Part shown: positions 1-47,961 of the stretch, piece by piece
Position numbering within the stretch: the first letter of the stretch is position 1
Layout of the letters: each line of letters starts with the position of its first letter
Assembly (NCBI GenBank): GCA_004195515.1
Contig: PSPR01000004.1
Location: 1-47,961, forward strand
DNA length: 47,961 bases
DNA from: Methanobacteriota archaeon
Lineage (GTDB): Archaea; Thermoplasmatota; Poseidoniia; Poseidoniales; Poseidoniaceae
Direction of reading: 5' to 3'
Notes under the pieces: generated by a model
The model's database searches: none
Told to the model about the DNA's origin: nothing
Seen by the model: only the letters and a program-made list of their open reading frames with translations
Position numbers and translations under genes: made by a program

Positions 1-1585
1 AACCACTTAAGGCAAAAAGATGGAAAGTAACATCGCCTGAAACGAATTGTTCTTTGAGATAGTCACGCATTCCCAAGGTTTGTACATCGACATCTCCTAA
101 CCAAAAATTCACGGTTTGGTCAGCGTCTAAGCCGGCGATTGGCCGGCCTATTCCAAAACCATCTACTATCATTTGATCTGAAGTTGATTCGGTCATCCAA
201 GCATGGAATACTCTGATGTTTTTCTCGCTCAAAGGGTCGGCTCCATCGAGGTCAAAAACCACATATGCATCATTCGAACTCGATTCTGGCCAAATCTGGG
301 AAATATGTTCCATACCGACTCTAGACTCATCATCTGGTGGTAAAGCCTGAGTTGATGAGAGTGAAAATTCAGCATATAAAAACGGGGTACCTGCGCCTAT
401 TAATATAATCAGAGTCGGTATGATTACCGCCCAAGGCCGATTCATTACCAATGTGGCTATCTTGCCCCAAATACCATCTTCACCATCCTCAACCTTCATC
501 GAATAGGGGACTTTGAATCGATTGATTTTATGACCTAATAATCCAAGGACTGCCGGCAAAAATATCACTGAATAAATCATTGCGATACTCACAGCAAGAG
601 TGCCTCCAATCCCAAGCGATGGCAATGAGGTATTCTTAAAAAACAACATTCCCAAAAGGCCGATCGCTACTGTTAAGCCAGAGTAAAATACCGCTTTTCC
701 GGAAGTTGCAACACTCATTGCAACCGCGGTTCTCAAATCTCTGCCTCGACCCATTTCCTCACGGAATCGATTGACCAAAAATAACGAATAATCGATCGAA
801 ACCCCGATGCCTATCAGCGAGATAATATTGGTCGCATATTGGGTGACATCGGTGATATTAGACAGCCATATCGTCACGCCCATAGCAGCTAAAACCGTCA
901 TTATACCGATACCTACTGGAACTAAGGCGGCGATTAAAGTACCGAAAACAACTGCTAGGATAATTAATGAAAATGGGCCTGAGACTATTTCTGCAGAAAT
1001 TAAATCCTCCTGAATTCTCTTGTCAAAAGTATAAGAAATCGCAATTCCATCGGTTCGCCATGCACTAAATCCATCTTCGATTATCAATTGTTCTTCAATC
1101 GATGCATATACCTCCTTAGAGGACTTAAAATCACCTTCGATAGAGATTATTGTCATCGCCCAAAAACCATCGGATTCTGTCGAGCTTCGCTTTGCTCTCA
1201 ACTCTTCAGGTACTTGCCAAGAATGTTCGATTTCTGCCCCTTCTAGAGTGGATATAGGTTCTAATGCCTGCTCGACCGCCAAGCGCCATTGTGAATCCTC
1301 ATCGGTCAAAGTCGGATGGAATACTAAAAATGTAAACGAATGAGATTCACTACCTTCAAGATCATTTGAAAAGGCGCTCCGCAAAACATTTCCTGCGCGG
1401 ATACTCTCGACATCGTCCTCACCCCACCCCTCGGCCCAGTCTGCACCCATCCCCATCAAGGAAGACATGAAAATACAACTTAATAGGCCGAAAACAACAA
1501 TTTTTCTCTTATGGTCGAACGTGAATTCACCAAGTCGGTAAAACGCCCGACCTTCGAGCATTGCAGGGTCGGTTGCCGACTCCAT
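1..1585 (-). CDS. MMPL/RND-family membrane transporter, N-terminal part (runs off the window)
   Basis: A proton-driven exporter or lipid transporter of the MMPL/RND superfamily is likely. The frame is open from the ATG at 1585 to the window edge, giving about 528 residues without a stop. After a short cytosolic start there is one membrane helix (about residues 27-42), a soluble ectodomain to about residue 185, and then a block of several hydrophobic helices. That block includes the family-typical segment SIDYSLFLVNRFREE, whose Asp sits where the proton-relay region of MMPL proteins lies. A further helix follows (about 360-378), and then the start of a second ectodomain. Full-length relatives are usually 750-1100 residues, so the last part is missing here. 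A GGGTGG ribosome-binding stretch lies just before the ATG. It follows the DHH gene by 26 nt and is probably co-transcribed. The substrate cannot be read from sequence. Confidence 0.85.
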   Translation of the reverse strand, partial: MESATDPAMLEGRAFYRLGEFTFDHKRKIVVFGLLSCIFMSSLMGMGADWAEGWGEDDVESIRAGNVLRSAFSNDLEGSESHSFTFLVFHPTLTDEDSQWRLAVEQALEPISTLEGAEIEHSWQVPEELRAKRSSTESDGFWAMTIISIEGDFKSSKEVYASIEEQLIIEDGFSAWRTDGIAISYTFDKRIQEDLISAEIVSGPFSLIILAVVFGTLIAALVPVGIGIMTVLAAMGVTIWLSNITDVTQYATNIISLIGIGVSIDYSLFLVNRFREEMGRGRDLRTAVAMSVATSGKAVFYSGLTVAIGLLGMLFFKNTSLPSLGIGGTLAVSIAMIYSVIFLPAVLGLLGHKINRFKVPYSMKVEDGEDGIWGKIATLVMNRPWAVIIPTLIILIGAGTPFLYAEFSLSSTQALPPDDESRVGMEHISQIWPESSSNDAYVVFDLDGADPLSEKNIRVFHAWMTESTSDQMIVDGFGIGRPIAGLDADQTVNFWLGDVDVQTLGMRDYLKEQFVSGDVTFHLFALSG

Positions 1586-1611
1586 ATCCACCCGCCCTCT
1601 CAACTTGCTTA

Positions 1612-2604
1612 TCAATTGCGTAGTAATTTGGTTTCTCTCTGAGACCACAGATTTAACCATTGATTTAAGTTCCTTATAATGTCGTCTTGTTCGACATTTC
1701 TTGGCTCATTTATTGGTGGTTGAATTCTACAACCGCAAGCATTTGCATGGCCACCACCACTCTCATCGAGAAGGGTTGCAAGGCGCGATAGATCGAATGG
1801 ATTATCTTCATCACGAAATGAATTGGCATAAAATGAAGCACCGAGTGCTGGCCGTTGGGGATTTTCAATCGAACCATCGGTGAAACCATGAATCACACAA
1901 CAAGCGATCGCCTCCGGCCCAGCGAGCGCTGTTACTAAATATCCATTGGTTCGCAAACCGGAATTTGAAAGGTCACAAATTGCTAAACCGTCAATGATTT
2001 TGGTCGCTGCGGAAATGGCTTCGACCTCATTGGCTCTCTCTGCTGACAACTGATTCAATCTATCCTTATGAGATTCTAGAATATCATCTAATGATTCGCC
2101 TTGAGCAAATTGCTCCATGACCTTTTGCAAGTGTTGCGGGTCTTTCAATGAAAGCGAGCGAGATAAGCGGATCACTGGTCCATCGGCCATAAAATCCTCA
2201 AACGAAACCCCCCCGCTATCGAGGGCATCAACTATTGGCATCACCTCTTCAAGATGTGAAAGATCCAATTCAGTCTTCATCAAATCATAGGCTGCTCTAG
2301 CCGCAGATGGTGTATCTCGCCAATGACAAATTCCACCTCTAGCGAGGAAAGTTTCTTCTTGTTCCGGCGTCGGTTTATTGGTCATATGATGGTCGAGATA
2401 AAGCCCGCATTTCGGGTGAAAAGGTAGATCACATAACGCGGTTTTTTCGTCGATCAAATAATCGATTGACCCGCTTCGAATCAAAGCCGGATGAGAAAAA
2501 TGAATCTCTAAACTCGGCTTGCTCGCTTTGAGAACAGCCGCAGCCATCAAGCCATCTAGATCCGAATCGGCGATAACTCGTTCGATGCCATCTAGGACAG
2601 ACAT
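1612..2604 (-). CDS. DHH-family phosphoesterase (RecJ/NrnA-like)
   Basis: This 330-residue protein belongs to the DHH phosphoesterase superfamily, which hydrolyses phosphodiester bonds in short oligonucleotides, cyclic dinucleotides or polyphosphates with Mn ions. The N-terminus has the metal-binding DSDLDG motif (residues 13-18). The name-giving DHH is at 71-73, and the C-terminal DHHA1-type substrate motif GGGH ends at His286, followed by ANACGC. Length and motif order fit the family. Which substrate is used (nanoRNA, pApA, single-stranded DNA or other) cannot be told. It is the first gene of a minus-strand pair with the MMPL transporter, and it is divergent from the Nudix gene. The ATG at 2604 gives the expected short lead into the first motif. 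Confidence 0.85.
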   Translation of the reverse strand: MSVLDGIERVIADSDLDGLMAAAVLKASKPSLEIHFSHPALIRSGSIDYLIDEKTALCDLPFHPKCGLYLDHHMTNKPTPEQEETFLARGGICHWRDTPSAARAAYDLMKTELDLSHLEEVMPIVDALDSGGVSFEDFMADGPVIRLSRSLSLKDPQHLQKVMEQFAQGESLDDILESHKDRLNQLSAERANEVEAISAATKIIDGLAICDLSNSGLRTNGYLVTALAGPEAIACCVIHGFTDGSIENPQRPALGASFYANSFRDEDNPFDLSRLATLLDESGGGHANACGCRIQPPINEPRNVEQDDIIRNLNQWLNLWSQRETKLLRN

Positions 2605-2692
2605 ATTCAGTACCCGGTCCGCAACTCCACATCAATGAATCGCAATCAACGTAGGCGATGACCCTATCAAGGTGGAGCGATACCTATGAGTC

Positions 2693-3103
2693 ATGGAGAC
2701 TTCTTGCGGTGTAGTCGTAGTCAATTTTGGCTCGATTTTATTGCTACAATATCCTCAAGGCCATTGGGATTTTCCAAAAGGTCACGTCGAGCCGACCGAT
2801 GCGGACCACATAGCGACCGCATCGAGAGAACTCTCAGAAGAAACCGGCATTACCGACTTCACAATCGTCGATGATTTCCAATTTAGAACCGCTTATGATT
2901 TCCATCATAAAGGCCGAAAAATCGACAAGCAAGTTTTCTGGTTTATCGCTGAAACCGAAACTCTCAAGATCAAGATTTCCCACGAGCACAGGGAACACCT
3001 ATGGCTCGATTGGGATGAAGCAATGGCTCAGCTTACCCATCATGAATCTCAAGGGGTTTTAGCAGCAGCCCATGCTCATATGAAATCGATTGGCAAAGAT
3101 TAA
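2693..3103 (+). CDS. Nudix hydrolase, Ap4A (diadenosine tetraphosphate) hydrolase type
   Basis: This 136-residue single-domain Nudix protein probably cleaves dinucleoside polyphosphates or related nucleotides. The Nudix box runs from Gly30 to Ile53. It reads PKGHVEP, an eight-residue extended loop, then RELSEETGI, with the metal-binding Glu residues at 46, 49 and 50. The spacing and the PKGHVEP start resemble NUDT2-type Ap4A hydrolases rather than MutT, but substrate assignment by motif alone is weak. The N-terminus (METSCGVVVV) and length match the family. The gene converges on the cobalamin adenosyltransferase gene with only 4 nt between the stop codons. The start at 2693 leaves no room for extra N-terminal structure; a nearby ATG at 2686 is out of frame. 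Confidence 0.85.
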   Translation: METSCGVVVVNFGSILLLQYPQGHWDFPKGHVEPTDADHIATASRELSEETGITDFTIVDDFQFRTAYDFHHKGRKIDKQVFWFIAETETLKIKISHEHREHLWLDWDEAMAQLTHHESQGVLAAAHAHMKSIGKD

Positions 3104-3107
3104 TGGT

Positions 3108-3704
3108 TTAACGATCTGAAATTCGTTGTCCTAATGGAACCCACAGGGTTTCCTCTTCACCCAATTTTGAATTAATCGCCCTTGCGAGAATGAATATCCA
3201 ATCCGAAAGTCGATTGATATATTGCAAGCACAATGGCCTCAACTCAGATTTCATCACAACCATCGAACGCTCTAACCTACGGGTCATACATCGAGCGACA
3301 TGAAGGGTCGACACAAGCGCTGAACCGGTTGGTAAAATAAAACTCGAAAGAGGGGCTAAGTCCTCATTCCAAGCATCCATCTCATCGCATAACCGGTCGG
3401 ATGATTCTTGGCCGATCAACGCCATATATTCTGGCACTTTATCTCTTGGACAAGCGAGTTCAGCGCCCAGGTCAAATAATTCATTTTGAATACGACTAAG
3501 AGCTGCGATAATTTCAGAAAAACCTTCATGATTTGAGCGGTTTATTTCCATTATCTCCATGCCAAGCCAAGAATTTACTTCGTCACAATTGCCAATCATC
3601 GCCATTCGAGAATCTGATTTGGCTACACGCGTGCCATCTACTAACGAGGTTTGGCCTTGGTCGCCGCCTCCGGTGTAGACCTTTGTGATTCGGACCATGA
3701 CCAT
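3108..3704 (-). CDS. Cob(I)alamin adenosyltransferase, PduO type
   Basis: This 198-residue protein is predicted to transfer adenosyl from ATP to cob(I)alamin, making coenzyme B12. The N-terminal VYTGGGDQGQTSLVDG motif is the ATP-binding signature of PduO-type (ATR/MMAB) adenosyltransferases. The C-terminal helix carries the family's STLHVARCMTRRLER region, with the conserved arginines that bind ATP and the corrin. Length and order are normal. It is the last gene of a five-gene minus-strand run (RlmH, TPR membrane protein, small membrane protein, DUF2203, this gene) and follows the DUF2203 stop codon by 6 nt. Two ATGs, at 3704 and 3698, are possible starts. Its presence implies B12-dependent enzymes elsewhere in the genome. 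Confidence 0.9.
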   Translation of the reverse strand: MVMVRITKVYTGGGDQGQTSLVDGTRVAKSDSRMAMIGNCDEVNSWLGMEIMEINRSNHEGFSEIIAALSRIQNELFDLGAELACPRDKVPEYMALIGQESSDRLCDEMDAWNEDLAPLSSFILPTGSALVSTLHVARCMTRRLERSMVVMKSELRPLCLQYINRLSDWIFILARAINSKLGEEETLWVPLGQRISDR

Positions 3705-3710
3705 CCCAAG

Positions 3711-4193
3711 TCATGCTTCAACAAGAGGTCTGCGGCTGTCAATACCTGAATCCAATGGATGCCACCATTCGATATCAAATTCACCTTCACACCATGAATA
3801 CATTACTAAATACCCGTCGACAACGCCGTGCCATTCAAGGCATCCCGGTTCGAATCCTGAAATCCGAGCCGCCATTTTTTCGATTTTATCACCGACCGTT
3901 TGCCATTCTTTCACCAATCGCCCGAGTTGATCTGCGACCTCGATAATGTGAGGATGGTTTGGTGCTAGTTGCTCGATGATTAATTCGAGTTCTTCGGTTA
4001 AATCATGTGCTTCGTCTTGGAGGGCTTGGAGAGTGAAGAGAATTCGCTTTGCTGCATCTAATTCGGCTCGGGCCTCTTCGATGCTTACAACCTTCGTATC
4101 ATCTGGAATCGATAGAAGAGACATTTGATCGAGAAGATCCTTCTTTGTCATCGGCTGACCAGCGAGCGGAGGGAGATTTGTATCGTCTTGCAC
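3711..4193 (-). CDS. DUF2203-family protein
   Basis: This 160-residue soluble protein has no known reaction. The N-terminal half is helical and acidic (about residues 30-100, Glu/Leu-rich, possible coiled coil). The C-terminal part carries the DUF2203 hallmarks: a GFEPGCLEWHGVVDG segment, a tryptophan-acidic stretch ending in WWHPLDSGI, and a closing SRRPL. In the family this is the place of the W-H-x-x-x-x-G-x-x-x-R-x-P pattern. The frame begins with a GTG at 4193; an in-frame ATG at 4151 is an alternative that would remove 14 weakly conserved residues. It sits between a small membrane protein and the cobalamin adenosyltransferase on the same strand. Family membership is a recalled motif match; the function stays unknown. 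Confidence 0.7.
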   Translation of the reverse strand: MQDDTNLPPLAGQPMTKKDLLDQMSLLSIPDDTKVVSIEEARAELDAAKRILFTLQALQDEAHDLTEELELIIEQLAPNHPHIIEVADQLGRLVKEWQTVGDKIEKMAARISGFEPGCLEWHGVVDGYLVMYSWCEGEFDIEWWHPLDSGIDSRRPLVEA

Positions 4194-4218
4194 GCTAGGT
4201 GCTTTCCTTCACGACACT

Positions 4219-4557
4219 TCAATTATGCGGTAGGGCATTCTCCGAAGAAGGGGGTTTTGTCAATTCGATTCCAAAGCGTTTTGCGACCTTAACTACGAAG
4301 GAAAGTGCAATTACCCCCCAAATTAGCAATTCGATTCCAATCATAATCCAAGCATATGGTCCTAATGATGCTAACATCAAGTTTGCATCGTAAGGAATTC
4401 CATAAATTGCCATATGGGCAACTTGGCTAAATAGCGATGCGGAAAACCAGATTAATATCGCATACCAACTCATTGTCGATACAGACCAATCTGCCCGTTG
4501 TGAGTTCTGATTCATGTTATTAAATTCGACCTCGACCCTCTTAAGTGATTCCGTCAA
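4219..4557 (-). CDS. Small membrane protein, unknown function
   Basis: I do not recognise a family. The product of up to 112 residues has a polar N-terminus (about 25 residues), then three likely hydrophobic segments: around 28-48 (ending VAHMAIYG), around 58-70 and around 70-92. It ends in a short basic then polar cytosolic tail. The longest frame uses a TTG start at 4557; the ATG at 4515 gives a 98-residue protein that keeps all membrane helices and may be the true start. It lies 45 nt downstream of the TPR membrane gene, after a GC-rich palindromic spacer, and 25 nt upstream of DUF2203. It is kept as real because it is collinear with its neighbours and has clear membrane-protein composition. 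Confidence 0.6.
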   Translation of the reverse strand: MTESLKRVEVEFNNMNQNSQRADWSVSTMSWYAILIWFSASLFSQVAHMAIYGIPYDANLMLASLGPYAWIMIGIELLIWGVIALSFVVKVAKRFGIELTKPPSSENALPHN

Positions 4558-4563
4558 ATGCTC

Positions 4564-4583
4564 GGGGGGCCCCGGGATATCCC
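4564..4583. other. GC-rich palindromic spacer between two membrane-protein genes
   Basis: This 20-base stretch contains two perfect palindromes, GGGGCCCC (4566-4573) and GGGATATCCC (4574-4583), in an otherwise AT-leaning region. It lies between the TPR membrane gene and the small membrane gene on the minus strand. It could be a terminator stem or a protein-binding site; no role is shown. Confidence 0.4.
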
Positions 4584-4602
4584 ACGTTTTTGGAGGTTTT
4601 CG

Positions 4603-5349
4603 TCACTTTTTTTCCAGCGAAGAAAGGCATTTTTCAATCGCTGAAATCCACTCTGGAGCGACCGATTTTTCACCACCATCTTCGGCCAATCTGGCTACCC
4701 AATGATCGGCTTTTTCTTGATTCCCAAGAAAGGTTTCGATTTTTGTTAATGCTAACCAAGCCATCGGATTAAGATGTTCTTCATCCAAATCCCAAGCTCG
4801 CTCAAAACAATCCAGTGCTCCGTGTTCACCCTCTAATTGACCCCGGTTTAGGGCGACCAATCCTGCTTTTGACCAAGCTAAAGGTAGACGTCCAATCAAT
4901 AATCCACGGAAAACCAGCCAAGTTTGAGCCCCGCCTAAAGCGATGATTGTCGCGAATGCTAAGAATTCTTCAAAGGTTGAATATTTACCCCATTGTCCAG
5001 CCATCACCGCGACACCACCTACTGAAAATAAAATTCCTGCAAAGGGTGCGACGATGACTTCATCACGTGAAATCAACATGTTTTTAACACCAAAAACAAG
5101 ACCTAATGCCCCATATGTCAATAAAAATATCAAATGAACTTGGACCCCAGTTGGATTAGGTGCGCTTTGTCCGACCAATAATAATAATGAGACTCCAAGG
5201 AGAATTGAAGCGAATCTCTTTGAAGGCCCAGGGAAGGGTTGACGCTTACTCATGTTCAGTAGAACAAGAGCTACGGCAATTTCGAGAACGACGAACCACC
5301 AAGTCTCCACGGTCTTGGCGGAGAGCCCATCTGTATTGAGAGTTTTCAA
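4603..5349 (-). CDS. Multi-pass membrane protein with C-terminal TPR-like repeats
   Basis: This 248-residue protein has about six hydrophobic segments in residues 15-170. After these comes a soluble C-terminal part (about 175-248) containing a helix-turn-helix pair of TPR type: [18 protein letters not shown], then [18 protein letters not shown]. No catalytic motif is visible and I cannot assign a role; TPR tails commonly hold protein partners. The start is a TTG at 5349 whose last two bases are the first two of the RlmH stop codon (TTGA overlap), which suggests translational coupling. The next ATG, at 5253, would cut the first membrane helix, so TTG is preferred. The next gene follows after a 45-nt GC-rich spacer. 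Confidence 0.65.
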
Positions 5350-5759
5350 ACCCGATGGTAAGAACTTCCGCGATTTATTTCAAAGGCGCGGTATAATTGT
5401 TCTATCAGGATCAATGCTGCTAATTCATGAGGCATGGTCATCGGTGATAACGAGATTGTGCTTTTGCCATGACCTTTGGGGAAGCCATCAGCTGGGCCGA
5501 TCGCAAGGTGGGTGTCCTCGGTAGCTAAAGTCCAGTTATTGAATTGATGAGAAAATTCAACGCTGGTCATCATGGCTCCGCCTTCGTCGAGATAAATCGT
5601 ATCCGGTGGAAGTTTAGAAATATAATGGGCAGGAGTGCTTTTAGCGGGATGAAATTCCAATCGGACCTTTGATTTTAACCGGTCTTGATACATTTTAATC
5701 AATTGAGAAATTTCTTTTTGTGAGGGCGCCCCGTGTAAGTGAACCACAATTCGCCCCAT
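5346..5759 (-). CDS. rlmH: RlmH-type SPOUT rRNA methyltransferase (23S rRNA pseudouridine-1915 N3 position)
   Basis: This protein of about 137 residues belongs to the RlmH (COG1576) SPOUT family, which methylates the N3 position of a pseudouridine in helix 69 of large-subunit rRNA using S-adenosylmethionine. The C-terminal half has the family features in order: a YLDEGG-like segment, an S-x-E-F region, an [12 protein letters not shown] glycine-rich cofactor loop, [21 protein letters not shown], and the terminal YRA...YHR. The ATG at 5759 gives the usual short beta-strand start (GRIVVHLHG). An in-frame TTG at 5786 would add nine residues. It is the first gene of the minus-strand run ending in the cobalamin adenosyltransferase, and its stop codon overlaps the next start. 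The C-terminal match is strong; the exact nucleotide modified is taken from the family. Confidence 0.8.
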
Positions 5760-5817
5760 AGTTCGGTCCAATCGTCCATACCCCAAGACTCTTGATGTTC
5801 AACCCCTTGGCCAAACC

Positions 5818-6156
5818 ATGGGTTGGTGGCCGTTCAAGTCCAAGGCAAAAGCCAACCGAATCCCGGATGTAATCTTGCGAGATACCCGGTCTTGGTTAAC
5901 CGATTTGCAGGAAGCATGTGAACGCAATTTCGATGCGCCTGAAGAAGCACGACGGCAAATTCGCCAAATGGCTGGAGAATGGAAAGATGCAAATGATAAG
6001 GGCATCATGGCAGATTCTTTGCTCGAAGGATTAGAATTACGCGCATATCGTTTGATTAATTGTGATGATGAAGAGTTCACCCATTGGCTCGATAACCTCG
6101 GTTTTTGGCAACCGGGCTGGCGACCACCAGGTACTCGAGATACGGATGACTCATGA
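5818..6156 (+). CDS. Conserved-looking hypothetical protein, 112 residues
   Basis: No family is recognised. The protein begins MGWWPFKSK, which is basic and aromatic and could bind membrane or nucleic acid. It continues as a mostly helical, charged polypeptide rich in Glu, Asp and Arg, with a Trp-rich end (GFWQPGWRPPG). There is no signal peptide, membrane helix or cysteine motif. The coding frame is supported by a good ATG and by the stop codon overlapping the next gene's ATG (ATGA at 6153-6156), which points to translational coupling with the GST-like gene. It may serve that protein, but nothing in the sequence shows how. Confidence 0.6.
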   Translation: MGWWPFKSKAKANRIPDVILRDTRSWLTDLQEACERNFDAPEEARRQIRQMAGEWKDANDKGIMADSLLEGLELRAYRLINCDDEEFTHWLDNLGFWQPGWRPPGTRDTDDS

Positions 6157-6875
6157 ACCAGACACGGCTCGCCCGGTTCATGGCGAGCGCTGGTCAACTA
6201 CACATGCTCTATACCTGCCCTTTTTGTTGGAAGGTTAGAGGGCTGCTTGAGCACCTTGATTTGGACTACGAACCGGTTCAAGTAAACCCAATGAAAGCAA
6301 AGAAAACTTTGCCTAGCGCACCCGATTGGACCAAGGTCCCGGTTTGGGTTGACGCCAAGGGTGAAATCATCGTTGATTCAACCACGATTATGAAACATAT
6401 CGATTCACAGAATAATGGTGGAATCCTTTGGGCAAGTTCGGATGAAGCCCGCAGAGACAAATGGGTGGAGTGGGTTGATTTACACATGAGTAAAGCGACG
6501 ATTCCAATCCTTTACGGCGGACTTTTCTCTGCTCTAAAAACCACAACTAGGGTTTCTAAATTAGAAAAATTTGGATTTATTTCAAAGCGGCTTTATGCCT
6601 GGGCGGGTTTCCCAATTATGTGGGGTATAATCGCTCGGAGCAGGGTCAAAAAAGACGGGCGAACACCTAAGCAATTATGGCACGACCTCTTAGGTGAATT
6701 CACCGATTCATTCGATAACTCAACCTTTTTCGGAGGGGAAAAACCCGATTTGGTCGATCTTACTGCTTTCGGTTATGTTCGTTCGATCTCGCCTTACCCT
6801 CAATTTTCAAAATTGACCGACCACGCCGCCGGCATGGCTTGGTATAAGGCCGTAGAGGCCACTCTTAAGGCGTGA
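6153..6875 (+). CDS. Glutathione S-transferase/glutaredoxin-fold protein, mPGES-2-like
   Basis: This 240-residue protein has an N-terminal thioredoxin/glutaredoxin-like domain (about 15-90) with a CPFC motif (Cys22 and Cys25). That is followed by KVRGLLEHLDLDYEPVQVNP and a cis-Pro segment (KVPVWV), then a DSTTIMKHI stretch that binds the thiol peptide in the GST family. The C-terminal part is helical, as in GSTs, and ends VDLTAFGYVRSI. The order CPFC-KVR...VEVNP...KVP...DS resembles membrane-associated prostaglandin E synthase 2 and its prokaryotic relatives. The hydrophobic part around 140-165 may be membrane-facing. Redox or thiol-transfer activity is inferred; the true substrate is unknown. 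It overlaps the upstream hypothetical gene by 4 nt and is followed by the FGE-like gene after 4 nt. Confidence 0.75.
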   Translation: MNQTRLARFMASAGQLHMLYTCPFCWKVRGLLEHLDLDYEPVQVNPMKAKKTLPSAPDWTKVPVWVDAKGEIIVDSTTIMKHIDSQNNGGILWASSDEARRDKWVEWVDLHMSKATIPILYGGLFSALKTTTRVSKLEKFGFISKRLYAWAGFPIMWGIIARSRVKKDGRTPKQLWHDLLGEFTDSFDNSTFFGGEKPDLVDLTAFGYVRSISPYPQFSKLTDHAAGMAWYKAVEATLKA

Positions 6876-6879
6876 TAAA

Positions 6880-7701
6880 ATGGAGATTATCACAGGCCCT
6901 TTTGGTCTGGAATTCCAAAGAATTCCGGCTGGAAAGGTCATGATTGGCACCGATAAAGGTGGTTGGGTTCATGGTTCGGAACGACCGAGGCACGAGGTAA
7001 AACTACCGGAGTTTTTGATAATGAAAAATCCGGTTTCAAAATCCCAATTCGAACGGATTTTAGGCCGCGAATCCAATGATGATTCACCGGTAGATTTGAT
7101 CGATTTAGATAAAATAAATCTAATCTCAGATATCGTTGGCCAACATTTTGATGAAAAGGTTCGGTTACCATCTCAAGGAGAATGGGAAATCGCACGCGAT
7201 ATGCTCGAATTACCTCGTGGATTCACCGAGTTATTGGCTGACCAAGCTACCGGTAACCATAGGGGGGCACAACTCGATGGTCGACCGAGAATCGACGATA
7301 TGATCGGGCCGATGAAAGACCACAGAGTTTCTCAAACCTGCCACCCAAAAAAGGCAGGAGTTTTTGTTAGAATCGCAACACCAGCCGGCAGACCATTGCC
7401 TAAAGTTGGATTCAGATTGGTAGTTTCGCCAAAGAGAGAACAGGATGAAATAAGAGTTCCACTCGATGCAGATTTTGCCGCAAATATTCGCACTGAGCTG
7501 CTGTGGACTTTTATTTTGGGAATTATTCCAAGCTTCATCATTCCCATATATCGAGGATTCTCTGATTATGCACTCGACGGTTGGCCAAATCTTCTCTTTG
7601 GAGGTATTTGTGCAGGCTTTGTAACCGGCGCATTTTGGCGGCCAAAACGCAAGACCTGGCGGGTTGATGAATCTGGTAATCTCATTGGTCGGAAGGATTG
7701 A
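6880..7701 (+). CDS. FGE/SUMF1-like domain protein with C-terminal membrane hairpin
   Basis: This 273-residue protein resembles the formylglycine-generating-enzyme (SUMF1, FGE-sulfatase) fold in its first 185 residues. The supporting segments are FQRIPAGKVMIGTD near the start, ERPRHEVKLPEFLIMKNPVSKSQFERIL, VRLPSQGEWEIARD, and the closing VGFRLVVS. Typical FGE enzymes end this domain with GFR followed by a catalytic Cys; here it is GFRL, and I see no obvious copper-binding cysteine pair, so formylglycine formation is unlikely. The C-terminal 80 residues hold two hydrophobic segments (about 208-226 and 235-250) and a basic tail, which would anchor it to the membrane. It is the third gene of a tight plus-strand run. 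Its 3' end overlaps the convergent malic-enzyme gene by 20 nt. Confidence 0.65.
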   Translation: MEIITGPFGLEFQRIPAGKVMIGTDKGGWVHGSERPRHEVKLPEFLIMKNPVSKSQFERILGRESNDDSPVDLIDLDKINLISDIVGQHFDEKVRLPSQGEWEIARDMLELPRGFTELLADQATGNHRGAQLDGRPRIDDMIGPMKDHRVSQTCHPKKAGVFVRIATPAGRPLPKVGFRLVVSPKREQDEIRVPLDADFAANIRTELLWTFILGIIPSFIIPIYRGFSDYALDGWPNLLFGGICAGFVTGAFWRPKRKTWRVDESGNLIGRKD

Positions 7702-9997
7702 GACTGGCCCAATAACTCTCTTGACGAATCGCGTCCATCGCACAAATCGCAGCCATATTAACGATGTGCCTCACGCCATCTGAGCGCGCCAATAACTGAA
7801 CCGGTTTGCCCAATCCTTCCAAAATCGGGCCTGTCATATCCGCATCACCGAGTTGTTCCAATAATTTGTAAGCAATGTTTGCACTTGCTAAATTCGGGCA
7901 AATCAACACGTTCGCTGGACCGTTGAAATCCATGAATGGATATTCCTTTTGCACCTCTAAATCCAGTGCGGTATCGGCTTGCATCGGCCCATCGACAATC
8001 ATATTTGGGTCTAATTCCCGAGCTAATTCAACCGCATCTTCAATCCGCTCTGAACGCTGGGCTCTGCTGCTACCAAAGTCGGAAAACGATAACATTGCAA
8101 CCTTCGGTTCAACCCCAAATCTTCGGGCGACTTTTGCGGTTTGAACCGCGATCGCTGCGAGGGTTGTCGAGTCGGGATAAACGTTAACGGTAGCATCACC
8201 CAAGAAAATTAATCTGCCTTTTACCACCATCATATAACAGCCGATGGCACAATGACTATCATCATCGCTTCCAATCACTTCTAAACAAGGCTTCAAAACA
8301 TCACCATAATTTCTGGTAACTCCGCCAAGGAATCCATCAGCATCACCTGCAACCACCATTTGGGCTGCAAAATATGGTCGGGATTTGAGCAATCTTTGAG
8401 CATCTACCGTGGTCATGCCTTTTCGGCATCTGTTTTGAAATAAGGCCTCGGCATATTCGCCGGTGCGGCGGGAATCGTACCTTGGGTTGATGACTTCGTA
8501 TTCGAATTCTAAATGTAACTCTTCAACAATCTTCGAGATGGTTTCGACATTGCCCAATAAAATCGGTTTGCAGATTTTTTGTTCGACTAATTGTGCTGCT
8601 GCACGGATTACTTTTTCGTTATCGCCTTCGGGAAATACGATTCGTTTTCCACGACCTTTTACCTGGTTGAAAACGCCTCTCATCACCGAATAAGACATTC
8701 CTAACCTCGCTTCTAAGGCCTCACGGTAAGCTTGTTTGTCGAAATCTTTTGGCTTGATGGCTGCTACTCCTTCGTTGACTGCGGCTTCTGCCACATCTGA
8801 AGCCTCCCAAATTAAAACACGTCGATCAAAGGGTTTTGGAATGATGTAATTCGGCCCATATTCCATCGTTTCGCCTTGGTATGCTAATGCGATATAATCC
8901 GGAACTGCTTCTTTAGCAAGATTTGCCAAAGATTTGGTTGCTGCCATCTTCATGCCTTGGGTGATATCGGTCGCTCTAACATCCAATGCTCCTCTGAATA
9001 TGTATGGGAATCCAAGAACATTGTTTACTTGATTTGGAAAATCCGAGCGCCCAGTCGCGATAATCGCATCGTCCCGAACCGCCAAAACCTCGTCAGGCAT
9101 GATTTCAGGGGTTGGGTTTGCCAAGGCGAAAATGATTGGTTTGGGAGCCATTCTTTCGACCATTTCGCCAGTGACTAAGCCTCCTCTGGATAGTCCTAAA
9201 AGCACATCTGCACCAACCAACGCATCACCGAGTTCTCCATCTGAATGGTCGGCAGCGAACGGTGCTTTGTATTGGTTAACATCTCCTGATTTTAAACGAG
9301 ATTTTGTTATGATTCCTTTGGAATCAACCATCAATATATTTTCTAGTTTTACCCCTAAAGCGACGTAATGAGTTGCGCAAGCGATAGCTGAGGCTCCTGC
9401 TCCAGATACTACGACTTTCAATTCCGACAAAACTTTGCCTTGGATTTCTGCCGCATTGAGCAACGCTGCTCCTGAGATAATAGCGGTTCCATGCTGGTCG
9501 TCATGCATGACTGGAATATCGGTCGCCTCAGCGATTCGCCTCTCGATTTCAAAACATTCTGGGGCTTTGATGTCTTCGAGATTGATCCCGCCAAAAGTAG
9601 GAGCGATATTGCAAACGGTCCGGATGAATTCCTCTGGATCTTCAGTATCGATTTGAATATCAAATACATCGATATCGGCGAAGGTTTTGAGCAACAAGCC
9701 CTTCCCTTCCATAACCGGTTTACTGGCCAAAGCACCGATATTTCCCAAACCTAATACCGCGGTTCCATTGGAGATTACCGCGACCAAATTTCCTTTAGCA
9801 GTATAGCGATAAGCATCCTCTGGCCTCTTGGCGATTTCCAAGCAAGGGTAGGCTACGCCGGGGGAGTATGCGAGCGATAATTCGTGGGCGGTAGCGTGAG
9901 GTTTTGTCGGAACGACCTTGATTTTGCCTTTTGGCTCTAATTCATGATAGGCGAGGGCCTCTTTTTTGAGGGCGCGCTCACGCCTGCTCTCGGTCAT
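7682..9997 (-). CDS. maeB: NADP-type malic enzyme fused to phosphotransacetylase domain (MaeB type)
   Basis: This 771-residue protein is the MaeB architecture. The N-terminal malic enzyme (about 1-430) decarboxylates malate to pyruvate, and a phosphotransacetylase-like domain follows (about 430-771). The first domain shows SLAYSPGVAYPCLEI, FADIDVFDIQIDTEDPEEF, the GGINLEDIKAPECFEIE metal/substrate region, MHDDQHGTA, and the nucleotide-binding VSGAGASAIACA. The second shows RGVFNQVKGRGKRIVFPEGDNEKV and ANVLICPNLASANIAYKLLEQL, typical of phosphate acetyltransferases. In bacterial MaeB this domain regulates through acetyl-CoA and is usually catalytically silent. The ATG at 9997 is preceded by GGAG; that ribosome-binding site is partly inside a predicted leader hairpin (10003-10027). 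The gene is divergent from the giant surface protein. It links the C4-acid pool to pyruvate and supplies NADPH. Confidence 0.92.
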   Translation of the reverse strand: MTESRRERALKKEALAYHELEPKGKIKVVPTKPHATAHELSLAYSPGVAYPCLEIAKRPEDAYRYTAKGNLVAVISNGTAVLGLGNIGALASKPVMEGKGLLLKTFADIDVFDIQIDTEDPEEFIRTVCNIAPTFGGINLEDIKAPECFEIERRIAEATDIPVMHDDQHGTAIISGAALLNAAEIQGKVLSELKVVVSGAGASAIACATHYVALGVKLENILMVDSKGIITKSRLKSGDVNQYKAPFAADHSDGELGDALVGADVLLGLSRGGLVTGEMVERMAPKPIIFALANPTPEIMPDEVLAVRDDAIIATGRSDFPNQVNNVLGFPYIFRGALDVRATDITQGMKMAATKSLANLAKEAVPDYIALAYQGETMEYGPNYIIPKPFDRRVLIWEASDVAEAAVNEGVAAIKPKDFDKQAYREALEARLGMSYSVMRGVFNQVKGRGKRIVFPEGDNEKVIRAAAQLVEQKICKPILLGNVETISKIVEELHLEFEYEVINPRYDSRRTGEYAEALFQNRCRKGMTTVDAQRLLKSRPYFAAQMVVAGDADGFLGGVTRNYGDVLKPCLEVIGSDDDSHCAIGCYMMVVKGRLIFLGDATVNVYPDSTTLAAIAVQTAKVARRFGVEPKVAMLSFSDFGSSRAQRSERIEDAVELARELDPNMIVDGPMQADTALDLEVQKEYPFMDFNGPANVLICPNLASANIAYKLLEQLGDADMTGPILEGLGKPVQLLARSDGVRHIVNMAAICAMDAIRQESYWASLNPSDQ

Positions 9998-10002
9998 TTC
10001 AA

Positions 10003-10027
10003 CGTCTCCGAAAGCCTACTCGGGACG
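10003..10027 (-). promoter_or_regulatory. Leader hairpin of the malic enzyme gene covering its ribosome-binding site
   Basis: Read on the minus strand, CGTCCCGA pairs with TCGG-A-GACG around an eight-base loop, giving eight base pairs with one bulged A. The GGAG ahead of the ATG at 9997 falls in the 3' arm. A TATA-like CGTATACTA at 10053-10061 would place transcription start near 10031, so the hairpin would form the beginning of the mRNA. This is a by-eye fold and could be chance. Confidence 0.35.
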
Positions 10028-10050
10028 AACTCGGGTTTGACCTTTGTGTG

Positions 10051-10066
10051 GTGTAGTATACGACAC
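10051..10066. promoter_or_regulatory. Imperfect palindrome over the TATA-like box of the malic enzyme gene
   Basis: The 16-base sequence GTGTAGTATACGACAC is symmetric about a central GTATAC, with matching GTGT and ACAC ends and a single mismatched pair. It overlaps the TATA-like element that best fits the minus-strand malic enzyme promoter, so it could be an operator. It is also about 110 nt ahead of the plus-strand surface protein gene. No regulator gene is nearby, and only symmetry supports this call. Confidence 0.3.
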
Positions 10067-10146
10067 CGACTACATTAGAGGTGGTTTGAACCATTCCAAA
10101 ATGGTGGTATAATGAATCGGGTTTTGGTAACAGGAGTGCATTTGAT

Positions 10147-10156
10147 TGATATATCA
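10147..10156 (+). promoter_or_regulatory. TATA-like box for the giant surface protein; predicted leaderless start
   Basis: TGATATATCA is centred about 25 nt before the ATG at 10177. Archaeal TATA boxes sit about 26-27 nt before transcription start, so the mRNA would begin at or beside the start codon. No Shine-Dalgarno sequence is seen directly ahead of the ATG, which fits a leaderless transcript. Confidence 0.5.
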
Positions 10157-10176
10157 TTGAATTTGGATAGGACTTC

Positions 10177-13100
10177 ATGACCACCGAAAACAGGGCCTGT
10201 GGCCCTGCAAATCCTGCGCCAAGAGCAGTCTTCTTGACCATGCTAATGCTACTGTCATCAATCGTCCCAATTTTGACAACCTCTGCCCAAGATGGGCCTC
10301 AAAATGGCAGTTGGGCCAAGGAGGGTTCTCACGATACCGGTTGGGTACAACTCGATGCGACAGGAGCAGATTCCATCAATGGAATTCCTGCGATGGTCGA
10401 TTGGACTATCGAGTTTGCCCCAGGAGCAACATTGGATAATTTGAGTTTTGAAATAATGGTCGATGGTGGCAATGGAATTTCAATTCAAGAACCACTTTTG
10501 GTTTCACCTGATACCGGTTTGACCTTGTTTGATTGGCGCGGAAATGGCTGGCTTGGTCAAACAGAAAGCTTCGATGGAAATAACCCTCATCAAGGCCGGC
10601 TTTCTCCAACTTCTGATGTTGGGGCTACATTCACTTTACCCGCTGGAACCGAGATTACAGATTTGGTTATCGAAGCCCTTGCACCAGCAGATCCTGTCGT
10701 TGCTCTGAAGCCAATCGATTTATCGATTCAAGATGCCGTTCCTCATCCGGTCGATGGCCGATTATACGCGGCTGTTGGTGATACTTTGGTAATGCTAGAT
10801 GCTAATTCAAATCCAAATATCATCGATATGGTTCGATTCGAAAATAGTGACGGAATCTATGATCTTCATATCGATGTATCAAATAACAGAATTTTGGTCC
10901 TAACCGTATCCGAAGGAATCCAAGCTGTTGACCTTTCGACCACTGAAATTCTAACACCCTTAGCTGCTGAACCAATGGGTGGCACTTTCTCCCAAACCAT
11001 TATCACCGCAAATGGCAATAATTATGCGATGAGCGAGAATGGACTTTGGATTCTCAATAGTGCTGGATCCGGTTGGACTCTCGAACAAGCGAGTAATACA
11101 ACCGACTGGCCGGTAGGCACCCCATGGAAAACTATCGAGCACAATGGCGTTCTCTATGTTTCACTTGTCGGTGGAGGAGTCGGGAGATATGATACTTCAA
11201 CCTCAACGACCCTTAGCCATTGGTCGACCGCCAATAACTTACATTCTGATTATATCAGTGACTTTGTAATCGCTGGCTCTTGGTTATTGATCTCCTCTTG
11301 GGATGCTGGAATCGCCCGCCATGATGTCAACGGAAATTTCTGGCTTGCTACATGGACGAGTTCTAATTGGCTTGCTTCAAATGTTGTTCAAGGTATGACA
11401 GTAGTTGCAAACCAGGTCGATATATTGGCTGGAGATGCCGTCCAATCCTACGATACTACATCCGGCTCATTTACTGCAAGAACCAACTTGGTAAGCCTTG
11501 GTCAAATCAACGATGGCGAGGATATTTTACTTTGGCCTGCTGGCGGTTCAAGGGCGCCAGCGACCGATCAAGTACTGGTCACGGATGGCCATGCGGTCTT
11601 TGGAATTCTAGAACCTGGAAATACTCCATTTTATGCTGGCGACCTCATTATTGGCAGCGGCCCTTCAAACGGGGATATGTCTGATGCATTGGAGATAAAT
11701 GGCATAGTTTATGTTGGAAGCGAAGAAGTTCTTGACCGATATTCGATAAGTCAATCTCGTTGGCTCGCACCGGTTGAAATAGGAGATATCATCACTCGTC
11801 TAGCTAGTTCTGGAACTGATATCATCGTCGCCACCGATGGCGGCGGTGTTCATGTCGTTGCGAACGGAACCATCATCGAAAGTTATGATGACACCGATGG
11901 TTTGCAAGCGAATCGAATCAAATCCATCGATGCACAAGGCGATCTCATCGCCTTGGTTCACTATAGTCATGGGATGGCGCTAATCAATCGTACAACCTCA
12001 ACCATAACCACCTATGCTCAAGGTGATGCTGCGCTTCAAACAAACGCACTCGAAGACATTGCACTCTTGGGCAATATTGCCTATATCGCAACCGCTGACG
12101 AAGGCTTAGCTCGTTACGATATCGCAAATGACACTTTTCTTGGATCGTGGCGCTCAACCGGTATTGACGGAGTAGGAGAAGCCCCTATTACCATTAGTGG
12201 AGATATCGTTTATCTTGGCCTACCTGGATATGGAGTCATCAGGAAAAATATAGTGACCGACCAAATCCTCGACCCTCTTAGAGCGGGTGCTAACGGCCGC
12301 GGATTGCCTTCTAGCCAAATCTATGCTCTCCATACCCTCGGAAATGGCGATGTATTGATCGGCACCAATAATGGGGCAAGGGTTTGGGATGGAAGCAGTT
12401 TTCACACGGTTAGTTCCGGAAATGGTTGGCCTCGCCCGACAACTTTCATGGACTTCGTCGACGACGGCACAAATTTCTGGGCTGCAACAAACGCTGGTGT
12501 TTGTAAATTCAGTATTTCATCTCGACAATTAGATGATTGTATTAATCAACAAGATGGGCTTGGAAATACTTACACCACATCAATCGACATGGATGGAACC
12601 GATATTTATGCTGCAACTTGGGCAAGTGGATTATCCATTATCGATACCACTAGTGATACGGTTACCGATAATTGGGAATCTGGCGGAACCACTAACCGCG
12701 CCTTGGTAGAGGTGATTGGTGATGTTGCTTATCTCGGACTTTACAATATCGGTATTGCACGATATGATTTAACCACAAATGAATGGCTGCCTATTTGGGA
12801 TGCTAGTTCAAGTGGTTTACTCCAAGGCGATGAGATTACAACAATGCATTTGGGCCGGTATGCTGACCAATTATGGATTGGAGGAGATTTTGGTTTCCAA
12901 GTTATCAACGTTTCAGCTGGGACCGAAGTAGTTCACATCTCTCAAGATAACTCGATGTACAGTGGATCCGATGATCCATACCAAATGGTCATCGCAGGCA
13001 ATACGGTTTACTATCACGGATTATATTATCAGGGCGATGAGATTCATCGAATCGACTTGGATAACCTGAGTGCAATGTCCTCCCTCGATGCAGGAGCACA

Positions 13101-16100
13101 ATTCGGTGTCGGTTCGTGGATGTATGGAATGTCGGCTGTTAACGGGGTTCTATATGCTGCAGTCGAACCATCTTGGAACCAAAATGGCCAAGGCGGAATC
13201 GCCACCTATAACTTGACCAACAAATCCTGGGGGCCAAATATCGACCCAACCGGCGAGGTAAATATAGTTCAATTATACACAGATAATTCCGGCAACCGCT
13301 GGATTTCGTGGGGCGAAGCATCGCTTGAACTCTATGATTCAAGCGGTATTCTTCAAGGTGAATGGGATTCCGATGATCTCGATTTACCTATTAGAGAAAT
13401 TCTCGAATACGATGGCGAAGTCTTGTTTGCAACCGAAGAAGGCGTCGCTCGTTACGATTCCAATAGTAGCCAATGGCTCTCGACATGGACACCAGGAAAT
13501 GGTTTAGATTCCTCGTTCGAAGATGTCATCTACGGAATGTGGACCGACGGCGCTGACCTTTGGGTCGGAAGCGCCCGCAGCAACGGCTGGCAAGTCAGGG
13601 CAGAGATTGGAGTTTTGGATAGTTCTGGTAATTGGACGGTATACTCCAATGGTGGAAATATCCCCGCTGGGTACCCGACTTCTTTCGTTGAATGTGCTGG
13701 AATAATTCACATTGCGATGAATAATAACTGGAATGGAGGAGTTGCGAGATTTGACATCGCAAATGATACTTGGCTCTCTGCTTTTACCCAAGGTAATAAT
13801 GGATTAGCCGATGATACCCCTGGCGCGGTCACCTGTGATTCTCAAGATATTCTCTATGTAGGATATTATGCTGATGACCAACCAATTTCTCGTTTCAATT
13901 ATAATACCGGCCATTGGATTGGCGATATCGATCAATCTTCCCATGGTATATCCTCGGACCGAGTCTATTGGGATAGCTTAGCGTGGGGTGGTGGTCGATT
14001 GATGATTGGCCACGGCGTCGGTTCAACCGGTGGTTCTGGAAACGGTGGTAGCGAAGGCGGATTTTCAACATTGACCGCGAGCGGAACCAGTGCTAGCCAA
14101 GCGAGCGTCCAAAAGGTTGGAGCTGCGGTTACAACTTGGGAATTCTCTGGCACAACTTGGCTTTACGGTCAAGCGGGTGGAGCTACTGGTTATTCTCACG
14201 TTGATGAAATAAGTCAATTGGGAATAAATACTGTCAATTCTTTACCGGGGTTGGTAAATGGCGAGATTCAAATGTTTGATGGAAATTCCACTCATATTTG
14301 GGCCGCGACCGGCAATGGAAATTCCGCCGGCGGCCTACTCGAGGGCACTTACTTGCCAAATGGAAGCATAGAATGGACTCGAGGTTGGAGCGCATATGGT
14401 GGCCAAATCGTCGATATCGAATTGGTCGGTGATATTCTTTACACATCGGTTCAAGGTGTTGGGATGATTTTGATCAATTTAACCTCTGGAGTCGCTGCAC
14501 GAGCTCAAAATGGTTTCCATAATTACCCAGACCAAATCGTTCGCTACGGTGACGATTTGGTCATTGGGCTAGAAGGAACATGGTCGACATCAGCGGGAGT
14601 TCAGATATGGAATACTACTCAAATGGGCTGGACTGGCGGTCGATTGCTTGCTGGTTTACCCTCAAATGTTGTAACCGGTGTCGAATTCACAACCGGTTAT
14701 ACTTACATCGCCACCTCAAGTGGTTTGGGAGTATTCAATTTGAGTTCAAACGATTGGGATAATCCTCTTACCACAATGGATGGTTTATCGTCAAATGTCA
14801 TCAACGATGTCAAAGTCGTCAACGGGAAACTGCTCCTAGCAACACCGATCGGACTCGATGTTATCGATTCCAATGGAATAACTACTCTGACCAGAGCCGA
14901 TGGACTGCTCGGAAATTCGATCGACCAAATTTTGGTCGTTGCTAACGATATTTACCTGAGCCACGATGGTTTGGGTTCGGAAAGACCTGGATTTAGCATT
15001 GGAGATGGGTCGAATCAAACCATTTCATTCATCGCTCATCAAATCGACCAATTACCTTCCAATACCGTTCTTGCTTTAGCCTCGGATTATCGAGGATTAT
15101 TCATCGCTACCGATGAGAGTCCAATGATTTTCTGGAATCGAAGTTCCAACCAACATGAGATATTCTTGCCTTGGAATTATTTCACCGGCTGGCCAGTTCA
15201 AAATATGCGTTCGAACGCTGACCGATTGGTCGCGGTAGGAGCCAATGGAATTGCGGCAATCGATTGGGCAACCCCTTCGAATTTCGCATCGTTCAATACT
15301 TGGGCTCAAGGCATTACCGGGGCGACTGGAGCAAGCTTTGTCGGCGCAAATATTTGGATTTCAACCGATGATGGCTTGAGAGGATTCTTCCATCCAAGCC
15401 ATGAGGAAAGAGAATCTTCCTCAATGCGTAGAGCTCATCCTCTCAGCATCGGCTTCAACAATGCATTTACCGATGTAACCAATATGACTCATCCTGGCAT
15501 GGCCATCGTATTGGTCGATGCTGCGAATGCGGTGACGCTATCAGACGATGGTACTACTGGGCCGCACGGAGTATTGATGCAAACCGTTCCTCTAACACTA
15601 TCCTCTCCTGTATCCGGAGCTGCGACTTGGGTTCAACTGAATTCATTATTGTGGAATTCAACCCTCGATATTTCAAACGCGAGCAATCTGATGACAAATA
15701 TGCAATATATCATCGATAATGGACGAATAATCAATGGAACAAATTACATCACTTTGAGATTACAATCTCCAAGCAACGGAAGTTTGTGGGTTAAATTAAA
15801 TTATGATTGGCACCGTTCTGAAACCCCTATTCAAGCGATCTCATTGTGGGATAGACCTGATGATGGCGGACAAACTTTGGTAGCAAATTGGACACAGGTG
15901 AACGATGATGATTTCGCATCGTACGTCGTTTATCTTAACGAAGGTCCTTGGGCAACTCAACCGAATGTCGTCGATCTCCAACCATTCCAGCCCGATGCCG
16001 CAATCGGTATCTCCTCAAGATTACAGACTGAAATCTCCACTATAGGCGGTCAGCCACTTCAAGATGGCGTCGATTATTACGCGGTCGTCGTGGTAAAATA

Positions 16101-18405
16101 TACCGATGGACGCTATGGAACTCCGAGCGCACAAATTGGCCCTGCTTCTTCTTCGGATGAAATTCCGGCACCACCGCTATGGGCGAGTGGCGCTCCTCAT
16201 GATGGTGGAGAAGATGGCGACCTAGCGGTCGAATGGGCTCGATGTACTGCTTTGGATCTTGCGAGCACTCGCATCTATGCATCTACGACACCTATTACCG
16301 ATGTACTAGGTATGAGCGTTCATACCTCGGTCCCTCCTCAAGATGGTAATTCAACCGTAATTGGTCTGGCTGCTGGTCAACCTCATTGGCTTGGATTCAC
16401 ATGTGTTGACCAGAGTGGCCAAGAAGACCTAGTCAATGCCACAATTATCGGCCCTGTGGTCCCAACCGGCGGTTTGAACGACGGTGTTGCACCACCTAAG
16501 TTAGCAGACATTTGGGCAGAGGATGTACCTGAAGATGACGGTGGACGAGTCCGGATGGGCTGGACTCCTTCGGTTGCTGACGATTGTGCATTCGTTACGG
16601 TTTACATGCGGCCTGTCGGTGATGGCGATGACATTCCGGCTTCGGTCGATGACTTTGCGCAAGCGGTTATAGTCCCCGATTGTGAGACAAATATGACCAT
16701 CATCGATGCGATTGGAGATTTCCCGCTCATCGATGGACAACCCTATTTCATAGGCGCGGTCGCTTCCGATAAATGGCTAAATTCCGACACCGGTGATGTT
16801 ACAATTCTCCAAGTCACCCCTTATGTCAACAATATTGGTGGCTCATCAATACCAGAAAGAATCGGCGAATTGAGCGCATGGGATCATCCTGGTGACGATG
16901 GTACTGCAATCGATGTCGCGTGGGTTCCATCCGAAGTCGATGATTTCGACTATTATGTAATATGGACTTCGGCTCATCCGATAGATGACCTTAGCAACCT
17001 AGCTCCAGTCGCGGGAACAGATCCTGCGCTTTGCGGTTGTATCAAAATGAATAAGCAATGGGTTGATGAGGCAAAATCACCGATTGAAATTTTGGTCAAC
17101 ACCGCACTGTATGGTGGAGATAACCTATTGGCTGCAAGCCCTGCACAAGTGATGCCGAATGTGGAATTATTTGTCGCTGTCACCGTTCACGACATCAAAG
17201 GAAATGTTCACCTTGATGGATTGACCACGGTTTCGGTTATACCTATCGATAACTTAGCAGACCAAGAAGCACCGGATAAATTGACCGATTTATATTTGGT
17301 CGATAGGCCGATGGACGATGGTACTGCGGTCTTACTGGACTTTGGCTTATCCGATGCTAGTGATATCGATCATTACGAGATATATGCAGCTGCATATTCT
17401 TTCGATTCGGTCGGTCAAGGTGGTAATGGCCCTGCAACTCCAATCGAGACACTCGGAAGAAGTCCAAGTTTACCCCTTTCGATCGACTTGCTGGCTCACG
17501 ACACACCTGTCGTACCAAATATGCAAGTAACCGTCGCGGTTGTTGCTGTCGACAGTTCTGGCAATGCCCACATGGCTAATTTGGTTACCGCAAGTGCTAT
17601 CTCGGTAGATGATGGCTTCCAAGATCCAGGTTCTCACCTTCCCGATATTGATGGGATTTCATTGAGTTGGATCGGGAATTCGATCCTGGTAGAGTGGGAC
17701 CACTCAAATGATGCATCGGTTCGATCTTATGTCGTTTTCATCTCAGATGAAGAATTCATCGAAACCGATGATGCAACGATGGTCGGCGAGGTTTCGGCAA
17801 TCAATTCACTTCTCATTACGCCTAACGCTTTCACCGACTTGGATAATACAACCGAATGGTGGGTTGGTGTTGCTGCTCAAGACGAAATCATTCATCGAGA
17901 AATGATCGATTCAATCCAGGTTTTACCACCTTCTTCAGTCAAAGGTGATGGTGATGAAACCGGTAAAGAAACCCCTTCGGACTTCAGTCAATTATTAGGC
18001 TCTGATAATATGATGCTTATCGGGTTAGCTGTGGTTGCAATATTGCTATTATTATTGGTTATTCGCTCTCGTGGCGGTAGACCAACAAAAAACAAAGATT
18101 TCGATATGCAAGAAGCGACTTGGGGAATTCAAGCCAGAGATGGCTGGGACAAAACCGATAGTTTTACTGCACCTACAGTAGCTGCTCCACCTTCGGTTCA
18201 ACCGGCTGTACAACAAGATATCTTCTCTGCAGCACAACGAATTGAGAATCCGATGCAAAACCAACAACAAGCCTTTGCACCTTCTCAACAAAACTTACAA
18301 GCACCTCAACAAATCTTGCAACCTGAACCGGTTCAACCCTTTAAACAGCCACAACAACCAGCAAAGGGTGCAATCGACACCTCCTTCTTGGACGACCTGT
18401 TGTGA
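10177..18405 (+). CDS. Giant secreted beta-propeller and FN3 surface protein with C-terminal membrane anchor
   Basis: This 2742-residue protein begins with a Sec-type signal peptide (hydrophobic core about 16-36, cleavage near TTSAQ). A beta-rich domain follows (about 45-165). Then come some 1,600 residues of propeller-like repeats resembling the two-component-regulator propeller (Reg_prop) type: units such as GLPSSQIYALHTLGNGDVLIGT and GLPSNVVTGVEFTTGYTYIAT recur, often with Arg-Tyr-Asp and Trp-rich turns. From about 1886 to 2585 there are six FN3-like units, most opening with an acidic D-x-P-x-D-D-G turn. One membrane helix (about 2613-2632) is followed by RSRGGR and a cytosolic Gln/Pro-rich tail of about 110 residues ending FLDDLL. 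The shape suggests a cell-surface adhesin or binding protein with an inside tail. It is followed 7 nt later by pabC, an odd partner. The ligand is unknown. Confidence 0.85.
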   Translation: MTTENRACGPANPAPRAVFLTMLMLLSSIVPILTTSAQDGPQNGSWAKEGSHDTGWVQLDATGADSINGIPAMVDWTIEFAPGATLDNLSFEIMVDGGNGISIQEPLLVSPDTGLTLFDWRGNGWLGQTESFDGNNPHQGRLSPTSDVGATFTLPAGTEITDLVIEALAPADPVVALKPIDLSIQDAVPHPVDGRLYAAVGDTLVMLDANSNPNIIDMVRFENSDGIYDLHIDVSNNRILVLTVSEGIQAVDLSTTEILTPLAAEPMGGTFSQTIITANGNNYAMSENGLWILNSAGSGWTLEQASNTTDWPVGTPWKTIEHNGVLYVSLVGGGVGRYDTSTSTTLSHWSTANNLHSDYISDFVIAGSWLLISSWDAGIARHDVNGNFWLATWTSSNWLASNVVQGMTVVANQVDILAGDAVQSYDTTSGSFTARTNLVSLGQINDGEDILLWPAGGSRAPATDQVLVTDGHAVFGILEPGNTPFYAGDLIIGSGPSNGDMSDALEINGIVYVGSEEVLDRYSISQSRWLAPVEIGDIITRLASSGTDIIVATDGGGVHVVANGTIIESYDDTDGLQANRIKSIDAQGDLIALVHYSHGMALINRTTSTITTYAQGDAALQTNALEDIALLGNIAYIATADEGLARYDIANDTFLGSWRSTGIDGVGEAPITISGDIVYLGLPGYGVIRKNIVTDQILDPLRAGANGRGLPSSQIYALHTLGNGDVLIGTNNGARVWDGSSFHTVSSGNGWPRPTTFMDFVDDGTNFWAATNAGVCKFSISSRQLDDCINQQDGLGNTYTTSIDMDGTDIYAATWASGLSIIDTTSDTVTDNWESGGTTNRALVEVIGDVAYLGLYNIGIARYDLTTNEWLPIWDASSSGLLQGDEITTMHLGRYADQLWIGGDFGFQVINVSAGTEVVHISQDNSMYSGSDDPYQMVIAGNTVYYHGLYYQGDEIHRIDLDNLSAMSSLDAGAQFGVGSWMYGMSAVNGVLYAAVEPSWNQNGQGGIATYNLTNKSWGPNIDPTGEVNIVQLYTDNSGNRWISWGEASLELYDSSGILQGEWDSDDLDLPIREILEYDGEVLFATEEGVARYDSNSSQWLSTWTPGNGLDSSFEDVIYGMWTDGADLWVGSARSNGWQVRAEIGVLDSSGNWTVYSNGGNIPAGYPTSFVECAGIIHIAMNNNWNGGVARFDIANDTWLSAFTQGNNGLADDTPGAVTCDSQDILYVGYYADDQPISRFNYNTGHWIGDIDQSSHGISSDRVYWDSLAWGGGRLMIGHGVGSTGGSGNGGSEGGFSTLTASGTSASQASVQKVGAAVTTWEFSGTTWLYGQAGGATGYSHVDEISQLGINTVNSLPGLVNGEIQMFDGNSTHIWAATGNGNSAGGLLEGTYLPNGSIEWTRGWSAYGGQIVDIELVGDILYTSVQGVGMILINLTSGVAARAQNGFHNYPDQIVRYGDDLVIGLEGTWSTSAGVQIWNTTQMGWTGGRLLAGLPSNVVTGVEFTTGYTYIATSSGLGVFNLSSNDWDNPLTTMDGLSSNVINDVKVVNGKLLLATPIGLDVIDSNGITTLTRADGLLGNSIDQILVVANDIYLSHDGLGSERPGFSIGDGSNQTISFIAHQIDQLPSNTVLALASDYRGLFIATDESPMIFWNRSSNQHEIFLPWNYFTGWPVQNMRSNADRLVAVGANGIAAIDWATPSNFASFNTWAQGITGATGASFVGANIWISTDDGLRGFFHPSHEERESSSMRRAHPLSIGFNNAFTDVTNMTHPGMAIVLVDAANAVTLSDDGTTGPHGVLMQTVPLTLSSPVSGAATWVQLNSLLWNSTLDISNASNLMTNMQYIIDNGRIINGTNYITLRLQSPSNGSLWVKLNYDWHRSETPIQAISLWDRPDDGGQTLVANWTQVNDDDFASYVVYLNEGPWATQPNVVDLQPFQPDAAIGISSRLQTEISTIGGQPLQDGVDYYAVVVVKYTDGRYGTPSAQIGPASSSDEIPAPPLWASGAPHDGGEDGDLAVEWARCTALDLASTRIYASTTPITDVLGMSVHTSVPPQDGNSTVIGLAAGQPHWLGFTCVDQSGQEDLVNATIIGPVVPTGGLNDGVAPPKLADIWAEDVPEDDGGRVRMGWTPSVADDCAFVTVYMRPVGDGDDIPASVDDFAQAVIVPDCETNMTIIDAIGDFPLIDGQPYFIGAVASDKWLNSDTGDVTILQVTPYVNNIGGSSIPERIGELSAWDHPGDDGTAIDVAWVPSEVDDFDYYVIWTSAHPIDDLSNLAPVAGTDPALCGCIKMNKQWVDEAKSPIEILVNTALYGGDNLLAASPAQVMPNVELFVAVTVHDIKGNVHLDGLTTVSVIPIDNLADQEAPDKLTDLYLVDRPMDDGTAVLLDFGLSDASDIDHYEIYAAAYSFDSVGQGGNGPATPIETLGRSPSLPLSIDLLAHDTPVVPNMQVTVAVVAVDSSGNAHMANLVTASAISVDDGFQDPGSHLPDIDGISLSWIGNSILVEWDHSNDASVRSYVVFISDEEFIETDDATMVGEVSAINSLLITPNAFTDLDNTTEWWVGVAAQDEIIHREMIDSIQVLPPSSVKGDGDETGKETPSDFSQLLGSDNMMLIGLAVVAILLLLLVIRSRGGRPTKNKDFDMQEATWGIQARDGWDKTDSFTAPTVAAPPSVQPAVQQDIFSAAQRIENPMQNQQQAFAPSQQNLQAPQQILQPEPVQPFKQPQQPAKGAIDTSFLDDLL
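15841..17930 (+). repeat. Six FN3-like repeats in the giant surface protein
   Basis: Six units start near 15844, 16194, 16525, 16882, 17302 and 17670. The first five share an acidic turn (RPDDGG, PHDGGEDG, VPEDDGG, HPGDDG, RPMDDG), then a strand with a hydrophobic-x-W/F, an acidic S/D-x-x-D-D segment and a Y-x-V/I-Y strand. The sixth lacks the acidic turn. Spacing is about 110-140 residues. The repeats are diverged at DNA level, so this is an old protein repeat. Confidence 0.6.
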
Positions 18406-18412
18406 GTGATTA

Positions 18413-19096
18413 ATGCAGGGGCCAAAGAGTGCGGTCTTCACCACCGTGAGAGCCCGGGGTGGGCATTACTTTCATCTCGATTTTCACCGTTCTCGGTTAC
18501 GACGCCATGGTGAAATTTTGGGCATTGAAATTCCAGATTTCACTATGCCTGAAGGATTGGAAGGATTGGTTAGGATTACTATTTCCGACAACAAAGTTGA
18601 TTTTCATACAATTCCGTTTTATCAAGAGATTCACATGGAAGCTGAAGGCATTAGCAGAGCTGCTCCTCGGTGGACTAGAAAACTTACTGGCCTCAAACAC
18701 GGGGACTGGGACCCTTACCGACAAATCTCAAAAGATGTTATGACCAATGGGGCTGATGTCGCATTATTGATTCACGAATATTGTATTGTCGATGGTGACC
18801 GAGCAATGCCGGTAATTCTTGATCACGATGGTACGGTTTGGGTTAGCGAGGCGGGAATGGGTGGAGTCGATTCTATCACTTTTGAGATTTGTCGACCTGC
18901 AATTATTGCAGCTGGTTTCATCATCAATGAAGGCCGATTAAACGAGAGATTGGTCGCCCGAGCAAAAGAGGTTGTTCTGCTCGGCACCGGGATGGGTGCG
19001 GCGAGGTTAACTGTGCTCGACGATGTCGATATCGGAGATGGTAGCACAAATTTGCAACGAGTCTGTATTTCTGCTCTGGGAGATGATTGGCTATGA
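18413..19096 (+). CDS. pabC: Class IV aminotransferase-fold protein, probable aminodeoxychorismate lyase
   Basis: This 227-residue protein is predicted to release p-aminobenzoate and pyruvate from aminodeoxychorismate, using pyridoxal phosphate. Features of the class IV fold are the opening FTTVRARGGHYFHLDFHRSRL with an arginine-rich helix and EILGIEIPDF. The likely PLP lysine is Lys95 in TGLKHGDWDPYRQ. A VWVSEAGMGGV segment stands where the usual E-G-x-x-S-N motif lies, and the C-terminal KEVVLLGTGMGAARL strand follows. It is shorter than the Escherichia coli protein, and the Asn of the SEG-x-x-SN motif is not evident, so activity is less sure than fold. Assignment is strengthened by the 4-nt ATGA overlap with the pabB-pabA fusion. 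The gene follows the giant surface protein after 7 nt. Confidence 0.72.
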   Translation: MQGPKSAVFTTVRARGGHYFHLDFHRSRLRRHGEILGIEIPDFTMPEGLEGLVRITISDNKVDFHTIPFYQEIHMEAEGISRAAPRWTRKLTGLKHGDWDPYRQISKDVMTNGADVALLIHEYCIVDGDRAMPVILDHDGTVWVSEAGMGGVDSITFEICRPAIIAAGFIINEGRLNERLVARAKEVVLLGTGMGAARLTVLDDVDIGDGSTNLQRVCISALGDDWL

Positions 19097-21066
19097 TTGA
19101 CTCGTTATTGGCTGCGAAAGGCCAGGATCGAATTTTGTTTTTATCCGGTGGGCCAAAAAGTCATCTTGCTCGCAAAAACTTCTTTGCTACCGGAATGACA
19201 ACCAGATTGGTTATCACCCAACCAAATATTTCGCCTCAATCAAATCACTCCCCGCTAAATGGTGAGACAATAATTAGTAAAAAAAAACCAGTTATGCAAG
19301 CAAGCTTGCAAGAATTATCCCCTGAGGGTTGGAAAGCAACCAAATATCTCAACTCAAAATCCTTAGCGCAAATGCTGAGGTCTCTAAAGCCATATACTCC
19401 TAAAGGGGCGGTATGGGCTGGAGCATTAGCCTATGATTTGGTTCAGTGGACCCAACCTATCAAATTACAATATCCACCTGCTGAAGGCGAAATTCTTGCG
19501 GTTTTATGGCTTGTCGAAAAATGGAATGAACATGATTTGGTAATTCCCAAAATAAAAGAACAACCACAAGGCGGTGATGAAAGCACCTCACATAGTGATT
19601 CTGAACATGCAGAAATCGTTGATAAAATCAAGGATTCTATTCGTGATGGGGAATTGTATCAATTGAATTTCGGTCGAACTTGGTCAGGCGAATTGAGTGA
19701 AGATCCCGATGAAATTTTTCACAGATTATCATTGAGTAATCCCGCTCCTTTTTCTGGATTTATCGAGGCTGCAGATCTAGGTTTGGCATTGGCTTCATGT
19801 TCTCCTGAAATCCTGCTTGAAACCAAAGGGAATAATGTGATGACTGCGCCGATAAAAGGGACTCGTCCAAGAGGTTCAGATTCCGATCAAGAAAGCCTGC
19901 TTAGACGAGATTTGGTTCACGACAAAAAAGAAAGGGCCGAACACAGAATGTTGGTTGATCTCGAAAGAAACGAATTGGGTTTGATTTGCAAAACGGGCTC
20001 GATCATCCAAAGTCGATTCGATGTAGAAGCATACGCAAACGTCCAACATTTGGTTTCACAAGTAAGTGGAAATCTCGAAGATTCCATGGATGGATTGGAT
20101 GCTTTGGAGGCTTTATTCCCAGGAGGTAGTATCACCGGTTGCCCCAAAACTGTCGTCTGTGCATCCATCGATGAATTAGAAAAAAAACCACGCTCGTTTT
20201 GGTGTGGATCTATGGGTTGGGTCGATGTTCACAGCGGCGATTGCACTTGGAATATCATGATTCGAACATTAGAGGCGAGATGGAATGGCCTTGGATGGGA
20301 GGGCAAAGTTATGGCCGGCGGTGGAATTACCATCGAAAGTCAGCCGCATGGTGAAGTTGCAGAAGCGATTTGGAAGGCTGCAGCTTTACGTCGAGCCTGC
20401 GGTTGGATAAAGTCCGATCAAAAGCCATTGGTTACCGGAGAGTTGGGAATTTATCCACTTTATGTTGAGTATAAACCTCTAAAAAACCCCTCTAATTTTG
20501 AATTGAAAATCGCCTTCATCGACAATGTGGATTCGTTTTCTCAAAATATCGTTCATGCGATTAAAGCGATGGGTTGTACTGTTGATATCATCGATGGGCG
20601 CGGTCCAATCATCGATTTAAACCACGATGCAATCGTGATTGGCCCTGGCCCTGGTCGGCCTGAAATAAGCCCGATTTCGATGGAATATGCTCGAAGAGCA
20701 ATCTCAGGAGAAACTCCAACATTGGGAATTTGTCTCGGTGCTCAAGCGCTCGGTTTAGCCGATGGAATGGATTTGGTGAAAAGTCCTTTAGGGCCGGTTC
20801 ATGGGGTGCCGGTTCAAATAAATTCAACCGGAGAAGGTTTACTGGCAAAAGGCGAACATCTGATGACTAGATACAACTCTCTGGTTCTTTGCGGCCAAGC
20901 AAATACCTTGACGATAAGTGAATTTGACCAAAGCAATACCTTGGTTATGGGGGTTTCAAATATTGCAAAAAACATCTTTGGATTACAATTTCATCCAGAG
21001 TCTATCGGTTCGAAAAACGGGTTTGAAATCATTGATGAATTCCTCACCCGAGTAGCGCATTATTGA
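19093..21066 (+). CDS. pabB: Aminodeoxychorismate synthase, PabB-PabA fusion
   Basis: This 657-residue bifunctional enzyme aminates chorismate to aminodeoxychorismate. The N-terminal chorismate-binding domain (about 1-455) has DGELYQLNFGRTW, SCSPEILLE, the PIKGTRPRG motif with Lys255, DKKERAEHRMLVDLERNELG, VSGNL and FPGGSITGCPK. Lysine in PIKGT is the known mark of aminodeoxychorismate synthase; anthranilate synthase has Ala there. The C-terminal glutamine amidotransferase (about 472-657) has the oxyanion and nucleophile segment GICLGAQALG with Cys547 and the FHPES motif with His634 and Glu636. The component order (synthase first, amidotransferase second) is the reverse of the common fungal and plant PabA-PabB fusion. 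The ATG at 19093 overlaps the pabC stop codon (ATGA). With pabC it forms a folate-precursor operon. Confidence 0.88.
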   Translation: MIDSLLAAKGQDRILFLSGGPKSHLARKNFFATGMTTRLVITQPNISPQSNHSPLNGETIISKKKPVMQASLQELSPEGWKATKYLNSKSLAQMLRSLKPYTPKGAVWAGALAYDLVQWTQPIKLQYPPAEGEILAVLWLVEKWNEHDLVIPKIKEQPQGGDESTSHSDSEHAEIVDKIKDSIRDGELYQLNFGRTWSGELSEDPDEIFHRLSLSNPAPFSGFIEAADLGLALASCSPEILLETKGNNVMTAPIKGTRPRGSDSDQESLLRRDLVHDKKERAEHRMLVDLERNELGLICKTGSIIQSRFDVEAYANVQHLVSQVSGNLEDSMDGLDALEALFPGGSITGCPKTVVCASIDELEKKPRSFWCGSMGWVDVHSGDCTWNIMIRTLEARWNGLGWEGKVMAGGGITIESQPHGEVAEAIWKAAALRRACGWIKSDQKPLVTGELGIYPLYVEYKPLKNPSNFELKIAFIDNVDSFSQNIVHAIKAMGCTVDIIDGRGPIIDLNHDAIVIGPGPGRPEISPISMEYARRAISGETPTLGICLGAQALGLADGMDLVKSPLGPVHGVPVQINSTGEGLLAKGEHLMTRYNSLVLCGQANTLTISEFDQSNTLVMGVSNIAKNIFGLQFHPESIGSKNGFEIIDEFLTRVAHY

Positions 21067-21479
21067 AGAGGCGGCAGCGGCTGGACCGATTCATGCCGAC
21101 CTGTCGTCATTGTTTCGGAGTTTATCCGCGCAACCAATTCATCCATGGAATTGGACCTCGAGCGCAGGTTTGTGTTCGCTGTGGTGTCGAGAAAGGGTTG
21201 GTTGAACCTGAAGAGGTTCCATCCCTTTACGACAAGTCAACTACAAATGCAAGATTTTCGGCGATCTCTCGGCGTTGGGCTCCAGTAATGTGGCTCACTA
21301 TTCTTTGGTTTGTCTGGATTATCGAATTATCTAGCGTAAGCCCTTGGAATTGGTTTACTCTGGCATTATTGATCGCATCCACAGTTGGCTTGCCGCTTTA
21401 CATGCTATTCTTTTCTGGTAAGCACGTCGCTGACATGGCTCGTCTTACCCCGGAATACGAACGGCCCAAAGGCCACTGA
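21063..21479 (+). CDS. Zinc-ribbon protein with two membrane helices
   Basis: This small protein has a four-cysteine zinc-binding N-terminus, C-x2-C (Cys14, Cys17) and C-x2-C (Cys37, Cys40 counted from the upstream TTG). After a short linker there are two hydrophobic helices (about 73-93 and 96-117) and a basic/polar tail ending PKGH. The upstream TTG at 21063 overlaps the PabBA stop codon (TTGA), while the ATG at 21093 starts just before the first cysteine pair (MPTCRHC). Either could be used, and both keep all visible domains. I know no function. Position at the end of the pab run suggests co-transcription, not necessarily a folate role. It ends 15 nt from the convergent YchF stop codon. 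Confidence 0.6.
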   Translation: MKRRQRLDRFMPTCRHCFGVYPRNQFIHGIGPRAQVCVRCGVEKGLVEPEEVPSLYDKSTTNARFSAISRRWAPVMWLTILWFVWIIELSSVSPWNWFTLALLIASTVGLPLYMLFFSGKHVADMARLTPEYERPKGH

Positions 21480-21494
21480 TTCTGTAAAACCAGA

Positions 21495-22778
21495 TCAGGT
21501 TTTGGCGTGGATTTTGATCACGTCATTATCGCCGCATGGATGGTCCGCGCCGACTACTCTTCGAGTTCTGCCGTCGACAGCTCTGATGAAGCCGTCGCCT
21601 AAATCGCTGTGAACTTTGTAAGCCAATGCTTTGGCTTCTATTTGGTTTGGGACCACAAAAGCATCCGGCAATACCTTGCCATCGCCATCGACCCAACTCC
21701 CTTCATCGGCAACAGGGTAAATGACCACGTGGTCTAAACAATTGAACAGAACTTCACAAATCAAATTTGCAACCCCGGTATTGCCGGCTCCGGCTAATTT
21801 TTCCTTCATTGCAGCGAGGGCTTTTTCCTGTGCATCGTTGAGTTTGGATTCAGCGGTAACAGAAAAGGTATCATCGCCTGAGCGATAAGAGATCATGCCT
21901 GCCGAATCAGCCCGGCGCAGAGCTAATTCCATATCGGCCATACATGGTTGAACCATTCCGTTAACCTCGAGGTCTTGCCAAGGAGTTCCTTGAACTGCGT
22001 CGGCTTTATTGGCAGCGATATGGATTGGGAATAATTGCTTGCGCAACATGGTAGCCAAGGATTCTATGCGCTCATCTTCCCACATCCAAGGGGTATCGAC
22101 ATCGCCCCAATGATTCCTGAATTCGTCCAAAGCTTGCAGAACATTGCCAAGACTTGCGCCTAAACCGGTGAATTTTTCGTGCAAAAACGAAGTCATACCT
22201 TTGTCACCTTCGGCTTGAACTCGCCTCGACCCTCTCGACCAACCATCATTGAGTAAGCCGGTTATCCAAGCATCTAATTCTGCTCGCAAGAACGATATTT
22301 CCTCTTGCATCGAGGCTCGACTGTCCTCGACCGCTGCTATTGGATTGCCTTCGATATCGGTCAAACCCGCTGCGTCGACAACTTGGATCAAAGCATCACA
22401 ATTCGCAAGGTCGGCCAAGAATGCATTTCCTCGGCCTTTGCCTTCATTAGCACCGGGGACCAAACCTGCAACATCGACCAAAAAGGTCGGTACCAGTCTG
22501 ATGAATCCGACGCAAGATCCGGTTCTTGGCTGGCAAATACTGCCGGCTCTTTCATCGTCATCGGCAATTGGGCCAAGACGGCCATCAGCCTCTAATTTGG
22601 CTCTAAGATCTTTGCAAGGACACGGGTTTGGTGCGGCGATAAAAGCCACTCCGACATTCGGCTCGATGGTACAAAACGGATAATTTGCAATATCGACTTT
22701 TGCTAAAGTTGCGGCTGAATAAAATGTTGACTTCCCGACATTCGGCTTGCCTACCAAGCCGATTCGCACGTTGATCAC
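21495..22778 (-). CDS. ychF: YchF/OLA1-family GTPase (Obg-like, TRAFAC class)
   Basis: This 427-residue P-loop GTPase is of the ribosome-associated YchF/OLA1 family. G1 is GLVGKPNVGKST near residue 8. The switch region shows IANYPFCTIEPNVGV, G3 is the DVAGLVPGANEGKGRGNAFL stretch, and G4 is ANKAD. The NKxD form predicts GTP preference, as in archaeal members, whereas bacterial and eukaryotic YchF/OLA1 have NxxE and prefer ATP. A helical coiled-coil insertion is at about 150-230. The C-terminal TGS-like domain ends with the nucleic-acid-facing VGADHPCGDNDVIKIHAKT. The GTG at 22778 overlaps the upstream stop codon (GTGA), so translation is probably coupled to the oxidase-like gene. Confidence 0.9.
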   Translation of the reverse strand: MINVRIGLVGKPNVGKSTFYSAATLAKVDIANYPFCTIEPNVGVAFIAAPNPCPCKDLRAKLEADGRLGPIADDDERAGSICQPRTGSCVGFIRLVPTFLVDVAGLVPGANEGKGRGNAFLADLANCDALIQVVDAAGLTDIEGNPIAAVEDSRASMQEEISFLRAELDAWITGLLNDGWSRGSRRVQAEGDKGMTSFLHEKFTGLGASLGNVLQALDEFRNHWGDVDTPWMWEDERIESLATMLRKQLFPIHIAANKADAVQGTPWQDLEVNGMVQPCMADMELALRRADSAGMISYRSGDDTFSVTAESKLNDAQEKALAAMKEKLAGAGNTGVANLICEVLFNCLDHVVIYPVADEGSWVDGDGKVLPDAFVVPNQIEAKALAYKVHSDLGDGFIRAVDGRTRRVVGADHPCGDNDVIKIHAKT

Positions 22779-24961
22779 GCCTTGGAGATTCTCTCGATTA
22801 AGACCGCTTTATTGCCACTCGAAGGGATGCCCATCGACTTTGCCAACTCGACCAATTCCGCCTTCTTCATCTTGGAATAATCTACCTCTGTAGTGGTTTC
22901 TTCTTCGGTTTCGTCCTCTGATTCTGCCGATTGCTCAGGTGCTGCTTCCTCTTCGGTTTGTTCGACCATTTGTGCAGGAGCTTCGACTTCTTCAGGGCTT
23001 TCAAATGGGATGAACTCGATACCCAGAGTATTCCTGATATTCATTAGAGCGATGTCTAATTCTGGTAGATTTAATCGGCCGTCTCCGTTGATATCCATAA
23101 CCTCAACCAATTTGGAAATATCCCAAGGGGGTAGGTCAGCGATGTCAGCAACACTGAGAGCATTTGAGAATTCGAACATGTCGATTTCGCCAGAGTTATC
23201 GACATCTGCCCAAGAGAAGAATTGAGCGGTGGTGGTTCCACGGCCACATAGCCAGCGGGTTAAGATAACCAAATTCTCATCGAACTCGGCTGGGAATTCA
23301 TCGACTTTGTCCTCATGTAAATCTGCGCTAACCTCAATAATGGTCATACCGCCTTTGGATTCATCTTCGGACGAACCGATAACCAATGTTGTATCGAGCC
23401 CGACTCCGCGGCCGAACAATGCTCGTACCGAGGTGTTGCCTTCTACCAAATTGTAAACCGATACATCGCTTGAGACGCTCATTCCAGCCGCTTGTGGCTT
23501 GCCGAAGAGCAAGGTTTTGACCATACTCGAACCAGCCAATAAGAATCCGATAGTCACGCCATAAAACGCAAAGGCTGCGGTCAGACCAAAGCCGGAAACC
23601 GCGCTCGCTGGATCTTCGACTCCACCATCTGTTAGAGCGCTGATGCTCCAATCGCTCATCAATGCGGTAGTGGTTGCAACCACACCGCCAACGATGACCA
23701 ACCATGTAGCCGAAGACGCATTGCCTTCGAGGCTTCGACCAGCTGCGATCGGGTAAGAATGGAAGAGTGCCGCTAAGCAGAATAGGCCGCCGATGACATA
23801 GAGATAAGCCATATTGGTCGTATCCGCCATAGTTGCCATAGTGCTGTCTCCAACCATTACATTGAGTCCGGTGAAGAAGGCTAGAAGTGCAAAGATTGGC
23901 AATAACATGGCGCCAGCTGCTGCTGCGATCGCCCCAGGGCTGCCGATAACCGAACTAGCATCGCCACGCATGGTGCCGAGCATATTTATCGATGCACCGA
24001 TGACGGGGAATAATCCGATTGTAACCGCAATTGCACCGACCGCTTGAACCAGACCACTCGCATGAGTTGCTTCTGCTAAGAAGAATGGTGGGACCGATAC
24101 GAATAGTAACATCATAGAAGCCTTGGTAAGCGAACCAGACCAAATCGGTCGGCCGCTAACATGGGGTATCACGTGGTATCCAACTGCAAACATCAGAGCG
24201 AGTGGGACCCACCCATTGGAGATTATATCGGCGATCCAAACCATTCCTGTAACGCCGAATACTTCGCCGAATAAGCTGATGACTCGGCTGAAGAAAAGGG
24301 TTGAAAGTGCCATCATCAAAAACCAAGAGGATACGCCGATAGGTGCATTGCCACGATTTCCAGATGTGATGAAAACATTGACCAGTAGACTGAGAACAAG
24401 TCCTGCTGAAATCAGACCGAATAAGGCGATTTGAAGATTGCCAAAGTCAAAACCAAGCCAAGAACCAATAGCTGGTAAGAGCAGAACAGCCATGGTTTGG
24501 AGGGTCCAAACCATCGCCATCAAAGAAGCATTCGATTCACTAGCGAGAGCGCTTCCGGTCGCTCTTGAATGAGCGACCATCGAGCCACCCAATAAGATCG
24601 AGAAGACCGCTGTGGTCATTGCGACTTGATTGAAGTAATGCATTGAACTACCATCGTCCCACGACCAGCCCCAGTTGGAAAGAGAATCCAATGCGGTAGG
24701 ATCGTAAGCGTGCCAAGAGGCGAGGAAGCCACCGGTGCCTGCACATACGAGCCAAAATACACCGTATTGCATCCAGGTCTTTGCGCCAGACCCTTCCTTA
24801 TTTTGGAACATGTCTGCCGCTGGACCTGGTGCTTTTTCAAGCAAAAACATGCCGAATTGGCGCAGGGGTGCGCTCATTTCGCCAAGTCCTTTTTGAGTAT
24901 AATGTGAAATTAATCCGAGGAAGACTACCAATGCTGCTGCTGTTAGAATGATTGAACTCAT
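22775..24961 (-). CDS. Degenerate haem-copper-oxidase subunit I-like membrane protein with EF-hands and SAP-like tail
   Basis: This 728-residue protein has about 12-14 membrane helices in residues 1-520. By eye the helices follow the order of cbb3-type oxidase subunit I (CcoN): MHYFNQVAMTTAVF matches helix II, YHVIPHVSGRPIWS matches the YYxVPKxxxRPxYS region, and THASGLVQAVGAIAVTIGLFPV matches the HHxxYTxxPDW region. Most metal ligands appear to be gone: the copper His of helix VI (WYGHN) is an S-N-G stretch, the HH pair is a single His, and the HxH haem pair is YLY. So it is probably not an oxidase. After a soluble linker come two canonical EF-hand loops (DVDNSGEIDMFE near residue 585, DINGDGRLNLPE near 622), a Glu/Thr-rich stretch, and a SAP-like motif (KMKKAELVELAKSMGI, about 694-728). 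The ATG at 24961 is preceded by GGTG and lies 8 nt after the small upstream gene. Confidence 0.6.
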   Translation of the reverse strand: MSSIILTAAALVVFLGLISHYTQKGLGEMSAPLRQFGMFLLEKAPGPAADMFQNKEGSGAKTWMQYGVFWLVCAGTGGFLASWHAYDPTALDSLSNWGWSWDDGSSMHYFNQVAMTTAVFSILLGGSMVAHSRATGSALASESNASLMAMVWTLQTMAVLLLPAIGSWLGFDFGNLQIALFGLISAGLVLSLLVNVFITSGNRGNAPIGVSSWFLMMALSTLFFSRVISLFGEVFGVTGMVWIADIISNGWVPLALMFAVGYHVIPHVSGRPIWSGSLTKASMMLLFVSVPPFFLAEATHASGLVQAVGAIAVTIGLFPVIGASINMLGTMRGDASSVIGSPGAIAAAAGAMLLPIFALLAFFTGLNVMVGDSTMATMADTTNMAYLYVIGGLFCLAALFHSYPIAAGRSLEGNASSATWLVIVGGVVATTTALMSDWSISALTDGGVEDPASAVSGFGLTAAFAFYGVTIGFLLAGSSMVKTLLFGKPQAAGMSVSSDVSVYNLVEGNTSVRALFGRGVGLDTTLVIGSSEDESKGGMTIIEVSADLHEDKVDEFPAEFDENLVILTRWLCGRGTTTAQFFSWADVDNSGEIDMFEFSNALSVADIADLPPWDISKLVEVMDINGDGRLNLPELDIALMNIRNTLGIEFIPFESPEEVEAPAQMVEQTEEEAAPEQSAESEDETEEETTTEVDYSKMKKAELVELAKSMGIPSSGNKAVLIERISKA

Positions 24962-24969
24962 GATACCAC

Positions 24970-25242
24970 CTAATCCGAGAGAACTCCTACGATGAGATTG
25001 GCAATTATCCAAACGCTGCCGATCATGATGCCGATCAAATAGTACCAAATTCCCGAAGCGCCGAGATTGCCCATCAACGGAATGATGCTTGATATTAATG
25101 GGATTTGGTCCCAGCCGAAAATATTACTGAACATTGCGAGTAAACCGATGAGGCCTACCGCCATGATTACGATTATGACCCGGGATGCTGCAGGTTCTGC
25201 ATTCCCTTCTGAAACGTCCGGCATTAGGTTGTTGAAAGACAT
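24970..25242 (-). CDS. Small two-helix membrane protein, unknown
   Basis: This 90-residue protein has a polar N-terminus (about 20 residues), two membrane helices (about 22-44 and 63-87) and only a two-residue C-terminal tail. No family is recognised. It is followed after 8 nt by the oxidase-like gene and then by YchF with overlapping codons, so the three are a probable operon. Its size and topology would suit an accessory subunit of the larger membrane protein, but this is a guess from position. The ATG at 25242 has a GGTGA ribosome-binding site directly after a perfect eight-base-pair hairpin, and a TATA-like box lies upstream. Confidence 0.6.
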   Translation of the reverse strand: MSFNNLMPDVSEGNAEPAASRVIIVIMAVGLIGLLAMFSNIFGWDQIPLISSIIPLMGNLGASGIWYYLIGIMIGSVWIIANLIVGVLSD

Positions 25243-25251
25243 ATTATCACC

Positions 25252-25270
25252 ATGACCCCGTAGGGGTCAT
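25252..25270 (-). promoter_or_regulatory. 5'-end hairpin ahead of the small membrane protein gene
   Basis: ATGACCCC-GTA-GGGGTCAT is a perfect eight-base-pair inverted repeat with a three-base loop. On the minus strand it ends immediately before GGTGA, the likely ribosome-binding site of the gene starting at 25242. A TATA-like TGTTTATGA (25291-25299) would place transcription start near 25269, at the edge of the hairpin. No U-tract follows, so it does not look like a terminator. Confidence 0.5.
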
Positions 25271-25275
25271 TCGGT

Positions 25276-25285
25276 CCACATGTGG
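25276..25285. promoter_or_regulatory. Perfect palindrome between TATA-like box and predicted start site
   Basis: CCACATGTGG is a perfect ten-base palindrome. It sits between the TATA-like box (25291-25299) and the predicted transcription start near 25269 for the minus-strand operon, a position where a bound repressor would block transcription. Only symmetry and position support it. Confidence 0.3.
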
Positions 25286-25315
25286 TTCAGTCATAAACAT
25301 TGACCAATGAATCAC

Positions 25316-26482
25316 TCAAGGTGAACGCAGATGAGCCAGCGCATCGCCACGGCGATTTAGCCCGACTCCAAGGGGGACCGGTATCGAATTATCGAGAGTG
25401 ACCTCTTGTTGCCAAACCTGTTTACAGTCACAATCTAAGCCCTCTAATTCGAGTAGGTCACCGCTGACCGAGTAGCGTTCTATTGCGCCAACGACCTCGG
25501 CATCACACTTGCCACAATTATGAGCACCTCGGGTCTTTCCGCCCGCGGTAGGGTGGATAATTAAGCGGGAAACTTGGTCATCCGCACCATTTCCAGCATC
25601 GCTCGGATGGATGTCGTGGTGAACGTCCTCGATGAGGCGAATCAATGACCAAAGCCAAGGTGGGCGGTATTCGTTGGCTCGATATAATCTATCGATTACG
25701 GTTCCGCGCTGAATATTCATCGGATTAACTGAAATTTCATCGCTGCGTTCAGCCACATCTCGAATCCACTTTGCGGTGTGAACCACCGCATCTCCCTCAC
25801 TCATAAATGGCGGTTTGAACATTAGGTAGGTCTTGACCCGAAGGCCGAATTTTTGCAGATTTTCGACCGCACGATCCCAACTTTTGATGCTGAACCCCTT
25901 GTTGACATGGAATCTCAAAACCTCATCATCATAGGCCTCAAGGCCGATAGCGACAGAAAATTTTGGATTGATCTTTGTCGCCCAAGCCAATTTTTCTTCG
26001 CTCATTTGCTCGGTACGGCTTTCGACTACCAATTCCTTGCCCATCTCATGGCAATCCTTGAGGACCCGCTCTTGAAAATCGACTGGAATTTCGCGGTCTT
26101 CCAACAGGCTGCCCGAAGTGTAAACTTTGATCATACCCATCGTGTCTAAATCATCGAATTTCGCCAATGAGAATTCCCATTGTGAATGAAGATCTTCACT
26201 GGTTACATCATCACGTGTATCGTTGAAATACCCGCAAAATGTACAACCAGATGACCACCACCAATGACAACCCTTAGTTCGTAAAATGACCGTTAATGCT
26301 GTGGTTGGTGTGCCGTCTGCAAGTGTTTCAGGAGTATAGTAAACCGTTGCTGGATATCGTGCATCCCAACTGTTTTTTCGCTCTTGAGCCCAAGGTGCAT
26401 TGGCTGGTGCCTTGACCAAATCATGAATCTTTAGAGCTTTGGATTCGGACTGGCTTAACATCGTCAATGGGTTGCCTGCCAT
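25316..26482 (-). CDS. raSEA: Archaeosine-synthesis radical SAM protein, RaSEA-like
   Basis: This 388-residue radical S-adenosylmethionine enzyme is probably RaSEA, which works with ArcS to turn the lysine adduct of preQ0 at tRNA position 15 into archaeosine. The iron-sulfur cysteines are Cys72, Cys80 and Cys83 in GCHWWWSSGCTFCGY. This C-x7-C-x2-C spacing differs from the usual C-x3-C-x2-C of radical SAM enzymes and, as I recall, fits this family. Further features are a KVYTSGSLLEDREIP segment, VVESRTEQM, VAIGLEAYDDEVL, and extra C-terminal cysteines in HNCGKCDAE and LDCDCKQ. The ATG at 26482 gives the expected lead. It ends 73 nt ahead of the next gene's start, across a region with two palindromes. 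The identity supports an archaeal origin. Confidence 0.75.
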   Translation of the reverse strand: MAGNPLTMLSQSESKALKIHDLVKAPANAPWAQERKNSWDARYPATVYYTPETLADGTPTTALTVILRTKGCHWWWSSGCTFCGYFNDTRDDVTSEDLHSQWEFSLAKFDDLDTMGMIKVYTSGSLLEDREIPVDFQERVLKDCHEMGKELVVESRTEQMSEEKLAWATKINPKFSVAIGLEAYDDEVLRFHVNKGFSIKSWDRAVENLQKFGLRVKTYLMFKPPFMSEGDAVVHTAKWIRDVAERSDEISVNPMNIQRGTVIDRLYRANEYRPPWLWSLIRLIEDVHHDIHPSDAGNGADDQVSRLIIHPTAGGKTRGAHNCGKCDAEVVGAIERYSVSGDLLELEGLDCDCKQVWQQEVTLDNSIPVPLGVGLNRRGDALAHLRSP

Positions 26483-26522
26483 GCTTATCGCTCCAACCTA
26501 TCCCGTTTCAACCTACCTCGGT

Positions 26523-27572
26523 TCAATACAATGAAGATTCAAAGAAAGAAATCAGCCTAGATTCGTATTCGTCGGTATCGCTAAGCATCAAAGAAACGTG
26601 TTGGTCTGACTCTAAGCCCTCGCCAACATCGTAACGAATAATCGAATCTTTAATCCAACATTCGATATTGCCTTCAATCGCGTTTTCCTTTGCCAATTCA
26701 CACATTTTTTCACCGTGGTGAACCATCACTCTTGGATCTTGCTTGCCGTGAACAACGTACATGTGGCGGTCGCCGATTCCACTAGCCGCGAGCAAAGGGG
26801 AGTGTTGAACCAAATCTTCACCGGTTGCAATTTTACCAGCAAAAATCCCTGCTCCGCTCAAAAATGTGGGTAGGCCTTGGTAAGCTAACTCTTCCTCGAT
26901 GATCAGGCCCATATCAGAAAAGCCTGAATCAAGCCAAACCGATTGAATTCTTGGTTCTAAGGAAAATGTGATCGCCGCTGCTCCCGCGCCCATCGAAGTT
27001 CCGAATAATCCAATCTGGCCAACCTTTGCGCCCTCGTTTTCGATCAACCAATCATGAACCGCTATCACGTCGCGCCATTCCTTTTGCCCGGCCGAGACTC
27101 GGTTGTCCTCAATCGAGGATTGGCCGTGGTCTCTCATATCGAAAGTCATGACATTGAACCCGGAATTTATCAGCATTCCAGCAGGGAGTAAAATCGAGCC
27201 ACCAGCTTTGCAACCACGAATGCCGTGAACGAAAATCACCCACGGTGCGCTCGCGTTGGAAACATAGTACCAAGCCGACAAAGATAGATCCTCATCCGGT
27301 ACTTCGATGAAAGTACTCTGGTGACCTGGCCACCAATATTGGGATATATTTTCCATGATCTCGGAGGTGATATTTTCGGTATCGGTCGCGTTGGTAATTG
27401 CTATTTCATGTCGAAGAGGAGCGAAATTTTCTGGAGTATTTTGGTCGAAATTTCCCCAACAATCGGTATTGGTAGCTGCGACCGCATCGTAAACCTGTCT
27501 TCCGGCAATATAATACCCGGTCGGCATAACCATAACGAGCATCAATAAGAACGTGAATAATTCCCTCTTCAC
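26523..27572 (-). CDS. Membrane-anchored or secreted alpha/beta-hydrolase
   Basis: This 349-residue serine hydrolase has a hydrophobic N-terminal helix (about 6-24), either a signal peptide or an anchor, and an alpha/beta-hydrolase domain. The catalytic triad can be placed: Ser193 in GTSMGA, Asp279 in HGKQDPR and His325 in SDQHVS. The oxyanion strand is VIFVHGIRG. Asn-x-Thr/Ser sites cluster in the region after the helix, consistent with an outside location. The substrate (ester, lipid or peptide) is unknown. The start is GTG at 27572, overlapping the stop codon of the phosphatidylserine decarboxylase gene (GTGA), so the two are probably translated together. A lipid-related role would fit but is not shown. 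Confidence 0.8.
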   Translation of the reverse strand: MKRELFTFLLMLVMVMPTGYYIAGRQVYDAVAATNTDCWGNFDQNTPENFAPLRHEIAITNATDTENITSEIMENISQYWWPGHQSTFIEVPDEDLSLSAWYYVSNASAPWVIFVHGIRGCKAGGSILLPAGMLINSGFNVMTFDMRDHGQSSIEDNRVSAGQKEWRDVIAVHDWLIENEGAKVGQIGLFGTSMGAGAAAITFSLEPRIQSVWLDSGFSDMGLIIEEELAYQGLPTFLSGAGIFAGKIATGEDLVQHSPLLAASGIGDRHMYVVHGKQDPRVMVHHGEKMCELAKENAIEGNIECWIKDSIIRYDVGEGLESDQHVSLMLSDTDEYESRLISFFESSLY

Positions 27573-28414
27573 ACCTTCACCTCTCGGTAAAGAATTGTCG
27601 AACCCGCTTGAACGAATTCGCCTTTCGGATGTTTGGGGTCATCGGCTTCTGCTGAAATAACACATGGTTCAAATCTAGTTGCTGGAACCCTGACATCCAC
27701 TCTACTTCCGAGTCGAATCATTCCGAATCTTTGACCTCGGCGCATTTGGTCACCTTCTCCGGACCATGGGATAATTGTTCGAGCCAATGCCCCAGAAATC
27801 TGCATTACTTCGACTATCAATCCATCTGCGCGCTCGAATAATGTGCGAACTCTCTCATTGAATTCGCTCTCTTTTCTGAACGCGGGTAAGAAGGGTCCAC
27901 GGCGCTTTCCTTTGCCGGTTCGGTGCTCCATTCTGGTGATAGTCCCAGCTATCGGGGCGCGGTTAACGTGAACGTCGAGCGGAGACATAAATACCGCCAC
28001 TCGCCAAACATCTGTATCTGCTTCCTCCCCGGCTGGTACCGCTTCGAAGCGCTGCTCGGTTGAAAATTCAAGAGGTTTTTCGCAAGGTTCTTGATGCCAA
28101 GTTCCGGTGAATTCGTCCTCTTGGGCATCGTCCATCTCCGCTGGAGAAGGACGGCGGCCGATGGCTCGCTCGCGTTTTACGAACATTACATGGCCATCGG
28201 CTGGGCTGACGATGAGACCTTCCTCTTTGGGAATAGGTCGGTCGGGGTCACGCCAGAAATTTGCAAAAAAGGCTGCTAACATCAAGGTCAAAATTCCGAA
28301 TGCAGGAGCGAGCCCAAATAACGGATCAACAAACCAACCAACCAAGATGAAACCGCAGCCCATCAAAGTCGGTGTAATAACAGGCATCAGGCCGCCACGG
28401 GCCAACATTGCCAA
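27569..28414 (-). CDS. psd: Phosphatidylserine/archaetidylserine decarboxylase proenzyme
   Basis: This 281-residue membrane enzyme makes (archaetidyl)ethanolamine from the serine lipid. Two hydrophobic helices open the protein (about 10-55). SPADGHV follows, then an unusual hydrophilic insertion of about 45 residues, then the signature VAVFMSPLDVHVNRAPIAGTI and the self-cleavage site GMIRLGSRVD. Cleavage between Gly236 and Ser237 would create the pyruvoyl group. TTG at 28414 has a GGGGTG ribosome-binding site at good distance; ATG at 28408 is the alternative. It follows the coiled-coil gene by 13 nt and overlaps the hydrolase gene by 4 nt. In archaea the substrate is normally archaetidylserine. 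Confidence 0.88.
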   Translation of the reverse strand: MAMLARGGLMPVITPTLMGCGFILVGWFVDPLFGLAPAFGILTLMLAAFFANFWRDPDRPIPKEEGLIVSPADGHVMFVKRERAIGRRPSPAEMDDAQEDEFTGTWHQEPCEKPLEFSTEQRFEAVPAGEEADTDVWRVAVFMSPLDVHVNRAPIAGTITRMEHRTGKGKRRGPFLPAFRKESEFNERVRTLFERADGLIVEVMQISGALARTIIPWSGEGDQMRRGQRFGMIRLGSRVDVRVPATRFEPCVISAEADDPKHPKGEFVQAGSTILYREVKV

Positions 28415-28427
28415 AGTGGTTCACCCC

Positions 28428-29387
28428 TCACTGTCCTTCCCAAGGATCTTGCCCATCGGACCAGCCGGAACTGGATTCTGGGTCGGTTTCCTCAGGGGTT
28501 TCTTCTGTTGAATCCGCTTCTTCCTCAGGGGTTTCTTCTGTTGAATCCGCTTCTTCCTCAGCACCATCTTGTGCTGCGAAATCCACAGCTGCCGCCGCAA
28601 GTTCTGAACCTTTCAGGTAACGATTACCGTCGATGTCGTAAGCTTTTGCGAATTCGATGAATGCGTCTCTATCCTTGATGCCATTCTTATCCATGACGCC
28701 AACCAAAACATTTTCTGACCAATTCCACTCATCATCTTCAGATTCATCGGTGCTGGTCGACTCGGTTGAAACCGCTTCTGTTGAATCGATAACCGATGCT
28801 TCGTCGATAGTCATCTCAGCGGCTCTCGCTTCAACCATTTCATCCATGCGCTCGGCGATCGCTCGTCCCATGTGTTGGGATTGGCGCTCAGCTTCTGCTG
28901 CTGCTTCGATCATCTCGTAGCGGTTTTGAATAGCCTTGTTTAGATCTTCGAATAATGACATGTGATCCATGTACCACGAATCTCGAGTTTGAAGTTCGAC
29001 AACTGCCAATCGCAAATCGTTATCCAACTCTTCTGCGATCGAAAAGACCTTGCCTAAGCGGTCTTTTTCACGAGTGTATTTTTCTTCCATCTTTTCGAGT
29101 TCTGGCTCTAGATGTTCGACTTGCTTACCAGTCTTGGAAGATTTGAATTCGAGTTCACGAATTCGTGCGTCTTTTTCGGTCAATAATGACTCTAAACTCT
29201 CTTTTTCGATCTCTCGGTCAACGATTTCGGTTTCTAGAACTTCGACCTCTGCTTTAGTATCGAGCAATTCTTTTTCTTGCTGCTCATAAGCCGAATAGAG
29301 TTTGAGAAGACGGTCGGTTTCCTCGCCTAGGCTCTCTTCGAGTTCTTTTATCCTGACCTCAGGAGTGACGGTGCTGGTTTCAGACAT
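28428..29387 (-). CDS. Coiled-coil protein with EF-hand-like pair and acidic repeat tail
   Basis: This protein of about 319 residues has no signal peptide or membrane helix. Residues about 5-130 are a long heptad-rich, strongly charged coiled coil. A helical part follows, then a Ser/Thr/Glu stretch, then a helix-loop-helix region near 205-245 with two EF-hand-like loops (MDKNGIKDRDAF and DIDGNRYLKGSE). The second lacks the Gly at loop position 6, so calcium binding is uncertain. The tail is acidic and contains an 11-residue unit (EADSTEETPEE) repeated twice plus a partial copy, encoded by a perfect 33-bp tandem repeat. I do not recognise a family. The ATG at 29387 has GGTGAG at good spacing; GTG 29396 and ATG 29390 are alternatives. 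It precedes psd in the same run. Confidence 0.65.
   Translation of the reverse strand: MSETSTVTPEVRIKELEESLGEETDRLLKLYSAYEQQEKELLDTKAEVEVLETEIVDREIEKESLESLLTEKDARIRELEFKSSKTGKQVEHLEPELEKMEEKYTREKDRLGKVFSIAEELDNDLRLAVVELQTRDSWYMDHMSLFEDLNKAIQNRYEMIEAAAEAERQSQHMGRAIAERMDEMVEARAAEMTIDEASVIDSTEAVSTESTSTDESEDDEWNWSENVLVGVMDKNGIKDRDAFIEFAKAYDIDGNRYLKGSELAAAAVDFAAQDGAEEEADSTEETPEEEADSTEETPEETDPESSSGWSDGQDPWEGQ
28488..28561. repeat. 33-bp tandem repeat, two full copies plus eight bases
   Basis: Two identical 33-base units lie at 28488-28520 and 28521-28553, and the first eight bases recur at 28554-28561. They encode the acidic 11-residue unit of the coiled-coil protein. Perfect identity means the duplication is recent or copy number is changing. 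Confidence 0.9.
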
Positions 29388-29397
29388 CATTCTCACC

Positions 29398-29412
29398 GAA
29401 GGCTACGCCTTC
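29398..29412 (-). promoter_or_regulatory. 5'-end hairpin ahead of the coiled-coil protein gene
   Basis: GAAGGC-TAC-GCCTTC is a perfect six-base-pair inverted repeat with a three-base loop. On the minus strand it runs directly into the GGTGAG ribosome-binding site of the gene starting at 29387. A TATA-like CTTGATATG at 29434-29442 would place transcription start near 29412, the edge of the hairpin. The arrangement is like that at 25252-25270. Confidence 0.4.
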
Positions 29413-29475
29413 AGATTGACCCACCAATCTCCCACATATCAAGCCGACGCTGCTAAGACCGTGGGTAATAGCGGT

Positions 29476-30894
29476 TCAAGAGTGGTGTTGATGGTGGCAA
29501 GCGATAACTTGTGCAACACAACAAGTCACCGATTTTGCACATGGGATATGGGTGAATTCATTCGGTCCGTGAGCGTTGGACTCAGGGCCTAAAATGCCAG
29601 TGATCATGAATTCGGCCGACGGAAATTGTTCCTGCAACATCGGCATGAATGGAATGGTTCCACCCTCGCCCATAAATTGGACCGATTTGCCAAAAAACGA
29701 TGACGAGGCAACTTCTAGTGCTTCGAGCATCCAATCGCTGAGAGGTTTGGCATGAAATCCATTGGCCGGATGTTCCAAATCAAAGGTAATATGAGCACCT
29801 TGAGGCGGATTTTCAGTCAGGGTTTTCTCGATGAGTTCACTAGCAGCGTGACAATCTACTCCGGCCGGAATTCGGATCGATAATTTCAATTTTGTATTGG
29901 TTCGGAGGGTATTTCCACCATCGGCACATGCCGGTGCGCCATCAACCCCGGTAACTTCGAAAGCCGGGCGCCAAGTGCGATTCAGGATTAACTCACGCAA
30001 ATCCCCATCATTGGGGGAAACACCATCGAGCAAAGGAAATTTCGAATGGATTTCATCTCCGAGAATTAGGGCAGCTTTTTCTGCTTGCTCTATGCGTTGT
30101 TGAGGAATCTGGGTCCATAATTGTTCCAGGATAATTTTCCCGGTCGCCGAATCCGAAATCCGGTCGAGAAGATTACGAGCGATTCGGAACGAAGACGGGA
30201 TAATTCCTCCCGCATCGCCCGAATGCACACCAGCACTCGAGACCGCGACGTCCAATGTCGCCACAATTACGCCCCGTAACGAGGTCGTCAACCAAAGGTG
30301 ATCCCAGTCTCCAGCGCCGCTGTCAAGGCAGACAACAAGTGAAGGAGTTCCAATCCTATCGGCTAAACTCATCAGGTGGGAAGGTAGATCTGGCGAGCCC
30401 GATTCTTCGGAGGCTTCTACTATTAATTTGAGGTTAGCATGAGGGATTCCTTGCAATTGCAATCCTTTGATAGCGGTCAAAGATGCATAGGCACCGTAGC
30501 CATCATCTGCGCCACCCCGGCCATATAATTTGTCGCCTCGGCGCACCGGTGTCCAAGGGCCTAAACCTTCGTGCCAACCGACAAATTCCGGTTGTTTGTC
30601 TAGATGTTGGTAGAGTAAAATATTCTCATCGATAGTTCCAGGGACCTCCATGTAAATCAGCGGAGTCCGCCCCGGAATTCGATTTATTTCAACCGTCAAT
30701 CCCTCTATGTCTTGGGCTCTGCACCAAGCGGCAATATGCTCGACTGCAGCCTCAATATGACCGTTTTTTTCCCAATCTGGGTCGAATGCTTCAGAGAGTG
30801 CGGGAATGCGAATATAATCGCTCAAAGATGAGATGATTTCATCCTCCCACTTGTTTTCTACATACTCACTCAATGCATCTGGGTCGAGGGGCAT
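29476..30894 (-). CDS. M20-family metallopeptidase (carnosinase-like dipeptidase)
   Basis: This 472-residue zinc peptidase of family M20 probably cleaves dipeptides or N-acyl amino acids in the cytosol. The two-metal site is visible: His97 and Asp99 in YQHLDKQPE, Asp130 in GRGGADDGYG, the catalytic Glu163 with Glu164 in ASEESGSPD, the Asp of CLDSGAGDW, and the His of NAHGPNEFTH near the end. The central dimerisation domain follows the LTTSLRG strand. The start is taken as ATG 30894 (MPLDPDALSE). The frame continues upstream to 31077, but that stretch lies across the divergent methyltransferase gene and has no domain support. The tail ends in a His-rich HHQHHS. It is divergent from the methyltransferase, 51 nt apart. 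Confidence 0.88.
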   Translation of the reverse strand: MPLDPDALSEYVENKWEDEIISSLSDYIRIPALSEAFDPDWEKNGHIEAAVEHIAAWCRAQDIEGLTVEINRIPGRTPLIYMEVPGTIDENILLYQHLDKQPEFVGWHEGLGPWTPVRRGDKLYGRGGADDGYGAYASLTAIKGLQLQGIPHANLKLIVEASEESGSPDLPSHLMSLADRIGTPSLVVCLDSGAGDWDHLWLTTSLRGVIVATLDVAVSSAGVHSGDAGGIIPSSFRIARNLLDRISDSATGKIILEQLWTQIPQQRIEQAEKAALILGDEIHSKFPLLDGVSPNDGDLRELILNRTWRPAFEVTGVDGAPACADGGNTLRTNTKLKLSIRIPAGVDCHAASELIEKTLTENPPQGAHITFDLEHPANGFHAKPLSDWMLEALEVASSSFFGKSVQFMGEGGTIPFMPMLQEQFPSAEFMITGILGPESNAHGPNEFTHIPCAKSVTCCVAQVIACHHQHHS

Positions 30895-30945
30895 GGTCTC
30901 GGGAGTGCACACAGGTTGATAGACCAGACGGATAGCACATTTGCT

Positions 30946-31551
30946 ATGGCAGATGCTACCGAAGTTTTCTCCCAATGGGCACTTTCTGGAAAGGACAAAG
31001 GGATGGAAAAAGGGCATGGTCCAGCGGTTGAGCAAATGCTCAAGCGAGTGATTCCATCTATGCCTGCAGATTTTCACAGTTTGGATTTAGGTTGCGGAAA
31101 TGGCTGGGTCGTCAGGCTATTGGCAGATTTGGGAGCAAAAAAGTCAGAGGGGGTAGATGGGGCTGAACAAATGATTTCAAAGGCCCGTTCGATCGATTCT
31201 AATAATGATTATCACCATGGATATTTGCCGGATTGGATGCCAAAATCTAGGGTTGACCTCGTCCATTCGATGGAATTCTTGTACTATCTCAAAGACCCTG
31301 CTTCGATGTTGAAAACCATCAAAGAATCTTGGCTCAATGAAGGCGGTTATCTGATCGCTGGAGTCGACCATTATCTCGAACATAAAGCCAGTCTAGAATG
31401 GCCGGAATATGTAGGTGTTCACATGACGACAATGTCGATTAGCCAATGGACAGAGGCCATGTTCAGCGCTAATTTCAAGGATGTCGAGGTCTTTCAAGTT
31501 GCAGGCAAACAAGATTTTCCTGGCACTTTGGTCATGTTCGGCAAAGCATGA
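30946..31551 (+). CDS. Class I SAM-dependent methyltransferase
   Basis: This 201-residue Rossmann-fold methyltransferase has motif I at LDLGCGNGW, an acidic motif II (GVDGAEQM), and a motif IV-like VDLVHSMEFLYYLKDP region, followed by GGYLIAGVDHY. The pattern is that of small-molecule methyltransferases of the UbiE/Methyltransf_11 type; the substrate is unknown. ATG at 30946 is chosen; an in-frame TTG at 30916 would add ten residues without motif support. It is a single gene between two minus-strand blocks, divergent from the M20 peptidase and convergent on the AddA-like gene, with an AT-rich hairpin (31553-31572) between the convergent stop codons. Confidence 0.8.
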   Translation: MADATEVFSQWALSGKDKGMEKGHGPAVEQMLKRVIPSMPADFHSLDLGCGNGWVVRLLADLGAKKSEGVDGAEQMISKARSIDSNNDYHHGYLPDWMPKSRVDLVHSMEFLYYLKDPASMLKTIKESWLNEGGYLIAGVDHYLEHKASLEWPEYVGVHMTTMSISQWTEAMFSANFKDVEVFQVAGKQDFPGTLVMFGKA

Positions 31552-31552
31552 A

Positions 31553-31572
31553 TATTTGTTATAACACAAATA
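31553..31572. terminator. AT-rich hairpin between convergent genes, possible two-way terminator
   Basis: TATTTGT and ACAAATA form a seven-base-pair stem with a six-base loop just after the methyltransferase stop codon and just beyond the AddA-like stop codon on the other strand. Position and symmetry suit a terminator for both, though the U-tracts are short. Confidence 0.35.
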
Positions 31573-31582
31573 AGGGAAAACT

Positions 31583-34500
31583 TCAACCGAGCAAATGACC
31601 TACTGGGCCGCATAATTTGATCGAACCAGAGAAATAGGGGCATTTTTCGCAAGTTTTTGCCGCTTCAACGGCTAGCCTGTTCGGTGATTTCGAATAATCC
31701 CCAGCCGCGGCTATTTCGCCCATCCATCCAAGTAATTCCTCGAGGTTAAGGAGAGATTCTTGGAATTCTTCATCGCTCATTCTAATCATTCTGCCAGAGG
31801 CTGCAACCAAGATGGCAGGAGGGAGGATTTTTCTCCTTTCTCCCTCAGGTTTTTGGTTTTCCTCAAGAATTAATCCAAGACTGTAAAGGGCGAGTTGTAA
31901 TTTATGTTGTTCAATGATTTCGTATTCGGGTTTAGTGCTTGCGAATGGCGAATCCACATCATCAACCACTTGAATATCATTGCCTTCTTCGGCATTATTC
32001 GGCCTGAATGCGTGCAAACAGCCACTGGTTTTTGCATCGACCACTTGTAACCATCCTTGGCCTGATTCGTCCCTCAATGCCACAACCAAGTCTGCTCGGC
32101 CATCGAAGGTCGTGGTGATTTGGTCGACCTTGGCAACCATTTCATCACCGCGTGGTGTCCATTGAGTCCTCGCCAAACCCGATAGGTGGTCAACCGCGAT
32201 ATAGAATGGCAATTCGGTACGCAAGCCCTCGACTTTGAATCCATCAAATGTCTGGCCTTGAGATAATTTGCCAAGTGACCCTTCTCTGGTCAATTTTGCC
32301 AGATGCATCAATCGTAATTTTGTCCGCTCAAACACCTCTGCATCGGTAATGCTAGATTGTGCCATCACCTCATCGACGGTTTTGGAATCGGTCAATCGGT
32401 CAGCCTGGGTTCGAGTCCAAGTTTGGTCTAAATTTGTACTATTCGACCCTGGATTGGCCAAACCGATTTCGACCAATCGATGGAATAGGCTCCCAAATTC
32501 GGTAGCGGAAGGCCAATATTGTTCGGAGGGTGACTCCGAAGATAATTGGAATTTTTCGGCTCGCCAATTTAGTTTTGAACCAAGCCAATAACGGCGGCGG
32601 CAACCAAATGCTACATCGAGGCTATGAGAGGCTAGTGGGACAGTGGTTCGCAATTGTTTGATATTTTGAACGCGGGTGGTTTCCGAGGGCCTATTCGATA
32701 AATCCAAACGATTCTGCCATCTTACCAATGGCGATTGGGCTACCCTTGAGTCAAAACAATCTGGATGATGGAATATTGTGACGCCGTTGACACACCCCTC
32801 CGGAAGTTGTCCGTTGACGGCTAAGTCCCCTGGGTTCAAAACGAGTGTTGCACCGGTTTGATCCAAACCGCCATTCGACCAAGCACAACCGCTATTGCCG
32901 GCTTCGATACTCGAATGAGCAAGACCGTCCAAAAACATTTGACCCATGTTTTGTCTTCCGTCTGACCGCTCGATAACGATGGAACCAGATTGGTCTATTG
33001 CCGCTCCTTTCGAGGGGCTGCCGACGATAATCAATCTGTCCCTTGCTCTGGTTAAAGCGACATAAAACTGACGACGTCTCTCTGCTCTTTGCTGGCCGTC
33101 GTCCATCAGATTTGCCAAGGTCCAAAGTCCACTCTGAGGTTTGGCAAAGCCACGCCAAGGATGGATGCGGCCGGCAATGATATCCGGGGTGACCAGGACA
33201 TTTGCTGATGATGAAAATGCCGCATCACGGGTGCCGGTCGCAAAAATGTCGTAAGCGATTATCACCGGTGCTTCCAATCCCTTGGCCCCGTGAACCGTCA
33301 ACACTTGTACCGCGCCGCCAGCAGCTTCGGACCGGCTTTTCGGACCGTCGTTATCGAGCTCTGCCAAGCGGCGGAGCCGGGCGAGAATCAATGCTGCATC
33401 ACCGCCGACCATCTTGCTGACCTGCTGGTAAATCGCCAGCCAATTTTCCACGTCTTGCCGGTCACCTTCTCGCGGGTAAGAATATAGTAAATCCGAATGG
33501 TCAATAGCACATCTCAATGCGCCGAGCACATCGCCATTGCTAGCCAAATGATGGATTCTCTCGATTAGGTTCGCGACTTTTTTAGTCGGTGCGACCTCGA
33601 TTAATGCTTTTAGTTGGTCAACTTCTGAATTGCCCAAATGTAGAATAAGGCTCTCATCATCCATTCCCATGATCACGCTACGCCCTAAGGCTAAAGCCGC
33701 TGATTTTTCACCGGGTGAACAACAAGCCCAAAGCAGAGCCATCAAAGGTTGAATGACTGGCCTTTGCATCAGAATTCCCTGCTTATCTGCCATGGCTGGA
33801 ATTCCATGGGCTTCCAATGTTGATATTATCAGTGGAATTCGCCCTCTCGAAGATACCAAAATCATGATGTCTGAAGGTCTGACCAAACCGGCTTCCTCAC
33901 TAAGGTCTACCCACGAGCCGTCCTCGGATTGGATGACTTGTGCCGTGCTGCCATCGAGCAGAGCTCCGATACGTTTTGCCATCATATCAGCTGCTAATTC
34001 ACGATTTGATGAACCTCGGTGCAAGAATGGGTCTATCGGTTTTGACGGGTCCATCGGTCTAGGTTCGTCACCGGTTCGGGCTGGTAAAATCCATTCTAGA
34101 GCTGCGGTCCTAACCTGTTCTCTACCGGCTGCCAAATCTTGGGCTTCGGCATGCCAAGGCCCAGGTAAAAGATGGTGGCGAGAATCGAATGTGTCCTCGA
34201 ATAGATAATTCATGGTGGTCAATAATCGCGGTAAAGTTCGATAATTGGTCTTCATCTCGATATGCCCTTCTCGGCGTTTTGCTAGTGATTGTTCGCCGAT
34301 AGTTCTGTTATCATCGTCGAGTAAAAACGAGATCCACTCCCCTCGTTGGGAATCTTCATCTTGTAATTTGCTCCCTTGAACAAATTTGAGCGAGCCTTTG
34401 GTCTTGCCAGGAATTGGTCTTGGGTCGAGAGCTGCGTCGGCCTGGCGCAAGTCATCGGTTCTCGCTTCCATCAATGCTTCTTCTCGATTCACTTGGCGAA

Positions 34501-36373
34501 TCAAACCGACCGCTCGCTTCATCACCGTAACCTCGGCTTGACGGAATCGGTAGATCGATTGTTTCATGTCGCCGACGATGCAGATGGTCGGGTCCCATGG
34601 TCCAGCCGGTGGAGCCGGCTCATCTCGTTCGAGTTTCCTTCGGCCCCAAAGTCGAGCCAGCAACCTGAAGTGTTGTGGATTTGTATCCTGATATTCATCG
34701 ATAATGAATGCTCGATAACAACGCCTTAAGTCCCGTAAAATATCGATTCTTCGCATCAGGTCGATGTGAACCTTCTCATCGCCCTGGCTCGCGGTAATCG
34801 CCCGATGCAAATGGCCGTCATCCCAAGGATCGGTCATCGAATCGAGGGCGTCGATAACCCTAGTCGGATACCATGAACGACAAACGACAGGGCAGCGGGC
34901 AAGCAGTAAATCCTCGGCCAATCGGTGCATGTCATCGTGATCACGAACACCTTCTTGGGATTTCAATCGGCTCAAAATCGCCTGAATTCCATCGTGTACT
35001 ACGAAGAGATCTTCCATCACTTCAAGCTCTAAATCGGTGGTCAATCGCATCTGTGAACTCGGCGGAATTTGAGGCAAATCCCGTTCGAGCCGAGGCGGAT
35101 GAGCGACTTGGCCCGGGACTGGTTCCGGGTCATCGAATAATGGGTTGAGCAAGAAGGATGCTTGACCGAGTTTTCTCAACAGAAGACCTCTGGAACAATG
35201 GAGCATTTCTCGAATCGAAGAAGCGTGTTGTTCTGCATTTACTGAAGCGATGTTTTTGCTATCGGTCGTCATCGCGGTATTGTCTTTTTTCGACAAAACT
35301 CCGCTCGGCCATTTTTCTCCGTTCGGAGGTTTGGCTCTGAACAAGGATTTACAATTTATATCACCAAGATTTCTAGCGGTAGTAATGGCATGGCTAACCA
35401 ACCAAATCCATTGTAATCTCGACATTGTATCATCGGCAGGAATAAGAGATAATCGTTGAACAAATCTAAATCTGGTCCAACCGGTCTCTGCATCAGCACC
35501 GGTGATGAAATGGCCGCCACCGTCGAGCCAAGCATCGGTCCAACCGCATACATATTCTCTGAATTCGGTGTACCAATCATCGATGAAGTCTTCGACCGGT
35601 CCGAGGAATAAGGAATCGAGCATGTCGACGGTAGCACCATCAACGGAATTCAATGAAATTCTGCGGCTTGCCTCCTCGACGAAAAGCGACTTTTTCAGCA
35701 TTCCACGCACTACCGTTGCCGATGCACTTTGACCACCAAGGCGGATGGAAAGTCGATCTCTTGCAAGCAAAAATGCTTCGATATCGCCGCTCATTCCAGC
35801 CTCGATTGCTTGGACGCCACGCTGTAATCGCCAACCGGTGCGGATCGCTTCTTCGCGTAGGATGATCGCCCCGTCGTCGTCTATTTGTTCGCTTGCAGGG
35901 TCATCGCAAACCAGGCCCATATACGGAGAGACCAGAGCCGAAAAGAACGAGTCAATCGTCGAAATTGGTGCATCGTCTATCAAGGAAAGAAGCATCGAGA
36001 CGTCACCTTGGTCCACATCTTCAGGGCCGGGGCTTTGGGCTCGAAGCGAAGCGATCAAGCGCCTGATCCGGCCTTTTAGTTCGGCTGCTGCTTTACGGGT
36101 AAATGTGATTGCAACGGTTTCGGTCGGCAATAATCCCTGCCAATCTTTCAGAGCGGTTCTCTCCTTTGCAGGACAGCGAATCGCGCCCATTCCTTTTAGA
36201 GGAATTCGAGGTGCTGCGGGTAAGATTCTAGTTGCTCGCTGGTCTTTGCTTAGCAAATGTTGCAGATAGCGATGAGCCATCACCGTGGTTTTGCCAGTCC
36301 CGGCACCAGCATCTAAGGCGATATGGCGATTGATGTCCAATCCGAGGCTTTGAGAATGGTTGAATGGGATCAT
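31583..36373 (-). CDS. addA: AddA-like UvrD-family helicase with C-terminal iron-sulfur nuclease domain
   Basis: This subunit of about 1596 residues resembles AddA of double-strand-break end-processing helicase-nucleases. Superfamily 1A motifs are in order: Walker A GAGTGKTT near residue 22, the AITFTRKAAAELKGRIRR motif Ia, Walker B IDEYQDTNPQ, GDMKQSIYRFRQA (motif III), MKTNYRT (motif IV), VLTVHGAKGLEAP (motif V) and FYVALTRARDRLII (motif VI). The C-terminal PD-(D/E)xK nuclease shows GSLFHRLVEIG, VVDAKTSG and LQLALYSLGL. It also has FGCRRRYWLG, with TCEKCPYFSGSIKLC at the end, a four-cysteine iron-sulfur signature not usual in bacterial AddA. The ATG at 36373 shares its A with the last base of the AddB-like stop codon (TGATG). 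Together they would degrade or resect DNA ends for recombination. Confidence 0.85.
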   Translation of the reverse strand: MIPFNHSQSLGLDINRHIALDAGAGTGKTTVMAHRYLQHLLSKDQRATRILPAAPRIPLKGMGAIRCPAKERTALKDWQGLLPTETVAITFTRKAAAELKGRIRRLIASLRAQSPGPEDVDQGDVSMLLSLIDDAPISTIDSFFSALVSPYMGLVCDDPASEQIDDDGAIILREEAIRTGWRLQRGVQAIEAGMSGDIEAFLLARDRLSIRLGGQSASATVVRGMLKKSLFVEEASRRISLNSVDGATVDMLDSLFLGPVEDFIDDWYTEFREYVCGWTDAWLDGGGHFITGADAETGWTRFRFVQRLSLIPADDTMSRLQWIWLVSHAITTARNLGDINCKSLFRAKPPNGEKWPSGVLSKKDNTAMTTDSKNIASVNAEQHASSIREMLHCSRGLLLRKLGQASFLLNPLFDDPEPVPGQVAHPPRLERDLPQIPPSSQMRLTTDLELEVMEDLFVVHDGIQAILSRLKSQEGVRDHDDMHRLAEDLLLARCPVVCRSWYPTRVIDALDSMTDPWDDGHLHRAITASQGDEKVHIDLMRRIDILRDLRRCYRAFIIDEYQDTNPQHFRLLARLWGRRKLERDEPAPPAGPWDPTICIVGDMKQSIYRFRQAEVTVMKRAVGLIRQVNREEALMEARTDDLRQADAALDPRPIPGKTKGSLKFVQGSKLQDEDSQRGEWISFLLDDDNRTIGEQSLAKRREGHIEMKTNYRTLPRLLTTMNYLFEDTFDSRHHLLPGPWHAEAQDLAAGREQVRTAALEWILPARTGDEPRPMDPSKPIDPFLHRGSSNRELAADMMAKRIGALLDGSTAQVIQSEDGSWVDLSEEAGLVRPSDIMILVSSRGRIPLIISTLEAHGIPAMADKQGILMQRPVIQPLMALLWACCSPGEKSAALALGRSVIMGMDDESLILHLGNSEVDQLKALIEVAPTKKVANLIERIHHLASNGDVLGALRCAIDHSDLLYSYPREGDRQDVENWLAIYQQVSKMVGGDAALILARLRRLAELDNDGPKSRSEAAGGAVQVLTVHGAKGLEAPVIIAYDIFATGTRDAAFSSSANVLVTPDIIAGRIHPWRGFAKPQSGLWTLANLMDDGQQRAERRRQFYVALTRARDRLIIVGSPSKGAAIDQSGSIVIERSDGRQNMGQMFLDGLAHSSIEAGNSGCAWSNGGLDQTGATLVLNPGDLAVNGQLPEGCVNGVTIFHHPDCFDSRVAQSPLVRWQNRLDLSNRPSETTRVQNIKQLRTTVPLASHSLDVAFGCRRRYWLGSKLNWRAEKFQLSSESPSEQYWPSATEFGSLFHRLVEIGLANPGSNSTNLDQTWTRTQADRLTDSKTVDEVMAQSSITDAEVFERTKLRLMHLAKLTREGSLGKLSQGQTFDGFKVEGLRTELPFYIAVDHLSGLARTQWTPRGDEMVAKVDQITTTFDGRADLVVALRDESGQGWLQVVDAKTSGCLHAFRPNNAEEGNDIQVVDDVDSPFASTKPEYEIIEQHKLQLALYSLGLILEENQKPEGERRKILPPAILVAASGRMIRMSDEEFQESLLNLEELLGWMGEIAAAGDYSKSPNRLAVEAAKTCEKCPYFSGSIKLCGPVGHLLG

Positions 36374-39300
36374 CACCAACCACCTCGCTTAGCGCTCGGG
36401 CAAGATTCGATAATTGGACAATATGAACAGGATTTAGACGGTTCGGGGTGGATATTTCCGGCCGCTGCATTGGCGATTACCCTTTGAGCGGTGGTGATTC
36501 TCTCTCTCATCCAAGCTCTAAACGCATTGGATTTTGCCGGTAAACTCTCCCCGGGTTTACGGTAGTGCTCATGGGTTTGATCACTAGGGATGCCAACTGC
36601 TAATTCTTGGCAAATCTCAAAGAATTCCGGGTCGATTTCAACGAATGGCTGGGTCAGGTTTCCAACTTGAGTTGCACCCACGCCGACCACTCGGTCCCCG
36701 GGGTTGGCTATCTCCCATGCTCTGGCATATAGTGCCAATTGTAATTCTTGGAATATTCCCTTGAGATGGCGTTGGTCCGATCCATCATCACCCGGTCCGT
36801 CGAGCGATTTGATATCTCGAATAATCACCAACCTTTTGGCTTTTATCGGGTCTCCTAAATCGAAATCGATTGGAATGATTTCGGAAGCATCTTGGTCGAT
36901 AAAATGCTCTCCGAGCATCAATTGGTCGACCCGATCGATTCTTCCTCTCAATTTGAAGGATTCAACCAATATGAAATCGTTTTCAGCGGTTTTTAATTGC
37001 CATTCGGTTGCTATCGGTGCGACATCGTGCAATGACATATCGGCCAATAACATCCGGCCGAGCCGGCCGCCGATTGGAATCGGAGCATTGGTTTCGAGCC
37101 ATTCTATCCAAATTTCCGGCGATACTCCGATCAAATCTCGGCAGCGATGGGCCGAAATACCATCGGCACGGCGCATCCAAGTCGCCTTTGCGGCTAAGGT
37201 ATCGAGCACAACTATCCACGCATCTTCAAGATTTGAAATCGGGCCTAAATGCAATGGCTGAGCCGCTTGTTGGGTACCATCTTGGTCCAAACCATGGGCT
37301 CGCAATATGGCTTCTTCGACCAAGTGAACGATGTCGCCACGGGTGACGGCAGCCAAATCTTCATCGATTCTTTCAGCCCGGCCAAGATACATGTGGCGGT
37401 CGTACCAAGCCCGGCGTGGACATTCTAACCAGGCTTGCAATCTGCCTTGGGACCAAATGTCTGGCAAGTTCAAAGCGATAGGAGAACGGCCGGTCATTCG
37501 GTCGAGTTGTTCGATCCTCGTGCTCGGTGGAGATATCGGTCGAGGATCGACCGGCAGCGATAATTTTGATTTTCCTTTAACCCCGAGGTGAGGCCACTGT
37601 TTTGCAGATCTACCGTCGGCTGGTTTTTTCTTGGTCGGCAAGAGTTTGAGATCTGCGGTTTGAATCAAGAAATTCGCATCTTCAAAGCCAAAAATCTCGT
37701 CCTTTGCTAAATCTTCACCGTCGGCACGCCTCGATAATTGATCGGCCAATAAATCGATTTCTGCCGCCGGAAACAAGCCCTTGATATTGAGTGGGGGGCT
37801 AGCAGGAATTCTTCCTTCAATGGTCGCAAGCCCTGCTCTTTGACGATGGTCTCGACCGAGAATTCCACTTCGGTGGCCACGAACTATTCCACCGCTAACC
37901 TCCATCGCATTGACCCGATGAACCAATCTATGTTCGTCGGTGGAAATTTTGAGAATTTTCCAAGCCCGGTCTACGCTATCTGGATGCCAAGAGTCGGGCT
38001 TGAGGAAGTTTGGCGCTGAATCGATATTTTCAACTCCGCCGTAGCGTTTCAATCGACTGAACCACTCGTCTAAGGCGCCGGATAATTCCTTGCCCTCTTC
38101 TAATGAAGGGTCGATTATTATAATGGAATCTGCACAATTTAGCAAGTGGCGCAAATGATGTCGGGCTTGACGCAATTGTTGGTCGGGCCGGTGAAGTCCG
38201 AGATTCATTCTGCTCGCTTCGTCCAACCATGGAATTGAAGCGGGTCGTAACGACCAGGTTTCGGCATCTATGCCGGCTAAGATTAACAATTCAGTTTCAC
38301 AGCCTTGGGCTTGTTCTGGCGAGAGAATTCTAATGTTTTGGTCGCTCACCCGAAGCGGTGGGATTTTGGTATTTTTACTCAAGGTTTTGAGAAATTCATA
38401 GAAATCATCGGCTTCAAAATCTATTTCGTTCTTCATTTGGTCGAATGCTGCTACCAAATATTGCAATCCGGAAATACAATTATCGGCTAAAATATCCCGG
38501 CCGGCCAATATAGCCCAATCGATTTGCTTCAGCATCGAATCAAACCATTCTACCGAATTTTCTGCAAATTCGGGCATCGGTAAAACCTCACCAGAAGAAC
38601 AACCGATGATGCGTTCTGGAATCGCTTCTCGGTCATGAGCCGGCAAGATCGGCATCATCCAATTTGCTAAGCACGCTAACCACCATTGGCATTCTTCCAA
38701 TTCCTTACTCGCCCGATTCGGCTCAACACCAGCCCGGGGTTTTGCATCACAAAGAGTCGATAACCAACGCCGCAAAGAACCACGCCCTCCAAGTAAATGG
38801 AATCCTCTAGCGATATCGGCTAAGACGCCGATGTGTAAACGAGGAGCCCACTCCTGATGGATAGGGTGAGTCTGGTCGAATATAGGCCAAGACATCGGTA
38901 ATGCAATTTGTTCTTTCATAGCGCTGAGGCGGGATAATGCCCATGCTTCTTCGCCTCGACAAAGTTCGACCAATGATAATAATCGGTTAACTGATGGACT
39001 ATCTAGTGTAGTTGTCGACGGTTTTGCCAACTTGATCCCCATCGCCTCCAAGAATGGTTCCAAGCGCAATGTCAAGGCGTCAGGATCGCCGCTGATTATG
39101 ATGATATCCTCCTCGGTTCGAGTCAATAAATCGGCTAAACCCAAATGGGTATGTGCGGCTAATTCAACCATCAGATGGTGGATGGTCCTGCCACGGTTTT
39201 GGCCGATTTCACTATCCCAATCAATATCTCCTGGCGCGGCCCAAACCGAATGGTTTGGCACCCAATCCGGCAAATCATCGCGCGATCTTACCGAACTGAT

Positions 39301-40032
39301 ATCCTCGATATATTCGCCGTGAAAACCAAGCCGGTGAGATCCCGGATTGACCAATTGATGAATCGGGCAAAGCCTCGAAACCTCTCGTAAAATCTCGATT
39401 TCTACCTCACTCAAACCACAAGCGTGATCGAGCATAATTATTCCATCGACATCGAGCAAGGTAAACGGGGGTTGATCCCAAGTTTTGAGTTCGAGCCAAA
39501 CACATTTCTCAAGTCGAGCCGGATGGGTTGCTTGCAATTCTTTCTCCAGTCCTCGTAATACCTTATCGCATTCTTGAGCGCCTGGATCGTCTGGCCAATC
39601 CCATGGGTTGGCCAATGAAATCAATTCACGATGGAGCGATAATAGCCTTCGACTTCGGGATCGGCTCCATCGATGTTGAGGGTTCGGTTGCAATAACGGG
39701 AAGCCATATTCTTTGGCCGCTTCGGCTAAAGCACGATGGCTTTTTTCGAATAGTGGGCCATCGTTTTCAAGCACTGCTGGCAAGCGAAGATCAAGATGTA
39801 GAATTCCGACCAATCTCGCCATCGTCAGATGGTGAGTAGTATCGATAATGCCCCCGCCTTTTTGTTTTAACAAATTCGAAATGGCCTGTTTTCTTGCGGC
39901 TTCAGTCGGATGAATCACCATCAATTTACGACCGGACAATAACGAATCTACCAACCAATCGGGCATCGCCCGACCAGCTGGAACAGCCTCCATGCTGAGG
40001 CCGATAGAATTGGTTTGGGTTTCAGTCATCAT
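36373..40032 (-). CDS. addB: AddB-like helicase-nuclease partner with iron-sulfur PD-(D/E)xK domain
   Basis: This subunit of about 1219 residues is the probable AddB partner. The N-terminus resembles the AddB helicase-like fold, but where a Walker A would stand it reads SGRKLMVIHPTEAARKQ without GKT, so ATPase activity is probably lost. The central AGIDAETWSLRPASIPWLDE...LGLHRPDQQLRQARHHL region matches alphaproteobacterial-type AddB. The C-terminal nuclease domain has ECPRRAWYDRHMYLGR, GDIVHLVEEAIL, IIRDIKSL and FQELQLALYARAW, then the CSYCPIIESC cysteines that complete a 4Fe-4S site with the earlier Cys. ATG 40032 (or 40029) is preferred over a GTG at 40083. It is translated just before the AddA-like subunit and is divergent from the thioredoxin-like gene. 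Confidence 0.8.
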   Translation of the reverse strand: MMTETQTNSIGLSMEAVPAGRAMPDWLVDSLLSGRKLMVIHPTEAARKQAISNLLKQKGGGIIDTTHHLTMARLVGILHLDLRLPAVLENDGPLFEKSHRALAEAAKEYGFPLLQPNPQHRWSRSRSRRLLSLHRELISLANPWDWPDDPGAQECDKVLRGLEKELQATHPARLEKCVWLELKTWDQPPFTLLDVDGIIMLDHACGLSEVEIEILREVSRLCPIHQLVNPGSHRLGFHGEYIEDISSVRSRDDLPDWVPNHSVWAAPGDIDWDSEIGQNRGRTIHHLMVELAAHTHLGLADLLTRTEEDIIIISGDPDALTLRLEPFLEAMGIKLAKPSTTTLDSPSVNRLLSLVELCRGEEAWALSRLSAMKEQIALPMSWPIFDQTHPIHQEWAPRLHIGVLADIARGFHLLGGRGSLRRWLSTLCDAKPRAGVEPNRASKELEECQWWLACLANWMMPILPAHDREAIPERIIGCSSGEVLPMPEFAENSVEWFDSMLKQIDWAILAGRDILADNCISGLQYLVAAFDQMKNEIDFEADDFYEFLKTLSKNTKIPPLRVSDQNIRILSPEQAQGCETELLILAGIDAETWSLRPASIPWLDEASRMNLGLHRPDQQLRQARHHLRHLLNCADSIIIIDPSLEEGKELSGALDEWFSRLKRYGGVENIDSAPNFLKPDSWHPDSVDRAWKILKISTDEHRLVHRVNAMEVSGGIVRGHRSGILGRDHRQRAGLATIEGRIPASPPLNIKGLFPAAEIDLLADQLSRRADGEDLAKDEIFGFEDANFLIQTADLKLLPTKKKPADGRSAKQWPHLGVKGKSKLSLPVDPRPISPPSTRIEQLDRMTGRSPIALNLPDIWSQGRLQAWLECPRRAWYDRHMYLGRAERIDEDLAAVTRGDIVHLVEEAILRAHGLDQDGTQQAAQPLHLGPISNLEDAWIVVLDTLAAKATWMRRADGISAHRCRDLIGVSPEIWIEWLETNAPIPIGGRLGRMLLADMSLHDVAPIATEWQLKTAENDFILVESFKLRGRIDRVDQLMLGEHFIDQDASEIIPIDFDLGDPIKAKRLVIIRDIKSLDGPGDDGSDQRHLKGIFQELQLALYARAWEIANPGDRVVGVGATQVGNLTQPFVEIDPEFFEICQELAVGIPSDQTHEHYRKPGESLPAKSNAFRAWMRERITTAQRVIANAAAGNIHPEPSKSCSYCPIIESCPSAKRGGW

Positions 40033-40135
40033 CACAATCGCCGCCCAACGACTCGACTCTGCGGCAGGGGTTCTTGAACCCACTTATGACTTATCGGCCA
40101 CAACCATTGAAATCAAAGTTAATCCAGCCAACACC

Positions 40136-41032
40136 ATGCGCAGCGTAGCGACCCTCTTAGCACTACTCTTGTGCTTGAGCATTATTCCAAGCTCACAAGG
40201 TGGCCAAGCCGAACAACTCGATATCGGATTTACCTTTGGTGGAAACGGATTAGATGCTAATCAAAGTGGTAATTCTTCATCTTCATTAGCCGATTTACCG
40301 GCCATCGTCGAATATTATACCGCGACCTGGTGTGCAAATTGTGTTGAGGTCGAGCACGCGCTCGATAATATCGAACAATCGGTGAATATCCAACAATTCC
40401 ACTTTCATCGCAATAACGACAGCGAGGACCCGTGGGGAACCGATGCCGGTGAAGGTCGGTGGAATGCTCGATATGATGGTGGAATTGCTCCAACTGTTGT
40501 ATTCAATGGTTCAATAAAGCAAATTGGCAGTGTGGCTCAGGACGAGACTCTCGAGGCAGATTATACATCTCATGCTAATGAAGACCTATCGTTGGGAGTA
40601 GGCACTAGCACATTAGGCTGGGTCTTGAATTCGGATAATGTGTCGGGGACAGCTACTTGGAATTTGGTTGTCGACCAAGAAAATCTCCCGCTGAACTCGA
40701 CTGTTAGCTCAATGATTTGGATCACCGAACGGTTCGGAAATTTTCCTGAAGGAGGAAACGGGGTTGAAGATTATCCCCACATCGTCAGAGGCGTTATCGA
40801 ATTAGGTCAAAATGCGAGCGGGACGATTGAAATCGATTTGCCCACACCTCATGACGATAATGATTTACAAATATTTTTAGTTCACCAAGTGAATTTACCA
40901 GAAGGCGAAGAACCTGAAGAAACCGAAGAACAAAACGACCCGGTCTCACCGTCCGATGGTTTACCAAATATCGGTTTCATTGGCGGAGTGCTCGCTTTGG
41001 TCTGTGCTGCATTACTTCGCAGATCAGATTAA
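40136..41032 (+). CDS. Secreted thioredoxin-fold protein with C-terminal archaeosortase-like anchor
   Basis: This 298-residue surface protein has a Sec signal peptide (hydrophobic core about 4-18, MRSVATLLALLLCLSII). Its thioredoxin-like domain carries YYTATWCANCVEVE with Cys66 and Cys69 of the CxxC active site, and later IAPTVVFNG as the cis-Pro segment. It probably handles disulfides of secreted proteins. A beta-rich region follows with Asn-x-Ser/Thr sites, then an acidic linker (about 258-272). The end is LPNIGFIGG, a hydrophobic helix and RRSD, resembling the PGF-CTERM tail though the PGF triplet is PNI-GF. The ATG at 40136 is chosen because the signal peptide begins exactly there. It precedes the binding-protein gene by 62 nt, but that gene has its own TATA box. 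Confidence 0.75.
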   Translation: MRSVATLLALLLCLSIIPSSQGGQAEQLDIGFTFGGNGLDANQSGNSSSSLADLPAIVEYYTATWCANCVEVEHALDNIEQSVNIQQFHFHRNNDSEDPWGTDAGEGRWNARYDGGIAPTVVFNGSIKQIGSVAQDETLEADYTSHANEDLSLGVGTSTLGWVLNSDNVSGTATWNLVVDQENLPLNSTVSSMIWITERFGNFPEGGNGVEDYPHIVRGVIELGQNASGTIEIDLPTPHDDNDLQIFLVHQVNLPEGEEPEETEEQNDPVSPSDGLPNIGFIGGVLALVCAALLRRSD

Positions 41033-41062
41033 TAAAATAGTTGTTTTTAACTCACTTTAATA

Positions 41063-41071
41063 TCTATATAA
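41063..41071 (+). promoter_or_regulatory. TATA box of the branched-chain transporter operon; predicted leaderless start
   Basis: TCTATATAA is centred about 28 nt before the ATG at 41095, which would put transcription start at or next to that ATG. It lies inside the longest possible reading frame of the binding protein, which decides the start in favour of 41095. No Shine-Dalgarno sequence precedes the ATG. Confidence 0.6.
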
Positions 41072-41094
41072 CAAACCTCCTCTTGACCTGTGCG

Positions 41095-43503
41095 ATGACA
41101 ACTATCATGCTTATGGCTGCATTCAGCCCGATAGCCATGTCTGAAAAAGAATTAGAAAACGAAATTATTGTTGACAGAGTTGCTGCAAACAATGTAAAGA
41201 TCGGACTGCTATCACCGCAGACTGGACCTATCGCAGTATATGCAGATGGCTTCGAAGATGCTGCTGCTGTTGCAATAGCACAACTGAATGAGGCAGACCC
41301 AGATAACTGGGCCTTTGAATTGGTCGTTGCAGACTCTGGTTGCGACGGAACCGTCGCTGCTACTGCAGCTCAATCATTGATTGATGCTGGCGTTTCTGGA
41401 ATTGCTGGGGCTGCGTGCTCCGGAGCAACCCTCGGCGCAATCGCGGTAGCAAAAGAAGCAGGCATCCCAATGGTATCCTACGCTTCTACCTCACCTGCGG
41501 TAACCACTGCAGATGATAGCGGCTACCTTTGGCGAGTCGTACCAAGCGACGCTATGCAAGCTGTTGCTTTGGCTGATCTAGTCGAAGACTCGGATGCTAT
41601 GAACGTAGGAGTTCTATACATGACCAATGATTACGGAAGTGGTCTTGCTGACAATTTCGATGCGGAATATAACGGAGATGAAGACTTGTGTGCCAAGATT
41701 GGATATGACCAAGATTCTACCGATTTCGCTTCAACAGTTGAAAGCCTTGCAGCTTCAGATTGTGACGGAGTCCTCTTGGTCTCTTACGCAACCGATGGTG
41801 CTGCAATCCTTGAAGAGATGGCTCTACAAGGAGTCGATATGAATTTATTTGGTGCTGACGGAGTCGCAGATTCCGCATTCTTTGATTCCTTTAGCGATTC
41901 TTCTGCAGCCGATGATTTGGTAGCTACCAAACCTTCCTCGGCAGGTGAATCTGATGCATCGATCGCTTTCGCAACCGCGTACGCAGATGCTGGCGGCGAT
42001 GCTTCTGGAATCTATACCGCTGAAACTTTTGATGCTGTCCTAATTATTGGTGACTCTGTAATGGCTGCAAACAGTTCTGTTGGCGCTGATGTAAATACTG
42101 CTTTGGCAACGGTTGGAACAGATTACGAAGGCGCATCTGGCACCCACACATTTGATGAGAATGGAGACGTTCTTGGAAGTGGATACGAAATCTGTGAATT
42201 CTTCGAAGAAGAGATGGATTGCGAATGGCGCTGGGATATGGGAGTAGGACTTTCCTACACCGGATATGTGTCCTCGGTCACAATTGGACTTCTATCACCT
42301 CAGACCGGCCCAATTGCAGTTTACTCCTCTGGCTTTGAAACCGCAGCCTCTGTTGCTGTCGCTATGTTTGATGAAATGCCTGATTTCGATGTCGAGTTAG
42401 TCGTCGCTGATTCTGGCTGTGACGGAACCGTCGCTGCAACCGCAGCACAATCTCTTATCGATGCTGGCGTTGATGTAATCGTCGGAGCGGCTTGCTCTGG
42501 CGCTACTCTTGGCGCAATCGCTGTGGCAAAAGAAGCAGGAGTCCCAATGATCTCCTACGCATCTACATCTCCTGCGATCACTACTGCTGATGATAATGGC
42601 CACCTATTCCGTGTCGTTCCTTCCGATGACCTACAAGCTCGTGCTCTTGCAGATGCTGTAAAAGCCTCTGGATACACCAGCCCTGCGGTTATCTACATGA
42701 CTAACGATTACGGAAGCGGCCTTGCTGATTTCTTCAACTCTAGTTTCGACGGCGAGGTTTGCTCGATGGTCGGATATGACCAAGATGCTACCGATTTCGC
42801 TTCGACTGTAGAAAGCGTAGCGACTGCGGGATGCGATTCTGTTGTATTGATTTCCTATGCTACCGATGGTGCTGCTATTCTCGAAGAGATGGCTACTCAA
42901 AGCCTTGACATTGGATTGTTTGGAGCTGACGGAGTTGCTGATTCAGCCTTTGGAGATGCATTTAGCGATATTACCGCCCTCGATGGCTTGGTTGCTACCA
43001 AGCCTCGCTCCGGCGGTGGAGATGCTGAAATGGCAGCCATGTTTGCTTATGCATATGCAGCAGCAGGTGGAGATGAAGGCGGAATTTACACCGCTGAGAC
43101 ATTCGATGCAACAGTAGCAGCAATCATGTTAGCTTCTGCATTAGAATCCGGATTGCCTCTAAATATGGCGGTTGGAATGTTGATTGCAGAGCCTATTGAA
43201 GGCGCATCTGGCACTCATGCATTCGATGCTAATGGTGACGTAGCTGGAAATGGATACGATGTTTGTATCTTTGCTGCTGATGGTGCTTTAGCCTGTGAAG
43301 GAACTTGGATTTCTGGAGCACTCGATGCTACCTTAGTTCAAAAGCCAGAACCTGTTGATCACGATGATGATGACGGTCATCACGATGATGATGAAGTCGT
43401 AGTTGATGAAGAAAAAGAAGCTGGTGGACTTCCTGGTTTCACCTCTATCCTTGCGATTACCGCAATGATGGGCGCAGCAATGATCGCAATGCGCCGAGAT
43501 TAA
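41095..43503 (+). CDS. ABC-transporter substrate-binding protein, LivJ/K type, two tandem domains, PGF-CTERM anchor
   Basis: This 802-residue surface protein would capture branched-chain amino acids or related solutes for the transporter encoded downstream. After a short signal peptide (about 1-16) there are two full type I binding domains (Peripla_BP_6 type), about 33-394 and 395-745. Both begin IGLLSPQTGPIAVY and share ADSGCDGTVAAT, AACSGATLGAIAVAKEAG, YMTNDYGSGLAD and ISYATDGAAILEEM. Each has the paired cysteines of DSGCDG and AACSG, a likely disulfide. A Ser and Thr pair in SYASTSPA probably contacts the ligand. A His/Asp-rich linker (DHDDDDGHHDDDE) and an acidic stretch lead to GLPGF, a hydrophobic helix and RRD, a clear PGF-CTERM signal for archaeosortase lipid anchoring. 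The start at 41095 is set by the TATA box; TTG 41083 is the alternative. Confidence 0.88.
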   Translation: MTTIMLMAAFSPIAMSEKELENEIIVDRVAANNVKIGLLSPQTGPIAVYADGFEDAAAVAIAQLNEADPDNWAFELVVADSGCDGTVAATAAQSLIDAGVSGIAGAACSGATLGAIAVAKEAGIPMVSYASTSPAVTTADDSGYLWRVVPSDAMQAVALADLVEDSDAMNVGVLYMTNDYGSGLADNFDAEYNGDEDLCAKIGYDQDSTDFASTVESLAASDCDGVLLVSYATDGAAILEEMALQGVDMNLFGADGVADSAFFDSFSDSSAADDLVATKPSSAGESDASIAFATAYADAGGDASGIYTAETFDAVLIIGDSVMAANSSVGADVNTALATVGTDYEGASGTHTFDENGDVLGSGYEICEFFEEEMDCEWRWDMGVGLSYTGYVSSVTIGLLSPQTGPIAVYSSGFETAASVAVAMFDEMPDFDVELVVADSGCDGTVAATAAQSLIDAGVDVIVGAACSGATLGAIAVAKEAGVPMISYASTSPAITTADDNGHLFRVVPSDDLQARALADAVKASGYTSPAVIYMTNDYGSGLADFFNSSFDGEVCSMVGYDQDATDFASTVESVATAGCDSVVLISYATDGAAILEEMATQSLDIGLFGADGVADSAFGDAFSDITALDGLVATKPRSGGGDAEMAAMFAYAYAAAGGDEGGIYTAETFDATVAAIMLASALESGLPLNMAVGMLIAEPIEGASGTHAFDANGDVAGNGYDVCIFAADGALACEGTWISGALDATLVQKPEPVDHDDDDGHHDDDEVVVDEEKEAGGLPGFTSILAITAMMGAAMIAMRRD
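41194..42276 (+). repeat. First copy of the duplicated binding-protein domain
   Basis: This codes for the first of two homologous domains in the substrate-binding protein. The copies remain alike at DNA level over many stretches (for example around gacggaaccgtcgctgc), and one block of 24 residues is identical in both. Confidence 0.85.
42277..43330 (+). repeat. Second copy of the duplicated binding-protein domain
   Basis: This codes for the second homologous domain, about 1,083 bp after the first, joined by a short acidic, Trp-containing linker. Differences are mainly synonymous or at surface positions, with some changes at pocket-side loops, so the two sites could differ in specificity. Confidence 0.85.
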
Positions 43504-43526
43504 ATCAGAAATGATTTGATCTGATT
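43503..43526 (+). other. Small AT-rich hairpin at the end of the binding-protein gene
   Basis: AATCAGA pairs with TCTGATT (seven base pairs, ten-base loop), starting on the last base of the stop codon. It may protect the 3' end of the binding-protein message together with the larger hairpin downstream. Confidence 0.35.
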
Positions 43527-43549
43527 AACACGGCCCCCGGGCTGAGTCC

Positions 43550-43595
43550 GCACTGCAGTAAACTTCGGTTTGCTGCGGTGCTCCCACCCTTTTTT
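43550..43595 (+). terminator. Strong UUCG hairpin followed by a T-tract: partial terminator or RNA stabiliser
   Basis: A 14-base-pair stem (43550-43563 with 43568-43581; two G-T pairs) is closed by a C(TTCG)G tetraloop, the extra-stable type. Six Ts follow at 43590-43595 after a C-rich spacer. It lies between the binding-protein and permease genes of the same operon, so it may stop part of the transcription or protect the binding-protein RNA, allowing more binding protein than permease. Confidence 0.65.
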
Positions 43596-43630
43596 ACACT
43601 CCACCCCTACTACGATTTGAGGAATTCTAA

Positions 43631-46627
43631 ATGGCCCTTGGATCAATTCTTGAGAAGTCTGGTTCTTTAACACCTGATAAGAGAAAATTGTTTTTTGCTA
43701 TTATCTTTCTTTTTGATGCTTGGCTTGGGCTTCGCCACGGTTATGGTTTAATTGCAATGTTGCCTGAATTGACGGCTGATTATACACGGTTGAACGATCT
43801 CTATTGGATGGCCCAAGCTATAGAATTCATCGGTTCCGGGTTCGTAATTATTCACACGGTTTCGAAAATGGTTAATGGGTGGTTTGCTACTTTTTACAAA
43901 TTTACTTCGCCTTTATTGATCATCGTTTTATTCGGCTGGTGCATTGAAGCCATGATGCTTGGAATGGGCAAATCTGCCATCGTTTCTTTCAATCTCGCAA
44001 GCCATGGTTTTACCGGCTTGGTCTGGGCTGCGACCTATTTGGCCATCGCTGCAGGCTTGACTTTGACCTATCGAGTTCAACAATATGGAAACTTTGCTCA
44101 ATCGGAATATTTGGTATTCGGTTCATATATCGCATTATCGATGATGTGGTCCGAAAGATATTGGCCGGATGTTTCTATGGCTAAAGATGGAATTTTAGAA
44201 TGGGATTTTTTAATTTGGGCTTGTGTTGCGGGATTTGTTCTGACTGGCTTACTCGGGGCTTTGATGGATTTAGTGGTGATGCGGCGATTCAGAAATAAGG
44301 GCGCCACACCCCAGGTTATGATGATTGTTTCACTCGGTGTAGCGATGGTTTTACGAGCTTGCCTTTACCTTAGATATGGCTCTTCGACCGAATTGTTTGT
44401 TCCCGACAAAGATTGGCGAATGACCACTTCAAAATGGGAGATCGATACCGTCGTTCACAAGTTCACCTTTGGTGTTAGAGATGCTATCCCCTTCCACGAA
44501 GAAGCCGAAAAAGTCTTTGGCTTGGCATGGTATAAAGCAGCCTTAATCATCGGGGTTTTTGCTTCGGTCTTTGCATTATTGATGCTGATGAACAGTACCC
44601 GTTTAGGCCGAAAAATGCGGGCGGTTGCCGATAATCCCGACCTAGCGGCAGCCAGTGGAATAAATGTAGAAAATATCCATTTCACTTCCTCTTTCCTTTC
44701 GGCTGGCCTATCGGGTTTTGGTGGAGTCTTATTTGCTATGACGACTAGAATGAATCCCGAGGTCGGTCTGACCATATTATTGCCGGCGTTTGCGGTAATC
44801 GTCTTGGGCACTATCGGCTCGGTAAGAGGAGCGGTTGTTGCAGCACTAATCGTCGGAATGATCCGTTCATTATCACAGCCGGTTTTGGTTGGATTGGGTA
44901 GGCCATTAGACCGTCCGACAATTTCCGGAATGGATGAGGTAATGCCTTATTTATTCCTGATTGCGGTCTTGATGTTATTGCCAAAGGGATTGGGTGATGC
45001 CGCACAAAAGTGGAAGATAGAGCGGTTGCGAAAAAGGATTGATTCGGGAGCTATTCCCCTGAGTTCAAAACTGCCATTCAACCCAAATAAATTCAAAGAA
45101 ATATTGAAACGCCCATTCAAAGTGCTTGAAGATATCTTTGATAAAATTATGATTCCGGTCATCTTTGCATTGAATCGAAGCAAATTATTCATTGCCCCAT
45201 ATAGAAAATCGCTCTCAAAACAGGCCGAATCATACAAAGAAAAAATTCCTCAAAATTCTACACCTCCAGGGACTTTTATGCTCTGTTGTTTAATTCCGCC
45301 AACCCTTTTCGTAATTCTCAACTCATGGTTATTTGCAATCATCATATCGGTGCCTCTTATTTGGTTCATGATTCTAAAACCAAATTCTTGGTGGCAATCC
45401 AAGATAATATTGGGTCGTGAGCAATCGACTGGATCTTGGCTAATATTTGTATTAGCAATCGTTTTGATGACAGCACTAGCTTGGTCTATCCCTTCAATTG
45501 ATGCCAGAACGAAATGGATGGGGATGGCTCGCCTTGGTGCGTTATTAGGCATATTTGGGCTTCTTGCGATGTCTCTGAATTTGCATACCGGTTTTACAGG
45601 CATGACAAATTTCGGAGTTATTTTCTTCGCAGGAATCGGATCTATTACCGTCTCTTTGATGAGTGCAGGCTACGGTTGGTATTGGTGGCAAGGATTGTTA
45701 TTGGTAATTCCTATCGCGTTGATAATCGGTTGGCTATTGGCTTACCCTACAGCGAATTTACGGATGGATTACTTCGCTATTGTCACGATATCTTTAGGTG
45801 AGATTGTTAGGATCGCATTGGCTTCAGAACCATTATTGCGGGCGGGGACGAATACCTCTGCAATCGGAATCTCTCGCTATGAATTGCCGTTTGAGCCGTG
45901 GTGGGATAGTACCGGCGCTGAATGGTTTGGGGAAATATTTGGATTCGGTGAAGCCGCACCATATCAAATGTTGATCGGCTTATTTTCATTGGTTTGTTTG
46001 GTTTTGGTTTGGGTGGTAATATCGGTGATGTTGCGTTCGCCGTGGGGCCGGATATTACGGGCTATTCGAGAGGATGAAGAGGTCACTCAACACCATGGGC
46101 ATGACGTATTCAAAACCAAAGCGGGTTCATTGGCGATCGGTGCTGCAATCGCGGCATTGGGGGGTGCGCTTTGGGCATGGTTGAACGCGGGAATATTCCC
46201 CAGTTTTATGAGTCCTGTCAACTCTACTTTCTTAATTTGGGCGGCATTTATCGTCGGTGGAAGAGCATCGAATAAGGGAATGGTTTTTGGTGCTTTCTTA
46301 ATCGTCTTGATGAATATGGTATTCACTGCATTTACGACTGCACAAAACGATACAGACCACGCATTATATTTCATTGTCGAATGGTTAAACGCTTCATTGG
46401 ATTGGATAATTGCCGACCTGATTCCGAATCTATTTGCTAGCGATTTAGCGATTGAAGAAGCATTCTTAGGCAAACCAATAACCGCCACACTATCATATGT
46501 GAAATTACTCTTGGTCGGGCTCATTATCATCTTAACATTGATGGTTGCACCAAAGGGAATGTTGCCCGAAATTCCGTACCGGCCCGAACGAATAAATGAA
46601 GGTAAAGGAGGTGGTGAAGCTGAGTGA
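43631..46627 (+). CDS. livHM: Branched-chain amino acid ABC permease, LivH-LivM fusion
   Basis: This 998-residue membrane protein joins both permease subunits of a LIV-type ABC transporter. The N-terminal 120 residues add three or so extra helices. The LivH-like part follows (about 125-455), with GLTLTYRVQQYGNFAQSE, then GRKMRAVADNPDLAAASGIN, the cytoplasmic loop that touches the ATPase, and VIVLGTIGSVRGAVV. A charged cytosolic linker (about 455-545) leads to the LivM-like part (about 550-985) with LAMSLNLHTGFTGMTNFG, LRMDYFAIVTISLGEIVRI, the second ATPase-contact loop GRILRAIREDEEVTQHHG and FIVGGRASNKGMVFG. Usually these are separate proteins of about 300 and 400 residues. A GAGG ribosome-binding site precedes ATG 43631. 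Its last 32 nt overlap the longest frame of the LivG gene. Confidence 0.88.
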   Translation: MALGSILEKSGSLTPDKRKLFFAIIFLFDAWLGLRHGYGLIAMLPELTADYTRLNDLYWMAQAIEFIGSGFVIIHTVSKMVNGWFATFYKFTSPLLIIVLFGWCIEAMMLGMGKSAIVSFNLASHGFTGLVWAATYLAIAAGLTLTYRVQQYGNFAQSEYLVFGSYIALSMMWSERYWPDVSMAKDGILEWDFLIWACVAGFVLTGLLGALMDLVVMRRFRNKGATPQVMMIVSLGVAMVLRACLYLRYGSSTELFVPDKDWRMTTSKWEIDTVVHKFTFGVRDAIPFHEEAEKVFGLAWYKAALIIGVFASVFALLMLMNSTRLGRKMRAVADNPDLAAASGINVENIHFTSSFLSAGLSGFGGVLFAMTTRMNPEVGLTILLPAFAVIVLGTIGSVRGAVVAALIVGMIRSLSQPVLVGLGRPLDRPTISGMDEVMPYLFLIAVLMLLPKGLGDAAQKWKIERLRKRIDSGAIPLSSKLPFNPNKFKEILKRPFKVLEDIFDKIMIPVIFALNRSKLFIAPYRKSLSKQAESYKEKIPQNSTPPGTFMLCCLIPPTLFVILNSWLFAIIISVPLIWFMILKPNSWWQSKIILGREQSTGSWLIFVLAIVLMTALAWSIPSIDARTKWMGMARLGALLGIFGLLAMSLNLHTGFTGMTNFGVIFFAGIGSITVSLMSAGYGWYWWQGLLLVIPIALIIGWLLAYPTANLRMDYFAIVTISLGEIVRIALASEPLLRAGTNTSAIGISRYELPFEPWWDSTGAEWFGEIFGFGEAAPYQMLIGLFSLVCLVLVWVVISVMLRSPWGRILRAIREDEEVTQHHGHDVFKTKAGSLAIGAAIAALGGALWAWLNAGIFPSFMSPVNSTFLIWAAFIVGGRASNKGMVFGAFLIVLMNMVFTAFTTAQNDTDHALYFIVEWLNASLDWIIADLIPNLFASDLAIEEAFLGKPITATLSYVKLLLVGLIIILTLMVAPKGMLPEIPYRPERINEGKGGGEAE

Positions 46628-47897
46628 TATCGCCCTAAAAGTTACCGGATTGGCTAAGCATTTCGGTGGAATCAAAGCTGTTGATGGTATTGACTTTGAA
46701 GTCAAGAGTGGTCAATTCGTTGGATTGATCGGTCCTAACGGTTGTGGTAAATCAACAACTTTCAACACCATCTCAGGCCTTTTGGAAAAATCCTCTGGCG
46801 AAGTAGAGGTGTTTGGAAAATCTACCGAAGATCTCAAGCCGCACCAAATCCATTCTTTAGGCCTTACCAGAACTTTTCAACACACCAGATTATGGAAAGA
46901 TATGACGGTGATTGAAAATTTGTTGATTCCGCCGAGAAACCAAGTTGGTGCCAATCCGATTACTGCGATAATGAATACCATTCAACCTGAACATGAAAAA
47001 GAACGCTTGGAAAAAGCCTGGGGTATTCTTGAAACTCTTGAAATTACCCATATCGCTCATCTATTGGCTGGAGAATTATCGGGTGGCCAATCAAAATTGG
47101 TAGATATCGGTAGAGCCTTGATGGGCGAGCCTAGATTATTATTGCTCGATGAACCTGTGGCCGGTGTTGCTGGACCCTTAGCAAATTCTATTTTCTCACA
47201 TTTACGAAAACTAGTTGATGAGACTGGTATTTCCATTCTAATTATCGAGCATAACATGAACTTCATTCTTCGCCAAGGTGTCGATCATGTCATCGTTATG
47301 AATGAGGGAACTATCTTGATGTCGGGCACTCCATCCCAAGTTCGAGAAAACGATGAGGTGGTTCAAGCATATCTTGGAGGAGCTGGAGTAGACCATGATT
47401 TACCCGAATACGAACTTGGTGAAGTTGCCGAAGAATCTATTCGAACCAAGAGAGAATTTGAGATGGGTCGAGGAATTGCTGGTGCATTATTACTGGCTTT
47501 ATCGATGTGGATACCAAATTTGGGGTGGATTACGACCGCTGGTATTTTGACTGGTACTTCGGAATTTATATCGGTTTTAGGAGATCATATGTTCGTTGCA
47601 AATATCGAAGATCTTTGGGCGGGTTTACACATGACATTTTTATTATTATATGCGCTTAGTCAGCCGGTTATTTTGTACTCTATCTGTAGATCAATTTATT
47701 TGAAACGCAGTTTAGATGATGATGCTGAGAACCTGATTTTAATGAGTTCCATTCTAATATTATCGGGAATTTTACTAAGAATGTTTAATGATGCAAGCGC
47801 TAATGAAATTCCATTTGGAGCGATTGTAACGCTCCTTGCTGGAGTAGTTATGTATTTTGACATTCCAAAAAAATTCATTGGAGGTGAAGAGGAATGA
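46596..47897 (+). CDS. livG: Branched-chain amino acid ABC ATPase LivG with extra C-terminal membrane domain
   Basis: This ABC ATPase of up to 433 residues powers uptake. The nucleotide-binding part (about 12-265) has Walker A GPNGCGKST (46-54), the Q-loop segment RTFQHTRLWKDMTVIENLL, the LSGGQ signature, Walker B LLLLDEPVAG and the H-loop His in IIEHNM. Typical LivG proteins end near residue 255; here about 160 more residues follow with roughly four hydrophobic helices (about 290-310, 345-365, 380-397 and 404-420) and an acidic end. So the ATPase would be tied to the membrane. ATG 46596 overlaps the permease gene. A strong AAAGGAGGTG at 46603-46612 lies inside this frame and might serve a later start (GTG 46614 or CTG 46620). 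LivF starts at its stop codon (ATGA). Confidence 0.85.
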   Translation: MKVKEVVKLSDIALKVTGLAKHFGGIKAVDGIDFEVKSGQFVGLIGPNGCGKSTTFNTISGLLEKSSGEVEVFGKSTEDLKPHQIHSLGLTRTFQHTRLWKDMTVIENLLIPPRNQVGANPITAIMNTIQPEHEKERLEKAWGILETLEITHIAHLLAGELSGGQSKLVDIGRALMGEPRLLLLDEPVAGVAGPLANSIFSHLRKLVDETGISILIIEHNMNFILRQGVDHVIVMNEGTILMSGTPSQVRENDEVVQAYLGGAGVDHDLPEYELGEVAEESIRTKREFEMGRGIAGALLLALSMWIPNLGWITTAGILTGTSEFISVLGDHMFVANIEDLWAGLHMTFLLLYALSQPVILYSICRSIYLKRSLDDDAENLILMSSILILSGILLRMFNDASANEIPFGAIVTLLAGVVMYFDIPKKFIGGEEE

Positions 47898-47961
47898 CCG
47901 AACGATTACTCGAGGTTTCTGGACTTAAAGCAGGTTATGGGTCGGTTAGGATTCTTCACGG
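47894..47961 (+). CDS. livF: Branched-chain amino acid ABC ATPase LivF, first 22 residues
   Basis: The frame begins with the ATG at 47894, overlapping the LivG stop codon by four bases (ATGA), and runs off the window. The visible residues MTERLLEVSGLKAGYGSVRILHG match the start of LivF, whose first strand reads L-E-V-x-x-L-x-A-G-Y-G-x-x-x-I-L. Position directly after LivG gives the usual order. With so few residues the identity rests on context as well as the motif. Confidence 0.75.
   Translation, partial: MTERLLEVSGLKAGYGSVRILH

Follow-up and report, generated by a model that had tools for sequence, protein, structure and literature searches.

A divergent AddAB of Marine Group II archaea with a predicted iron-staple nuclease in each subunit

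Two adjoining genes of an archaeon in the order Poseidoniales (Marine Group II) encode what is a genuine new variant of the helicase-nuclease AddAB. Our main reading, to which we give a probability of about 0.7, is that of a divergent AddAB with an iron-staple nuclease in each subunit, which would give the complex two clusters and not one, and which replaces Mre11-Rad50 plus HerA-NurA in the order. The term iron staple stands for the cysteine arrangement found in the AddB, Cas4, Dna2 and Bad nucleases (PMC7430649, PMC5704561). Mre11-Rad50 was described as 'universally conserved' when DNA repair in archaea was reviewed in 2020 (PMC7690668), and AddAB goes unmentioned in a review from 2021 on how archaea repair double-strand breaks (PMC8708640). 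We found no paper that treats AddAB together with Marine Group II, nor any description of a two-site AddAB in a search conducted largely outside subscription journals. In the present case, a whole order is apparently devoid of Mre11-Rad50 and appears to make use of a bacterial-type AddAB.

The gene pair and its domains

The window, meaning the whole stretch of 47,961 nucleotides that was analysed, is one contig (C72) of a genome of 81 contigs and 1.92 Mb. Two open reading frames adjoin and overlap on its minus strand between 31583 and 40083, with AddB first and AddA second (Table 1). An alternative AddA start is the ATG two codons in, at 36373, which would share one base with the AddB stop; the conserved AddB protein begins near an ATG at 40032, the end that had been given in the sequence-only reading. 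Domain matches, motifs and the overlap of the genes bear out the assignment made there to an AddAB-type pair. The best NCBIfam matches of AddA are recB and addA_Gpos, both below cut-off, and the equivalog cut-offs for AddA and AddB are far off (119 against 708 bits and 27 against 487 bits, respectively), these being naming thresholds that carry no biochemical definition. The bacterial pair of Thermoflavimicrobium, discussed below, likewise falls under them. No RecD-type gene was seen among the identified neighbours of the pair in the window. Elsewhere in the window, an open frame of 2742 aa (10177-18405, plus strand) has no Pfam match at E 1e-5.

The motor of AddA is of the SF1A (UvrD) type and complete, with its helicase motifs intact. 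Walker A is absent from AddB in 47 of 47 sequences. Both subunits end in a RecB-family nuclease, with the catalytic H, D, D, K, Q and Y of AddA kept in all 112 relatives and the nuclease residues of AddB conserved among its 47 sequences. When the modelled nuclease domains were compared with the PDB by Foldseek, the top matches for AddA were AdnA and AddB, followed by AddA and a Cas4-family protein, the margin over AddA being small; for AddB, five AddB chains came first and then AdnA. A profile-profile alignment pairs the two nuclease domains with one another, their first cysteines in register. Run against the sequences of the PDB, an AddA nuclease profile gave no useful match.

Table 1. Positions in the window of the two genes, their domains and the predicted cluster ligands
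Feature	Position	Strand	Remarks
AddA-like helicase-nuclease	31583..36379	-	1598 aa, TTG start; UvrD-helicase E 4e-30, PDDEXK_1 E 8.7e-8
AddA Walker A GAGTGKT, residues 25-31	36287..36307	-	G-K-T invariant in all relatives covering it
AddA nuclease domain region at the C terminus (residues 1190-1598)	31586..32812	-	AlphaFold2 pLDDT 91, pTM 0.84
AddA Cys1260 in FGCRRRYWLG, predicted first cluster ligand	32600..32602	-	relatives' alignment
AddA Cys1577, Cys1580, Cys1590 (CX2CX9C), predicted ligands, TCEKCPYFSGSIKLC	31610..31651	-	relatives' alignment
AddB-like helicase-like/nuclease subunit	36373..40083	-	1236 aa from GTG; PDDEXK_1 E 2.6e-15, addB_alphas E 1e-6
AddB nuclease domain region at the C terminus (residues 862-1236)	36376..37500	-	pLDDT 87, pTM 0.87
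AddB Cys888 in WLECPRR, predicted ligand	37420..37422	-	47/47
AddB Cys1219, Cys1222, Cys1228 in CSYCPIIESC (CX2CX5C), predicted ligands	36400..36429	-	47/47

Four cysteines around each nuclease

A four-cysteine nuclease signature had been reported for both subunits from the sequence of this one locus, and it holds up among the relatives. In AddB the four cysteines are invariant. In AddA, whose tail motif is longer than that of AddB, they flank the nuclease core and are kept as a unit: when the two sites are combined, 101 of 112 proteins have four cysteines, none has three, four have two, two have one and five have none. Taken column by column, conservation runs from 71 to 93%, and in several lineages lost cysteines are replaced close by or the whole set decays. 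Besides the standard C + CX2CX9C, the layouts C + CXCX2C, C + CX5CX2C and CX2C + CX2C occur. Where Cys1260 differs, in four phylogenetically independent pairs, the tail cysteines change in the same way in all, n=4 being too small for significance. A subclade of genus g2 (L258-L261) appears to have been caught in mid-decay, with a single cysteine remaining at each AddA site.

This pattern, together with the unchanged catalytic residues, is explained by a metal site, and by analogy with AddB, Cas4, Dna2 and Bad the metal is likely to be iron-sulfur. The metal, the strand assignment and the role in resection are what we infer for this complex, in which AddA would act as the sole 3'-to-5' motor and as one nuclease, and AddB, lacking Walker A, as a motor-dead scaffold bearing the other. 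In each nuclease, a cysteine ahead of the catalytic core and another three behind it would bind a single Fe-S cluster and fasten the domain. As AddA unwinds the DNA, its own nuclease would receive the 3' strand and that of AddB the 5' strand, and the trimming of breaks would provide RadA with 3' tails. Within the order, AddAB would probably take over from Mre11-Rad50 plus HerA-NurA. In the 11 of 112 AddA proteins without the full cysteine set, the nuclease core is retained, so the second cluster appears to be dispensable in some lineages. A bolder version, which we hold tentatively and at slightly less than even odds, is that a whole order of abundant marine archaea swapped Mre11-Rad50 and HerA-NurA, supposed to be universal, for a two-cluster AddAB in which the second cluster guides or gates the 3' strand, and that several lineages later dropped this cluster and kept the nuclease. 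If true, such losses would amount to a natural experiment on the function of this cluster. Lineages with four, rearranged or zero AddA cysteines offer ready material on the role of a second cluster in a dual nuclease.

Judged by sequence, four cysteines that bind zinc would be indistinguishable from an iron-sulfur site, and the AddA cysteines could in principle hold a structural zinc, which would leave the Fe-S cluster to AddB and make the pair a functionally ordinary AddAB. The freedom of the AddA layouts, looser than the rigid CX2CX5C of AddB, speaks for zinc, as does the loss of the full site in those 11 proteins. We nevertheless consider a zinc site unlikely, since the four cysteines sit around the nuclease core as they do in the iron-staple arrangement and the closest structural neighbours of the AddA nuclease model, AdnA and AddB, are both Fe-S-bearing subunits. 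AdnAB is known for a single cluster, which is carried by AdnA. That of AddB has likewise been described (PMC7430649). The idea that the AddA cysteines are a matter of chance or lineage-specific, with no single site, can draw on the 71% conservation of Cys1590 when it is taken alone, and is rejected by the count by site, in which three cysteines never occur (n=112) and replacements arise nearby; we give it next to no credence.

Relation to known helicase-nucleases

The enzyme of Bacillus subtilis (PDB 3u44, 4cej) is close in design, with addB next to addA, a single UvrD-type motor, carried by AddA, a pair of RecB-family nucleases and a four-cysteine cluster in AddB. The RecB-family nuclease with four cysteines that marks AddB is present here as well. 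The archaeal pair differs in the four cysteines that the AddA nuclease also has, in the absence of Walker A from AddB, in the length of AddA (about 1600 aa as compared to 1232) and in its host, an archaeon. Mycobacterial AdnAB (PDB 6ppr, 9np6) resembles it in having two nuclease-bearing subunits, with AdnA as the leading structural match of the AddA nuclease; however, both UvrD motors are intact in AdnAB and a single one is found here. In contrast to RecBCD, the nuclease residues of AddB are conserved, so there is no nuclease-dead partner of the RecC type. Finally, UvrD-Cas4 fusions and the iron-staple nucleases Cas4, Dna2 and Bad share the nuclease with a cysteine-core-cysteine order and are often joined to SF1 helicases (PMC5704561, PMC7430649), but these are single-chain or stand-alone proteins, whereas AddA is paired with AddB.

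End resection in Poseidoniales

In most archaea, the job presumed for AddAB, the making of 3' tails at breaks, falls to Mre11-Rad50 and HerA-NurA, which are unrelated proteins and on which archaea had been taken to depend. The sequence-only reading had set the pair against this machinery, and neither a clear Mre11-Rad50 nor NurA was found in the order. A Rad50 hook over cut-off occurs in 0 of 146 genomes of the class, with a model that is imperfect in that the real Rad50 of a third family in the class also scores under its cut-off. When Rad50-type ATPases were searched for in 13 genomes, the long hits begin like SMC where they were read; Rad50 was rejected as a candidate among the AAA_23 hits because that of the window's own genome tests as SMC and the others read share its start. 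For Mre11 there are weak hits in the order, mostly frames of 500-600 aa that may be the DNA polymerase D small subunit. Three members of the order (G103, G114, G131) have a short SbcD/Mre11-like phosphoesterase in frames of 232-386 aa that was unseen in its other genomes. HerA-like ATPases are weak in the order (E about 1e-5) and mainly from one family, and NurA was found in a single genome of the class, which lies outside the order. AddA is missing from lineage g22 of this class, which carries both Mre11-Rad50 and HerA-NurA. Genomes of g23, including G003 and G005 in the third family, showed no AddA, NurA or Rad50 hook over cut-off. Within the class, the order shares the absence of Mre11-Rad50 with some of the third family.

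Across the phylum, NurA occurs in 0 of 82 members of the order versus 65 of 211 other genomes. Outside the order, the 16 genomes with a clear AddA and the 65 with NurA do not overlap, where 4.9 shared genomes would be expected (P 0.002, uncorrected for kinship). From this near-exclusion it is likely that AddAB replaces HerA-NurA in the order, and it also makes replacement testable. No significant exclusion was seen between the Rad50 hook and AddA. In our view, AddAB is probably the principal enzyme of end resection in these archaea. The window's genome also encodes three stand-alone Cas4-like PD-(D/E)XK nucleases (L001:1177-2358, L002:832-2604, L003:1489-2763), the last of which scores slightly under the NCBI Cas4 cut-off, and such nucleases could share the work of end resection with AddAB.

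The intact active sites of both nucleases, together with the lack of evidence for Chi, might instead suggest an enzyme that chiefly degrades viral or other foreign DNA and is not a housekeeping resection enzyme. UvrD-Cas4 fusions have been linked to defence (PMC5704561), and in PADLOC AddA matches GajB of the UvrD type as well as RT-associated helicases, as would be expected of any UvrD-type motor. Yet AddAB is found in nearly all members of the order, its identified neighbours are metabolic and transport genes with no defence genes among them, and the searches for alternative resection machinery in the order found none. A mainly anti-viral role therefore seems less probable still than a zinc site.

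Occurrence and ancestry

The survey of the class took in 146 genomes, most of those surveyed being incomplete MAGs, and detected AddA in 121. All 121 belong to two families of the order, where 125 genomes were sampled, and none was found in the 21 other genomes of the class, of which those listed belong to the third family, presumably Marine Group III. AddB is at the same loci wherever the flanking sequence was covered. As AddAB is core across the order, bacterial contamination of the contig is ruled out, and the archaeal context proposed from the window stands.

The two-site variant is wider than first thought. The sequence-only reading had described it for this archaeon, where it is present, but the scope was too narrow: outside the order both subunits are cysteine-bearing at three further Thermoplasmatota loci (L132, L128, L139), and Thermoflavimicrobium, a bacterium, has a four-cysteine AddA with a four-cysteine AddB next door. 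This AddA is one of 4 four-cysteine proteins among 49 of AddA length in a wide genome scan. Taken together with the Thermoplasmatota loci, the scan indicates that AddAB with two such sites is uncommon and recurrent, and that it has become the standard form in Poseidoniales.

An ancient acquisition from bacteria had also been proposed, and here the evidence is divided. In the AddA tree a long stem leads to a single clade of the Marine Group II sequences, whose position near proteobacterial AddA is weak (support 86). A single archaeal AddA clade is not rejected by the AU test (p-AU 0.257), and it is possible, though somewhat doubtful, that one acquisition in archaea gave rise both to the Marine Group II pair and to the AddAB of other Thermoplasmatota; the AddA cysteines would then be ancestral, and their absence elsewhere the result of loss. 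The three other Thermoplasmatota pairs with a four-cysteine AddA favour such a history. Against it stand the position of the clade in the free tree, closer to proteobacterial AddA, and the absence of the four cysteines from most other Thermoplasmatota AddA. A single acquisition would be compatible with our preferred reading of the enzyme as a two-cluster resection AddAB. In the same tree, members of the phylum to which the window belongs cluster with the locus of a named Thermoplasmata archaeon, which identifies that phylum as Thermoplasmatota. Two AddA-like proteins of Ignavibacteria (L143, L148), with no AddB-like frame seen directly upstream, have tails of the form CX2CX8C.
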